From assembly GCA_027024145.1 (NCBI GenBank), contig JALVTF010000003.1, positions 1 to 60,086 of the forward strand: DNA of 60,086 nucleotides. Direction: 5' to 3'. The notes beneath the pieces are model-generated. The model did no database searches. It was not told the origin of the DNA and saw nothing but the letters and a program-made list of their open reading frames with translations. How positions within the stretch are numbered: position 1 is the stretch's first letter; every line of letters begins with the position of its first letter. Below, in pieces: positions 1 through 60,086 of this stretch. Source of the stretch: Campylobacterales bacterium. GTDB lineage: Bacteria; Campylobacterota; Campylobacteria; Campylobacterales; Nitratiruptoraceae. The translations under genes were made by a program, and so were the position numbers.

Positions 1-1650
1 ATAGGTTTTAGCTTCAGTTTCGATACCAAGCGGGCCTACTACGTCCCCATCGGCCATAACTATTTAGGTGTGGGTGAGCAGGTGGCTATGGAGGATGCCG
101 TGAAGGCGCTGCAGCGATTGATGGGTTTTTTCATCGTGGGGCACAATCTCAAGTTCGATCTGGGATTGCTGCTGCGCTATGGCATCCAAAAGCGTAGCGA
201 TTTTGCCGATACGATGCTGCTTGCATGGCTTTTGGATCCTGAAAGTAGCGTAGGGCTCGATAGTGTGGCCAAGAGGATGCTGGGTCACGATATGATCGCT
301 TATAAAGAGACCGTCAAGAAGGGTGAGGACTTTTCCAATGTCTCCATCGAGGCTGCGTGCAACTATGCCAGTGAGGATGCGTATATCACTTATTTACTCT
401 ACTTCAAACTACTCGATGCTCACAAAACCAAGAGTGGGCATCTCATCGAAGAGGCCAAAGAGGTGGAGTTTCCGATGGTCATTACGCTCATCCACATGGA
501 GAGAGCCGGTATCAAATTGGATGTGGCCTTTTTCGAAGAACTTTTGCAAAGGAGTAAAGAGCGCTTGGAGGAGCTCACGCAGCGAATATATGCACTCGCT
601 GGGAGTGAATTCAATATCAACTCCACAAAACAGTTGGCGGTGATACTCTTTGAAAAATTGGGCCTGCCGCCGGTAAAAAAGACAAAATCTGGCTACAGTA
701 CAAACGAGGCGACACTACAGGCACTACGTGACAAACATCCCATCATAGCGCTGATTTTGGAGTATCGCGAACTTTTCAAGCTCAAAAGTACCTATATCGA
801 GCCGCTTTTAGAGCATGCCAAAAAAGATCCGCACCATCGCATCTACACGCATTTCATCCAAACAGGCACTGCAACAGGAAGGCTGGCCAGTAAAAATCCC
901 AACCTGCAAAACATTCCCGTCAAGACTGAAGTGGGGCGCCAGATTCGCTATGGATTTATTGCTGAAAAAGGCTACAAGCTCGTAGGCATCGACTATTCGC
1001 AAATCGAGCTGCGCCTTTTGGCGCATTTTAGCAAAGACCCCGTACTCGTGGAGGCTTTTCGCTCGGGTCGCGATATCCATACCGAGACGGCTATCAAGCT
1101 CTTTGGCAAAAGCGAAGCTGCAGCCAAACGGAGTATCGCAAAAAGCATCAACTTCGGTCTGATATACGGCATGGGCAGCACGAAGTTAGCACAGACGTTA
1201 GGAATTAGCACCAAAGAGGCCAAAGCAATCATCCAAAGCTACTTCGAGAGCTTCCCCACCGTCAAGAGTTATCTCGAGAGCATCCAAAATTTCGCCAAGA
1301 GTCACGGCTATGTGGAGACGTTACTGGGGCGCAGGCGCTACTTCGATTTTGCCAGTGCCACGGGAGCGAGACTGGCGGCATTTTTACGCGAAGCGGTCAA
1401 TACCGTCTTCCAAGGGAGTGCCGCTGATCTTATCAAGATGGCGATGAACGCTATAGACAGAGAACTATCCCACCAAAGTGATGCGAAAATGCTCTTGCAA
1501 ATCCACGACGAGCTCATTTTCGAAGTGCCTGCGCACAATGCCGAAGTCTATGCGCAAAAATTCAAAAAAATTATGGAAGAGATCTATACGCTGGAAGTGC
1601 CTCTCGTATGTAGTGTAGGGGTTTCTGAGCGTTGGGGAAAATTAAAGTAA
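1..1650 (+). CDS. polA: DNA polymerase I, 5'-truncated by window edge
   Basis: This enzyme fills gaps and removes RNA primers during replication and repair. The reading frame is open from base 1, so the N-terminus (5' nuclease and the first exonuclease motif) lies outside the window. Visible are proofreading motif Exo II (HNLKFD, about residue 49 of the visible part), Exo III (YASED) and the family A polymerase motifs: motif A (DYSQIELR), the O-helix motif B (RSIAKSINFGLIYG) and motif C (QIHDELIFE). Exo II and III look intact, so the proofreading domain is probably active, but the Exo I acidic pair cannot be seen. It ends 81 bases before ccsBA. Confidence 0.97.
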   Translation: MGFSFSFDTKRAYYVPIGHNYLGVGEQVAMEDAVKALQRLMGFFIVGHNLKFDLGLLLRYGIQKRSDFADTMLLAWLLDPESSVGLDSVAKRMLGHDMIAYKETVKKGEDFSNVSIEAACNYASEDAYITYLLYFKLLDAHKTKSGHLIEEAKEVEFPMVITLIHMERAGIKLDVAFFEELLQRSKERLEELTQRIYALAGSEFNINSTKQLAVILFEKLGLPPVKKTKSGYSTNEATLQALRDKHPIIALILEYRELFKLKSTYIEPLLEHAKKDPHHRIYTHFIQTGTATGRLASKNPNLQNIPVKTEVGRQIRYGFIAEKGYKLVGIDYSQIELRLLAHFSKDPVLVEAFRSGRDIHTETAIKLFGKSEAAAKRSIAKSINFGLIYGMGSTKLAQTLGISTKEAKAIIQSYFESFPTVKSYLESIQNFAKSHGYVETLLGRRRYFDFASATGARLAAFLREAVNTVFQGSAADLIKMAMNAIDRELSHQSDAKMLLQIHDELIFEVPAHNAEVYAQKFKKIMEEIYTLEVPLVCSVGVSERWGKLK

Positions 1651-1731
1651 TATAAAATTTGTTAATAAGATTTTGCATAAAGTGAAGAGTTTGCCAAGAG
1701 AGACTACAATAGCGTAATTCGCTGGAAAAGG

Positions 1732-4700
1732 ATGGTGATGTTCAAAGCACTGCAAAGAGGGTTTTTCTCTATCAAATCGGCAGTGATAATGATGCTGATT
1801 TTTGCCGCAAGTATCGGCACGGCGACATTTATCGAAAACGACTACGGGACGCAGACCGCCTGGGCTATCGTCTATAGTGCCAAGTGGTTCGAGGTGCTTT
1901 TGGTGCTCTTGTCGCTCAATCTTGCATACAATATCTTTAAATTTCGCCTCTTTCGCAAAGAGAAGTTTTTCACGGGACTCTTTCACCTGGCCTTTTTGAT
2001 CATTATCCTCGGAGCGGCCGTAACGCGATATTTCGGCTACGAAGGAATGATGCACATCCGTGAGGGCAGCACCTCCAATACGATGCTAAGTGCTCGCACC
2101 TACATCCAGGTGGATGTCAAAAGAGGCGACAAGATATTGAGCTACTACGAACCCATCTATCTTTCCAAACTCACCTCCAACCATTTCAAACGCTCCTTTA
2201 CGCTTGACGGAAAAAAGATAACAGTCGAGCTACTGCACTACATCCCTAACGCCACTTTCAAACTGATCGACGATCCCAAAGGCAAGCCGGTCGTGCATCT
2301 GGTGCTCAGTGCCGGAGCCGGCCGCGTGGAAAAGGTGCTCAAACAAGGCGACACTCTCGATCTTGGTGCGGTGCTCATCGACTTCGATGCTCACAGCGAT
2401 TCGCCAAAGCCGAAAATCATGATTCACTATGCAGACGGCAAGCTCACGCTCACCTCTCCGTATGCGGTCTCTACCATGTCTATGCTCGATCGCAGCAGAC
2501 AGATGTACTTCGCGCACAAAACGATCCCTTTTACGACCAAAAAACTCTACTCCATGGCAGGCCTCAATATCGTTTTGAAAAACTTCAGTCCCCATGCGCG
2601 TATAGAAGTGGTCAGTAAAGATAGGCTCGCCAAAAAGTATCCCGGTAAAGACGCTGTGGTGCTCTCTATCAGTGACGGCGAGCATAAGAAGGTGGTCACG
2701 CTCTTTGGCAAGAACGGTGTCGAAGGCGAACCGGTACATGTGCGCCTGGGCGATACCGAGTTCGATATCGCTTATGGAGCGCGTCGTATTACGCTGCCGT
2801 TTGCTCTGAAGCTGCGTGATTTTGAGCTCAAGCGCTATCCCGGCTCCATGAGCCCCAGTTCGTATGCCAGCGAAGTGACCGTTATCGACGGGAACAAAAG
2901 TTTCGATTATAGGATCTACATGAACCATGTCCTCGATTACAAAGGCTATCGCTTCTTCCAAAGTTCATACGATATGGACGAAAAAGGGACCATTCTTTCA
3001 GTCAATCACGATCCCGGTGCGCTCATCACGTATCTTGGCTATTTTCTGTTGGCTTTGGGACTTTTGCTGCACTTTTTCTCTCCGCAAAGCCGTTTCCAAA
3101 AGCTTGCGCACGTGACGAAAAAGGTGCAAGAGCAGCGTAAAAACATGCTACTCAAAAATCTTGCTTTAGTAGCTGCGCTCTTTGTGGGATTGCATAGCTG
3201 GGCTGCACCTTTGGATGAAGCCAAGAAAATTTCCAAAGCGCATGCAGATAGATTCGGTAGCGAACTGCTCGTGCAAGATACGAACGGACGTATCGAACCC
3301 ATCGATACGCTCTCACGCAAAGTCCTTGCGAAGATCGCACGCAAAGAGGAACTCTATGGCCTTGATGCGAATCAATATTTTTTGGGCATGACAGTACATC
3401 CCGAGACATTTCAAAAAATCAAGATGATCTATGTCTTCCATCCGGCCGTCAAGAAGCTTATCGGCTTGGCTCCCGATGAAAAATATGCGGCCTTTGACGA
3501 TTTTTTTGATTTCAAGCATGGCGGTGCCTATAAATTAGAGCCCTACGTGCAAAAAGCTGCGGCCAAACGACCGGGAGCACGCGATAAGTTCGACAAAGAG
3601 ATCATTAAAGTGGATGAACGTGTGAATGTGGCCTATATGGTCTATACGGGCATGCTTTTGCGCATCATCCCCAATCCTCATGACAAAAACAAGAAGTGGG
3701 TCAGTCCCATCGATGCGATAAAGAGTTTTCCACCCAAAGAGTCGGAATTCGTGCGCCTTATGATGGTGAGCTACTTCAATAGCGTCGATGAAGGCATCAA
3801 GAGCGGCAACTGGACCAAAGCCGACAAAGCCTTGGGCATTATCCGTGATTATCAGCGCTACTATGGCTCGGATATCATTCCACCCGAAAGCAAGATCAAA
3901 GCGGAACTCCTATACAACAAACTCGATATCTTCAACCGTCTCGTACCGTATTACATGCTCATCGGTTTCGTGCTGCTTATCATAATTATCATCAGTCTCA
4001 TCAATCCCAAAATCGACGTCTCCAAAGTTGTCAAAGCGGGTGTAGTGCTGATATTTTTGGGATTTTTGGCCCAAACCTTCGGGATGGCTCTGCGCTGGTA
4101 CGTAGCGGGACACGCTCCATGGAGTAATGGATATGAATCGATGGTCTACATCTCGTGGGCCACGATTTTAGCGGGCTTTTTCTTTGCCAAAAAGAGTCCC
4201 ATCGCTTTTGCGGCTACCTCGCTTTTGGGTGGTTTGATCCTTTTCGTGGCGCACCTCAATTGGCTCGATCCCCAAATCACCAACCTCGTGCCGGTGCTCA
4301 AATCCTACTGGCTGATGGTGCATGTCTCTGTCATTACTGCGAGCTACGGATTTTTAGGACTTTCGGCACTTTTAGCCTTTATCGTGCTCGTGCTCTTTGT
4401 ATTCCTCAGCGATAAGAACAAGGAGTTCATGATCCTCACATTTAAAGAGCTTACAGCCATCAACGAGATGAGCCTCATTATAGGTCTGGCGCTCGTGACG
4501 ATCGGAAACTTCCTCGGTGGTGTCTGGGCAAACGAGAGCTGGGGGCGCTATTGGAGCTGGGACCCCAAAGAGGTGTGGGCGGCCGTGACCATTTTGGTAT
4601 ATGCGGCTATCGAACATGTGCGCTTGATCCCGAGAATGAATCGCCTCTTTTTGTACAATGTCCTCTCACTCGTGGGATATTCGAGTGTCTTGATGACCTA

Positions 4701-4860
4701 TTTTGGCGTCAACTACTATCTCGGTGGGCTGCACTCCTATGCAAAAGGTGATCCTGTGCCGATTCCTGTGTGGGTCTACTGGGCTGTGGCGATCGTGTTC
4801 ACTCTCATCGTCGCAGCATACTACAAGAAACGAAAATACCATATCGATCTCAAGATTTAA
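1732..4860 (+). CDS. ccsBA: Fused cytochrome c synthase CcsBA (System II)
   Basis: System II cytochrome c biogenesis exports haem across the inner membrane and attaches it to CXXCH apocytochromes. At 1042 residues this is the one-piece ResB/CcsB plus CcsA form typical of Campylobacterota. The N-terminal third has the ResB membrane helices and a large periplasmic region. A further helix follows at about residues 465-485. The C-terminal part holds the multi-helix CcsA domain with the tryptophan-rich haem motif (WGRYWSWDPKEVW, about residue 935) and flanking histidines in the membrane. The ATG at 1732 follows a GGAAAAGG site, and the ATG at 1738 is an equally possible start. A weak hairpin follows the stop codon. 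The gene implies a respiratory lifestyle with c-type cytochromes. Confidence 0.95.
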   Translation: MVMFKALQRGFFSIKSAVIMMLIFAASIGTATFIENDYGTQTAWAIVYSAKWFEVLLVLLSLNLAYNIFKFRLFRKEKFFTGLFHLAFLIIILGAAVTRYFGYEGMMHIREGSTSNTMLSARTYIQVDVKRGDKILSYYEPIYLSKLTSNHFKRSFTLDGKKITVELLHYIPNATFKLIDDPKGKPVVHLVLSAGAGRVEKVLKQGDTLDLGAVLIDFDAHSDSPKPKIMIHYADGKLTLTSPYAVSTMSMLDRSRQMYFAHKTIPFTTKKLYSMAGLNIVLKNFSPHARIEVVSKDRLAKKYPGKDAVVLSISDGEHKKVVTLFGKNGVEGEPVHVRLGDTEFDIAYGARRITLPFALKLRDFELKRYPGSMSPSSYASEVTVIDGNKSFDYRIYMNHVLDYKGYRFFQSSYDMDEKGTILSVNHDPGALITYLGYFLLALGLLLHFFSPQSRFQKLAHVTKKVQEQRKNMLLKNLALVAALFVGLHSWAAPLDEAKKISKAHADRFGSELLVQDTNGRIEPIDTLSRKVLAKIARKEELYGLDANQYFLGMTVHPETFQKIKMIYVFHPAVKKLIGLAPDEKYAAFDDFFDFKHGGAYKLEPYVQKAAAKRPGARDKFDKEIIKVDERVNVAYMVYTGMLLRIIPNPHDKNKKWVSPIDAIKSFPPKESEFVRLMMVSYFNSVDEGIKSGNWTKADKALGIIRDYQRYYGSDIIPPESKIKAELLYNKLDIFNRLVPYYMLIGFVLLIIIIISLINPKIDVSKVVKAGVVLIFLGFLAQTFGMALRWYVAGHAPWSNGYESMVYISWATILAGFFFAKKSPIAFAATSLLGGLILFVAHLNWLDPQITNLVPVLKSYWLMVHVSVITASYGFLGLSALLAFIVLVLFVFLSDKNKEFMILTFKELTAINEMSLIIGLALVTIGNFLGGVWANESWGRYWSWDPKEVWAAVTILVYAAIEHVRLIPRMNRLFLYNVLSLVGYSSVLMTYFGVNYYLGGLHSYAKGDPVPIPVWVYWAVAIVFTLIVAAYYKKRKYHIDLKI

Positions 4861-4872
4861 GTTCTCTTCTTC

Positions 4873-4886
4873 GGCCCTTTGGGGCC
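4873..4886. terminator. Short GC hairpin after ccsBA
   Basis: GGCCC (4873-4877) pairs with GGGCC (4882-4886) around a TTTG loop, 12 bases after the ccsBA stop, followed by a T-rich but interrupted stretch. It is a plausible weak terminator. The remainder of 4887-5037 shows no gene or clear motif. Confidence 0.4.
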
Positions 4887-5037
4887 TTGTACTCTTTTTA
4901 CTTATACAATTTGTGACCAAGACATTCGATAATATCAATCTATCATACAACTCGTAAATAGACTGTATTGCGCATCGGAGTGCTCTCAGGAAAATCGTCT
5001 TTTTAAGTAGAGTTGCAAAAATGAAGAGGGACTATTT

Positions 5038-5058
5038 TTCTCCCCAGAGCGGGGAGAA
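5038..5058. terminator. 8-bp stem-loop downstream of ompA-like gene
   Basis: TTCTCCCC (5038-5045) and GGGGAGAA (5051-5058) form a perfect 8-bp stem with a 5-base loop, 7 bases past the stop of the minus-strand porin gene. On the minus strand the hairpin is followed by A, not T, residues, so it is not a textbook intrinsic terminator. It may stop transcription or protect the mRNA 3' end. Confidence 0.35.
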
Positions 5059-5065
5059 GAGGAAT

Positions 5066-6229
5066 TTAGTAGTACAGATGTGCTTCGACGCGTCTGTTTT
5101 TCGCTCTGCCTTCCGGAGTGGTATTGGGAGCGATAGGATTGGCTTCTCCGTAGCCTTTGTATGTGAGTCGCTCTTTATCGATGCCAAGCTCGATAAGTTT
5201 TTCATAGACCGCTTTTGCACGACGTTCAGAGAGTTTGAGGTTGTATGCGGCTGAGCCTACATTGTCCGTATAGCCTTGTATTTCGGCTTTATAGGCGGGA
5301 TTTTTCTTCAAGAATTCTGCGAAAGCTTCGATTTTCGGCATATATTCTGGTTTGATTTTTGCGCTGTTGAAATCGAAATTGACTTGGAAATTGTAAATGA
5401 CGGGGCATCCTTTGTCATCCACTTGGAAGCCTTTTGGTGTGCCGGGACATTTGTCGAGATAGTCTGCTACACCGTCATGGTCGCTATCGAGTGCACATCC
5501 TTTGCTATCTACTTGGACGCCTGCAGGAGTGCCCGGGCATTTGTCCATGTAATCCGCTACACCGTCATGGTCACTATCGAGCGGGCAGCCATTGCTGTCG
5601 ACTTGAACACCGGCAGGAGTGCCTGGACATTTGTCCATATTGTCGACGACACCGTCACCGTCGCTATCTTTTGGAGCGGGTTTCGGTGCAGGTGCTGCAG
5701 CAACTTCGTAGCCAAAAGGAATAGAGAGAAACGCACCGAGTGCGAAATCGTCGTTTGTATTTTTGAAATCTCTGATATAGCGCGCTTCTACGCCAACATT
5801 GAGATATTCAAGCAGTTTTTTCTTGAAACCTACGCCAAGCTGTGCGACGGCACCTTTTTCGAAGGTAGGAAGTTCGTCATGAACGTCTTGATAACCTACA
5901 CCTGCAATGGCGTAAGGGACGAAACTGTTTTGTGGATTGACTTCGTAGATGGCGTTGAGGAAGTAGCGGTCGAGGTCTGTGTCATATCCCGCTACACGAG
6001 ACTTGGGTGAGTTGAATCTCTGGTAACCGAGTCCCACCAGCCAGTTGTCTTCGAGGCGATAGTTGGCACGGGCACCGAAGCCGCCGAAATTATCCTTCAA
6101 AGCCGAATCTTGATCGGCGTTTTCGAGGATTCCTTGCAGACCCACTTCGTATTTGTTGAGTCCTTGCGCATTCGCTGCGCTTCCCATCATAAGGGCCGCG
6201 ATCGCAGAGATGAGTATCGTTTTTTTCAT
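5066..6229 (-). CDS. OmpA-family outer membrane protein with TSP3 repeats
   Basis: This is an abundant-type outer membrane protein that anchors the envelope to peptidoglycan. From the chosen start it has a signal peptide (about residues 1-21, ending ANA), an 8-strand OmpA beta-barrel domain (about 22-185), a proline/alanine linker, three thrombospondin type 3-like repeats of 30 residues rich in D-x-D-x-D-G (calcium-binding type), and a C-terminal OmpA/Pal domain with the TDN and LSERRA peptidoglycan-binding motifs. The frame is open 10 codons further upstream, but the ATG at 6229 follows an AGGAGA site, begins the signal peptide, and lies downstream of the likely transcription start. Protein length is 387 residues. 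Confidence 0.92.
   Translation of the reverse strand: MKKTILISAIAALMMGSAANAQGLNKYEVGLQGILENADQDSALKDNFGGFGARANYRLEDNWLVGLGYQRFNSPKSRVAGYDTDLDRYFLNAIYEVNPQNSFVPYAIAGVGYQDVHDELPTFEKGAVAQLGVGFKKKLLEYLNVGVEARYIRDFKNTNDDFALGAFLSIPFGYEVAAAPAPKPAPKDSDGDGVVDNMDKCPGTPAGVQVDSNGCPLDSDHDGVADYMDKCPGTPAGVQVDSKGCALDSDHDGVADYLDKCPGTPKGFQVDDKGCPVIYNFQVNFDFNSAKIKPEYMPKIEAFAEFLKKNPAYKAEIQGYTDNVGSAAYNLKLSERRAKAVYEKLIELGIDKERLTYKGYGEANPIAPNTTPEGRAKNRRVEAHLYY
5405..5680 (-). repeat. Three tandem 90-bp units encoding TSP3 repeats
   Basis: Three near-identical units of 90 bases (30 codons each) lie in tandem inside the OmpA-like gene. Each encodes an acidic D-x-D-x-D-G loop followed by a KCPGTP segment and a terminal G-C pair. 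The conservation at DNA level suggests recent duplication or ongoing exchange between units. Boundaries are approximate. Confidence 0.8.
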
Positions 6230-6261
6230 CTCTTCTCCTTTTTCGTAAATTGTAACCATCT

Positions 6262-6267
6262 ATTGTA
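6262..6267 (-). promoter_or_regulatory. Likely -10 box for the OmpA-like gene
   Basis: On the minus strand the box reads TACAAT. Transcription would start near 6254, between the two candidate start codons, which supports the ATG at 6229. No clear -35 box is visible, as is common in this phylum. Confidence 0.5.
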
Positions 6268-6292
6268 GCATATTTAGGGAGTGAAAAGTAGA

Positions 6293-7426
6293 CTACTCCT
6301 TATGCTTGAACCAGCTTTTGACTTTGTCGAATATACTTGAGAACTTCTCTTCGTGCGGTTTGGATTCGACTCCGAAACTCTCTTGGAGTTTTTCGAGAAG
6401 TTCGCGTTGTTCTGCGGTGAGTTTTTTGGGAAAGATAAGTTTCACTTGCGCGATGAGATCGCCATAACGTCCCGTATTGACGTTTTTGAAGCCTTCACCC
6501 TTGAAGACGAACTGCTCCTTGTCGGTGGTGCCGGGGTGGAGTTTGAGTTCGCGTTCGCCCCTGGGTGTGGGGATCGTAATGGTCTCACCCAAAGCGGCTT
6601 GGGTGAAGAAGATAGGAACTTCCATGTAGATGTCGTCGTTGTAGCGTACGAAGTGGTCGTCCTCTTGGACATGGACATAGATATACAGATCTCCGCGCAA
6701 GCCCGAAGCCGACATATTGCCTTTACCCTGGACGCGAATGCGATTGTCGCTGTTGATACCTTCGGGGATGTTGATCTTTATCGTTTCGTGTTTGGTGGTA
6801 AATCCTTTGCCGCCGCATGCATCACATCGCTCGGCGGCACTTTCACCGCTCCCGCCACAGCGCGGGCAGGTTTGCGAAAAGGTCATGAATCCTTGGCGAT
6901 AGTAGATCTGGCCTCGTCCGTGACATTCGGGACATGCAGAGAGTTTGCCATCTTTTGCGCCTGTGCCTTTGCAGGCTTCACAAGGGACTTTGTAACTGTA
7001 CTCTATCTCTTTTTGGGTACCAAAAAGCGCTTCTTGGAAACTGATTTCTATTTCGATGGAAAGATCGAGCGGATACTTGTCCTGGCGGCGCGATCTATGA
7101 TGCGAACCAAATCCCCCGCCGAATGCCTGGCCGAAGACCGATTCGAAAAAGTCCATGATATCGTCGTAGCTGCTCTGTTCAAATCCGCTAAAGCCCTGAT
7201 TTTCCAGACCCGCTTTGCCATAGCGATCATACAGGGCACGTTTCTCTTCATCACTGAGGACTTGGTAGGCTTCGTTGATGAGTTTGAATTTCTCTTCTGC
7301 TTCTTTGTTGCCGGGATTGCGATCGGGATGGTATTTGAGAGCTAATTTGCGATAGGCTTTTTTTATCTCTTCGAAGCTCGCGTTGCGATCCACTTCCAAT
7401 ACTTCATAGTAGTCGATATCTACCAA
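6293..7426 (-). CDS. dnaJ: Chaperone DnaJ
   Basis: This is the Hsp40 co-chaperone that delivers unfolded clients to DnaK and stimulates its ATPase. It has an N-terminal J domain with the HPD motif (about residues 33-35), a Gly/Phe-rich linker, four CxxCxGxG zinc-binding repeats (about 145-210) and C-terminal substrate-binding domains. The 377-residue length is normal. The start is a TTG at 7426 with AAGGA seven bases upstream. An out-of-frame ATG inside that leader opens a four-codon mini-ORF whose stop overlaps the TTG. dnaJ is divergent from recR; no dnaK or grpE is adjacent. Confidence 0.96.
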
Positions 7427-7463
7427 TTCCTCATCCTTGTTTAAGATATTTTTAAGCTAATGG

Positions 7464-7469
7464 ATTTTA
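7464..7469 (-). promoter_or_regulatory. Likely -10 box for dnaJ
   Basis: The minus strand reads GGTAAAAT, with TAAAAT as the -10 box, about 38 bases before the TTG start. No inverted repeat of CIRCE type was found in the short intergenic region. Confidence 0.45.
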
Positions 7470-7491
7470 CCAAATTTTCGGTTAATTTTGC

Positions 7492-7497
7492 TATAAT
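7492..7497 (+). promoter_or_regulatory. Likely -10 box for recR
   Basis: A consensus TATAAT sits 22 bases before the chosen recR start in an AT-rich stretch. Transcription would begin near 7504, just ahead of the ribosome binding site. Confidence 0.6.
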
Positions 7498-7518
7498 TGC
7501 GCCAAAAACGAGGTGTGC

Positions 7519-8091
7519 GTGAATAGAAAGCTGAGAAAATTTCAGCGCCTCATAGAAGCTCTCGAACTCCTTCCTTCCGTCGGCAAAAAGAGTGCGACGC
7601 GTATGGCGTTTCATATGGTGCTCAAAAACCCTATGGATGCCATGAAGATAGCGCACGCTATCGAAGATGCAGTGAGCTCTTTGCATCGCTGCAAGCAGTG
7701 TGGGGGACTCAGCGAAGATGAGTTGTGCTATATCTGCAGCGACGAGATGCGAGATAGAAGCCAGCTTTGTATCGTAGAAAACGCCAAAGATATCTACATC
7801 ATCGAAGAGAGCGGAGAGTATCACGGTCTCTATTTCGTCTTCGAAGAGTTGGGGAGCACTGTGATAGACAATCTCAAAGCCCTTCTGGACAAGGAGCCCG
7901 TCGAGGAGATCATCTTCGCCTTTACGCCCTCCATCCAGCACGACGCTCTCATTCTCTACATCGAAGACCAGCTCCAAGACCGACAACTACGCTTTAGCAA
8001 AATCGCTCAGGGTGTCCCTACAGGTGTGGAGCTCGAAAATGTCGATACGCTCTCACTCTCCAAAGCCTTACATGAACGCGTTAAAATATAA
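7519..8091 (+). CDS. recR: Recombination mediator RecR
   Basis: RecR works with RecO (and RecF where present) to load RecA on SSB-coated gaps. The protein has an N-terminal helix-hairpin-helix region (LPSVGKKSATRMAF), a four-cysteine zinc finger (CKQCGG, then CYIC, about residues 56-71) and a Toprim domain with the conserved acidic residues (IEESGEYHGLYFV). At 190 residues the length is standard. Two in-frame GTG codons are possible. The second (7519) is preferred because GAGG lies five bases upstream. The gene is monocistronic or reads towards the DAHP synthase gene, which has its own promoter-like box. Confidence 0.93.
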   Translation: MNRKLRKFQRLIEALELLPSVGKKSATRMAFHMVLKNPMDAMKIAHAIEDAVSSLHRCKQCGGLSEDELCYICSDEMRDRSQLCIVENAKDIYIIEESGEYHGLYFVFEELGSTVIDNLKALLDKEPVEEIIFAFTPSIQHDALILYIEDQLQDRQLRFSKIAQGVPTGVELENVDTLSLSKALHERVKI

Positions 8092-8147
8092 TAATAATTC
8101 TCCATTGATAAAATAGTGCTACAATAAAGATGTGAGCCTCTTTTTGG

Positions 8148-8153
8148 TATAAT
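8148..8153 (+). promoter_or_regulatory. Likely -10 box for DAHP synthase
   Basis: TATAAT in the context TTTTTGGTATAATTG lies 28 bases before the ATG. The T-rich run just upstream is typical of Campylobacterota promoters. A second weaker box (TACAAT) lies near 8110. Confidence 0.6.
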
Positions 8154-8181
8154 TGCACAATTTCTTAAAGAAGGTAGACAA

Positions 8182-9531
8182 ATGAGCTGGAGTCCGAGTA
8201 GTTGGAGAGATTTTCCCATCAAACAGCAGCCGGTGTACGAAGATGTGGAGTCTCTTCGCCAAATAGAAGAACAACTCAAAACTTTCCCACCTCTCATATT
8301 TGCAGGTGAAGCGCGTGAGCTCAAAGCCAATCTGGCAAAAGTGGCACACGGTGAAGCGATACTGCTCCAAGGCGGTGACTGTGCCGAGAGTTTTGCCAAT
8401 TTCAATGCCGCCAATATCCGCGACCTGTTTAAAGTCCTTTTGCAGATGAACATGGTGCTTATGTACGCTACCGGTAAGCCTGTGGTCAAAATCGGGCGCA
8501 TCGCAGGGCAGTATGCCAAACCGCGCAGTAGCGACTACGAAGAGATCGGTGGTGTGAAGCTTCCCAGCTATCGCGGTGATATAGTCAACGATGTAGCATT
8601 TAGCGAAGAAGCACGCAAACCAAAACCCGAAAAACTGCTCGAAGCCTACTACAAATCGGCAGCTACCCTCAATCTCATACGTGCGTATGCCAGAGGCGGT
8701 TTCGCGGATCTGCGTGCGATTCACAAATGGAACCTCGAATTTTTGGCGGGCAACGAATTAGAGAGCAAATTCGAAGAGCTTGCGGACAAAATCACCCAAG
8801 CACTCAAATTCATGGAAGCGTGCGGCATCAATCCAGACAACACACCGCAGCTCAAGCAAACGACGCTTTACACCTCCCATGAAGCGCTTCTCCTTAACTA
8901 TGAAGAGGCCCTGACACGCAAAGACAGCTTTACGGGTGATTGGTACGACTGCAGTGCGCACTTTTTGTGGATAGGGGACCGTACACGCGATGTGGATGGA
9001 GCGCATGTGGAGTTTTTCCGCGGTATCAAAAACCCCATCGGCTGCAAGGTAGGGCCGACGATGCAAAAAGATGAACTGCTTGCTCTTATCGACAAGCTCA
9101 ATCCCGAAAACGAACCGGGACGTCTCACGCTCATCGTGCGCATGGGAGCGGAGAAAATCGCCGATATCTTCCCGCCGCTGCTTCGCGCGGTCAAAGAGGC
9201 CGGCAAAGAGGTGGTCTGGAGTATCGATCCGATGCATGGTAATACCTACAAAACCTCCGCGGGACTTAAAACACGCGATTTCGAAAAGATTCTTTCGGAA
9301 GTGAAGCAGTTTATCCAGATTCACCAGGCCGAAGGAACGATTCCAGGCGGTATGCATCTGGAGATGACAGGCGGGGATGTGACAGAGTGCACGGGAAGTA
9401 TCAGCGCTTCCATCACCGAAGATCTTTTGCAGAGTCGCTACCATACTCAGTGCGATCCGCGCCTCAATGCCAATCAGGCCTTGGAACTGGCCTTCATGGT
9501 GGCAGAAACCTTCAAAGAGCTCAAGAAGTAA
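8182..9531 (+). CDS. Class II 3-deoxy-7-phosphoheptulonate (DAHP) synthase
   Basis: It catalyses the first step of the shikimate pathway, condensing phosphoenolpyruvate with erythrose 4-phosphate. The 449-residue protein is of the plant-type class II family, not the AroFGH type: it starts [12 protein letters not shown], carries the [11 protein letters not shown] metal/substrate motif (about residue 70), the [11 protein letters not shown] phosphate-binding segment and the DPMHGNT motif near residue 350. The ATG at 8182 follows an AAGAAGG site. Its 3' end overlaps that of aroE on the other strand by 11 bases, so two enzymes of the same pathway converge. Confidence 0.96.
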
Positions 9532-10318
9532 GGAGCTGCAAAGATCGTCGCATCAGTGCGGCGATCTGCTCTTTTTTATATGCAAAATCGGTAAAAATTT
9601 CAAAAGCGAGTACGCCTTGGTATAGCAGCATCTCCGTGCCATCTTTTGTAATGAGTCCATGCTTTTGGGCAAGAGTCAAGAAGGGCGTGTGTTTGTTATA
9701 GATCACATCGACAGCATACTTCGCGTGTTGCATGAGGGGTTCGAGCAACTCTTTAGGTGCAGGCAGTACCTCTTCGATGAGACCTGCGGAGGTGGTATTG
9801 ATGAGGATGTCGAAGGCGCGGGGTGTGAACTCCTGCCACGTGGCACAGTCAAAACCTCGCTCCTTGAAATACGCAAGATGCCCCGCACTGCGATTGAGGA
9901 TGAAGGGGGCGTAGCCTTTATGGCGCAGGTAGTGTGCGATGGCGCGAGCGGTTCCTCCAGCGCCGAGAATCAAAACAGATCGAAAATCAAACTCTTTGAT
10001 ACTCTCGTAAAAACCGGGAGCATCGGTATTGTATGCGTAGATTTTCCCCTCTTTTTCTATCCATGTGTTGACAGCACCTATCTCTTGTGCGATGCCGACG
10101 ACTTCATCGGCTAATTTGTATGCCCACTCTTTGTGTGGCACGGTGATGTTGACACCTTTGAGCTTGTACTTCAAAAAAGTGTCACGCAGTCGTGCGCCAT
10201 CTTCCACCAAAATTTTTGTGTAGCATCCATTAAAACCAAGTTTGCTAAAGGCGTAGTTGTGTATGGTAGGGGAGATGGAGTGGGCGACGGGATTGCCGAA
10301 AATCGCATAGAGCTTCAC
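9521..10318 (-). CDS. aroE: Shikimate dehydrogenase
   Basis: It reduces 3-dehydroshikimate to shikimate with NADPH. The protein has the substrate-binding N-terminal domain ([21 protein letters not shown] with the catalytic lysine, about residue 65) and the Rossmann domain (LGAGGTARA, about 130; NRS, about 152). The 265-residue length is usual. The start is a GTG whose last bases overlap the trpE stop (GTGA), implying coupled translation with trpE. It is last of the SPOR protein-trpE-aroE unit. Confidence 0.95.
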
Positions 10319-11724
10319 TGGGCCAGCTCCTCGAGGGCGCGCTTGAGAGCGCCCAATTTGTTATTGACTTCGAGGTATTCGAGTTCGGGTTTACTATCTG
10401 CTACGATACCGGCACCCGCTTGGAATATCACTTCATCGTTTTTCAAAAGAGCCGTACGGATGGTGATGGCGCTATCCATGTCGCCATTGAAGCCAAAATA
10501 CCCTACGCTGCCGCTGTAGTATCCTCGCTTGAGCCCCTCAAACTCTGCGATGAGCTCCATCGCTCTAATTTTGGGGGCTCCCGTCATGGTGCCGGCTGTG
10601 AAAGTGGCCATAAAGAGATCGAACATATCGTATTTTTCATCAAGTATTCCAACTACATCGCTGACCATGTGCATTACATGACTATAGCGCTCCACGCGCA
10701 TAATTTCTGGGACCTTCACGCTGCCCGCTTTGGCCACGCGTCCCACGTCGTTGCGCCCGAGATCTATGAGCATTACATGCTCGGCTACCTCTTTGGGGTC
10801 GTGAATCATTTCAAGCTCTAACTCTTTATCACGCTTAGGCGTAGCACCCCGTTTGCGCGTGCCAGCAATTGGGCGCAGGAGTATCTCACCATCTGTGAGG
10901 CGTACCATCACTTCGGGGCTGCTCCCAGCTATCGCGAAGTCGTCGAACTCGAGCAAAAAGAGATAGGGTGAAGGATTGAGACTGCGCAGTTTACGATAAA
11001 AGCTAAATCTATCGACGATCGCTTTTTGTTTGAGGCGGTTGGAGATGACGATCTGGAATACATCGCCGCTGCGAATCATCTTTTTGCTTTTGTCCACCAT
11101 CGCAAAAAACTCCTCTTTGGAGTGGGCGAAGGTGGCTGGGCCCAAGAGTTTGGCTTTGGTAAGAGGCGTATAGTGATAACTATCCTGGATCGAAGCGATG
11201 AGGTTGGGAAAAACGTCGCTATGAATCACTGCAAGAGGGGTGATCAGCGTAAGTGTCGAAGTTTTATGTGAATATGCGATGATGAGTTTGGGGCGTATCA
11301 TGTAAAAATCGGGTGTGTGGAGTTCGTCTTTGAGGTGCTGCATATACTTTTTGAGCACCGGTTCGAACTCCTGGACCATATCGTAGCCGATATAGCCGAT
11401 GAATCCATCTACGAAGCCGACACCGAGCTTTTTGGAGATCTTTTTGTACTCGTCAAAATCGATATCGCGGTAATACTTTTTCAAAAAGTGCAGAGGATTG
11501 GCGTCGACCTCTTGGATGGTGCCCTCTTTTTTATAAAAGCTTTTGCCGCCTTCACTCCAGACACTTTCGTATTCACCGCAGACGATGTAGCTGAAATTCC
11601 CGTCGCTTGTGTTGACGACACTTTCGAAGAGATAGGAGATTTCGTCTTTAAAAAGCTCTTTCGCCTTTTCATAGATAGCGATAGGGGTAAATTCATCGAG
11701 TGTGAGCTGATGGTAGTACAGCAT
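10315..11724 (-). CDS. trpE: Anthranilate synthase component I
   Basis: It converts chorismate to anthranilate for tryptophan, using ammonia supplied by a TrpG partner that is not in this window. The C-terminal chorismate-binding domain is complete: PIAGTRKRG (about residue 285), LIDLGRNDVG, the TFTAGTMTGAPK segment and the QAGAGIVADS end. The alanine in PIAGT favours TrpE over aminodeoxychorismate synthase PabB, which normally has lysine there (PIKGT). The start ATG shares one base with the stop of the upstream SPOR gene (TGATG). No trp leader peptide was seen. Confidence 0.88.
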   Translation of the reverse strand: MLYYHQLTLDEFTPIAIYEKAKELFKDEISYLFESVVNTSDGNFSYIVCGEYESVWSEGGKSFYKKEGTIQEVDANPLHFLKKYYRDIDFDEYKKISKKLGVGFVDGFIGYIGYDMVQEFEPVLKKYMQHLKDELHTPDFYMIRPKLIIAYSHKTSTLTLITPLAVIHSDVFPNLIASIQDSYHYTPLTKAKLLGPATFAHSKEEFFAMVDKSKKMIRSGDVFQIVISNRLKQKAIVDRFSFYRKLRSLNPSPYLFLLEFDDFAIAGSSPEVMVRLTDGEILLRPIAGTRKRGATPKRDKELELEMIHDPKEVAEHVMLIDLGRNDVGRVAKAGSVKVPEIMRVERYSHVMHMVSDVVGILDEKYDMFDLFMATFTAGTMTGAPKIRAMELIAEFEGLKRGYYSGSVGYFGFNGDMDSAITIRTALLKNDEVIFQAGAGIVADSKPELEYLEVNNKLGALKRALEELAQ

Positions 11725-12569
11725 CAGCGCACCTTCGTAATGAATGCACCTTTTGCCACATGCGCTCGCACTTTAGCCAGTGCGCCGAGGGCTTGCGATC
11801 TGCTCGTAAACGGACCTACATAGACGCGTTTGATACGTTTGCCGTTGATGTGATACTCTTTGATGACGTAGTGCAGACCCAATTTTTCGATTTTTTTCAA
11901 AAAGGCTTTATCGGGATCGTACTTCAAAAACGCACCGGCTTGGATGTAGTAGTTGCCGTGTGCCACGGCAGCTGTTTTGCTGCTCGCTTTTTTGGCAGGG
12001 TGCACGCTCTTTTTCGGATGTGACGCTTTTTTGGTAGTGGCCACTTTATGAACTTTTGCAGGGCTATGGAGAGTTTTGTTGTGTGCCTGTTGCACGGCTT
12101 TGGGTGCTTCTTTCACTTTGGCTTGGGCATGTTTGATCGATTTGCTCTGTGGTGCCGCAGCGGTTTTTGGAGCCGTTTGTGCAGCGGCCGGTTTGTTTTG
12201 CTGTATGACCTCTTTGATAACCTGGTCTACTTCGGAACTGTTCGCAGCAGCCGTAGAGGTTGTTTGGGTATTGCTCGTTCCTTCATTGGTGATGGGTACC
12301 TCTTGGAAATTTTCATCCTGCGTCGCCTCTTGCGTGGAGGTTTGTGGTTGTACCTCTACCAGTTGGTCTTGGGGAGCGCTGGAAGAATCGGAGATCATTT
12401 TGACGATGCTGATGACGATGATAAAAATGAGCAAAATTGATCCGCCTATGAGCAGATACTTCTTTATCTTCTCTTTTTTGTCGAAATCTTCCAAAACGAT
12501 ATCGTCCAAATCGTTGTGCTGCAGCTCTTGCATCTCTTCAAAAGTCTCTTTGAGATTATCGTTTTCCAT
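11724..12569 (-). CDS. SPOR domain membrane protein
   Basis: This is a bitopic inner-membrane protein of 281 residues. It has an acidic N-terminal cytoplasmic segment, one transmembrane helix (about 36-58), a long Gln/Thr/Ala then Lys/Ala/His-rich periplasmic linker (about 65-200), and a C-terminal SPOR domain (about 205-280). SPOR domains bind glycan strands lacking stem peptides and direct proteins to the division site. It may be a divisome protein of FtsN or DedD type, though sequence outside the SPOR domain is not conserved enough to decide. It heads the operon with trpE and aroE by TGATG overlap, a functionally unrelated pairing. Confidence 0.85.
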   Translation of the reverse strand: MENDNLKETFEEMQELQHNDLDDIVLEDFDKKEKIKKYLLIGGSILLIFIIVISIVKMISDSSSAPQDQLVEVQPQTSTQEATQDENFQEVPITNEGTSNTQTTSTAAANSSEVDQVIKEVIQQNKPAAAQTAPKTAAAPQSKSIKHAQAKVKEAPKAVQQAHNKTLHSPAKVHKVATTKKASHPKKSVHPAKKASSKTAAVAHGNYYIQAGAFLKYDPDKAFLKKIEKLGLHYVIKEYHINGKRIKRVYVGPFTSRSQALGALAKVRAHVAKGAFITKVR

Positions 12570-12620
12570 CGTGATAGCCTTTATTGAAGTGTATAGTGTC
12601 TCATAGTGTTATTATCGATA

Positions 12621-12626
12621 ATTGTA
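12621..12626 (-). promoter_or_regulatory. Likely -10 box for SPOR-trpE-aroE
   Basis: The minus strand reads TATAGTACAATTA with TACAAT as the -10 box, in the 103-base gap after glyA. It would give the SPOR-trpE-aroE unit its own promoter. Confidence 0.45.
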
Positions 12627-12642
12627 CTATATTTTTTACAGG

Positions 12643-12661
12643 GGAGGGGGATCGCCCCTCC
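12643..12661 (-). terminator. GC hairpin after glyA
   Basis: GGAGGGG (12643-12649) and CCCCTCC (12655-12661) form a perfect 7-bp stem with a 5-base loop, 11 bases beyond the glyA stop. On the minus strand it is followed by TGTAAAAAA, with no T tract, so termination here would be atypical. Confidence 0.4.
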
Positions 12662-12672
12662 GTATGGGGAAG

Positions 12673-13920
12673 TTAGTAGGTAGGTTGGGTGTAGATGACG
12701 AATTTGCGCGCAAGTGCCACCATCTCCTGGCGAATCTTTTCTTGGAGGTTGGTATCGTGGATGTTGTCGAGTACATCCGCGATGCGGTTTGCGATGAGCT
12801 CGAACTCGGCTTCTTTCATGCCGCGCGCAGTCAGAGCCGGACTTCCTATGCGGATACCGCTGGTGATGAAAGGACTTCTGGTCTCTCCCGGGACGGTATT
12901 TTTGTTTACAGTAATACCTGCGCGTCCCAACGCTTCGTCTGCATCTTTACCGCTAAAATCTTTGTCAAGAAAGCTGACAAGCACCAAATGGTTGTCCGTA
13001 CCGCCGCTAACGACGTTGTAGCCGCGATTCATGAGCACGGTGGCGAGGGTTTCTGCGTTGCGGCGTACCTGTTTGGCGTACTCTTTCCACTCGGGCTTGA
13101 GATTTTCGCCAAAACCTACGGCTTTTGCGGCTATCACGTGGACGAGGGGACCTCCTTGAAGACCTGGGAAGATGGCGCTATTGACTTTTTTGGCGATTTC
13201 GGGGTCGTTGGTCATGATCATGCCGCCGCGAGGCCCGCGGAGTGTCTTGTGTGTGGTAGTGGTGACCACATCGCAGTACGGGAAGGGGCTCGGATGTTCG
13301 CCTGCCGCTACGAGCCCAGCGATATGGGCGATGTCGGCCATGAGGATCGCACCCACTTCGTCGGCGATTTCGCGAAATTTTTTAAAATCGATCACGCGTG
13401 GGTAGGCGCTGGCACCGCAGACGATCATTTTAGGGCGTACGATACGCGCGATATCGAGTACGCGGTCATAATCGATCCACCCTTCATCGTTGACACCGTA
13501 AAAGAAGCTCTGGTAGATTTTACCGCTGGCGTTGACTTTGGCGCCGTGGGTGAGGTGTCCGCCGTGGCTCAGATCCATGCCCAAGATTTTGTCATAGGGT
13601 TTGAGAAGCGCTAAGTAGACACCTTGGTTGGCTTGGCTGCCGGAGTGGGGCTGGACGTTGACATATTCGCAGCCAAAGAGCTTCTTGGCGCGCTCGATCG
13701 CCAGCTCTTCGATGGCATCTGCATTTTCGCAGCCACCGTAGTAGCGCTTGCCGGGATAGCCTTCTGCGTATTTGTTGGTAAAGATGCTGCCCATCGCTTC
13801 CATGACGGCGGGGCTTGTGAAGTTCTCGCTGGCTATCATTTCCAAATGATCGGTTTGGCGTTCAAGTTCTTTCTCCAAAATCGCGTACACATCTGGGTCT
13901 GTATTTTTCAAAAAATCCAT
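12673..13920 (-). CDS. glyA: Serine hydroxymethyltransferase
   Basis: This PLP enzyme interconverts serine and glycine and charges tetrahydrofolate with one-carbon units. Motifs include the active-site lysine region ([16 protein letters not shown], about residue 225), SASENFTSP-like N-terminal contacts (IASENF) and PHSGSQAN. Length is about 415 residues. The ATG at 13920 has GGAG seven bases upstream. An in-frame TTG one codon earlier is less well placed. The ATG shares one base with the lysS stop (TGATG). Confidence 0.97.
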
Positions 13921-15431
13921 CAATCGTCTCCTTTTTCTTCTTTTGGTAGTGGTCGCATCGCCGGAAAGAGAATGACGTCACGGATGGAGTGCTGATTCGT
14001 TAGCAGCATCACCAAACGGTCGATTCCTATCCCTTCGCCGGCCGTAGGTGGCATGCCGTATCCGAGGGCACGGACATAGTCTTCGTCCATGTGCATTGCC
14101 TCGTCATCCACATCTTTGGCCGCCACTTGGGCTTTGAAGCGCTCGTACTGATCGAGGGGATCGTTGAGCTCATTGAAGCCGTTTGCGATCTCTTTGCCGG
14201 CTATGAAGAGCTCGAATCGCTCGGCTATTTCTGGATTTTCGTCGTTTCTACGCGCCAGCGGGCTGATATCGATAGGAAAATGTGTGATGAAGGTGGGGTT
14301 GATGAGCTTTTCTTCGACGAAGTTATCGAAAAGTTCCGCTTGCAATGCTCCCAGACTCATCTTGTCGGCAAACTCCAATTCGATGCCGTTTTGTTTGAGG
14401 TAGTCGATGATTTTTTGCTTGTCTTCTACCACATCTTCGGGCACGCCGCCCACTTCGACGATGGCGTCTTTGTACTTAATCTTACTAAATGGAGTGGAAA
14501 AGTCGATAGTATGTTCGCCATAGGGGAGTTTCTTCTCAAGCCCCAACTCTTCGAAAAGATACTCGAAAAGCTCTTCTGTGAGTTTCATCAGATCTTCGTA
14601 GGTATGGTAGGCCCAGTAAAATTCGATCATAGTGAACTCAGGGTTGTGGGTGGCATCCATCCCTTCGTTGCGGAAGTTGCGGTTGATCTCGAAAACCGCT
14701 TCGAAACCGCCGACGATGAGACGCTTGAGATAGAGCTCGGGAGCGATGCGCAGGTATCTGTCGACTCCTAAAGCGTTGTGGTGCGTTACGAAAGGTCTGG
14801 CATTTGCACCACCGGGAATAGGGTGCATCATGGGAGTTTCCACTTCTAAAAAGCCGTGGCGCTCGAAAAAGTCGCGAATGAGGCTCACTATGCGTGAGCG
14901 CAGTACGAAGACTTTTTTGACCTCTGGATTCATAATGAGATCGAGGTAGCGCTGGCGGTAGCGTAGCTCCTTATCTTGCAAGCCGTGGTACTTTTCAGGT
15001 AGGGGGACAATAGCTTTGGTGACGAGGTTGAGCTCATCAGCATGCAGCGTCAGCTCACCCGTTTTAGTGACGAAAGGATGTCCTTTGGCTTCGATGATAT
15101 CGCCCACTTCGATGAATTTTTTTACCTTTTTGAACCATTCGTCTCCGAGGCTGTCGCGATTGAAATAGATCTGCACGATGCCGCTTTCATCTTCGATCTT
15201 TGCAAAAGCGGCCTTACCCATGTGGCGCAAAAACTTGATACGTCCCGTAAGCTTGACGCACACCTTTTCGTCACGATGCTCTTCGCTCTCTTTGATATAG
15301 GCGAACTTTTGGAGAAATTCGCTGTTTTTCATCTCTTTGCAAAAGCCGTGTCCGTAGGGATTGATGCCCTCTTTACGGAGTTCCTCGGCTTTTTGGATAC
15401 GTTGCTGTTCGTACTGGTTATCGAATATCAA
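13920..15431 (-). CDS. lysS: Lysyl-tRNA synthetase, class II
   Basis: It attaches lysine to tRNA-Lys. The N-terminal OB-fold anticodon-binding domain (about 50-150) is followed by the class II catalytic core: motif 1 around the [11 protein letters not shown] segment, motif 2 ([15 protein letters not shown], about residue 252) and motif 3 ([10 protein letters not shown] near the C-terminus). At 503 residues the length is normal. The start is a TTG with GGAG seven bases upstream, and no better ATG is available. It lies four bases after cvpA and is coupled to glyA. Confidence 0.97.
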
Positions 15432-15435
15432 ATTC

Positions 15436-16080
15436 TCACTCCTTGCTATCGTTGGGATTTGTACTGAGATTGTGCTCTATCGCTTTTTGAATCTTTTGTT
15501 GAACATGCTCTTGGATTGTGTGCTGGGCCTCCTGGAGTGCCTTTTGCTTCGCTTCCTCGCTTTTGGTTTGCACATCACCGGCTATGAAATCGTCCGGCTT
15601 GAGCTTGATGATGTAAGCGCCGGTTTTGAGCAGATAGGGGTACAGAAGCGAATCTTTGGTGTATTTGTGGACGATCTTCTTGGTCGCTTCGATGCTGGAG
15701 ATAGCGTAGACGAGCACCGAGGCGATGAGAAAGATCTTCGCCCAGCCAAAGAGGAGCCCCAAAAGTTTGTTGAGACTCCCCATGCCGCTCGCGTGGGTGA
15801 TTTTGGTGACGAGGGAACCGAGAATGACCATGCCTATCCAGATGGCGAAAAGTCCTACGATGAATCCTACGAAGGTCATGACGGTATCGTTTTTGATCAG
15901 ATAGATGTTTTGGCTTATCCAATGCCCCACGCTGTCTGCATAGCGAGAGCCGAAATAGATACCGCCTATGATACCGGCCAGGCCGAAAAACTCTTTGACA
16001 AATCCGTCGATGATGCCTTTGAGGCCCAAAAAGAGAATAATCGCACCGATGATGAGATCGAAACTGCTCAGTCCATGCAT
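15436..16080 (-). CDS. cvpA: CvpA family membrane protein
   Basis: This is an inner-membrane protein of the colicin V production family (214 residues). Four hydrophobic helices fill residues 5-125, starting with the family-typical segment [21 protein letters not shown] charged, Gln/Glu-rich cytoplasmic tail with coiled-coil character occupies about 160-214, longer than in the shortest homologues. Family members have been linked to envelope homeostasis and colicin V export, but the molecular role is unsettled. It sits between pilT and lysS with short gaps. Confidence 0.85.
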
Positions 16081-16089
16081 AGAAAATCC

Positions 16090-17154
16090 TTAGAGATTTT
16101 TCACAAAGTTCATAAGTTCTTCCGGTTTGTTGGAGTATTTGAGTGCCGTCTCCTTGTCGATGATACGATTGAGCAGCAGCTTTTGAAGCACTTTGGTCTG
16201 TGTCTGCATACCGGTTTGCTGCTGTCCCAGCTGCATTTGTGAATAGATTTGATGTACCTTGTTTTCGCGAATGAGGTTGGAGATGGCAGGGTTGGTGATG
16301 AGAATCTCGTGCACGGCTATACGCCCGCCGCCGATTTTTGGCAAGAGAGCTTGGGATATGACGGCCACGAGACTGGTGGAGAGCTGCGCGCGGATCTGGG
16401 GCTGCTCGTCACCTCCGAAAACATCGATGATACGGTTGATAGTACCGGGAGCCGAGTTGGTGTGGAGCGTTCCGAAGACCAGGTGTCCTGTCTCAGCTGC
16501 TGTGAGTGCCGCTTTGATCGTTTCTTGGTCGCGCATCTCACCGATGAGGATGACATCGGGGTCTTCGCGCAGCGCATATTTGAGCGCACGTGCGTAGCTT
16601 TTGGTATCGAGACCCAGCTCACGATGGGAAAAGAGCGACTTTTTATTTTCGTGGATGAACTCCACGGGATCTTCTATGGTGATGATATGTTTGCGCTCTT
16701 TTTCGTTGATTTCGTTGAGCATCGCCGCGAGTGTCGTCGATTTACCGCTTCCCGTGGGACCCGTGACGAGGATGAGCCCTTTTTCTCGCTTGATGATCTC
16801 TTTGAAGACTTGGGGAGCTCCCAGTTCGTCGATACTCGGCACTTCTGTAGGGATGATACGAAACGCGGCTGCCATTTCGTCGAGGACTTTGTAGTAGTTG
16901 GCACGGAAGCGCCCAATATTGGGCAGACCGAAAGAAAAATCGAGCTCGAATTCCTCCTCAAATGTCTTTTTTTGCTTATCGGTAATGAGCGTGTAGCAGA
17001 GCTCTTGGATTTCGTCGCCCGTGAGTTTGGGCAAATTGAGCGGTACGAGCGAACCGTCTATACGTACTTGCGGTTCGCTACGGGGTACCAGGTGCAAGTC
17101 CGAAGCGTTGTGCGCTACGACCGTTTTGAAAAGCGAGTTGATATCGAGTTGCAT
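16090..17154 (-). CDS. pilT: PilT-type retraction ATPase
   Basis: This hexameric AAA-like motor of the GspE family depolymerises type IV pili. It has an N-terminal PAS-like domain (about 1-95), a Walker A motif (GPTGSGKST, about 130-138), an Asp box, a Walker B motif (DPDVILIGEMRD, about 195) and a His box (HLVFGTLHTN, about 222). The 354 residues fit PilT or PilU. No pilin or pilus assembly genes lie nearby, so pilus function is inferred from the family only. It is 16 bases downstream of gatC with an AAAGG site before the ATG. Confidence 0.9.
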   Translation of the reverse strand: MQLDINSLFKTVVAHNASDLHLVPRSEPQVRIDGSLVPLNLPKLTGDEIQELCYTLITDKQKKTFEEEFELDFSFGLPNIGRFRANYYKVLDEMAAAFRIIPTEVPSIDELGAPQVFKEIIKREKGLILVTGPTGSGKSTTLAAMLNEINEKERKHIITIEDPVEFIHENKKSLFSHRELGLDTKSYARALKYALREDPDVILIGEMRDQETIKAALTAAETGHLVFGTLHTNSAPGTINRIIDVFGGDEQPQIRAQLSTSLVAVISQALLPKIGGGRIAVHEILITNPAISNLIRENKVHQIYSQMQLGQQQTGMQTQTKVLQKLLLNRIIDKETALKYSNKPEELMNFVKNL

Positions 17155-17170
17155 ACAATGCCTTTAAAGA

Positions 17171-17464
17171 TTATTCGATGATTTTAGGAACGATGAAGAA
17201 GTCCTCTTCGCTTTTGGGAGCGTGTGATAGGATTTTTTGTGCCACGGTCGGATCGCTTTGGGGTACATCTTGGCGCAGGGGTGCTTGGCTATCGATGACG
17301 TTGAATGTAGGAGGGACGTTGTCGAGGTCAAGTTCGTTGAGAATCTCTACAAAATCCAAAAATTTATTGAGTTCGTCCAAGATAGCATCTTTGTTGGATG
17401 CATCGATTTGGAGTTGACTGAGGGTTTCGAGTCGATGGAGAAGTGTTGCATCGATTCTTTGCAT
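17171..17464 (-). CDS. gatC: Asp/Glu-tRNA amidotransferase subunit C
   Basis: This is the small subunit of GatCAB, which amidates misacylated Asp-tRNA(Asn) and/or Glu-tRNA(Gln). It stabilises the GatA-GatB interface. The 97-residue protein shows the family pattern: an N-terminal helix region with leucine heptads (LETLSQL), the DFVEILNELD segment, the NVPP motif (about 59-62), LRQD, and a C-terminal DFFIVPKIIE. gatA and gatB are not adjacent. It is first in the gatC-pilT-cvpA-lysS-glyA run. Confidence 0.93.
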   Translation of the reverse strand: MQRIDATLLHRLETLSQLQIDASNKDAILDELNKFLDFVEILNELDLDNVPPTFNVIDSQAPLRQDVPQSDPTVAQKILSHAPKSEEDFFIVPKIIE

Positions 17465-17487
17465 CGTCCACCTTTAATTTTTTTAGC

Positions 17488-17493
17488 ATTTTA
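17488..17493 (-). promoter_or_regulatory. Likely -10 box for the gatC operon
   Basis: The minus strand reads TATGGTAAAATGC with TAAAAT as the -10 box, preceded by T/A-rich sequence. It is 24 bases before the gatC ATG and back to back with the promoter of the gene on the plus strand. Confidence 0.5.
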
Positions 17494-17516
17494 CCATAAA
17501 ATAAAGATTTGTTTGC

Positions 17517-17522
17517 TATGAT
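17517..17522 (+). promoter_or_regulatory. Likely -10 box for the YfgM-like gene
   Basis: TATGAT in the context TTTGCTATGATTTG would place the transcription start near 17529. That excludes the upstream TTG at 17523 and favours the TTG at 17550 as the start codon. Confidence 0.45.
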
Positions 17523-17549
17523 TTGCAAAATCATCAAGAGAGGGAAAAT

Positions 17550-18149
17550 TTGGGAACGAAAGAGAATATCGAGTACATAAAAAATGAGCTCAGCGGCGAT
17601 GAGAAGCTGCTGGGTGAGCTCATCAAAACAGAGCGTTTTTTCAAAAAGTATAAAAAGCCTATCATGGGAGCGCTCACCGTTTTGGTTATAGGTCTGGTAG
17701 GGTACGGGGTCTATGACTGGAAACGGTCGATGGATTTGCAAAAAGCCAATGCAGTCTATCTGAAATTGCTGCAAACCCCCAATAAAGCTTTGGAACAAGA
17801 GCTTGCCGAAAAAGATAGGCATCTGTATGAGCTCTACCTCTACCAAAAAGCCGTGCGTCAAAAAGATGCGAAGCTTTTGGAGGATTTGACAAAAAGCCAA
17901 GACCCCCTCATCGCGGATCTGGCGCGCTACCATCTATCGGCACTCGCTCGCGATCCACAAAAGCTGCGTTCTGTGATCCTGGCACACAATATGATGCAAG
18001 ATCTGGCCATCGTGGATGAGGCCTATTTGTTGGATACGAAAGGGCAGAGCGAGAAAGCGCGCAAGGAGCTTGCGAAGATACAAAAAAACTCTCCCGTGTA
18101 TGAGGTGGCGAAACTTCTAAGACACTACGGAATGAAGGTGACGCAATGA
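17550..18149 (+). CDS. YfgM-like membrane-anchored protein
   Basis: This is a 199-residue inner-membrane protein with a charged cytoplasmic N-terminus, one transmembrane helix (about residues 31-53) and a periplasmic alpha-helical domain that looks like degenerate TPR repeats. Architecture matches YfgM, an ancillary subunit of the Sec translocon that links it to periplasmic chaperones. Sequence identity to that family cannot be judged here. The TTG at 17550 is chosen because GAGAGGGA precedes it and the likely transcription start lies between it and an earlier in-frame TTG. ATGA overlap couples it to the following lipoprotein, which resembles BamB, mirroring the yfgM-bamB order of gammaproteobacteria. 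Confidence 0.65.
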   Translation: MGTKENIEYIKNELSGDEKLLGELIKTERFFKKYKKPIMGALTVLVIGLVGYGVYDWKRSMDLQKANAVYLKLLQTPNKALEQELAEKDRHLYELYLYQKAVRQKDAKLLEDLTKSQDPLIADLARYHLSALARDPQKLRSVILAHNMMQDLAIVDEAYLLDTKGQSEKARKELAKIQKNSPVYEVAKLLRHYGMKVTQ

Positions 18150-19147
18150 AAAAATATATAGCACTTTTTTTTATGACGCTTCTTTTTTTGGGGTGTAGCA
18201 GCAGACACTATTTCGAACCGCAAGAGGTAGCGGGTGCGGTGGATTTCGACGGTTCTTTGCCGGCACCCATCGTAGATGTCTTGCGTGACGGTGCCACACT
18301 AGCCAACGGACAGTTCATCTCCCAAGACGGTTTGGAAAACTATAGATTTCCCAAAGGCTTTCTCTTTTTGCACAAAAGCGGCGGCTACTATATCGGTGCT
18401 TCCAAATGCGGTGAAGTGCAAGTGGTGGATGTGGATACCAAAAAGGTGGTGTATGACAAAAAATTTGCTATGAAATCGCCCATCGCCGCATCTGCAAAAG
18501 GGAATCTCCTCGCACTCGTCTTCGATGACGACTCTTTGGCCATCTATAATATGGACAACGACTATCTCATCTACTCTTCCAAACAAAAACCGGGCATAGC
18601 CAACGACACCAAAATCGCCAATCCCTTTTTCCTCGATCGTCTCGTGATCTTCCCCACCCTCGACGGCAAGCTCGTGGTGGTCGATCCCGTTACCGCCAAG
18701 GAGGTGCGTACCATCATCATCGGAACGCACAAACATTTCAACAATGTCATCTATCTGGGCGTCATCGACGAAAAACTCATAGCCGCCACGCCTAATCGTA
18801 TCATCTCTGTCTCTCCCGCGGTATCCAACTCTCTCGATCTGGATCTAAGCGACGTGATCTATGTGAAAGGACGTGTCTATCTTCTGACAAAAGATGGTCA
18901 GATCATCCTCACCGATCCGGCTCTCAACGTGCTCAAGCGTCGCAAATACGCCTTTGCGCACTTTACAGGTGCGATTTACGGCGAGTATATCTATCTCATC
19001 GAGCAGGGCGGCTACATCATCGCAACGGATAAAGATCTGCGTGTGACCAATATTTTCGAGTTCCCAAGCGAGATAGACGACTATATCTTCACTTCCAAAG
19101 ACAAAGTCTTCTACGACGATAAGTATTTCAAACTCAATAAACTATGA
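18146..19147 (+). CDS. BamB-like beta-propeller lipoprotein
   Basis: The protein has 333 residues. The N-terminus is a lipoprotein signal (LLFLGC, lipidated Cys17; phenylalanine at -3 is not ideal but tolerated). The rest consists of repeated beta-strand blades of the type seen in PQQ/WD-like propellers (for example YIGASKCGEVQVVDVDTKKVV, NLLALVFDDDSLAIYN, GKLVVVDPVTAKEV). This fold and its position after a YfgM-like gene suggest a BamB-type outer membrane assembly or envelope scaffold lipoprotein. Direct family assignment is not certain. It overlaps its neighbours by 4 bases on both sides (ATGA). Confidence 0.65.
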   Translation: MKKYIALFFMTLLFLGCSSRHYFEPQEVAGAVDFDGSLPAPIVDVLRDGATLANGQFISQDGLENYRFPKGFLFLHKSGGYYIGASKCGEVQVVDVDTKKVVYDKKFAMKSPIAASAKGNLLALVFDDDSLAIYNMDNDYLIYSSKQKPGIANDTKIANPFFLDRLVIFPTLDGKLVVVDPVTAKEVRTIIIGTHKHFNNVIYLGVIDEKLIAATPNRIISVSPAVSNSLDLDLSDVIYVKGRVYLLTKDGQIILTDPALNVLKRRKYAFAHFTGAIYGEYIYLIEQGGYIIATDKDLRVTNIFEFPSEIDDYIFTSKDKVFYDDKYFKLNKL

Positions 19148-19428
19148 TTCAAAAGCTTTGCAAAGAGGCGGGTCTTGGGGCGTGTAGGCCCTGTGATCCA
19201 AAAGCGTGGGGCATTCGCAAACGTATAGAAATCGCTCGCTGCGGCGAGAGGTGCGCCCTGTATGTGGCGCGAAAGAGTAGATTTTTGCGCAAGGACGCTC
19301 TCGAGCTCATAGAGCTTGTGCAACCGCACTGTGCGAAAAGTGTGGTCCTCTTCATCGCAGCACCTTTATGCTCGAAAGCAAGAGAGCTTCTCCAAAACGA
19401 GGGCTGGGATGTGCGACTGGTTGGCTGA
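19144..19428 (+). CDS. Small cysteine-rich protein, function unknown
   Basis: I do not recognise this 94-residue basic protein. It has seven cysteines: Cys6, an early CRPC pair, CGERC, and two singles in the C-terminal half (PHCAKS, APLCSK), arranged in a way that could bind a metal or form a redox site. The C-terminal half is predicted alpha/beta. There is no signal peptide. It overlaps the lipoprotein upstream by 4 bases (ATGA) and the coaX gene downstream by 20 bases, so translation is linked and the ORF is likely real. Confidence 0.6.
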   Translation: MIQKLCKEAGLGACRPCDPKAWGIRKRIEIARCGERCALYVARKSRFLRKDALELIELVQPHCAKSVVLFIAAPLCSKARELLQNEGWDVRLVG

Positions 19429-20023
19429 TATCGGAAACAGCAGTGCCAAGCTTTTCGATGGAGAAAATATCGTGCACCTTGCCAAAGAGGAGCTCATGCG
19501 TTACAAGGATGCACGTATAGCCTATGTCTGCGTGGATACGCAGCTTATCCCACAGCTCCGTCATTTTCGAGGATGGATAGATGTGGCGGCGCATGCAGAG
19601 GTGGCTGGTGGTTATGAAACGATGGGAGAAGATAGAAAGGTGCTGTGTAGTTACATCAAAGATGGCGTCATCGTCGATGCAGGCAGCGCCATCACCATCG
19701 ATGTGATGCGAAATGGCGTCTATCAAGGCGGATTTCTCTATCCCGGTGTGCGCGCCATGGAGCGAGCCTATGCTTTCATCTCTCCTCGCTTGAAGTGCGA
19801 GATAAAGCATGTGCAGCCAAAGCTTGCCAAGGATACCTGCGCGCAGATACGCTACGGCGCTTTGGTACCGCTGGCACGCCACATCGCCACGCTGGGAGAA
19901 CCTGTGTTTCTTACGGGAGGAGATGCGAATCTTCTATCAAAGCTTTTGCCCCAAGCAAGAGTGGATCAAAAGCTACTCTTTACGGCGATGCAACACATTA
20001 TCACAAGGAAGGGTCTATGCTAA
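19409..20023 (+). CDS. coaX: Type III pantothenate kinase
   Basis: It phosphorylates pantothenate in the first committed step of CoA synthesis. It is of the type III (CoaX) family with an ASKHA fold: the N-terminal DIGNSSAK phosphate motif (residues 6-13), the IVDAGSAITID motif (about 90) and the GGFLYPG motif (about 108). The 204-residue length matches short CoaX proteins of this phylum. The open frame extends upstream, but only the ATG at 19409 puts the first phosphate motif at the N-terminus; GAGGG lies five bases ahead. It overlaps hisG by 7 bases. Confidence 0.92.
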   Translation: MCDWLADIGNSSAKLFDGENIVHLAKEELMRYKDARIAYVCVDTQLIPQLRHFRGWIDVAAHAEVAGGYETMGEDRKVLCSYIKDGVIVDAGSAITIDVMRNGVYQGGFLYPGVRAMERAYAFISPRLKCEIKHVQPKLAKDTCAQIRYGALVPLARHIATLGEPVFLTGGDANLLSKLLPQARVDQKLLFTAMQHIITRKGLC

Positions 20024-20625
20024 CAATCGCTCTGCCCAAAGGGCGCATCGGAGACGATGCCCTGGGGATATTCGAAAAAATCTTTTCCAAGCCGTTCGCA
20101 TTCGAAGAGCGCAAGCTCATTTTGCAGATGGAAGGGTTTCGCTTCTTGCGTGTGCGCAGTCAAGACGTCCCTACCTATGTCTATCACCAGGCTGCAGACC
20201 TTGGTGTAGTGGGTCTCGATGTTTTGGAAGAGAAGGGGCTCGATCTGGTGCGCCTTTTGGATTTGGGGTTTGGCAGATGTAGTGTCAGTATCGGTATCAA
20301 AGCCGACGAAGAGCTGCGCTTTGACAAACCCAGCTACAAAGTGGCCACGAAGATGGAAAACATCACGCGCCGCTTTTTTAGCCAGAAGGCTATCCCCGTG
20401 GAGATCATCAAGCTCTACGGCTCCATAGAGCTTGCACCGCTTGTGGGACTGGCCGATATGATCGTCGATATCGTCGAGACGGGTGAAACCATGAAGCAAA
20501 ACGGCCTCAAACCGGCCCTGGATATCATGGAGAGCTCTGCCTATCTCATAGCAAATACCAATAGCTTCTATGCCAAAAAAGAGGAGATTTTGCGCCTGCG
20601 CCAAAGAATCCAAGAGGTGCTTTGA
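20017..20625 (+). CDS. hisG: ATP phosphoribosyltransferase, short form
   Basis: It condenses ATP with PRPP in the first step of histidine synthesis. At 202 residues it is the short HisG(S) form lacking the C-terminal regulatory domain. Such enzymes usually need HisZ, which is not in this window. Motifs: the N-terminal LPKGRI segment, DLGVVGLDVLEE, and the PRPP-binding loop LADMIVDIVETGETM (about 147-161). The ATG at 20017 follows AAGGAAGGG. It overlaps coaX by 7 bases and shares one base with the next start codon (TGATG). Confidence 0.94.
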   Translation: MLTIALPKGRIGDDALGIFEKIFSKPFAFEERKLILQMEGFRFLRVRSQDVPTYVYHQAADLGVVGLDVLEEKGLDLVRLLDLGFGRCSVSIGIKADEELRFDKPSYKVATKMENITRRFFSQKAIPVEIIKLYGSIELAPLVGLADMIVDIVETGETMKQNGLKPALDIMESSAYLIANTNSFYAKKEEILRLRQRIQEVL

Positions 20626-21305
20626 TGGGGCTCGATCTCTATGCGAAAGTCGAGCCTCTTTTGGGGTTCGAAGAGCAAAAAAACGAGCTCTATGAGATAT
20701 TTTTGCATAAACTCGCAAGTCTTGGCATCAAGCGATTCTTGGATATCGGCGCCGGCAGTGGCACATTCATGCAGCGCGCTTTAAAGCGGGGATTTCGTCC
20801 CAAAGGCATCGACATCAGCTGCGAGATGGTACGGCGCGCACGCCAACAGGGACTCGATGTGGCGTGCAAAGATATATGCGATGTGGATGATCGTTTCGAG
20901 GCGGCCGTGGCGGTATTCGATGTGATCAATTATCTCTCTTTTCCGGAGTTGCAGCGCTTTTTTGCCTGTGTGCGCAATGTTTTGGACGATGGCGGCTACT
21001 TTTTGTGCGATATCAATACCCTCTATGGTTTTAGCGAAATCGCACAAGGCACTCTCGTAGTCGATAACGACAGGGAGTGTGTCGCGATCGATGCGAATTT
21101 TGCCGATAATAGATTACAAACGGATATAATATATTTTTATAATGAATCTGGATGCTACAAAAAAGAAAAAGATAGTATAATCCAGTATTACCACGATATA
21201 ACGGATTTGAAACGCTTGGGGCTCGAACTCGTGGATATCGATTTGGTTGCGCTCTTTGGCGACGAAGCAGACAAAGCACTTCTTACATGGCAAAAAGGAA
21301 AGTAA
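20625..21305 (+). CDS. Class I SAM-dependent methyltransferase
   Basis: This is a 226-residue methyltransferase with motif I (FLDIGAGSGTFMQRAL, about residues 39-54), motif II (GIDISCEMV) and a motif IV region (AVAVFDVINYL). The C-terminal half (about 130-226) resembles the small-molecule or protein methyltransferases of the UbiG/Trm9-like type. The substrate cannot be told from sequence. TGATG and TAATG overlaps tie it to hisG and to the PilZ/HDOD gene, so it is translated as part of that chain. Confidence 0.85.
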   Translation: MGLDLYAKVEPLLGFEEQKNELYEIFLHKLASLGIKRFLDIGAGSGTFMQRALKRGFRPKGIDISCEMVRRARQQGLDVACKDICDVDDRFEAAVAVFDVINYLSFPELQRFFACVRNVLDDGGYFLCDINTLYGFSEIAQGTLVVDNDRECVAIDANFADNRLQTDIIYFYNESGCYKKEKDSIIQYYHDITDLKRLGLELVDIDLVALFGDEADKALLTWQKGK

Positions 21306-23134
21306 TGGCGCTCTTTGGATTCGGTAAGAAAAAAGAGACGAAGCAAACCCCTGAAAAGGCGCAATCTTCTACCAAACTCAATAGACGCCGCTGGATACGA
21401 TACAAAGCCGAAGGACTTCAGAGCAGCCTCGGCGAAGTGGTGGATATCGCAAAAAGAAGTCTCAGTGTGGCCCTGGACAAAAATCTCGAAGTGGGTGAGA
21501 GTGTCAGTGTGGAGTTGGAGGGCACGACCTATGAGGCAGAGGTTGTGGCGCTCTATAAAAACAGAGCCGCCCTCGTAGTGCAAAGCGACATTCGTGCCGA
21601 TGTGGTGGCAAAAGCTTTGAAGCGATTGCCCGCGTGCGAGATAGCGCCGCGCAAAAGATTCGATTTCGCAACGATCGAGAGTGACGAGACCGTTCGCATC
21701 AATAAAGCGATCGTCAATCTCATGCTCGAGATAGAAGACCCCAATACCACGATCGACAAGCTCGAGAAGAATATTCTGGCTGTGCCCAAACTCGAAGAGA
21801 CGATACTCAAACGTGCCAACTCTATCGAAAAGGCGCGCGCCGCTCGCATAAAAACGGTGCACGAGGCCATCACGCGGCTCGGTTTCGATGAGATCAAACT
21901 CATGATATATGATTACATCAACTACGATCTCAATCTCAGCAACAACGATTTGAAACACTTCAAGAATTTCGACCTCTACAACCTTTTGATCAATGCGCTT
22001 TTTAAGCATTTCGCGCCGCTCTTTGGTTTCAATGATGTTAAAGGCGAGGGGCAGTCGCTCATGGGCATGAGCTATATCGGCGCTATGTATCTGGCGCAGC
22101 AAAGCGCAAAACTCCAAGAGCGCTACAAAGATGTGGACACGCTTTTTGATTACGAGATGCGTCTATTAGAACGTCTCGAGCTTGGTGAAGATATTTTTAC
22201 ACTATCGAGACACTACTTTTTGGATGTACTGGATGTTTTTCGCTATCTTTTCGATGGGTACGTCCTTGCATACATGGCGCATCAGCCACACTATAAGCCG
22301 AGATTTCCTATGACTCTCAGCGAACGAAAGCTCAAATTTTCCTATATTGCCTATCTTACAATCCTTGCCATGCGCTACATCCTCGGCAATGACAAACATA
22401 GCGGATATGTACTTTTTAATAGATTGAAACGATTCGGACTGGATCTTGTGGAGGCGAAAAATTTTCTCAATCGCATCATCGACGAAGTCAATGCGCGTCT
22501 GCGTGATATCGATGCGAAAAATCACCTGCGCCACTGTCAAACGCCGACGATTCTCTATTCACTCGAGAACTATCTGGGAAGCGGCATCTACTATGATTAC
22601 ATACGACGCGTCTTCGACGATGTGGAAAAAGGCCACTCCAGGGTGGCGATATGCTACGGCGACGAAGCCTATACGCATCTTGTGTTGGAAAAGATCCTCA
22701 ATTACGACGAATATCGCTTCAATAAGCTCCCCTTCGCCGTGGTGGATTGCAGCGTGATAGCGGACGATGATATGCCTCTGAGCCAATTGAGCAGTTTCGA
22801 TCTCGTCGTCTTTAAAAATATCCATGAACTTCCCGCCTCGCTCATGCAAGATTTCGTAAAAATCTATAAAGATTTCGAAGGGACGCTGATCGCTACATTC
22901 GATCAAAGTGCCATGCTCGATTTTACAAACGAAAAGCTCTACGATCTCATTCGTGATGATATAGTGCAGATGCCAAGCTACGAAGAGAGTGCCCTCTATT
23001 ACATGAAGATGGTGCACAATGCACTTGCACATCTTAAAGATTTTGCCGGTGTGGAAGTCTGTGATATCGCGGATTTTAAAGAGAAGACGAAACGTTACGA
23101 CTGCATAGAAACGGAGTGTATCGAGAAGTTGTAA
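21305..23134 (+). CDS. PilZ-like/HDOD protein with degenerate AAA+ domain
   Basis: The protein has 609 residues. Residues 20-105 resemble a PilZ domain: RRWIR fits the RxxxR arm, but the second motif is DIAKRS where D/N-x-S-x-x-G is expected, so cyclic di-GMP binding is doubtful. Residues about 125-330 match an HDOD-type helical domain. Residues about 440-590 follow the order of sigma-54 activator AAA+ domains: FAVVDCSVI (477; compare FVAVNCAAI), IHELP (506; compare GELP) and TLIATFDQS (527; compare IIATTN), with Walker A and Walker B acidic residues absent. It is probably a signalling scaffold, not an ATPase. The ATG at 21305 shares a base with the preceding stop; an ATG at 21287 is also possible. 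Its stop lies inside a hairpin. Confidence 0.7.
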   Translation: MALFGFGKKKETKQTPEKAQSSTKLNRRRWIRYKAEGLQSSLGEVVDIAKRSLSVALDKNLEVGESVSVELEGTTYEAEVVALYKNRAALVVQSDIRADVVAKALKRLPACEIAPRKRFDFATIESDETVRINKAIVNLMLEIEDPNTTIDKLEKNILAVPKLEETILKRANSIEKARAARIKTVHEAITRLGFDEIKLMIYDYINYDLNLSNNDLKHFKNFDLYNLLINALFKHFAPLFGFNDVKGEGQSLMGMSYIGAMYLAQQSAKLQERYKDVDTLFDYEMRLLERLELGEDIFTLSRHYFLDVLDVFRYLFDGYVLAYMAHQPHYKPRFPMTLSERKLKFSYIAYLTILAMRYILGNDKHSGYVLFNRLKRFGLDLVEAKNFLNRIIDEVNARLRDIDAKNHLRHCQTPTILYSLENYLGSGIYYDYIRRVFDDVEKGHSRVAICYGDEAYTHLVLEKILNYDEYRFNKLPFAVVDCSVIADDDMPLSQLSSFDLVVFKNIHELPASLMQDFVKIYKDFEGTLIATFDQSAMLDFTNEKLYDLIRDDIVQMPSYEESALYYMKMVHNALAHLKDFAGVEVCDIADFKEKTKRYDCIETECIEKL

Positions 23135-23150
23135 GGGCGTAAGCCCTTAC
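23131..23150. terminator. Hairpin between convergent genes
   Basis: GTAAGGGC (23131-23138) and GCCCTTAC (23143-23150) form a perfect 8-bp stem with a GTAA loop. The stop codon of the PilZ/HDOD gene lies in the left arm, and rpsR ends 5 bases past the right arm. It could end transcription from both sides, although neither side has a T tract. Confidence 0.5.
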
Positions 23151-23155
23151 GAGGT

Positions 23156-23431
23156 TTACTTGTAGATGGGTTCGAGCTCTTCCCAAGGATTGGGGACGAC
23201 TCTTTTTCTATCTACGATATATGGAACGAGCGCTGCATGGCGAGCTCTTTTGATGGCTTCTTCTACCATCTCTTGGTGTTTTTTACAGTTTCCAGTGAGG
23301 CGGCGAGGCATGATTTTGTAGCGCTCACTGAGGGTGTGCTTGATGAGGTCGATGTCTTTGTAGTCGATGAATTCGACTTTTTGTTCGCAATATTTACATG
23401 TTCTTTTTTTGAATCTTCTCTTTTCAGCCAT
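23156..23431 (-). CDS. rpsR: 30S ribosomal protein S18, zinc-binding form
   Basis: S18 pairs with S6 on the 30S platform. The 91-residue protein carries the conserved core ([20 protein letters not shown]) and a CKYC pair near the N-terminus together with CKKH in the core, the zinc-ribbon (C+) version of S18. It is last in rpsF-ssb-rpsR, the classic order. Confidence 0.97.
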
Positions 23432-23442
23432 TGGTATCCTTT

Positions 23443-23901
23443 CTAAAATGGAATATCATCGTCGTCGATGTCGATTTCGGGGATTTCAGGCGCACTCTGC
23501 GGTTTCGGTGCGCTTGTGTTTTCACGTGCCGCTGGAGGCTCGATAGGCGCTTCATAGCGCGCATTGGCAGCTTCTGCCTTGCTGTCGAGCATCTGGAGGT
23601 TGTCCACCGCGATGGAGTGTTTGGAGCGTCTGTTGCCGCTCTGGTCCGTCCACTGCTCGAATACCAGGCGTCCCTCGATGAGGACACGTCTGCCTTTATG
23701 CAGATACTGGTTGGCTATCTCTGCCGCGCGTCCAAAGATGGTGATATCGATAAAACAGACCTCCTCTTTTTGTTCGCCCGTTTGGGTCTTGAAGCGTCTG
23801 TTTGTAGCGATTGCCGTTTTTGCGATGGCGGTACCCGAAGGTGTGTAGCGCAGTTCGATATCGCGCGTGAGATTGCCGACCATGATGACTCTATTGTACA
23901 T
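23443..23901 (-). CDS. ssb: Single-stranded DNA-binding protein
   Basis: SSB coats single-stranded DNA in replication, repair and natural transformation. The OB fold occupies residues 1-105 (starting [14 protein letters not shown]). A disordered Pro/Ala-rich tail follows, and the acidic tip ends DDDDIPF, the docking site for partner proteins. Length 152 is usual. It is one base away from rpsF. Confidence 0.97.
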
Positions 23902-23902
23902 G

Positions 23903-24280
23903 TTACGCTTCTTGTGTTTCTTCTTGTTTTTCTTCTTTTGATCCCAGTTTTTTTGCGCGCTCTACCATCTTTTCCCAAGCGCTGATATCTTTTTTCGTTT
24001 CATATTTGATGGTGAGGAATCTGATGACATCTTCCGTGATGCGGTAGATTCTCTCTAATTCACGGACTGCTTGCGCAGGTGCCTTGAAGTAGATGATGTA
24101 GTAGTGACCGCGTTCGAATTTTTCAATTGGATACGCGAGTTTGCGCATGCCTACGTTTTCCGTGGCGACGATTTCACCGCCATTGTTTTGGATGACCTCT
24201 TTGATGAAGTCGAATCGTGCCTGCTTCTCTTCGTCGGTGAGAGTTGGCTTGAGCACGAAGAGTGTCTCGTAATGACGCAT
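23903..24280 (-). CDS. rpsF: 30S ribosomal protein S6
   Basis: This primary component of the 30S platform dimerises with S18. The 125-residue protein has the S6 fold with the N-terminal [14 protein letters not shown] strand, the [15 protein letters not shown] segment and a charged, Glu/Gln-rich tail extending beyond the core. The ATG has an AAGGAG site. It follows holA after a 75-base gap that contains two palindromes and could hold an S6:S18 leader. Confidence 0.96.
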
Positions 24281-24304
24281 TGTTTCTCCTTTTGGCTATA
24301 TATC

Positions 24305-24342
24305 CGGCAAAACCGGCAAGGACTTTTTAGGTGTCTAAAAAG
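24305..24342 (-). promoter_or_regulatory. Palindromic rpsF leader, possible S6:S18 site or promoter region
   Basis: The gap before rpsF contains CCGG-TTTTG-CCGG (minus strand) and, further upstream, an 8-bp stem CTTTTTAG/CTAAAAAG with loop ACAC (24323-24342). In other bacteria the S6:S18 complex represses its own mRNA by binding a leader structure that displays a CCG element. The CCG-containing palindrome here is a candidate, but I cannot fold or compare it. The T/A-rich hairpin could equally be the holA terminator. Confidence 0.3.
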
Positions 24343-24355
24343 CGCCCTAATACTA

Positions 24356-25315
24356 TCAAAACAAAGCTTGAACTTTTATTAAATATGAGAGCAGCAGCGC
24401 GCTCTTGTCACTGTGGGTAGCCGTTTTGAGTTTGTATTCACACTCTTGCAAGAGCATGAAGATTTGGGGATACTTCTTGATACGTAGTGCCAACTGAACG
24501 CGCTGCTGCTCGATATGCTTGGGCAGTTTGTAGCCTAGCACCTCCTTCGAGTCGCCGCTGCCGTAGAGTCGGATATGGGCGTGGAACATAAAAAGCTGCT
24601 GTACAAATCCCAAAAATCCCAGCAAAATCTTCGTCTCGTTTTGCTCCTCTTCGATGAGCTTGGCGAATAGTTCGTGAATCGGTTCTTTTTTTATAAGGGC
24701 GATGTAGAACTTTTCGAGATTGAGTGGATTGATGGCAAAGACGAGTCTATCGAGATCTTTGGGCTCGACTCGTCCTTCAATGAGGCGAAGCTTTTCAAGC
24801 TCGTTTGCCGCGATATCGAGGTTGTTTTCTACCAGCATCAAGAGATGCTCTATGACATATCCGTCGATATCAAGCTCCATTTTCTGTGCAAGCTGTATCA
24901 GTTCTGATTTCGCTTCGCTTGCATAGGGCTTGAAAAAGCGTACATGCACGGCATCGTGTTTATCGCTAAAGAGCGATTCAATTTTTTTGCCATCATTTGA
25001 GTAGCATTCGTATATGATGTAGCTATTGTCCATCTTTTGAGCGATGGCCAGAAGCTCTTGTAATTCCTTTTTGGCTATGGCTTTGTCGCGCTTGATGATG
25101 AGCAGATTGGTATCGCCAAAGAGCGAAGCCTGGGAGAGATAGGTTTTGGCCGTCTCGAAATCATACTCGTCGTAGTAGAGCACCATTTTGCTCTCGGCCG
25201 CATCTATCTCTTCAGCTATTTTTTGGCCATACTTTTTGATGTAGTAGGGCTCTTCACCCCAAAAAAGATAGCTTGAAAAGCGCTTATCCAGCTTGTCGAA
25301 CTGCTGTTTGTACAT
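24356..25315 (-). CDS. holA: DNA polymerase III delta subunit
   Basis: This clamp-loader wrench subunit opens the beta sliding clamp. The 319-residue protein has the YLFWGEEPYYIKKYG start typical of HolA (a degenerate AAA+ domain) and the C-terminal helical collar. No functional Walker motifs are expected or seen. Its start lies 32 bases inside the 3' end of rnr, and rpsF follows. The delta-prime partner (holB) is also in this window at 50097. Confidence 0.88.
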   Translation of the reverse strand: MYKQQFDKLDKRFSSYLFWGEEPYYIKKYGQKIAEEIDAAESKMVLYYDEYDFETAKTYLSQASLFGDTNLLIIKRDKAIAKKELQELLAIAQKMDNSYIIYECYSNDGKKIESLFSDKHDAVHVRFFKPYASEAKSELIQLAQKMELDIDGYVIEHLLMLVENNLDIAANELEKLRLIEGRVEPKDLDRLVFAINPLNLEKFYIALIKKEPIHELFAKLIEEEQNETKILLGFLGFVQQLFMFHAHIRLYGSGDSKEVLGYKLPKHIEQQRVQLALRIKKYPQIFMLLQECEYKLKTATHSDKSALLLSYLIKVQALF

Positions 25316-27242
25316 CGATTCTCTCTATCACTTTGGCGTAGATCTTGGTGGTGGCAATATTGACATCGATGATCTCGGCGATGATAGTATCGAAAAGCTC
25401 CACCTCCGCACGTGGCAAGAAGATGCGCGGACCCACGATCTCTTCGTCGTCGATATTGGCGATGGGAGTCGATTCGGGATCGACCACGATGGCTTTGAAG
25501 CGACGGCCTATGTTTTTGGCAGCCCAGCGCGCGAATTTGCGATCCATGAAGTCCCACTCCACCTTCGCTGCTTCGCGCTCGAGCTCGCTGATGCGAACAG
25601 TCAGAGGCTCTATATTTTTGAGGATGTAATCGAGCTGCTTTTTGTTGTTTTTTATAATCGCTTTGAGCAGGCGATGAAGTGTCAGGTCGCTATAGCGCCT
25701 GATGGGGCTTGTAAAGTGGGTGTACTTTTCGAAACCCAGCCCAAAATGGCCGATATTCTCGGCAGTGTAGCCCGCTTGCTTTTGGGTGCGAATGAGGAGC
25801 CTATCCACCTGTTCTTTGATTCCCAGCCGCTCGGCTTCGGACTGGATGTGCAAAAAGAGTTCGTGAATGGTGTTGTACTCTTTGGTAAATATTCCCACGT
25901 TGGCAAGTTCCGCCACGAGCTCTTCGATCTTCTCCATCGCCGGCTCTTCGTGGGTACGAAAGATGCCGTAGTCGAACATCTTGGCTGTGGCTTTGTTGGC
26001 TAAGAGCATACAGTCTTCGATGAGGGCGTGGCTGGGAGTTTCGTGCTCGATCTCTGTGCGCACTAATTCGCCTTTTTCATCCAGCACGAGGCGGATTTCG
26101 GGATTGGAAAACTCGAAGCCTTTTTGCAAACGGCGCGCGCGCAGCTTCTTGGTCACTTCATACAGCGGCAGCAGATACTCCAAGATCTCCTTGTCCGTTT
26201 CGTCGATATTTTCAAAGCGCCCCGCTAAAAACTCGTCCACTCGGTCGTAGCTGTATTTGCGCCTGCTTTTGATGATGGCTTCGATGAGCTCTTCCTTGAT
26301 AGGCTCAAGATTCTCATCCAGCGTGATCTTGCTCACAAAGGCCAGGCGCGGAACGTTTTCTTTGAGCGAGCAGATACCTTCGCTGAGCTTCCTTGGCAGC
26401 ATCGGGATCGATTTGTGAGGCAGATAGATGCTAAAGCCCCGCTCCTTGGCCTCCTTGTCGATGGGACCCATGGGAGGTACATATTCGCTCACATCCGCTA
26501 TGGCCACGTAGAGGGTGCGCGATTCTTTGTCGTAGTAGATGGCATCGTCATGGTCTTTTGCGGTGACGGGGTCGATGGTGCAAAAGAGAAGATGCGAAAG
26601 ATCCTCACGCTCGGGATAGAGTTCGGGATAGATCTCATCTGGATATACACTGGCTTCGAGCTCCGCAGCGTCGCTAAACTCCTCTTTTTTATTATAGAGC
26701 GCCAGCGATATCTTCTCATCCACCGCCGGATCGTCCAAAACGCCTAAGACTTCTGTAATAAACTGCGCTTCGTTGTCCACTTTGACCACCGTTTTGTCGG
26801 GTAGGTCGCGCAGCGACTTTTTGCTGGCTTTCACAGCTAATGGCATCTCGTTTTTGACATTGAGAAAGAGGCCGCTCTTTTTATCGAAGTAGGCCACACT
26901 GAAGCGAAAGGCTTTTTCTAAGATGTAGACCACTTTCGCTTTGGGTCTGCCGCCCCTTTTGAAGATGCGCTTGGCCACGACGATATCGCCCCGGCTGGCA
27001 CCGTCGAGATGCTCTGGTTCGATGAGCAGATCTTTCGCTTTTATCCCGAAAACCTCCAAAAATCCCGTGCCGTTGCGAGCTATATCGATCTTGCCGATGC
27101 GATATTTGGAGCTAAGCTTGAGGATCTTGCCGTCGACTTTCAGGATCTTGTGGCGTAGCAGGTCATCCACGAGAGGGATGTAGTCGCGAGGCACATCCTT
27201 TTTGTCGATACCGCGTATCAGTTTGAGTAAAAACTCTTTCAA
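25284..27242 (-). CDS. rnr: Ribonuclease R family exoribonuclease
   Basis: This is a 3'-5' exoribonuclease of the RNB (RNase II/R) family that degrades structured RNA. The 652-residue protein has N-terminal cold-shock OB domains (about 60-190), the RNB catalytic core with the metal-binding DHDDAIYYD motif (about 230), and a C-terminal S1-like domain (about 570-645). It is shorter than E. coli RNase R and closer to the forms in this phylum. The start is a TTG with AAGGA seven bases upstream and a consensus -10 box just before. It overlaps holA by 32 bases. Confidence 0.92.
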   Translation of the reverse strand: MKEFLLKLIRGIDKKDVPRDYIPLVDDLLRHKILKVDGKILKLSSKYRIGKIDIARNGTGFLEVFGIKAKDLLIEPEHLDGASRGDIVVAKRIFKRGGRPKAKVVYILEKAFRFSVAYFDKKSGLFLNVKNEMPLAVKASKKSLRDLPDKTVVKVDNEAQFITEVLGVLDDPAVDEKISLALYNKKEEFSDAAELEASVYPDEIYPELYPEREDLSHLLFCTIDPVTAKDHDDAIYYDKESRTLYVAIADVSEYVPPMGPIDKEAKERGFSIYLPHKSIPMLPRKLSEGICSLKENVPRLAFVSKITLDENLEPIKEELIEAIIKSRRKYSYDRVDEFLAGRFENIDETDKEILEYLLPLYEVTKKLRARRLQKGFEFSNPEIRLVLDEKGELVRTEIEHETPSHALIEDCMLLANKATAKMFDYGIFRTHEEPAMEKIEELVAELANVGIFTKEYNTIHELFLHIQSEAERLGIKEQVDRLLIRTQKQAGYTAENIGHFGLGFEKYTHFTSPIRRYSDLTLHRLLKAIIKNNKKQLDYILKNIEPLTVRISELEREAAKVEWDFMDRKFARWAAKNIGRRFKAIVVDPESTPIANIDDEEIVGPRIFLPRAEVELFDTIIAEIIDVNIATTKIYAKVIERIDVQTAVRQAG

Positions 27243-27267
27243 AAAATATCCTTAAATTTTTTTAAGA

Positions 27268-27273
27268 ATTATA
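27268..27273 (-). promoter_or_regulatory. -10 box for rnr-holA-rpsF-ssb-rpsR
   Basis: The minus strand reads ATGGTATAATTC, a consensus TATAAT with an extended TG-like context, giving a start near 27261, about 18 bases before the TTG. Confidence 0.6.
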
Positions 27274-27289
27274 CCATATCGGACGTTAG

Positions 27290-28379
<1,090 letters not shown>

Positions 28380-28381
<2 letters not shown>

Positions 28382-28405
28382 GGAGAGGGCTGCGGCCCTC
28401 GCGCT
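28380..28405 (+). promoter_or_regulatory. Shine-Dalgarno separated from start codon by a hairpin
   Basis: The sequence AAGGAG overlaps and follows the ilvC stop (28380-28385) but is 20 bases from the ATG at 28406. A stem GAGGGC/GCCCTC (28385-28390 with 28395-28400, loop TGCG) fills that gap. If folded, it would bring the ribosome binding site to about 5 bases from the ATG. No other ribosome binding site precedes this ATG. The hairpin may alternatively be a partial ilvC terminator. Confidence 0.4.
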
Positions 28406-29422
28406 ATGGCCAAAAAGAAAAAGAGCAGACGCACCTCTCGCCGTTTTCCCATTCTTTTCGCCGCGATCGTCACGCTTCTTGTCATCATCGCTGCACTGGG
28501 CTACTATCTCTATACGCTGGGGTATTCAAAAGGCTACGAAAAAGCCAAGATCTCCCATCATATCGATATCGCAAAAATACGCAAACAAGAACGAGCGAAA
28601 CTCGAAAAGATTTATGAACATAAAAGCGAGCCCAGTGAGATCATCGATCTGAGCACCTCACAAAAAATCGTTACTAAACAGCATGCACAACAGTACGCAG
28701 AACAAAACAGAACCAAACCGAAACCAAAAAAAAGCTATCGCCATACTACGATCGCGCTCCACTCCAAAAAACCCGTTTTGGCTATCATCATAGACGATGT
28801 GGCTTTCGGGTATCAGGTACGTGCTATCAAGCGTCTGGGTTTGCCTATCAACGTCTCCTTTTTCCCGCCCAACTGGCGCCATCCCAATACTCCACGCTAT
28901 GCGAAAACGTTGCGCCACTATATGATCCATCTACCAATGGAAGCGATGCACTATGCGCACCCAGAGGCCAACACGCTTCTTACCACCTCGAGCGATGCGT
29001 TTATGGAGCGAACCATAGCAAAGATTCGCCGTGAATTTCCCCGTGCGCGCTACGTGAACAATCACACCGGCAGCAAGTTTACCTCCAACTACGATGCGAT
29101 GCTGCGCCTCATTCCCATTCTCGCGAAATATCACTTTCGCTTCGTCGATAGCCGCACCACGCCGGATTCAAAAGTAAAAGAGGCGCTAGCGTTTTATGGA
29201 CTGCCATACATCCATCGCGACATCTTCCTCGACAATAAGCAAAATGTGGCAGCCATCAAAAAGCAGTTGGCAAAGGCGATTCGCATAGCCAGACGCAAAG
29301 GATTTGCCATCGCCATAGGCCATCCGCATCCAGCTACACTCAAAGCTTTGGCCGAGTCTAAAGGAGTTTTAAAGCAAGTTCATCTAATATATTTAGATGA
29401 GCTACGCTTTAGGAGCAGATAA
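28406..29422 (+). CDS. Divergent polysaccharide deacetylase (YibQ-type)
   Basis: This 338-residue protein has an N-terminal signal anchor (about residues 16-37, after a Lys/Arg-rich start), a charged linker to about 120, and a divergent polysaccharide deacetylase domain (about 125-335). The LAIIIDDVAFG segment supplies the metal-binding Asp pair, and later conserved parts are HLPMEA, NNHTGS, FVDSRTT and AIGHPH. Family members are periplasmic and presumed to act on envelope glycans, but the substrate is not established. It shares one base with the transporter start (TAATG). Confidence 0.88.
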   Translation: MAKKKKSRRTSRRFPILFAAIVTLLVIIAALGYYLYTLGYSKGYEKAKISHHIDIAKIRKQERAKLEKIYEHKSEPSEIIDLSTSQKIVTKQHAQQYAEQNRTKPKPKKSYRHTTIALHSKKPVLAIIIDDVAFGYQVRAIKRLGLPINVSFFPPNWRHPNTPRYAKTLRHYMIHLPMEAMHYAHPEANTLLTTSSDAFMERTIAKIRREFPRARYVNNHTGSKFTSNYDAMLRLIPILAKYHFRFVDSRTTPDSKVKEALAFYGLPYIHRDIFLDNKQNVAAIKKQLAKAIRIARRKGFAIAIGHPHPATLKALAESKGVLKQVHLIYLDELRFRSR

Positions 29423-30756
29423 TGAAAAAACTCCTCATAGGGCTCGTGGTGGCCCTCATCGTCTATGCGCTTGGCAGCCTCGCTTTTTCGCCGGTGCAAG
29501 CGCGGCTTTTGGCTGTGGTGAGTATGCTTGTGTATTATTGGAGCAGTGAGGCGCTGCCCCTTGGGGTGGTGTCGATGCTACCGCTCATCCTTTTTCCCGC
29601 TTTGCATATCCTTTCGCTCAAAACCACCGCACCCAACTACTCCAAAGGCATTATTTTTCTCTTCATCGGTGGTTTTTTGCTAGCTATAGCCATGCAAAAG
29701 AGCAAACTGCATGAATATATAGCCGCTAAGCTGATGAGCTTTTTCCCAAAAAGTGCGCGCGGCGTCATCTATGCTCTGGCCATCACCTCCGCTACGCTCA
29801 GCGCCTTTTTATCCAATACCACCGTCACTATCATGCTCATGCCCATCGCGCTCTTTTTGACAAACAATGTGCGTCTCAAGGTCCGCTACCTCATCGCCAC
29901 GGCCTATGGCGCCAGCATCGGTGGGATCTTCACTCCCATCGGCACGCCGCCGAACCTCATACTCTTGGGATTTTTGGATGATGTGAAGGTGGCTGCGCCA
30001 AGCTTTATGGAGTGGATGATGCTTACAGCCCCTGTGGTGGTGAGTATGATCATCATCATCCCCTGGCTCCTTTCGCGCGATGTGCGCGATATTCCCATCG
30101 CGTGCGAGAGCGATATTGCGCCGCTCAACGCAGAGCAAAAACGCTTGGCATCCATTCTCCTTTTGCTCGTAGCGCTCCTTTTTCTCAACGCCATCATCAA
30201 GCCTTTTTTCCCGCACTACGCCCTTAATGAAAAGCTTTTGCTTCTTGGATTTGGACTTTTACTTTTTGTGCCGGGGATCGATCTACTTGCGTGGGAAGAT
30301 ACCAAAGAGATGCCCTATGAGATCATTTTCCTCTTTGGTGCTGGTTTTGCCATCGCCAAAGCTTTCATCGATACGGGGCTTGCTAAGGCGCTGGCGGGAT
30401 ACTTTAGCTTCTTTGCCGATTTTCCGCTCTGGGCGATTATCTTTATGGTGGCGCTCTTTGTCTCCTTTGCTACCGAAATCACCAGCAACACAGCGCTCAC
30501 TTCCGTAGCCGTACCGATCTTTTACGAATTTGCCAAAGGTGCACACCTGCCTACCGAGATGATCCTTTTCGTAGCCACCATCGCAGCCAGCTACGCATTT
30601 ATGCTACCCATCGCCACACCGCCCAATGCCATCATCATGAGTAGCCGCGTCATCAAAATAAAAGAGATGGCCAAAATCGGTTTCATCGTCGATATCATAG
30701 GCGTAGCGATCGTCACAATCACGGCAGTGAGCTTTTGGAGGCTCTTTTTTGGTTGA
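29422..30756 (+). CDS. SLC13/DASS family anion transporter
   Basis: This 444-residue inner-membrane permease has about 11-12 helices. It carries the two SNT signatures that bind sodium and substrate carboxylates: AFLSNTTVTIM (about residue 134) followed by TPIGTPPN (about 171), and EITSNTALTSV (about 353) followed by PIATPPNA. Homologues move dicarboxylates, citrate or sulfate with sodium. The substrate here cannot be decided. Uptake of C4-dicarboxylates or sulfur oxyanions would both fit the likely lifestyle. dprA starts 8 bases before its stop. Confidence 0.88.
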   Translation: MKKLLIGLVVALIVYALGSLAFSPVQARLLAVVSMLVYYWSSEALPLGVVSMLPLILFPALHILSLKTTAPNYSKGIIFLFIGGFLLAIAMQKSKLHEYIAAKLMSFFPKSARGVIYALAITSATLSAFLSNTTVTIMLMPIALFLTNNVRLKVRYLIATAYGASIGGIFTPIGTPPNLILLGFLDDVKVAAPSFMEWMMLTAPVVVSMIIIIPWLLSRDVRDIPIACESDIAPLNAEQKRLASILLLLVALLFLNAIIKPFFPHYALNEKLLLLGFGLLLFVPGIDLLAWEDTKEMPYEIIFLFGAGFAIAKAFIDTGLAKALAGYFSFFADFPLWAIIFMVALFVSFATEITSNTALTSVAVPIFYEFAKGAHLPTEMILFVATIAASYAFMLPIATPPNAIIMSSRVIKIKEMAKIGFIVDIIGVAIVTITAVSFWRLFFG

Positions 30757-31471
30757 GATAGCAGGTGTAGCACATCACTACAGGGGTGATCTTGAGCTTT
30801 TACAAAGACCGAAAGTCTCCATCGTGGGATCGCGCAGACCCCTCAACTACACGAAAGCCAAAACCCTCGAGCTCGCAGCCAAGCTGGCCCAAAAGGGCTA
30901 CGTCATCGTCAGTGGCGGTGCGATGGGTGTGGATGCCCTGGCACACCGAGGTGCCGGAGCGGCCAACACCATAGCGGTGCTTGGCGGCGGGATCGATATC
31001 TACTATCCGGCTACCAACAAAGAGCTTCTCGCGTCCATCGCCGAGGAGGGATTGCTGCTGAGCCGCTTCGAGCCGGGATTTCGCCCCACGCGCTGGAGCT
31101 TCGTGGTACGCAATGAAACGGTGGTGGATTTAGGTGAATACCTCATCGTCACCCAGGCCGATCGCAACAGCGGCAGCATGCGCAGCGCAGAAATAGCTAT
31201 CGAAAAGGGCAAAAAGATCTACGTGCTTCCCCATCGCTTGGGTGAGAGTGAGGGGACGAACGATTTGGTGCAAAGAGGACTTGCCGAGGTGATTTGGGAT
31301 ATCGACGCGTTTGTGGGTGTAGAAAAAGATGACCCTTTTACGCGCTATCTCAAATCCTCGCCGCTCTACCAAGAAGCGGTGCAGCGCTACGGAGCGCAAA
31401 TCTTCGAAGCGGAGCTTGCAGGCATCATCGCAGTGCACAACGGACGCATCGTCTATAAAGGAGAGGCGTGA
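30749..31471 (+). CDS. dprA: DNA processing protein DprA
   Basis: It protects incoming single-stranded DNA and loads RecA in natural transformation. The 240-residue protein is the Rossmann-like DprA/Smf core: SIVGSRRP (about 25), VSGGAMGVDALAH (about 54), TIAVLGGGIDIYYP, and SGSMRSAE. The N-terminal SAM domain of longer DprA proteins is absent. The start is a TTG with GGAGG seven bases upstream, overlapping the transporter gene by 8 bases. It overlaps the protease start (GTGA). Confidence 0.92.
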   Translation: MVEIAGVAHHYRGDLELLQRPKVSIVGSRRPLNYTKAKTLELAAKLAQKGYVIVSGGAMGVDALAHRGAGAANTIAVLGGGIDIYYPATNKELLASIAEEGLLLSRFEPGFRPTRWSFVVRNETVVDLGEYLIVTQADRNSGSMRSAEIAIEKGKKIYVLPHRLGESEGTNDLVQRGLAEVIWDIDAFVGVEKDDPFTRYLKSSPLYQEAVQRYGAQIFEAELAGIIAVHNGRIVYKGEA

Positions 31472-32562
31472 AATTTCGAGACTTTTTGCTCACACTCATT
31501 ATCGTCATCACTGGAGTGCTGCTCTATCGGAGCATCCCCCTCATCGAGGTGATGATAGCATCCCATCCCAAGCCCGTCACACCGCGGGGCGATTTGATGC
31601 AGCTCGAAAAGAGCAATATCGCCATCTTCGAGGCGGCCAAACCCAGCGTAGTCTACATCTCCACGCTCCAGCGCGTCGTGGACTTTTGGCATATGAGCGT
31701 GATGGACGTGCCCAGAGGCACGGGAAGCGGCTTTGTGTGGGATAAGTTTGGCCATATCGTCACCAACTACCATGTGATAGAGGGTGCCAGTGAAGCGGTG
31801 GTGACGCTGAGCAACGGTTTAGGCTACAAGGCGGTGCTGGTGGGCGCCGATCCTACGCACGATCTGGCGGTGCTCAAAATCCGTCCCATCCCCGGCGTGA
31901 TGAAGCCGGTCATCATAGGCGATAGCAGCAAGCTCAAAGTAGGGCAAGTTGTCTATGCCATCGGCAATCCTTTCGGGCTGGACTGGACGATGACCATGGG
32001 GATCATCTCGGCGCTCAATCGGGTACTGGAAGAAAAGGAAGGCGCACGCATCAAAGGTGCCATCCAAACGGATGCTGCCATCAATCCCGGCAACTCTGGC
32101 GGACCGCTGCTCGATAGCGCCGGTCGCGTCATCGGCGTCAATACCGCCATCTATAGCCCCAATGGTGCCAATGCAGGCATCGGCTTCGCCATCCCTATCA
32201 ATCTCGTCAATCGCGTAGTCAGCTCCATCATCGCCTACGGCAAATACGTACCGCCGCGCTTAGGGATCGAGAGTGACGATCGCTTCAACGCGATGCTGGC
32301 ACGCCGCTTCGGCATCGAAGGTGTGGCGGTGCTCGGTATCGAGCCTTCGTCGCCTGCCGCGGCTGCGGGTCTGAGACCCACTATCGTAGCACCTGACGGA
32401 TCTGTGCAGATCGGCGATATCATCGTGGCGGTAGATGGCCATACAGTGCGCAGCTTCGAAGAGCTCCAAGAGCAGATCCAAAAGCACAACCACGGTGAGA
32501 GTGTGACGTTAACGATTTTACGCAATAATAGATATATACAGCGCACCATTCCACTGGCATAG
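31468..32562 (+). CDS. Membrane-anchored HtrA/DegS-type serine protease
   Basis: This is a trypsin-like S1C protease of 364 residues, anchored in the inner membrane by one N-terminal helix (about 5-30) with the catalytic domain in the periplasm. The triad is visible: His in TNYHVIEGA (about 97), Asp in THDLAVLKI (about 130) and Ser in NPGNSGGPL (about 210). One C-terminal PDZ domain follows (about 255-360), as in DegS, while DegP has two. In enterics DegS senses misfolded porins. No anti-sigma partner is nearby, so the role is only by analogy. GTG start, coupled to dprA. Confidence 0.9.
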   Translation: MKFRDFLLTLIIVITGVLLYRSIPLIEVMIASHPKPVTPRGDLMQLEKSNIAIFEAAKPSVVYISTLQRVVDFWHMSVMDVPRGTGSGFVWDKFGHIVTNYHVIEGASEAVVTLSNGLGYKAVLVGADPTHDLAVLKIRPIPGVMKPVIIGDSSKLKVGQVVYAIGNPFGLDWTMTMGIISALNRVLEEKEGARIKGAIQTDAAINPGNSGGPLLDSAGRVIGVNTAIYSPNGANAGIGFAIPINLVNRVVSSIIAYGKYVPPRLGIESDDRFNAMLARRFGIEGVAVLGIEPSSPAAAAGLRPTIVAPDGSVQIGDIIVAVDGHTVRSFEELQEQIQKHNHGESVTLTILRNNRYIQRTIPLA

Positions 32563-32571
32563 GAGGCGAAG

Positions 32572-32847
32572 ATGGTCAAAAAACTGCTCTATTTAGGACT
32601 TGGCGGAGCGCTGCTTGCCAAGGAAAAAATCGAAGAGGAGATCGAAAAACTCTCCGAAAAGGGGCGCCTGAGTAAAGAGGAGGTCAAAAAGATCATCGAC
32701 GAAGCGTATAAAAAAGGCGAAGAGGAGGAGAAGCGCGCAAAAGCGGAGCTCAAGAAACTCCTTAAAGAGGTGATCAAGGAAAGCGGCCTCGCTACCAAAA
32801 AGGATATTCAAGAACTCAAAGAAGAGATAGCTAAACTTGCTCGCTAA
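32572..32847 (+). CDS. Small coiled-coil protein, phasin-like
   Basis: This 91-residue, highly charged, almost wholly helical protein has a short hydrophobic Gly/Leu start (LLYLGLGGALLA) followed by Glu/Lys heptads. It resembles the phasin-like or YqiC-like coiled-coil proteins often found beside UbiB-type kinases, but the composition is so biased that similarity is weak evidence. An AGGAGGCGAAG site precedes the ATG. The ubiB start lies 11 bases inside its 3' end, so the two are probably made together. Confidence 0.7.
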   Translation: MVKKLLYLGLGGALLAKEKIEEEIEKLSEKGRLSKEEVKKIIDEAYKKGEEEEKRAKAELKKLLKEVIKESGLATKKDIQELKEEIAKLAR

Positions 32848-34378
32848 CTATTCGCCGCTGCGCATCTACAAGATTTTTTTACTGCTGCTGAGCTTCTTTT
32901 TGCTCATAAAAAGGCGCGAGAGCTTTTTAGGCATCCGACCGATGCGGCCTCGCCAGATGCGCCAAAGCATCGTGGAATTAGGTGCCAGCTTCATCAAGCT
33001 TGCGCAAGTCCTGGCTACCAGAGCCGACTTCTTCTCTCCCGAGTACCTCGAAGAGCTAAAAACTCTCCACGACGAGCTGCCGCCTATGAGCGAGCGCGAG
33101 CTCGCCATCGTGCGCCGGCGCGCCTTTGGTGAAGATCCCTTCGCTTCTTTCGATCCCGAGCCCATCGCCAGCGCATCGATAGGGCAGGTGCACATAGCCT
33201 ATCTCGCTGACGGTACCAAGGTAGCCGTGAAACTGCGCCGCTACGGCATCGAAGAGCGGGTGCTAAGCGACATACGCATCCTGCGGTTTCTGAGCTTTCT
33301 CTTTCGCCCCCTCTTTAGCGAATATACCAAGAACTCCATCGAAGCGGTGATCACCGAGTTTTCCGATATGATCGTGCAAGAGATCAATCTCGCCAAGGAA
33401 CTGGCCAACCTTAAGAAATTCGCCAAGACCTACGCGCACTGCCAAATCCTTTTTCCCAAGCCCTTCGAAGAGTTTTGCAGTGAAGATGCACTGGTGATGA
33501 GCTTCATGGAGGGGGTGCGCTTCGACGACAAGGAAGCATTAGCAAAAATGGGGATCGATTTTCATCCCCTCATCGAGCGGCTGGTGCACTTTTATGCAGA
33601 GCAGATGCTTGTAGTGGGGCTCTTCCACGCCGATCCGCATCCTGGCAATCTGTTGGTCACTAGCGAGGGAGAGCTGGTGCTTCTCGATTTTGGGATGGTC
33701 AAGCGCATCGATAACGAGACGCGCATCGCCATCATCCAGCTCATCAAATCGGCCTACGAAAAGGATTTCGAAACCTACATCACGAATGCCAAGAAGCTTG
33801 GCATCATCGCATATGAAGCGCCAAAAGCGGCGATGGCCGAGATGGTGGAGGAGATGTTTTCTATCTTTAGCGACGAGCATTTGAGTGCGGTGAATATGCA
33901 GCGCCTGGCTTTCGAGCTGTTGGAGTCCTTTCGTGATCTGCCTTTCAAGCTACCCCAAGAAGCGATCTATATCCTGCGCGCCAGCGCCATCATCGAAGGA
34001 CTGGGCACCACCTACATCGAAAATTTCAACGGCGTCAAGGATATCTTGCCCATACTGCAAGAAAACATCCCCAGGGCTCTAGGCTACAAAGACTCTCTCA
34101 TCGAAATGCTCCTGGGCGAGCTGAGAGCCGCTCCCCACGTGGCACAAGATTTCAAAGAGACTCTCAAAAAGGCCGTAGCCGGCGAGATGGAAGTGCAGAT
34201 GTCGCCCCAGCAGCTAGAATTTCTTCGCAAAGAGACCAAAGAGTACCTGCGCTCTATGACTCTTGGTTTTTCTACGATGCTGCTCGCTATGTTTTTGGCG
34301 CAGTTTGGGGAAGGGTGGCAGATAGTGGCGGTCGTGCTCTTTATGGCTGCCTTTTTGCGGGTCATTTTTCGATCATAA
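32837..34378 (+). CDS. ubiB: UbiB/ABC1/AarF atypical kinase
   Basis: This atypical protein-kinase-like ATPase is linked to quinone biosynthesis or lipid homeostasis, with 513 residues and hydrophobic C-terminal helices (about 470-512) that anchor it in the membrane. The family A-rich loop is present (IASASIGQVH, about 114), as are VAVKLRR and the ADPHPGN and LLDFGM catalytic motifs (about 259 and 278). The signature KxGQ segment reads IKLAQV, with alanine in place of glycine. The start is a TTG overlapping the upstream gene by 11 bases. The last 17 bases overlap the convergent methylase remnant. Confidence 0.9.
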   Translation: MLANYSPLRIYKIFLLLLSFFLLIKRRESFLGIRPMRPRQMRQSIVELGASFIKLAQVLATRADFFSPEYLEELKTLHDELPPMSERELAIVRRRAFGEDPFASFDPEPIASASIGQVHIAYLADGTKVAVKLRRYGIEERVLSDIRILRFLSFLFRPLFSEYTKNSIEAVITEFSDMIVQEINLAKELANLKKFAKTYAHCQILFPKPFEEFCSEDALVMSFMEGVRFDDKEALAKMGIDFHPLIERLVHFYAEQMLVVGLFHADPHPGNLLVTSEGELVLLDFGMVKRIDNETRIAIIQLIKSAYEKDFETYITNAKKLGIIAYEAPKAAMAEMVEEMFSIFSDEHLSAVNMQRLAFELLESFRDLPFKLPQEAIYILRASAIIEGLGTTYIENFNGVKDILPILQENIPRALGYKDSLIEMLLGELRAAPHVAQDFKETLKKAVAGEMEVQMSPQQLEFLRKETKEYLRSMTLGFSTMLLAMFLAQFGEGWQIVAVVLFMAAFLRVIFRS

Positions 34379-35330
34379 GCTCTTTTTCTATTTTTTCCTC
34401 AAGTTTTTCTATCTGCTTTTGATACGCGAAAATTCTCTCGACTCTCTCTTTGCAGTTTCTGCCGAGATTTTTGGGGATTTTGAGGGTTTGCAGGAGTGCA
34501 GGGCTGAGCGTTTTGTTCGGGGCGGTATCGTAGAGCTTTTGCAGCTCTTGCTGCCCTTTGGCCGATCGCAGATAGAGATAGAGGCAGTAGGCCTCTTCGC
34601 TCTTTTTCGTACGTATCACTATGATGCCGGCATTGGGGATGAGCAGATGGGACGTTTTGATGATGCCGATGCTTGAGGGGGAGCCTCGCAGCGGCAGGAG
34701 GATATCGAGGCTTTGGAGGCGAAAATTCGCCGCTTTGTTGGGATCGGCTCTTTTGATGGTCTGGCTTTTTGAGGTGTAGCCATTTGGGACTATATCTTTG
34801 ATGGCGATCTCTTGGTAGGGAATGCCGTTTGTGGCTGCTACGCGTTGCGCCCGAAAGATCGTCGCTATCTTCCCAAGATTTCGATCGTGCCCTGCGGCTT
34901 TGAGATAGTATGTTGGAGATAAAGACACAGCGCTTATCTCTTGCAAAGGCACCAGCGTGCTGTATTCGCTCTTTTGCCTTTTTAGCACGATTTCTACCAA
35001 CTCCTCGACTCTGTAGATGGTATTTCTCTTCCCCTGTCTTTTACTGAAATATGGCCTGTTGGCATCGACGAAGAGGATATTTTTGTTTTCTTTGGATAGC
35101 ACGATGAGAGATAGATCCTCTTTGGTGTGCGGCACTATCCCTTTTGGCAAGCTAACAATTGCCTCTATCGAGCCCTCCAAGGCGATTTTCGTCCTTATTT
35201 TCGCCTCTTGGCCTCTTTTGAGCAGCGACTCTCTTACAAGCACCACGGCGCGCTTTTTGAATGAGTGAAAAATGCAAAGAAAAGCTCGAAGCGCTGCAAG
35301 AAAAGGGGCTGGAGGAGTTTTTGAAATCAT
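34362..35330 (-). pseudogene. 5'-truncated N6-DNA methylase fused to specificity domain
   Basis: The frame encodes the tail of a HsdM-type N6-adenine methylase (residues about 25-100: RAVVLVRESLLKRG, then EAIVSLPKG, where full proteins have VVVP-x-G and VISLP) joined to a HsdS-like target recognition domain (about 120-320) ending in a coiled coil. The SAM-binding and NPP[FY] catalytic motifs, which should lie upstream, are missing. The first 23 codons are only the antisense of the gene starting at 35261, so homology begins near 35255. This is a remnant of a type I or type IIG-like system. It may still be expressed but cannot methylate. Its end overlaps ubiB by 17 bases. Confidence 0.65.
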
Positions 35331-35782
35331 ACACGTATGACTTTGTCAATTCTTCAGAGGAGTTCGTGAAGAAGCTATCGAAAATTCTTGGTATCGAGGA
35401 TGAGGTGCGAAAAGAGCTGCAAGCCATCCAAGACAAAGAACGTAAAATAGCAGAGCAATTCCCCGCATTCATCTACGTAGATACCGACTTTAGGCGCAAA
35501 AACGAGCCGATATTCGTCTTGGCTTTTTTAGAGGGGCAAAGGCGCATATTCCTTGACAAAGAGTGGCTAGCCTTCACACCATTAAATGAACAGATAGAAA
35601 CGGTGCGCGAAATCATCAAAAAGCACTACAAAGAGCATGATGGCAAACTCCCTGTCTGGGGAGCGATTAAGCGATATGTCTATTTTTATGACAAATCCAA
35701 AAAGCCCATAGTTTTCGATCCAAAGGGCAATATCGTCAGTGAGCCGATTAAGTACTCCGAGGCGCGGTTGGAGGTGAAGTGA
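35261..35782 (+). CDS. Hypothetical protein in defence island
   Basis: I do not recognise this 173-residue protein. The N-terminal half is a Glu/Lys-rich helix (about 1-65); the C-terminal half is mixed alpha/beta with aromatic residues (FIYVDTDF, VWGAIKRYVYFYD). An in-frame stop precedes the ATG directly, so the start is fixed or lies further inside. No strong ribosome binding site is seen. Its 5' end coincides with the break in the methylase remnant on the opposite strand. It may be a fragment joined by the same rearrangement. Base composition is closer to the chromosome than to the AT-rich operon downstream. Confidence 0.5.
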   Translation: MSEKCKEKLEALQEKGLEEFLKSYTYDFVNSSEEFVKKLSKILGIEDEVRKELQAIQDKERKIAEQFPAFIYVDTDFRRKNEPIFVLAFLEGQRRIFLDKEWLAFTPLNEQIETVREIIKKHYKEHDGKLPVWGAIKRYVYFYDKSKKPIVFDPKGNIVSEPIKYSEARLEVK

Positions 35783-35825
35783 GAGGAATATTCTTTGAGA
35801 TATGTGAAATTGGCAGGTAATTAAG

Positions 35826-35831
35826 TATAAT
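35826..35831 (+). promoter_or_regulatory. Likely -10 box of the restriction-modification operon
   Basis: A consensus TATAAT in AAGTATAATAC lies 52 bases before the methyltransferase ATG at 35884. No separate control (C) protein gene is present in the operon. Confidence 0.5.
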
Positions 35832-35883
35832 ACATTCAGTTATTTATTATAACGATTTGCTCAGAATGCACCAAAGGTTATTG

Positions 35884-36753
35884 ATGGTAAAAACAATAGA
35901 GAGAGATATTTATTTTCGTCCATTTATCAAATGGGTTGGAGGCAAAAAGGGATTAATTCCCCAGCTATTACCCTTGATTCCAAAAAATTTTAATAACTAT
36001 TTTGAGCCATTTGTAGGGGGAGGTGCACTCTTTTTTGAGCTCTATCGTTTGGGTTTGTTACAAAATAAAAAAATATTTTTATTTGATATTAATGAAGAGT
36101 TGATAAATGCATATAAAGTAGTCCAACAATTTCCCTCAAAACTTTTAGATGAATTAAAACAATTTCAGCAAAAGCATTCAAGAGAGTTTTATTATGAAGT
36201 AAGAGAGTGGGACAGAGATAAGAATTTTAAAAATATTGATAAGGTTTTAAGAGCAGCTAGGTTTATCTATCTTAATAAAACTTGCTTTAATGGGCTATAT
36301 AGAGTCAATAAAAATGGGTATTTCAATGTTCCAATAGGAAGATATAAGAACCCAAAAATTTATGATGAAGAGCTCATTTTAAATGCCTCATATGCTTTAA
36401 AAGATGCTACCATTGAAGTAGCAGATTTTAGCAAGGTAGTGGAGTTTGCTAAAAAGAATGACTTTATCTACTTTGATCCTCCCTACTATCCCTTGAGTGA
36501 TACCTCAAATTTTACCTCCTATACCGACTCAGCATTTTTAGAAGATGAGCAAAAAAGATTGTATCAAGTCTTTAAAAAGTTAGATAAAAAAGGCTGTTTT
36601 GTAATGGAGAGTAATTCTGATACAAATTTTATTAAAACTCTTTATAAAGACTATAAGATTGATATTGTTTACATGCATAGGTTTATTAATAGTAAAAAAG
36701 ATGGTAGAGGAAAGATTAGTGAAGTTGTGATAAGGAACTATAATGGCAAATAA
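35884..36753 (+). CDS. Dam-family adenine-N6 DNA methyltransferase (type II R-M)
   Basis: This 289-residue alpha-class N6-adenine methyltransferase of the Dam/DpnM/EcoRV type has SAM-binding motif X (KWVGGKK, 16-22), motif I (EPFVGGGALFFE, 41-52), a central recognition domain (about 80-180) and motif IV (DPPYYPLS, 198-205). Family members modify GATC or related sites, but the site is not readable here. Starts at 35857, 35866 and 35884 are in frame; 35884 is preferred because AAAGG lies upstream and motif X sits at the usual distance. The gene is strikingly AT-rich and overlaps the next gene by 11 bases. Confidence 0.85.
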   Translation: MVKTIERDIYFRPFIKWVGGKKGLIPQLLPLIPKNFNNYFEPFVGGGALFFELYRLGLLQNKKIFLFDINEELINAYKVVQQFPSKLLDELKQFQQKHSREFYYEVREWDRDKNFKNIDKVLRAARFIYLNKTCFNGLYRVNKNGYFNVPIGRYKNPKIYDEELILNASYALKDATIEVADFSKVVEFAKKNDFIYFDPPYYPLSDTSNFTSYTDSAFLEDEQKRLYQVFKKLDKKGCFVMESNSDTNFIKTLYKDYKIDIVYMHRFINSKKDGRGKISEVVIRNYNGK

Positions 36754-37513
36754 CGAAGCGTGGAAAGCAATTTTTGAAAAATATAACTTGTTTAAATATG
36801 ATTTTGACAAAAAACCTTTTAAAATTACAGCTACTATGATAAAAGAAGCTACTAAACATTTTAAAAAAACTAATCAAAGAGAAGTTAGAATATTATGTAA
36901 ACAAGATAGTAGAGAGGATAGACCAGATGTATTTAAGAAATTAGGTTTATTTATTTTACCTATAAAAAACGGGGTTTATAAAATTATAAAGGGAGAAGGA
37001 TATTTAGATATTCCCTATATTTGTTCTGTAGAAAAAAGATATTTATCTAAACTCGATTTTTGCTTAGATACCGCAAAAGTTGGAAATTCTGAAATGCAAC
37101 ATTTAGATTATGCTTATGCGTCAAGCATAATAAGAGATTTCATGGAAGATGATAGTTTAGTTTTAACGATTAGAGGAAGGAAATATACTCCAAAATTTTC
37201 TTTTTATGTAAATAAATTTTTCATTGAAGTTGAAAGTGTTCAGACAGAGGTAGATGCAGGATATGAAGGTAGAGATAAAGTTGTATTGATTGAAGCGAAA
37301 AATTCAAAAACCAAAAATATTATAATAAGACAGATTTTTTATCCATTTAAACAATGGAAAACCTACACAGATAAAAATATTTATACAATTTTTTTTGAGA
37401 AACAAGGAAAATATTATAATTTATGGCAATTTAAGTTTGATGATGAAAATGATTATAATAGTGTTAAATTTGTAAAATTTAAAAAATATGAAATTATTTG
37501 TAATGAAAAATAA
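36743..37513 (+). CDS. Type II restriction endonuclease, PD-(D/E)xK type
   Basis: This 256-residue protein lies between two methyltransferase genes. A probable nuclease core is D171 in EVDAGYEG followed by VLIEAK (E184, K186), then RQIFYPFKQW. That is the D-x(n)-E-x-K pattern of this superfamily. The N-terminal domain (about 1-110) would contact DNA. Cognate site and exact family are not recognisable by eye. It is assigned by motif and by position. It overlaps both neighbours by 11 bases, in each case with ATG near an AAATAA stop. No frameshift is seen, so the system may be active. Confidence 0.7.
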   Translation: MANNEAWKAIFEKYNLFKYDFDKKPFKITATMIKEATKHFKKTNQREVRILCKQDSREDRPDVFKKLGLFILPIKNGVYKIIKGEGYLDIPYICSVEKRYLSKLDFCLDTAKVGNSEMQHLDYAYASSIIRDFMEDDSLVLTIRGRKYTPKFSFYVNKFFIEVESVQTEVDAGYEGRDKVVLIEAKNSKTKNIIIRQIFYPFKQWKTYTDKNIYTIFFEKQGKYYNLWQFKFDDENDYNSVKFVKFKKYEIICNEK

Positions 37514-38240
37514 TCAACCTAAAAATTTTGAGATTGAATGCACTACAGTTTGGTCTTTCCCTCGTCGTGGCAATTGGGCAACGCACAATGCAAAATATAG
37601 AGGCAACTGGGCTCCCGAAATAGCAAGAAATTTAATTTTGCGATACTCTAAAGAAGGTGATTTACTTTTAGATCCTATGGTTGGTGGTGGAACAACTGCT
37701 ATTGAGTGTAAACTATTAAACAGGAATCTTATTGCCTGCGATATTAATGATGAAGCGCTTGAAATTACGAAAAATGCGTTGCAATTTGAATGTATTAACA
37801 GTCCAATAATTGAGATATTTAGAAACGATGCAAGAGATTTATCATTTATAGAAGAAGAATCGATTGATTTTATTTTAACTCATCCGCCATATGCTAATAT
37901 TATTCGGTATTCTGACAATATTGATGGCGATTTGTCACAAATTAAAGATTTGGATAAATTTTGTGATGAAATAGAAAAGATTGCGAAAGAATTTTATAGA
38001 GTATTAAAAAGGGAAAAATATTGCGCTATATTAATTGGTGATACAAGAAGAAATAAATTATATCAGCCATTAGCATATAAAGTAATGGAGAGATTTTTAA
38101 AAGTCGGTTTTTTACTAAAGGAGGATATTATTAAGCACCAACACAATTGTAAAGCAACGGGCTTTTGGAAAAAAAGAAGCCAAGAATATAATTTTTTATT
38201 AATTATGCATGAGCATTTATTTGTATTTAAAAAATTGTGA
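37503..38240 (+). CDS. Second DNA methyltransferase of R-M operon (THPPY type)
   Basis: This 245-residue SAM-dependent DNA methyltransferase is of a class unlike the first. Motif X-like HNAKYRGNWAPEIARNLI precedes motif I (LDPMVGGGTTAIE, 56-68). The catalytic motif reads THPPY (126-130) in place of N/D/S-PP-Y/W, and a C-terminal ATGFWKKRSQEYNF segment follows. The order I then IV is gamma-like. It may be N4-cytosine or N6-adenine specific. Starts at 37488 and 37503 are in frame; the second gives the same 11-base overlap seen at the previous junction. It is AT-rich throughout and ends just before a hairpin with a T tract. Confidence 0.75.
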   Translation: MKNNQPKNFEIECTTVWSFPRRGNWATHNAKYRGNWAPEIARNLILRYSKEGDLLLDPMVGGGTTAIECKLLNRNLIACDINDEALEITKNALQFECINSPIIEIFRNDARDLSFIEEESIDFILTHPPYANIIRYSDNIDGDLSQIKDLDKFCDEIEKIAKEFYRVLKREKYCAILIGDTRRNKLYQPLAYKVMERFLKVGFLLKEDIIKHQHNCKATGFWKKRSQEYNFLLIMHEHLFVFKKL

Positions 38241-38258
38241 TTATCTATTAATCTAGAT

Positions 38259-38278
38259 GCCGCCAGGAGGCGGCTTTT
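38259..38278 (+). terminator. Intrinsic terminator of the R-M operon
   Basis: GCCGCC (38259-38264) and GGCGGC (38269-38274) form a 6-bp GC stem with an AGGA loop, followed by TTTT. It is 18 bases past the operon's last stop and marks the return to chromosomal base composition. The T run touches the stop codon of the convergent YceI gene. Confidence 0.7.
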
Positions 38279-38834
38279 ACATCATAGATTTTATCTGCTC
38301 TATCGTGTCGCGCGCTTTTTGTGCCGGAGTTTGTTCACTTATAATGAAGCGCAGCTCCACGTCGTTCCAGGTTTTTCCCTGATGCTTGGCATAGCAGGCT
38401 TTGTTGATGCTATGCAATGCCTCTGAGCTGCTAAAATCGAAAAGATCGATCACACCTTTGGCCGTGATAGTAGAGCCCTTCTTTTCATAGGAAAAAGGTA
38501 CATCTTTTGTCACGCCGTTGAGGGTGATGGCGACGGTGAGGGTTTTGTCGCCGACGCTTTGTATCTTGGCGCTGATGTCACCCTTGAGTTTGGAGAAAAA
38601 GAAGCTATCCAGCGTCTTGTCGCGCCCCGGGTTATTGGTGTCGACGCTGTGCTTGTTGATGATGACTTCTGCGCCTTCGAGGCAGTTTTTGCCGGGCGTA
38701 TAGGCGATTTTGTCGAAGGTTCCTTTGACCTCGAGCTTCAGCGGCGTCTTGAATGCCGTCCACTGCAGGCTCTCTAGCTCGCAATCAGCCAGCGCGAAAA
38801 TCGCTACCGTTACAAAGAGGATCAACTTTTTCAT
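38277..38834 (-). CDS. YceI-like periplasmic protein
   Basis: This 185-residue protein has a cleavable signal peptide (about 1-16, ending ALA) and a YceI-like lipocalin-type beta-barrel domain. YceI proteins bind polyisoprenoids in the periplasm. Their function is uncertain, and some respond to base or redox stress. Two cysteines lie after the cleavage region (DCELES, KNCLEG). The ATG at 38834 follows GGGAG; four upstream codons in the same frame are less likely. It starts two bases after the rhodanese stop. Confidence 0.75.
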   Translation of the reverse strand: MKKLILFVTVAIFALADCELESLQWTAFKTPLKLEVKGTFDKIAYTPGKNCLEGAEVIINKHSVDTNNPGRDKTLDSFFFSKLKGDISAKIQSVGDKTLTVAITLNGVTKDVPFSYEKKGSTITAKGVIDLFDFSSSEALHSINKACYAKHQGKTWNDVELRFIISEQTPAQKARDTIEQIKSMM

Positions 38835-38836
38835 AA

Positions 38837-39706
38837 CTACTCCCATCTAAATTTTGTGAGGGGCATTTTGGGATCATTCGCCCACTCTTTCATGCTCGCA
38901 TCGTAGAGTCTGGCTTGCGTAAAGCCCAAGATCCGATGGAGCACGAACCAGTTCATACTGGTTTCCAGTCCACCTGTACAATATGTTATGACAGTTTCGT
39001 TGGGATTTAGCCCAAGCCCGTCGACTAACATCTCCTTTAAGAGTTCTTTTGGTTTGAAGGTGCCATCTTCATAGAAACTATATTTCCAAAAATAGCTTGT
39101 TGCATGGGGGATATGCCCGGCTCTTGGTAGGACCTTTTGCTTGCGCGCACCGAAGTAGAAATCTGGCGGACGAGCGTCAAGCATCCGGACTTTGCCGATA
39201 AGTGCGTAAACCTCTTTTTTGTCTATGACGAGAGTGGGGTGGAGTTGGACTGTGTAGTGCGAAGGTGTGTTTTTTGGCACCTCGTTCGAGACGGGAAATC
39301 CCATCTTTTTGTACTTCGTAAAGCCTCCATCGAGGATGGCGCTTCGTGTGATGCCGTGTAGCTCCAGCGCCCATGCTACGTAGCTTGCTTTGAGCAGATC
39401 TTTGCCGCTATGGTGCGAGTAGATGAGGACGCGGGAGTCTTCGTCTATGCCCAGTTTGCGTAACAGTGCTTCTATCTCTTTGGGCGAGCGCACCAGCAAA
39501 TAGCTGCCGTGATGGGCGCGCCAAAGGCCGATAGGCGCATTGATGGCTCCGGGGATGTGGCCTTTTGCATAGACTCGGGGTGTGCTCACATCGAGGATTA
39601 CGAGATCCTTGGCACCCAGCATCTGCGCCGCTTCCTTTGCGCTCACCACAGGACCGAAGGCAAAGGCCCAGAGGGCCGTGAGGGTGAGGAATAGGAGCTT
39701 TCTCAT
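38837..39706 (-). CDS. Exported two-domain rhodanese (thiosulfate sulfurtransferase)
   Basis: The 289-residue protein has a signal peptide (about 1-17) and two rhodanese domains (about 25-140 and 155-285). The first lacks a catalytic cysteine. The second has the active-site loop YCTGGLET (Cys about 243) with the CxxGxxT pattern typical of thiosulfate sulfurtransferases. In the periplasm it could move sulfane sulfur between thiosulfate, polysulfide and acceptors, which fits sulfur-based respiration, although direct evidence is lacking. Its start overlaps the thioferritin gene by 4 bases (ATGA). Confidence 0.9.
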   Translation of the reverse strand: MRKLLFLTLTALWAFAFGPVVSAKEAAQMLGAKDLVILDVSTPRVYAKGHIPGAINAPIGLWRAHHGSYLLVRSPKEIEALLRKLGIDEDSRVLIYSHHSGKDLLKASYVAWALELHGITRSAILDGGFTKYKKMGFPVSNEVPKNTPSHYTVQLHPTLVIDKKEVYALIGKVRMLDARPPDFYFGARKQKVLPRAGHIPHATSYFWKYSFYEDGTFKPKELLKEMLVDGLGLNPNETVITYCTGGLETSMNWFVLHRILGFTQARLYDASMKEWANDPKMPLTKFRWE

Positions 39707-40221
39707 TTCTCGCCTTTGAGTTTGAACTGATCGATAAACTCTTCGATATCTTCATAGAGCGCTTGCAGATCCTCTTCATGCTCCACTTCATCAGCGAGGA
39801 TTTGGCTGACGATATCGTAGGTGACAATATCCTTGCCCTGGGTCATTTCGGCGATACGGCTATAGACGTCGATGGCACACTGCTCGCCCTTGATGGCTTG
39901 CTCCAGGACTGCGAGGACATCGGGATTGGTAGGCGCTTCGTAGGTGCAGTTGGCCAGATCGAACCACTCTTTGGGGTGCAGTATAGGTGTACCGCCCAAT
40001 TGCAAAATACGATCGGCTACCATGTTTGCGTGGCGCAGCTCGTCTTGGGCGTGCTGGTTGAGCTCGGCCACCACGCCGTCTTTCATGATCCCTTTGACCA
40101 CTTTGGCTTCGATGAAGTACTGATAGTAGGCCAGCCATTCGTCTGCATAGGCTTTGTTGAGCAACTTGATCACCTCGTCCACTTCGATGCCGTGAATGAT
40201 GCTGATACCTTTTTTGGCCAT
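39703..40221 (-). CDS. Thioferritin-like / Dps-like ferritin protein
   Basis: This 172-residue four-helix ferritin-like protein shows di-iron ligands: EWLAYYQY (E28), E61 and H64 in QDELRHA, E113 and E145/H148 in DEVEHEED. Cys92 and Cys115 are placed as in the DPS-like (thioferritin) family, which has a conserved cysteine pair near the ferroxidase centre and protects DNA by consuming peroxide and storing iron. The ATG at 40221 follows AAAGGAG; the frame is open 11 codons upstream. Location between katG and a rhodanese supports a peroxide/iron role. Confidence 0.8.
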   Translation of the reverse strand: MAKKGISIIHGIEVDEVIKLLNKAYADEWLAYYQYFIEAKVVKGIMKDGVVAELNQHAQDELRHANMVADRILQLGGTPILHPKEWFDLANCTYEAPTNPDVLAVLEQAIKGEQCAIDVYSRIAEMTQGKDIVTYDIVSQILADEVEHEEDLQALYEDIEEFIDQFKLKGEK

Positions 40222-40291
40222 TGTCCGCTCCTTTGGAAAATTTTTTTCTATCAAAAACTATTATAATAGAATAACATTAAGTGTTTATTAA

Positions 40292-42544
<2,253 letters not shown>

Positions 42545-42573
42545 TTAGGAAAAAATAAATTAGTAGAAAAAAA

Positions 42574-42591
42574 TTATGATTTGTACCATAA
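42574..42591. promoter_or_regulatory. 18-bp imperfect palindrome, candidate PerR/Fur operator at katG
   Basis: TTATG at 42574-42578 and CATAA at 42587-42591 are inverted around an 8-base centre (ATTTGTAC). The site covers the best -10 candidate for katG (CATAAT on the minus strand). The AT-rich inverted repeat is consistent with a Fur-family operator. The exact PerR box of this organism is unknown. Confidence 0.5.
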
Positions 42592-42597
42592 CAGTTT

Positions 42598-42608
42598 CTT
42601 ATGATAAG
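42598..42608. promoter_or_regulatory. Second palindrome in katG-perR region
   Basis: CTTATGATAAG is a perfect 5-bp inverted repeat around one base, 6 bases from the first palindrome and containing the same TTATGAT core. Confidence 0.4.
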
Positions 42609-42623
42609 CTGAGAAAGTAAACT

Positions 42624-42634
42624 ATATTCAATAT
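42624..42634. promoter_or_regulatory. Third palindrome, next to the perR -35 box
   Basis: ATATTCAATAT is a perfect 5-bp inverted repeat around one base, ending 3 bases before the -35 element of the Fur-family gene. It would be suited to autoregulation. Confidence 0.35.
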
Positions 42635-42637
42635 CAT

Positions 42638-42666
42638 TTGACAAAAGTGATGAATTGATGTATAAA
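42638..42666 (+). promoter_or_regulatory. Sigma-70 promoter of the PerR/Fur-family gene
   Basis: TTGACA (42638-42643) and TATAAA (42661-42666) are separated by 17 bases, a near-consensus promoter with a real -35 box, unusual among the promoters in this window. The leader would be about 15 bases. Confidence 0.75.
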
Positions 42667-42687
42667 TGCGCTAACAAGGGGGATAAG

Positions 42688-43092
42688 ATGGAAACAAGAT
42701 ATATGGAGTATGCGAATCTGCTCAAGCAAAAAGAGCTCAAGTCCACGCCGCAGCGTGTGGCGATGCTGGGGATTCTCGATAGAAAAGGGCACGCGGATAT
42801 CGACTATATCTATAACGAGATAAAAAAGGATTTTGTCTCCATTTCATTAGCGACGGTCTATAAAAACGTCAATACGATGCTGGGAGCCGGCATCATCCAA
42901 GAGATCAAAGTGCCCTATCAAAAGAGCAAATTCGAAATCACCAAGCACAAGCACAGCCACTTCGTATGTGAAAAATGCGGTGAAGTCTACGATATCCAAG
43001 AACCCAAAAAGCTCGATGTGGAGCTACCCGAAGGCTTCGAGCCGAAAGAGGCTTCCGTAATGATCATGGGTGTCTGCCCCTCTTGCAAGTAG
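42688..43092 (+). CDS. perR: Fur-family regulator, probable PerR
   Basis: This 134-residue metal-dependent regulator has an N-terminal winged helix (LKSTPQRVAML; LATVYKNVNTM, the recognition helix) and a C-terminal dimerisation domain with the regulatory HKHSHFVC histidines and two CxxC pairs (CEKC, CPSC) for structural zinc. The divergent katG gene favours peroxide sensing (PerR) over iron sensing (Fur). The ATG at 42688 follows a G-rich ribosome binding site and the predicted transcription start; 11 further codons upstream are untranslated by this view. It ends 3 bases from convergent xth. Confidence 0.85.
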   Translation: METRYMEYANLLKQKELKSTPQRVAMLGILDRKGHADIDYIYNEIKKDFVSISLATVYKNVNTMLGAGIIQEIKVPYQKSKFEITKHKHSHFVCEKCGEVYDIQEPKKLDVELPEGFEPKEASVMIMGVCPSCK

Positions 43093-43095
43093 CTG

Positions 43096-43872
43096 CTACC
43101 TAAGCGTCAAGACCACCGGCGCGTGGTCGCTGGGGGTAGGGGAGCGACGCTTCCTGGTCCACATATCCACGACGATCTCTTCGCAGCGCTCTTTGATAGG
43201 CTCTGAGCCTAAGATATAATCTATCCGCATTCCCAAGTCTTTCCACACCGCACCGCCTTTGTAGTCCCACCAGGTAAACTGTTTTTTCTCTGGATGGCAG
43301 GCGCGAAAAAGATCGATGAGGCCGATAGAGAGAAACTCCTCGAAGGCTTCTCGCTCATCGTCCATGAAGCCGATAGTACCGCGCAAGAGCTCTGCATCCC
43401 ACACATCGATATCGTCGCGTGCCACGTTCATATCGCCTAACACCACGACGGAGTCTTGAGAGAGATCGAAACTCTTTGTGATATATGTTGCAAGATTTTT
43501 GAAGAAGTTGAGTTTGTAGATATGCCTCTCGCCATCCGTATCGCCGTGGGGTGCATAGACGTTGCATACTTCTATGCCTTGGATGCGTGCGCGGATGAAA
43601 CGCTTTTGCTCGTCCCACATCGGATCGCCGAAGCCTTTGTGCACCTCCTCAAAGCCAAGCTTAGAGCATATTGCTACGCCGTTGTAGGCCTTTTGGCCAA
43701 AGACTGCGCACTCATAGCCGAGCTCACTGAAATCTTCATAAGGGAAATTTTCATCGGTGCATTTTATCTCTTGTAAGCAGAGCACATCGATGGGATTTTT
43801 TTCCGTCAGCCAGCGCTTGACGAGCTCAAGACGTGCTTTGATGGAGTTGACGTTGAAGGTCGCTATCTTCAT
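43096..43872 (-). CDS. xth: Exodeoxyribonuclease III / AP endonuclease
   Basis: This is a base-excision repair enzyme that cuts at abasic sites and trims blocked 3' ends. The 258-residue protein starts MKIATFNVNSIK and contains LCLQEIK (metal-binding Glu, about residue 34), the VYAPHG segment, GDMNVA (about 151), the DYILGS region and a C-terminal SDHAPV with catalytic Asp-His. The start lies 47 bases inside the small membrane protein gene upstream; the longer open frame has no better start. Its place beside katG and perR fits defence against oxidative DNA damage. Confidence 0.95.
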   Translation of the reverse strand: MKIATFNVNSIKARLELVKRWLTEKNPIDVLCLQEIKCTDENFPYEDFSELGYECAVFGQKAYNGVAICSKLGFEEVHKGFGDPMWDEQKRFIRARIQGIEVCNVYAPHGDTDGERHIYKLNFFKNLATYITKSFDLSQDSVVVLGDMNVARDDIDVWDAELLRGTIGFMDDEREAFEEFLSIGLIDLFRACHPEKKQFTWWDYKGGAVWKDLGMRIDYILGSEPIKERCEEIVVDMWTRKRRSPTPSDHAPVVLTLR

Positions 43873-44038
43873 TGCGCAGTTCCTCGAGTATCTCTTGATT
43901 GATTTTCTTTTGATCGGGTTCGAAGGGGTGCTCATCCTCTTTGGGCTTGCGAAACTCTATGTAGGTGCCCACGAGTCCCACGAGGATGATAAACGCAAAG
44001 ATCAAAATCTTGCTCAGATCTCCGGCCTTTAGGTCCAT
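43826..44038 (-). CDS. Small single-pass membrane protein
   Basis: I do not recognise this 70-residue protein. It has a short N-terminus, one transmembrane helix (about 11-29: LIFAFIILVGLVGTYIEF) and a Pro/Glu/Lys-rich charged tail (about 32-70). The ATG at 44038 follows AAGGA and shares one base with the sixA stop (TAATG). Its last 47 bases encode the start of xth in another frame. Confidence 0.6.
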   Translation of the reverse strand: MDLKAGDLSKILIFAFIILVGLVGTYIEFRKPKEDEHPFEPDQKKINQEILEELRNEDSDLQRQLHQSTS

Positions 44039-44507
44039 TACAGATTCCTTAGGAGTTTGGGATAGAGCATACCGCAAAGGGTGAAGTACTCCTCACCCTC
44101 CATCTCTATTATACCAGCTTTGCGCACTTTGACGTGGAGCTCATCACAACCGCTAAAATGGGCGATGGTTTGGGAAATGTCTGGTTCGTGCCCCACCAGA
44201 GCCACATTTTCATAGCCGCGAAAGCGTTCGATAGTCTCTTCGTAATCGAGTGGCGTGGCACCAGGATTGAGCTTGGAGGTTTCGAAATATTTGACATTTG
44301 GGTAGACCTCTTTGAGCAGTTCGGCGGTTTGCGCTGCGCGAACGGCTTTCGAGGAGACTATCACGTCGATAGGATACATCTCGGGCAAAAATGCGAAAAA
44401 TCCTCTTGCTTTTTTGATGCCGTGTTCGTCCAGAGGGCGCAGAAGGTCATCTTCTTGCCAATCCTCACGTGCCAGGCTTTGGCATGGCGGATAAAGAGTA
44501 TGCGCAT
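44038..44507 (-). pseudogene. sixA: SixA-type phosphohistidine phosphatase, frameshifted
   Basis: This is a histidine phosphatase of the SixA family, which removes phosphate from phosphohistidine on HPt or PTS proteins. The ATG at 44507 (AAAGGA upstream) opens MRILFIRHAKA, containing the catalytic RHG-type motif. The conserved continuation (REDWQEDDLLRPLDEHGI, then VIVSSKAVRAAQTAEL and LVGHEPD) is in a different frame. The two parts join if one base is added near 44471-44477, most simply a third C in GCCTGG. As read, the protein is broken after about 11 conserved residues. Sequencing error or recent mutation are both possible. Confidence 0.75.
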
Positions 44508-44560
44508 AGTTCGTCCTTTGCCGAATGCTGCTTGGGTGCTCTTATTATCGAAAAAAATAT

Positions 44561-45589
44561 CTAAAGTATGAGCATCGCATCGCCATAGCTAAAAAATCGG
44601 TAGCGCTCTTTGACGGCGAGTTCGTAGAGTTCGAGGGTTTTTTCGATTCCTATGAAGGCGGCTACGAGCATGATGAGGGTCGATTTAGGCAGATGAAAGT
44701 TTGTCAGTAGATGATCGACGCGGCGAGGGGGATTGAGCGGGTGCAAAAAAAGATCGCACTCGCCGGCGCACTTTTTGGTGCGGACGTAGTACTCCACGGT
44801 GCGCGTGACGGTGGTGCCGATGGCGAGAATCTCAGTGTCGCTATCGATGAGGCGGCAGGTGGCGGGAGGGATCTCGTAGTATTCGCTGTGCATCCTGTGC
44901 TCATCGATAGTATCAGCCTCCACCGGCTTGAAGGTGCCGGCACCCACGTGGAGGGTGATGCTATAAAATGGGTGCTCTTTTTTGAGACGCTCCAAAAGCT
45001 CGTGCGTAAAGTGCAGCGAAGCGGTGGGAGCCGCCACGGCTCCAGGGTTTTTGGCGAAGAGGGGTTGGTAGTGCTCCTCATCAGCTTTCTCGTCGGCTCT
45101 ATCGATATAGGGTGGCAAGGGGATGTGGCCTATGCTATCCAGGATAGGAAGGAGTGCGGCGAAATCGAGCTCTTTGCCATCTTGATAAAAAGCGACGATA
45201 CGAGAGCCGTCCGGTTCGAGAGCCAGGACTTTCGCCTCGAGGCCTTGTGGGAAGTGCAGGAGCGTGCCTTCCTTGACCTTCCCGCGGACAAAGACGCTAA
45301 AGCGGTCGTTTGGCAAAGGGCGGTTGAGCAGCAGCTCCACCTTACCGCCCGTGCTTTTGCGTCCGTAGAGTCTGGCTTTGAGGACTTTGGTGTCGTTGAC
45401 GATGATGGCCGTTTTGGGCGGAATGAAGCGGAGGAGGTCACGCACCTGGGCGTGGGTGATGGTATCGCTGGAGCGATCATACACCAAAAGCCTCGCGCTA
45501 TCGGCAGGCGTGACGGGATATTTGGCTATGAGCTCGATAGGGAGGTGGTAGTCGTAGCTCTCCACCCGAAGAGGATCACGCTTCTTCAT
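44561..45589 (-). CDS. queA: tRNA preQ1(34) S-adenosylmethionine ribosyltransferase-isomerase
   Basis: It transfers and isomerises the ribosyl part of SAM onto preQ1 at the tRNA wobble position, forming epoxyqueuosine. The 342-residue protein has the N-terminal YDYHLPIELIAKYP segment, NDTKVLKARLYG, GAVAAPTASLHFT, and the HVGAGTFKPV motif (about 217-226), plus NFHLPKSTLIMLVAAF near the end. Its start overlaps tatC by 14 bases, although function is unrelated to protein export. Confidence 0.96.
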   Translation of the reverse strand: MKKRDPLRVESYDYHLPIELIAKYPVTPADSARLLVYDRSSDTITHAQVRDLLRFIPPKTAIIVNDTKVLKARLYGRKSTGGKVELLLNRPLPNDRFSVFVRGKVKEGTLLHFPQGLEAKVLALEPDGSRIVAFYQDGKELDFAALLPILDSIGHIPLPPYIDRADEKADEEHYQPLFAKNPGAVAAPTASLHFTHELLERLKKEHPFYSITLHVGAGTFKPVEADTIDEHRMHSEYYEIPPATCRLIDSDTEILAIGTTVTRTVEYYVRTKKCAGECDLFLHPLNPPRRVDHLLTNFHLPKSTLIMLVAAFIGIEKTLELYELAVKERYRFFSYGDAMLIL

Positions 45590-46334
45590 CGTCCTCTTCT
45601 ATCTCTTCGTCCTCTTCCTCGCTTTTTTGTGCGGGATTGACGATGCGAGCGATAACGATAGAGACACCATAGAGGATGACGAGCGGTCCTGCCATGAGTA
45701 ACTGACTCAGCACATCGGGCGGTGTGAGAATCGCAGCGATGATAAATATGATGATGATGGCGTATTTGAAGAAGTTTTTGAGTGTCTCATCCGTCACGAG
45801 CCCGAGTTTCGCGAGGAAAAAGGTGATGACAGGCAGTTCGAAAGCGATGCCAAAGCCTATCATCAGTTTCGTAAAGAAACCTACATACTCCCCGATGCTT
45901 GGCAGCGCCGTAAAGAGCTGGGAGCCGAAGTTGATGAGGTAGCTAAATCCAAAGGGAAAAACCACGTAGTAGGCAAAGAGGGCTCCCATGATGAACATTC
46001 CCGTAGCGGAAATCACGAAGGGGAGCACCATCTTCTTTTCGTGTTCGTAGAGCCCAGGAGCGATAAAGAGCCACAGCTGCCAAAAGATAATAGGCAGATC
46101 GAGGATGAGGGCAGCGAAAAAGGAGACCTTGAGTGCTGTGAAGAAGGCTTCCCCCACTTTCGTGAATATCACGTTACTGCCGGCTGGAAGCGCTTCTTTG
46201 AGGGGCATGATCATCCAATCAAGTATATGCTCCCAAAATCCAAAGCACAGCACGAACATTACGAAAATGGAAGCGAGGATAATCAGCAGCCTTTTACGCA
46301 GCTCTTCGATATGGGGTCGGAGCTCTTCAAACAT
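45576..46334 (-). CDS. tatC: Sec-independent protein translocase TatC
   Basis: TatC binds twin-arginine signal peptides and assembles the Tat pore. It has six transmembrane helices in 252 residues, the N-terminal HIEELRKRL motif with the conserved Glu, the FGFSYLINFG segment after helix 2-3, and a Glu/Asp-rich cytoplasmic tail (last 18 residues). It overlaps tatB by 8 bases and queA by 14 bases. TatA is not in the window. Confidence 0.96.
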   Translation of the reverse strand: MFEELRPHIEELRKRLLIILASIFVMFVLCFGFWEHILDWMIMPLKEALPAGSNVIFTKVGEAFFTALKVSFFAALILDLPIIFWQLWLFIAPGLYEHEKKMVLPFVISATGMFIMGALFAYYVVFPFGFSYLINFGSQLFTALPSIGEYVGFFTKLMIGFGIAFELPVITFFLAKLGLVTDETLKNFFKYAIIIIFIIAAILTPPDVLSQLLMAGPLVILYGVSIVIARIVNPAQKSEEEDEEIEEDDEEA

Positions 46335-46707
46335 TCACTTTATCCTTGTCGTCGTCGATTTTGTCTTGGAGTGACTTTTTCTTGCGCTCTTTCTTTTTAG
46401 GGGAACTATCGATGGTTTTTTTGATCTCTTCGGCCTCTTCGAGGGGATCCTCTTCCAATTCGGCGGTGATAGCGCTCATATCTTGTGTGATGGAGCTAAA
46501 TTTTTCTTTGTATTCGAGGGCTTCCTCTTTGAGTTCGCTGAGGCGAACCTCTTGTTCAAGATGCTCTTTGGCCTCTGTGACGGCGCGTTTGAAGCTGCGA
46601 AAAAATTTAGCGACGTCTATGAGAAATTGCGGGAGTTTGTCCGGGCCCAAAAATATGATAGCCACGATCGCTATCATCAAAATTTCTGTAAATCCCATAC
46701 CGAACAT
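46327..46707 (-). CDS. tatB: Sec-independent protein translocase TatB
   Basis: TatB forms the signal-peptide receptor with TatC. The 126-residue protein has a short N-terminal membrane helix (about 3-21) starting MFGMGFTEI with Glu8, the GPDKLP hinge, an amphipathic helix and a long charged tail rich in Lys/Glu. Length and tail distinguish it from TatA. AAAGGA precedes the ATG. Confidence 0.93.
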   Translation of the reverse strand: MFGMGFTEILMIAIVAIIFLGPDKLPQFLIDVAKFFRSFKRAVTEAKEHLEQEVRLSELKEEALEYKEKFSSITQDMSAITAELEEDPLEEAEEIKKTIDSSPKKKERKKKSLQDKIDDDKDKVNV

Positions 46708-46733
46708 CGAGGTCCTTTGCGCTGATTTGGCAA

Positions 46734-46739
46734 ATTGTA
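46734..46739 (-). promoter_or_regulatory. Likely -10 box for tatB-tatC-queA
   Basis: The minus strand reads TTATGTACAATTTG, with TACAAT as the -10 box, between hemW and tatB. Confidence 0.45.
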
Positions 46740-46759
46740 CATAAAATGATATTACAAAA

Positions 46760-47788
46760 TCATAAAAGATAGAGAGCTATCTCGTCGGCGAGAAAGAAGT
46801 CGAGATTGTAGTAGCGGCCATCGCGATAGAGTAGTTTGCCCTCATCGCACAGTAAAGCAGCTTTCTGGGAGTCTACGAGCTTGGCGTCCACGCCTACTAC
46901 ACTGCGCAGGCCCAAAAATATCTTTTCGGTGCGCAGATCCTGATGCGCAAGCTCTTCGATGTCACAAGCCAAGGGGTCGGCGATGTAGCGATGTAGGTCG
47001 CGCGAGGGATAGAATCGGCGATTATGCATAAAACCCACGGCGCCCGCACCTATGCCGATGTAGTCTTTGAGTTGCCAGTAGCCCATATTGTGACGCGATC
47101 GGTAGTGGCCGAAGTTGGAGACTTCATACCAGGGCATATGGATATGCTCGGCTACGAAGGGACCGAACTCCTTATGGCTCGTTACTTGGCCTCTTGCAAA
47201 GGGTGTGCCCTCTTCGATCGTGAGCGCGTACGCGGAGATGTGATCGATAGGGAGCGATTGCGCGATGGCCAGATCGTTGGCCAAGAGCTTTTCGCTATCT
47301 CCTCGCACGTTGTAGATGATGTCGCAATTGATATGCTCTATTCCCGCTTCGGCAGCGTGTTGGATCGCGGCAATTGCTTGATCGGGCGAGTGGGCACGTC
47401 CCAAAAAGCGCAGTTTCTCGGCATCGAAACTCTGCACGCCGAAGCTGATGCGCGTGGCGCCGAGCGTTTTGATGCCTTGCAGCCAGGAGGGCGTGGCGCT
47501 GTTTGGGTTGGCTTCGAAAGTGATCTCGCAATCTTTTGCAAGATAGGGCTCAAGCAGTGCAAACATCGGCTCGTAGAGCTGGATTTTGACGGTCGAAGGC
47601 GTGCCGCCGCCTACGAAAAGTGTTTCGATTTGCTGCTTTTGGACTGCAAAGCGCTGCAGTTCGTAGCGAAGCTGCTCGATGAGTGCGCTCATGTATCGGC
47701 GCTTGAGATCGTGATGGTGCGTAAAGGAATTGAAACTACAGTAGTGGCATTTGCTATCGCAAAAGGGGATATGCACATACAGTAGCAA
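46760..47788 (-). CDS. hemW: HemW, radical SAM haem chaperone
   Basis: This radical SAM protein of 342 residues is related to oxygen-independent coproporphyrinogen oxidase. HemW transfers haem to acceptor proteins rather than oxidising coproporphyrinogen. The cluster motif is CDSKCHYCSF (Cys10, 14, 17) close to the N-terminus, followed by FVGGGTPS (SAM-binding GG) and NPNS. The short N-terminus before the cluster and the lack of the extra cysteine of HemN support HemW. The start is a TTG with AAGGA six bases upstream. Confidence 0.88.
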   Translation of the reverse strand: MLLYVHIPFCDSKCHYCSFNSFTHHHDLKRRYMSALIEQLRYELQRFAVQKQQIETLFVGGGTPSTVKIQLYEPMFALLEPYLAKDCEITFEANPNSATPSWLQGIKTLGATRISFGVQSFDAEKLRFLGRAHSPDQAIAAIQHAAEAGIEHINCDIIYNVRGDSEKLLANDLAIAQSLPIDHISAYALTIEEGTPFARGQVTSHKEFGPFVAEHIHMPWYEVSNFGHYRSRHNMGYWQLKDYIGIGAGAVGFMHNRRFYPSRDLHRYIADPLACDIEELAHQDLRTEKIFLGLRSVVGVDAKLVDSQKAALLCDEGKLLYRDGRYYNLDFFLADEIALYLL

Positions 47789-47817
47789 AATTTATCCTTT
47801 TTTAATTCGGTTGCGGG

Positions 47818-47823
47818 TATTAT
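47818..47823 (+). promoter_or_regulatory. Possible -10 box for the rppH-lysC run
   Basis: TATTAT in GGGTATTATAC lies between divergent hemW and rppH and would give a leader of about 50 bases for the long plus-strand gene chain. Confidence 0.35.
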
Positions 47824-47879
47824 ACAAGATAAAAAAAGCGAAGCTTTTGCTGGTGTGGAGGCTACGAAAAAGAGGAGCA

Positions 47880-48347
47880 ATGCACAAAAAACGGTATCGA
47901 CCCAACGTCGCAGCGATAATTCTTAGTAGCGACTATCCTAAAAACGTACGGTTTTTTATCGCGGCGCGTACCGATTTCAAAGACTCTTGGCAGTTTCCCC
48001 AGGGCGGTATCGACAAAGGTGAGACGCCGCAAGAAGCGCTTCTGCGAGAGCTCAAAGAAGAGATCGGTACCGACGAAGTAGAGATCATCGCAGAGTATCC
48101 CGATTGGGTAAGCTACGACTTTCCCAAAACGATCGCGAGGAAGATGTATCCTTATGACGGGCAGCGTCAAAAGTACTTCCTCGTGCGTCTCAAACCGGGA
48201 GCGAAAATCAATATTCACACCAAAGAGCCGGAATTTTCACGCTATAAGTTCGTTCCTTATAACGAGCTTTTTCATTACGTAACATTTTTCAAACGCCCCG
48301 TCTACAAACGGGTGCTCGACTTTTTCAAAAAAGAGGGGTATTTTTAA
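47880..48347 (+). CDS. rppH: RNA pyrophosphohydrolase RppH
   Basis: It removes pyrophosphate from the 5' end of mRNA and so starts 5'-dependent decay. The 155-residue Nudix protein starts HKKRYRPNVAAI and has WQFPQGGID and the complete Nudix box (G-x5-E-x7-REL-x-EE-x-G, about residues 42-64), then the Tyr-rich FVPYNEL region. The open frame begins earlier, but the ATG at 47880 has GAGGAG upstream. It shares a base with the lysC start (TAATG). Confidence 0.95.
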   Translation: MHKKRYRPNVAAIILSSDYPKNVRFFIAARTDFKDSWQFPQGGIDKGETPQEALLRELKEEIGTDEVEIIAEYPDWVSYDFPKTIARKMYPYDGQRQKYFLVRLKPGAKINIHTKEPEFSRYKFVPYNELFHYVTFFKRPVYKRVLDFFKKEGYF

Positions 48348-49552
48348 TGCTTATCGTTCAAAAATACGGCGGCACGAGTGTAGGAAGCTTAGAGCGTATC
48401 GAAAATGTGGCCAAACGTGTAGCGCGCACCAAACGTGCAGGCAACGACGTGGTGGTGGTGGTTTCGGCAATGAGCGGCGAGACCAACAAACTCATCGAAT
48501 ACGCCAAGCACTTCAGCCCTACCCCCAGTAGACGCGATATGGACCTGCTGCTTAGCAGCGGCGAGCGGGTTACGGCGGCACTGCTTTCGATCGCGCTCAA
48601 TGAGATGGGGCTGCCTACCATCAGTATGACGGGACGCCAAGCAGGGATCGTGACGGACAAATCCCACACCGTGGCACGTATCGAAAAGATCAATCCAGAA
48701 CCTATGCAAAAAGCCCTCAAAGAGGGCAAAATCGTCGTGGTAGCAGGGTTTCAGGGCATCACGGAAGATGGTGAAGTCACCACACTCGGACGCGGAGGTA
48801 GCGATCTAACGGCTGTGGCGATCGCGGGGGCGCTGCATGCGGACAAATGCGAGATCTACTCCGATGTGGACGGTGTCTACACCACCGACCCACGCATCGA
48901 ACCAAAAGCGAAAAAGCTCGATAAGATCAGCTATGACGAGATGCTCGAGCTTGCGAGTCTGGGAGCGAAGGTGCTCCAAAATAGAAGCGTAGAACTCGCA
49001 AAGAAGCTCGGCGTCGTCATCGAAGCGCGTAGCAGTTTCAACGACAATCCAGGAACTATCATCACAAAAGAAGAGGAGATCATGGAAAAACCACTCGTAA
49101 GCGGAATTGCTCTTGATAAAAACCAGGCCCGTGTGAGCTTGAGGGGTGTTGTGGATCGCCCGGGTATCGCGGCGGAGATCTTCAAAGCACTGGCCAACGA
49201 AAATATCAACGTGGATATGATCGTGCAAACTATTGGCGAGGATGGGAAGACCAATCTCGATTTTACCGTGCCGCAAAATGAATTAGAATTGGTCAAAAAA
49301 GTGATGGAGCAATTCAAAGACGAATATGAAAAAGTCGAATACGATGCGGATGTGGCGAAAGTGAGCATCGTAGGTGTGGGGATGAAGTCCCATAGCGGCG
49401 TGGCCAGCAAGGCCTTCGAGACGATGGCCAAAGAAAACATCAACATAGAGATGATCAGCACGAGTGAAATCAAGATTTCCATGATCATCGACGAAAAATA
49501 TGGAGAGCTGGCGGTGCGCGCACTGCATGCCGCATACGAACTGGACAAATGA
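48347..49552 (+). CDS. lysC: Aspartokinase
   Basis: It phosphorylates aspartate, opening the lysine (diaminopimelate), threonine and methionine branches. The 401-residue monofunctional enzyme has the KYGGTSVGS ATP/substrate motif, LGRGGSDLTAVA (about 147), DVDGVYTTDPR, and two C-terminal ACT domains (about 265-400) that normally bind lysine or threonine for feedback control. It overlaps hobA by 4 bases (ATGA), the first of several such links. Confidence 0.97.
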   Translation: MLIVQKYGGTSVGSLERIENVAKRVARTKRAGNDVVVVVSAMSGETNKLIEYAKHFSPTPSRRDMDLLLSSGERVTAALLSIALNEMGLPTISMTGRQAGIVTDKSHTVARIEKINPEPMQKALKEGKIVVVAGFQGITEDGEVTTLGRGGSDLTAVAIAGALHADKCEIYSDVDGVYTTDPRIEPKAKKLDKISYDEMLELASLGAKVLQNRSVELAKKLGVVIEARSSFNDNPGTIITKEEEIMEKPLVSGIALDKNQARVSLRGVVDRPGIAAEIFKALANENINVDMIVQTIGEDGKTNLDFTVPQNELELVKKVMEQFKDEYEKVEYDADVAKVSIVGVGMKSHSGVASKAFETMAKENINIEMISTSEIKISMIIDEKYGELAVRALHAAYELDK

Positions 49553-50100
49553 ATCCGACACCCTTCGATCAGTGGACCCTCAAGGCGATCCGCTACGACA
49601 AGAGCATGATGAACTGGCTCGAAGAGCGGCGCTACGAGTGGATCGCCCTGGCGAGCGATGCATTGCAACGCATCGTGGCGGGGCAGAGTGTGCTGATACT
49701 CACAGACAATGAACGCGACTGGTTTGCGCACTATGTGGTCCAGAGCATCAATAGTAACGCTCGCCATCGCCCTTTCGTTCCGATCTACAATCTCAAAGAA
49801 CTTTTTCCCAATGTCCAGAATTTCACCACCAACGAAGAGGTGGAACTGCTTTACGATCTCTTTTCCATCTCCTTTAGCAGTGGTTACTTCGTGTGGTACA
49901 TAGGCAGACCCACCTCCAAGTACGTCAAGATCGCCAAAGGAAGAGACGACAACTTCTTGTGGATCATGGATGAGGATATGCAAAACAACTTCACGCTCAA
50001 ATCCTACGACGAACTGCTGGACATTAAACTGCTCCAGCTCTATCGTCTCTTCGACAAAAGCCTCGATGCCGCACTCTTTGGCGAGGTGCTTTTTGCATGA
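49549..50100 (+). CDS. hobA: DnaA-binding replication regulator HobA
   Basis: HobA is a Campylobacterota-specific tetrameric protein that binds domain I of DnaA and promotes orisome assembly at oriC, the functional analogue of DiaA. At 183 residues it has the SIS-related fold without sugar-binding features: RYEWIALASDALQ, GQSVLILTDNERDWFA and FVPIYNLKELFP are recognisable. Its genomic position between lysC and holB is conserved across the phylum and supports the call. Confidence 0.92.
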   Translation: MNPTPFDQWTLKAIRYDKSMMNWLEERRYEWIALASDALQRIVAGQSVLILTDNERDWFAHYVVQSINSNARHRPFVPIYNLKELFPNVQNFTTNEEVELLYDLFSISFSSGYFVWYIGRPTSKYVKIAKGRDDNFLWIMDEDMQNNFTLKSYDELLDIKLLQLYRLFDKSLDAALFGEVLFA

Positions 50101-50708
50101 TGGATCAAGTCAGTCAGATCGTCATCACCCATGAACCTGCCGTTTTTATCGAAGAGCTGCAAGAACAGATCCCTTCTGAGCGTCTCATAGTCATAGAGCG
50201 TGACGAATTCAAGGTCGAAGATGCCAAAGAGGCTACACGCTACGCCTATGTGGCATCCAAAGAGGAGCGCTATATCGTATTGAGCGCTCGCAAATACAAC
50301 ATCTACGCCCAAAACGCCATGCTCAAAATCCTTGAAGAGCCTCCGGCAAATACCCATTTCATTCTCATCGCTCCTTCCAAATCTATTCTTTTGCCTACGA
50401 TTCTTTCTCGTTTGCCGCTCCGCACTCTCCAAGGCGATACACAAGAGGAGGGTTTCTCGTTTGAGAGCTTCGATCTGGAAGTATTGTATAATCTTATAAA
50501 AAAGTCGCGAGAAATGAGTAAACCCCAGGGCAAAGCAGTCATACGAGGGATGCTGGAGTATGCTGTGAAAAAAGGATATCGCCTCGATACCGATGAGTTG
50601 GAGTTTTTCGGCCGGGCTGTGAGACTCATCGAGCTCAATTCCAATCTCGCAAACGTTTTTACCACAGCCGGACTCATTCTTTTGGGCCATAAAAAGAGAG
50701 GCGCATGA
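50097..50708 (+). CDS. holB: DNA polymerase III delta-prime subunit
   Basis: This is a clamp-loader subunit. The 203-residue protein is much shorter than canonical delta-prime (about 330 residues). It keeps NAMLKILEEPPANTHFIL and ILSRLPLRTL, the sensor 1 and SRC-type arginine segments, but has no Walker A motif and lacks much of the collar domain, as usual in this phylum. ATGA overlaps on both sides tie it to hobA and folP. Confidence 0.88.
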   Translation: MMDQVSQIVITHEPAVFIEELQEQIPSERLIVIERDEFKVEDAKEATRYAYVASKEERYIVLSARKYNIYAQNAMLKILEEPPANTHFILIAPSKSILLPTILSRLPLRTLQGDTQEEGFSFESFDLEVLYNLIKKSREMSKPQGKAVIRGMLEYAVKKGYRLDTDELEFFGRAVRLIELNSNLANVFTTAGLILLGHKKRGA

Positions 50709-51837
50709 AACTCTATCGACTCGGATCGCTCACTGATGCCGCTGCGCTCATGCAAAAATTGGATGTAGACAAACCCGGCATCAAGATCATGGCCAAAAAG
50801 GCAAATCTGCAGCTGTACATGATCAAAGACTTGCATGTAGGAGCGGCGAATATCCTCAAGCAGGACGCTCTGAGCATCGGTGCCGATTTAGCCGTGCCCA
50901 ACGGGACGATAACATGCGAAAAAAAATATGTCGACGCGCTCTTGATCGGCACCAAAAAACATATCGAGATACTGGCTACCAAAGAGCTGGCCCAGCCCTA
51001 CGGCCTCAAGGAGCTTGCTAAGGCTTTACGCACGTATCTTGCGACCCATACGCATCCCTTGCAGATCATGGGTGTGATCAACGCCAACGAGGATAGCTTC
51101 TATCCCGGCAGTCGCTTCATGGGCGAAGCGGCGCTTGCGAAAATAGAGAAGATGATCGATGAGGGAGCGGATATCATCGATATCGGCGGCATGAGCACGC
51201 GCCCAGGAAGCGAAGAGGTCAGCGAAGAGGAAGAACTCGCGCGTATACGGCCTATCGTCGATCTTATGGCAGGGCGCGATGTGCGAGCGAAACTGAGCAT
51301 CGATACCTACCGCCCCAAAGTGGCGCGCTACGCCCTCGAGCATGGATTTCATATTCTCAACGACATCACAGGCCTCGCAAACGACGAGTTGGCGCGCATC
51401 GCGGCTGAGTATGACGCGACGGTGGTGATCATGCATATGCAAGGCACCCCAAAAACGATGCAGCAAAATCCATACTATGAAGATGTGGTAAGCGAAGTGA
51501 GCGACTTTTTCGCATCCCGCATCGAAAAGGCGCAGCGTTTTGGCATCAAAAAGATCATCCTCGATCCCGGCATCGGTTTTGGCAAACGGCTCGAAGACAA
51601 TATCGCTCTTATCAAACATATCAAAGAGTTTACGAAATTTGGCTATCCTGTGCTCATAGGCGCTAGCAGAAAATCGATGATCGATCGCATCTATCCAAGC
51701 GAAGTACAAGAGCGACTCCCCGGGACCTTGACGCTGCATCTATCTGCCGTGCATGAAGGGGCGTCGATCGTGCGCTGCCACGATGTCAAAGAGCATGCCC
51801 AAGCCCTCGCGGTGTACAGGGCTTTGAAGGAGCAAGG

Positions 51838-51841
<4 letters not shown>
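50705..51841 (+). CDS. folP: Dihydropteroate synthase with N-terminal extension
   Basis: It joins p-aminobenzoate to dihydropterin pyrophosphate and is the sulfonamide target. The TIM-barrel domain (about 118-370) shows IMGVINANEDSFYPGSR where many enzymes have MGI-N-TPDSF, then IDIGGMSTRPGSEEV, DPGIGFGK and IGASRKS. About 115 residues precede the barrel (MKLYRLGS onward), an extension also found in Campylobacterota homologues, of unknown role. ATGA overlaps join it to holB and the RlmI-like gene. Confidence 0.93.
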
Positions 51842-55691
<3,850 letters not shown>

Positions 55692-56471
55692 ATCGATAGC
55701 CATCGGGGCGTTTGACGGGATGCATGTAGGGCATCGAGAGCTGCTTCGTCGCGCCGATGCGGTGGTGGTGATCGAAAAGGGCGATGCCATCCTCACACCT
55801 GGTCGGTATCGCTGCGAGTTTGCAGACAAACCCTGCTACTTTTTCGAGCTCGAAAAAATCCGCCATATGGATGCAGATGCCTTCGTGCAGCTTCTCAAAA
55901 AGAGCTTTCCTGATCTTAAAAAAATCGTCGTGGGATACGATTTTGCTTTTGGGAAGGATAGAAAGTACGGTATCGATGATTTGCGGCGCCACTTCGACGG
56001 TGTGGTGGAGGTGGTACCTGAAGTGAAAATCGATGGTATCTCGGTGCATTCTCGCACTATCAAGGATTTTTTGCGTCGGGGCGACATCGCCATGGCCAAC
56101 AAGCTTTTGGGACGCTGCTATATGATAGAAGGAGAGGTGGTGCGAGGCCAGGGTCTTGGGAAAAAAGAGCTTGTGCCTACCATCAATCTCGCGACGGGAA
56201 AGTTTCTTCTGCCCAAAGAGGGTGTCTATGCGACTTTGACGCAGATAAAGAGTAGTCTCTACCCGAGCGTCTCCTTCATCGGCCATCGCGTCACGACTGA
56301 TGGGAGTTTCGCAGTGGAGACCCATATCATAGATGCCAAGCCGCCCCAAGCGCAGAGGGTACGCATCTATTTTATCGACTTTTTGCGCGAAAACCGCAAG
56401 TTCGCTACCCTCGATGCACTCAAAACGGCGATCGAGCGAGATATCCAAAAAGCCAAAGAGAGGGCCAAAGC

Positions 56472-58475
56472 ATGTTTAGAAAACTCCTGCTGCTTTGCAT
56501 AGCGCTTTGGATGAGTGCTGCCGGATACAAATATACCAATGCCCTCATCGACGAGGAGTCGCCCTATCTACGCCAACATGCCCATAACCCGGTCGACTGG
56601 CTGCCCTGGGGCAAAGAGGCGTTTGCAAAGGCTAAAAAAGAGAATAAGCTTATCTTTCTTTCTATCGGCTATAGCACCTGTCACTGGTGCCACGTGATGG
56701 AAAAAGAGTCGTTTGAAAACGAAGAGATAGCGGCGCTCATCAACCGCTACTACATACCCATCAAAGTGGACAAGGAGGAGCGCCCCGATCTGGATAGATA
56801 CTACCAGAGTGTCTATGCCTTGATGCACCGTCGCAGCGGTGGTTGGCCACTGACGATCATCATGACGCCAGACGGGCTGCCCTTTTATAGCGCCACCTAC
56901 ATTCCCCCTGAGGACGGCTACGGTGTAGAAGGAATGAAGACTCTTTTGCCCAAGTTGGCAAGTCTCTATCACGAGCATCCCCAAATGGTGCGCAGACGTG
57001 CCCTTGCCGTGGTGCGCCTGGTGGATCGCTACTTGCATGCGAGATTTTCCCCCGTCAAGCTCGATACCGCACTATCCAAACGCGCTTTAGACGAGTTGCA
57101 AAAGAGTTTCGATAGCAAGTACGGCGGCTTTGGCAAAGAGGTGAAGTTTCCCCAGGTTCCTACGCTCGATCTTTTGTGTGATATCTATCTGGTGACCAAC
57201 AATCCTCAGGCACTGCGAATGGTTACTAAAACACTCGATGCCATGGCAAATGGTGGGATCTTCGATCAGATAGAAGGTGCCTTTTTTCGCTACAGCACCT
57301 CCCGTGACTGGTCGATGCCCCATTTTGAAAAGATGCTCTATACCAATGCCCAGCTCGTTCATATCTATACGCGTGCCTACTTTCTGACGGGCAAACAGCT
57401 CTACAAGCGTATCACGCTACGCACTATCAAAGAGATCGACAGGCGCTTTGGATACAAAGGGCTCTACATGAGTGCCAGTGATGCCGACACCAACGGCACG
57501 GAAGGGGGCTATTTCTTAATGCGCTACGATGATGCGCTGGCGTATCTTCAAAAGCACGGCATCGCGAAAAATGCAGCCAAAGAGGCTTTACGTAATCTTT
57601 CCATTACGCCCTACGGCAATTTCGATACCGAATGGAGCGTCCCTATCAAAAAAGCGAAAGTCGATCCCAAAATCATCGCACTTTTAGCGAAAATGCGCCA
57701 AAAACGGTCCTATCCCTTTATCGATAATAAGATCTTAACAAGCTGGAATGCGATGTATATCGCATCCAAGCTCGAAGCCTCATTTATAGAGCCAAGGCTT
57801 GGAAACGAAGCCATCGCATCGCTGGATGCGCTTATAGCGCGCATGTATCCAAATCACACGCTCTACCACCAAACTCTCACCATCGGTACGCCCAAAAAAG
57901 CGGCGCTTTTAGAAGATTATGCCTATTTGATCCACGCGCTCGTGCAAGGCTATGAGACAAATTTCGATACACACTATTTGGAACTGGCGATGCAGCTTTT
58001 GAGGCAAGCCAAAAAGCGTTTTTATAAGGAGAAGACATGGTATCTTGGCAAGGGTGTGCCTGCAGATTTGGAAGATAGAAACTACGCAAGCGCTCTGGCG
58101 ATACTCTACCACGATATGCTCGATCTGGCACTTTTGCGCCAAGATTATGATCTATTTCGCTTCGCAAAGCAGTGCATCGCTGCCAAAAGCGCTCTCATAG
58201 CTCATGATCCAGCCTCCTATCCCACGGCGACGCGTGCGGCGATGCGCATAGCACTGGGCGATGTGGTGATCAAAGGGCGGGGTATGGCTCGTTTGCGCTG
58301 CGACATAGCGAAGATTCGCTATCCTTACGTGCGCGCAAAGGAGGAGAATATTTCGGGATTCATGGCCTGCAAGATCGATCTATGTTTTGCAAGCTCGCAC
58401 GATTTCGCCGCTATCAAAAAGGCGATCGAGAGGCGCTTGCATCCAAAACCGGTGAGGAAGTGGCATGGAAGATAG
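56472..58475 (+). CDS. Exported DUF255/thioredoxin-like protein (YyaL/SSP411 type)
   Basis: The 667-residue protein has a likely signal peptide (about 1-18), an N-terminal thioredoxin-like DUF255 domain with the CHWCHVM motif (about 74-80), and a long alpha/alpha-barrel region like N-acylglucosamine 2-epimerase or glycoside-hydrolase folds (about 190-640). Family members are found in all domains of life, but the reaction is not established. The exported form could act on periplasmic thiols or glycans. It overlaps ribF by 31 and cmoA by 11 bases. Confidence 0.85.
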
Positions 58476-59190
58476 GATTTTTGCAAAACCGATAGAGAAG
58501 CAGTTTGAATTCGACCGGGAGGTGGCGAGTGTCTTTGACGATATGATAGCGCGTTCCGTGCCTTTTTACAAAGCCAACCTCCGGCTCATAGCTTCCCTGG
58601 TCGTCGCGAGTGTCCAGGAGGGTGCTCGCATCTACGATCTGGGCTGTTCCACGGGATCGCTATTGATAGAGATCGCCAAACGCAGCGACAAAAAGCTCCA
58701 ACTCATAGGACTCGACAACGCCGGCGCCATGATAGAGCGTGCCCGCAACAAAGCAAAAGCTTTCGGCGTGGATGTAGAGTTTGTCGAAGCAGACATTTTG
58801 GATTATCCCTTCCAAGAAGCCGATATTTTCATAGCCAATTACACCATGCAGTTCATCAGGCCTCTGCGCAGGGAGAAATTCATAGCCAAACTCTTTGCTC
58901 ATCTCAAACCGGGTGGCCTCTTTTTCATGAGTGAAAAGATTATCAGTGAAGACAAACGCCTCAACAAGCAGCTTATAGATATCTATCACGACTTCAAAAA
59001 GGGACAGGGATACAGCGAGTATGAGATCGCTCAGAAACGCGAAGCGCTGGAAAACGTGTTGGTGCCCTATACGCTGGGTGAAAACGAGGAGATGCTAAAA
59101 AATTGCGGATTTTCCTATGTGGAGCCCATTTTTCGCTGGGCCAATTTCGCTACTTTCTATGCGAAAAAAGATCGGGACGGTTCGCTTTGA
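58465..59190 (+). CDS. cmoA: Carboxy-SAM synthase CmoA
   Basis: It converts SAM and prephenate to carboxy-SAM, which CmoB uses to build cmo5U at wobble position 34. The 241-residue protein matches E. coli CmoA closely in pattern: [28 protein letters not shown] (motif I), [22 protein letters not shown] and HHDFK-like [15 protein letters not shown]. cmoB is not in the window. It converges with the small acidic gene, overlapping by 41 bases. Confidence 0.93.
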
Positions 59191-59413
59191 GGTATTCGAT
59201 GACGCTGATGATCTCTTCGTAACCCATCTCGCCTTCCATGTCGTCTTTGAAGACCTCGTCGATGGCATCGAGATAGGCCTCTACGGCTTGCGCCATTTTG
59301 TCATTGGGGACACCTGCATAGTGGAGAGCGGCTCCAAGCATATCGGCCAGCTGCATCGCCAGCTCCTCTATCTCGAACTCCGCTTCGCTCAGTTTCTCTT
59401 TGTCGCTTTTCAC
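59150..59413 (-). CDS. Small acidic helical protein, function unknown
   Basis: I do not recognise this 87-residue, strongly acidic, helical protein ([32 protein letters not shown]). The start is GTG and overlaps the stop of the DHH phosphoesterase (GTGA), so it is probably translated with it. Its last 41 bases lie over the end of cmoA on the other strand. Confidence 0.6.
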   Translation of the reverse strand: MKSDKEKLSEAEFEIEELAMQLADMLGAALHYAGVPNDKMAQAVEAYLDAIDEVFKDDMEGEMGYEEIISVIEYLKANRPDLFSHRK

Positions 59414-60086
59414 TCTTTGTCCTTCAAAAGCTCTTCTATGAACGATTTTAACTGGTCGTATCTGAAAAATTCTTTAAACTCTTTCAGCTTGCCACCGCTG
59501 GCATTGGGGTGGCCGCCGCCGCCGGCGATGATGGATGCCATCTGGGAGACATCCATTTTGTTGTCGGCTCTGAGGCTAAAGGTACCCCTGGGATTGACGT
59601 TCATGAAAAAGTGGTAGTCGGGATGCGCATGCAAGAAGGCGTTGCCCACGATGGAGGTGTTTTGGATACCGAAAGTGAGCAGACCTTTGTTGCCTTGGAA
59701 GTGGATGGTCATCTGCTCTTTGTGCATGCCAAGAAGTGCGAGAATGTACGAGGTGAGGAGATTGTCGAAGGTGTCGTTGCGACTTTTTTTGAAAAAGCTC
59801 TTTTTCATAGTGCATAGCGCCTCGTCCAAGGCGATATGATCGCCCTTTTGGACGTAGGGAAGCGCTTGCGAGAGCATGTAGTGCTTGTATGCGAGATTGT
59901 CGCTTGCGAACATGTAGCGATTGATCTCTTTGGCCTCGTCGATGAGCCGCATCAGCACTTTGCCCATCTCAAAGCTACTATCGTCGCTGAGCCAGATATC
60001 CACGGCGTTGACCGCTTGTACGAGCGGTTCGAGGGAGCCAAGCTGAGGATGTGAGGTGAGAAAATGCTCATAGGTGATTTTGGTGG
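59410..60086 (-). CDS. DHH family phosphoesterase, truncated by window edge
   Basis: The frame is open to the window end, so the N-terminal DHH catalytic motif is outside. The visible 225 residues end with the DHHA1 domain and its nucleic-acid-binding glycine loop GGGGHPNASGGKL (about 44 residues before the stop). Such proteins include oligoribonuclease NrnA, pAp phosphatases and RecJ-like nucleases; the size of the tail suits an NrnA-like enzyme. An internal GTG at 60003 is not the true start. It is coupled to the acidic protein downstream. Confidence 0.8.
   Translation of the reverse strand, partial: TKITYEHFLTSHPQLGSLEPLVQAVNAVDIWLSDDSSFEMGKVLMRLIDEAKEINRYMFASDNLAYKHYMLSQALPYVQKGDHIALDEALCTMKKSFFKKSRNDTFDNLLTSYILALLGMHKEQMTIHFQGNKGLLTFGIQNTSIVGNAFLHAHPDYHFFMNVNPRGTFSLRADNKMDVSQMASIIAGGGGHPNASGGKLKEFKEFFRYDQLKSFIEELLKDKE

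Follow-up and report, generated by a model that had tools for sequence, protein, structure and literature searches.

We describe a protein family, found only in Nitratiruptor and its relatives, in which a PilZ-like N-terminus and an HDOD domain precede a C-terminal domain with the predicted fold of an AAA+ ATPase but without its nucleotide site. The anatomy of an HDOD domain joined to a pseudo-AAA+ domain is very probable, and the best explanation of the whole, to which we assign a probability of roughly 0.45, is a nucleotide-independent scaffold that relays the c-di-GMP state of the cell to motility or surface attachment. Each of the modules is known and the novelty lies in their combination, for which we found no descriptive paper in the open-access literature; the author of the preliminary description of this DNA likewise knew of no system so arranged. 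The conservation of an activator-type AAA+ domain without a nucleotide site, in cells that are themselves without sigma-54, is unusual.

Results

The gene and its operon

In the window, by which we mean the whole stretch of 60,086 nucleotides of DNA that was analysed, the list of open reading frames and their translations gives a 609-codon open frame encoding a protein of 609 residues (Table 1). Seventeen further homologues could be aligned with this protein from end to end at 35-70% identity, which marks it as the product of a real, constrained gene; a search of NCBIfam returned no match for it. The start of the gene overlaps the stop of the methyltransferase gene upstream (TAATG), and in those relatives where the spacing is measurable it ranges from -1 to +5 nucleotides, with an AAAAGGA-like ribosome site recurring at this position. 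Co-translation with a methyltransferase, noted from the first, is real and conserved but uninformative on the role of the protein, and a function tied to the methyltransferase was rejected, since the methyltransferase stays in the one family genome that is without the gene (G007, discussed below). Family-wide, the gene keeps its location within a housekeeping operon, and flagellar genes are not nearby.

Throughout the family, two conserved genes of unknown family, encoding a protein of 208 residues and a probable lipoprotein of 333 residues (17523-19147; no NCBIfam match), are located upstream of coaX and hisG. The G011 assembly, in which contamination is 6%, carries two very similar yet distinct copies of the PilZ-HDOD-pseudo-AAA+ gene (contigs C131 and C83; L002 and L022), which probably represent two strains rather than paralogues.

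Table 1. Positions of the gene, its upstream neighbour and the features of the encoded protein in the window.
Feature	Residues	Position	Strand	Basis
PilZ-HDOD-pseudo-AAA+ gene	1-609	21305..23134	+	Open reading frame, translation; 17 further full-length homologues, 35-70% identity
Class I SAM-dependent methyltransferase, upstream, translationally coupled (context)		20622..21305	+	Pfam Methyltransf_25, E 1.1e-11; coupling conserved
Conserved M(G/A)LFGFGKKK end, predicted disordered	1-10	21305..21334	+	pLDDT about 32; homologue alignment
PilZ-like barrel	25-104	21377..21616	+	Modelled with six strands and one helix; Pfam; motif table
RxxxR arm	R28/R32	21386-21400	+	Motif table
Degraded second PilZ motif, D47-I-A-K-R-S52	47-52	21443-21460	+	Motif table
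HDOD domain	128-327 (approximate)	21686..22285	+	PF08668 at 133-204; fold matches
Helical linker of three helices, HDOD to AAA+-like domain	340-401	22322..22507	+	Model; pLDDT >90 in most blocks
Pseudo-AAA+ domain, most like sigma-54 activator ATPases	424-609	22574..23131	+	AlphaFold2; Foldseek
First strand into first helix by a two-residue turn, no Walker A loop; R446 and D453 invariant	446-455	22640..22669	+	Model; motif table
Walker B strand LVVFKNIHELPA	500-511	22802..22837	+	Conserved across 18 homologues

The N-terminal half: a probable tether, a PilZ-like barrel and an HDOD domain

The extreme N-terminus is disordered in the model and nearly invariant in the homologue alignment, where M1, F4 and G7 do not vary and L3, G5, F6 and K8 are each conserved in at least 90% of sequences. 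This near-invariance in spite of disorder suggests a possible, and indeed probable, tether to the membrane or to a partner. In the PilZ-like barrel that follows, both arginines of the RxxxR arm are invariant in all 18 homologues, while the second motif varies by position: D47 is kept in 17 of the 18, S49 in 13 (alanine in the window copy) and glycine at position 52 in 7 (serine in the window copy), and the complete (D/N)xSxxG motif, of the type DISKxGAAI, is found in sister genera. With E values of up to 10 allowed, the Pfam PilZ profile (PF07238) matched 7 of the 18 N-termini, at best with E 1.9e-4, and the window copy was not among them. Of the PilZ-like domain proposed in the preliminary description, the RxxxR arm and the altered second motif therefore stand, whereas a Pfam match for the window copy was not obtained. 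The PilZ assignment is weaker for the window copy than for its relatives, and, because its second motif is degraded (A49, S52), the binding of c-di-GMP by this particular copy appears doubtful.

The HDOD domain, which had been expected between residues 125 and 330, is matched within that range by PF08668 (E 2.5e-9; 37.4 bits against a curated cut-off of 22.9), and the same profile matched all 18 homologues. Foldseek likewise returned HDOD folds for this region at a probability of 0.99-1.00, namely MmoQ (3p3q), SadB (9qzk), Cj0248 (1vqr) and 3i7a. In the helical linker beyond it, residues R341, K342, S366, G367, R373 and G378 are invariant in the homologue alignment.

The C-terminal domain: a predicted AAA+ fold with a lost active site

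Modelled by AlphaFold2 without templates, the whole protein reached a pLDDT of 87.3 and a pTM of 0.86, and residues 424-609 alone reached 85.5 and 0.81, respectively. When this segment was compared by Foldseek with solved structures, VpsR, FleQ and FlrC came out on top, followed closely by NtrX (E 3e-6 to 2e-5, TMq 0.66-0.70, probability 1.00); Hda and RuvB were also among the top matches, with TM values of about 0.5-0.61. The AAA+ fold that had been suggested for the C-terminal segment is thus supported by two models and by structural comparison, the predicted fold being nearest to sigma-54 activators, and the order of activator motifs is present as well, with FAVVDCSVI at residue 477, HELP at 507 and LIATF at 528.

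Profile comparisons gave no corresponding signal. Pfam produced no match on the C-termini of the 18 homologues, the sigma-54 activator family (PF00158) included; hmmsearch of the Protein Data Bank with the C-terminal domain gave no significant signal; and hhalign found nothing significant when seven activators and 23 other proteins of E. coli were compared with this domain, the activators scoring no better than unrelated proteins, NorW and NorV among them. The profile alignment to the E. coli activators does have the register that would be expected, pairing PFAVVDC with PFIALNM and FKNIHELP with LDEIGDMP, an agreement that is not significant in itself. Given that the AAA+ profiles are not significant, the case against a chance resemblance of motifs rests on fold rather than on sequence statistics. 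The domain may be derived from the AAA+ domain of a sigma-54 activator, to which it bears at the least a close resemblance; as no significant sequence profile accompanies such descent, convergence or an origin in another AAA+ branch is possible.

The nucleotide site has been lost throughout the family. In the model the first strand (E446-451) is joined to the first helix (H454-466) by a turn of only two residues, so that the Walker A loop is absent and not merely mutated, and no Walker A pattern occurs in any of the 18 homologues. Across the same 18 sequences the Walker B aspartate is replaced by K504 (arginine in one homologue) and the glutamate by asparagine or aspartate at position 505, so that the lack of both a Walker A motif and a Walker B acidic pair, first reported for the window copy, extends to every homologue. 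The strand PFAVVDC and the Walker B strand are separated by about 16 residues only, which leaves no room for the GAFTGA loop that contacts sigma-54, and this loop is absent in all 18. Nor is there, in any of the 18, a C-terminal DNA-binding helix-turn-helix: the protein ends within helices past the AAA+ core, where Pfam found no match. Loss of the site in 18 of 18 homologues indicates that the dead site is an ancestral and maintained trait. The domain is probably a pseudo-ATPase that can work only as a protein-binding scaffold, and the earlier reading of it as a binding scaffold is a fair inference from the family-conserved loss of the ATPase site.

Distribution and sigma-54 background

A survey of the phylum for the same architecture, which had been recommended as a check, found it restricted to one family. 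The full protein was searched for in 60 related genomes: 21 of the 22 from the window's own family (Nitratiruptor and relatives) have it, and none of the 38 others does. Of 298 genomes surveyed phylum-wide, nine encode the C-terminal domain, and each of the nine belongs to the family (0 of 289 elsewhere). Two peptide patterns, searched in the genomes of 84,980 species at one genome per species, matched only in the Nitratiruptor-type family, and outside the family a profile of the HDOD region recovered nothing but ordinary HDOD proteins, about 260-300 residues long.

The family is equally distinctive in its regulatory background. Sigma-54 (RpoN) was found in none of the 22 family genomes, which cover three genera, whereas in a sample of 120 genomes from the order 89 have it; the sigma-54 activator domain, at a threshold of E 1e-20, was likewise found in none of the 22. 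Nitratiruptor has been described as having lost its native flagellar and chemosensory genes and gained an Aquificota set, and as being without RpoN, FlgR and FlgS (PMC9321776). The absence of sigma-54 and of its activators across 22 genomes and three genera, with flagella present, widens this published statement. Some sampled lineages of the order in which RpoN is missing (part of families f6 and f9) are also without the protein, which is therefore not a general stand-in for the sigma-54 system.

Loss of the gene in a single genome

FlhA, rod proteins and chemoreceptors are each encoded in 21 of the 22 family genomes, and GGDEF proteins are found in all of them at 6-33 copies, with the exception of G007, which has one weak GGDEF match and is alone in the family in lacking FlhA, the rod proteins, the chemoreceptors and the gene described here. 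At the syntenic site in G007 (L093, 4612-4617) the methyltransferase gene and rpsR lie about five bases apart, so the gene is truly gone and not merely unassembled; methyltransferase, hisG and pilT are retained. The loss is derived, since G007 is nested within its genus as the sister of two genomes that keep the gene (G009 and G004; support 0.99). The G007 assembly is only 85% complete; because GGDEF and chemoreceptor genes lie on several contigs in other genomes, their joint absence is hard to attribute to one missing contig. The loss of the gene together with motility and GGDEF genes is a single event, with a coincidence chance of about 1 in 22 if the losses were independent, and is suggestive, not proof, of a link to motility and c-di-GMP.

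Discussion

In the mechanism that we favor, the PilZ-like and HDOD domains would act as input modules that receive a c-di-GMP signal, presumably by binding c-di-GMP; the face of the pseudo-AAA+ domain would bind a partner without need of a nucleotide, the conserved LFGFGKKK end would tether the protein, and the output would be motility or surface attachment. The assignment of the output to c-di-GMP and motility is tentative, at somewhat less than even odds. A precedent is SadB of Pseudomonas: this HDOD protein is a c-di-GMP binder that acts upstream of the activator FleQ in controlling flagella synthesis (PMC6543031). The weak points of the relay to motility are the degraded PilZ motif of the window copy and the placement of the gene in a housekeeping operon, and both would suit a general signalling scaffold that serves in growth, envelope or stress control and is not specifically linked to c-di-GMP or motility. 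On that account the absence of the gene from G007 would reflect genome streamlining, in keeping with the loss of several regulatory systems together in that genome; the invariance of the PilZ arginines in all 18 homologues, the retention of the full motif in sister genera, and the clean removal of the gene from G007 while its operon neighbours stayed argue against it, and we consider it rather unlikely. Some PilZ proteins regulate type IV pili, and a divergent pilT gene lies a few kilobases away, family-wide where assembled, so that control of pili in place of flagella might be considered. It is not our first choice, and we regard it as quite improbable: pilT is kept in place in G007 in spite of the loss of the gene, its linkage is one that many housekeeping genes have in common, and it belongs to a separate block on the opposite strand.

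The nature of the C-terminal domain admits alternatives of its own. The presence of Hda and RuvB among the top structural matches, and the lack of a significant preference in profile comparison, would be compatible with an origin in another branch of AAA+ proteins (Hda/DnaA, RuvB or clamp-loader like) and an incidental resemblance to sigma-54 activators, but the higher TM values of the activators and the expected register of the local profile alignment to their family make such an origin improbable. That the protein hydrolyses ATP, or functions as a sigma-54 activator, has the AAA+ fold alone in its favor and is very improbable, as the Walker A loop, the Walker B acids and the GAFTGA loop are missing and the family is without sigma-54. 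A more specific history for the relay to motility, in which the ATPase of a sigma-54 activator turned into a dead scaffold after the lineage had lost sigma-54, and was then put to new use, with inputs from PilZ and HDOD modules, as a relay of c-di-GMP controlling horizontally acquired flagella, is a low-probability proposal when taken as a whole.

Conserved across the family except in its sole member without motility genes, and combining an input of the c-di-GMP type with a dead activator domain, the protein is a candidate regulator of the Aquificota-derived flagella. It also illustrates clearly how an activator-type AAA+ domain can stay under constraint without a nucleotide site and without sigma-54, which would allow this fold to be examined as a scaffold independently of ATP hydrolysis.

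Comparison with known systems

The protein has the HDOD fold in common with SadB, MmoQ and Cj0248. SadB, however, begins with a YbaK-like domain and lacks an AAA+-like one, whereas the protein described here has a pseudo-AAA+ C-terminus and an N-terminus that is PilZ-like, with no match to a YbaK-like domain. With PilZ-domain c-di-GMP receptors such as FlgZ it shares the RxxxR arm, and in sister genera the DxSxxG motif too, but the barrel is fused to HDOD and pseudo-AAA+ domains and the second motif of the window copy is degraded. TyrR of E. coli, representing activators that do not work with sigma-54, resembles the C-terminal domain in having an activator-type AAA+ domain without GAFTGA; TyrR retains the Walker A and B motifs, of which our domain has neither. 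The closest structural relatives are the bacterial enhancer-binding proteins VpsR, FleQ and FlrC, the first two of which regulate biofilm or flagella in connection with c-di-GMP. These have the same AAA+ core fold and the same order of elements, and differ in that the protein described here lacks the nucleotide site, the GAFTGA loop, the receiver domain and the DNA-binding tail, belongs to a genome without sigma-54, and carries PilZ-like and HDOD modules in front of the shared core.
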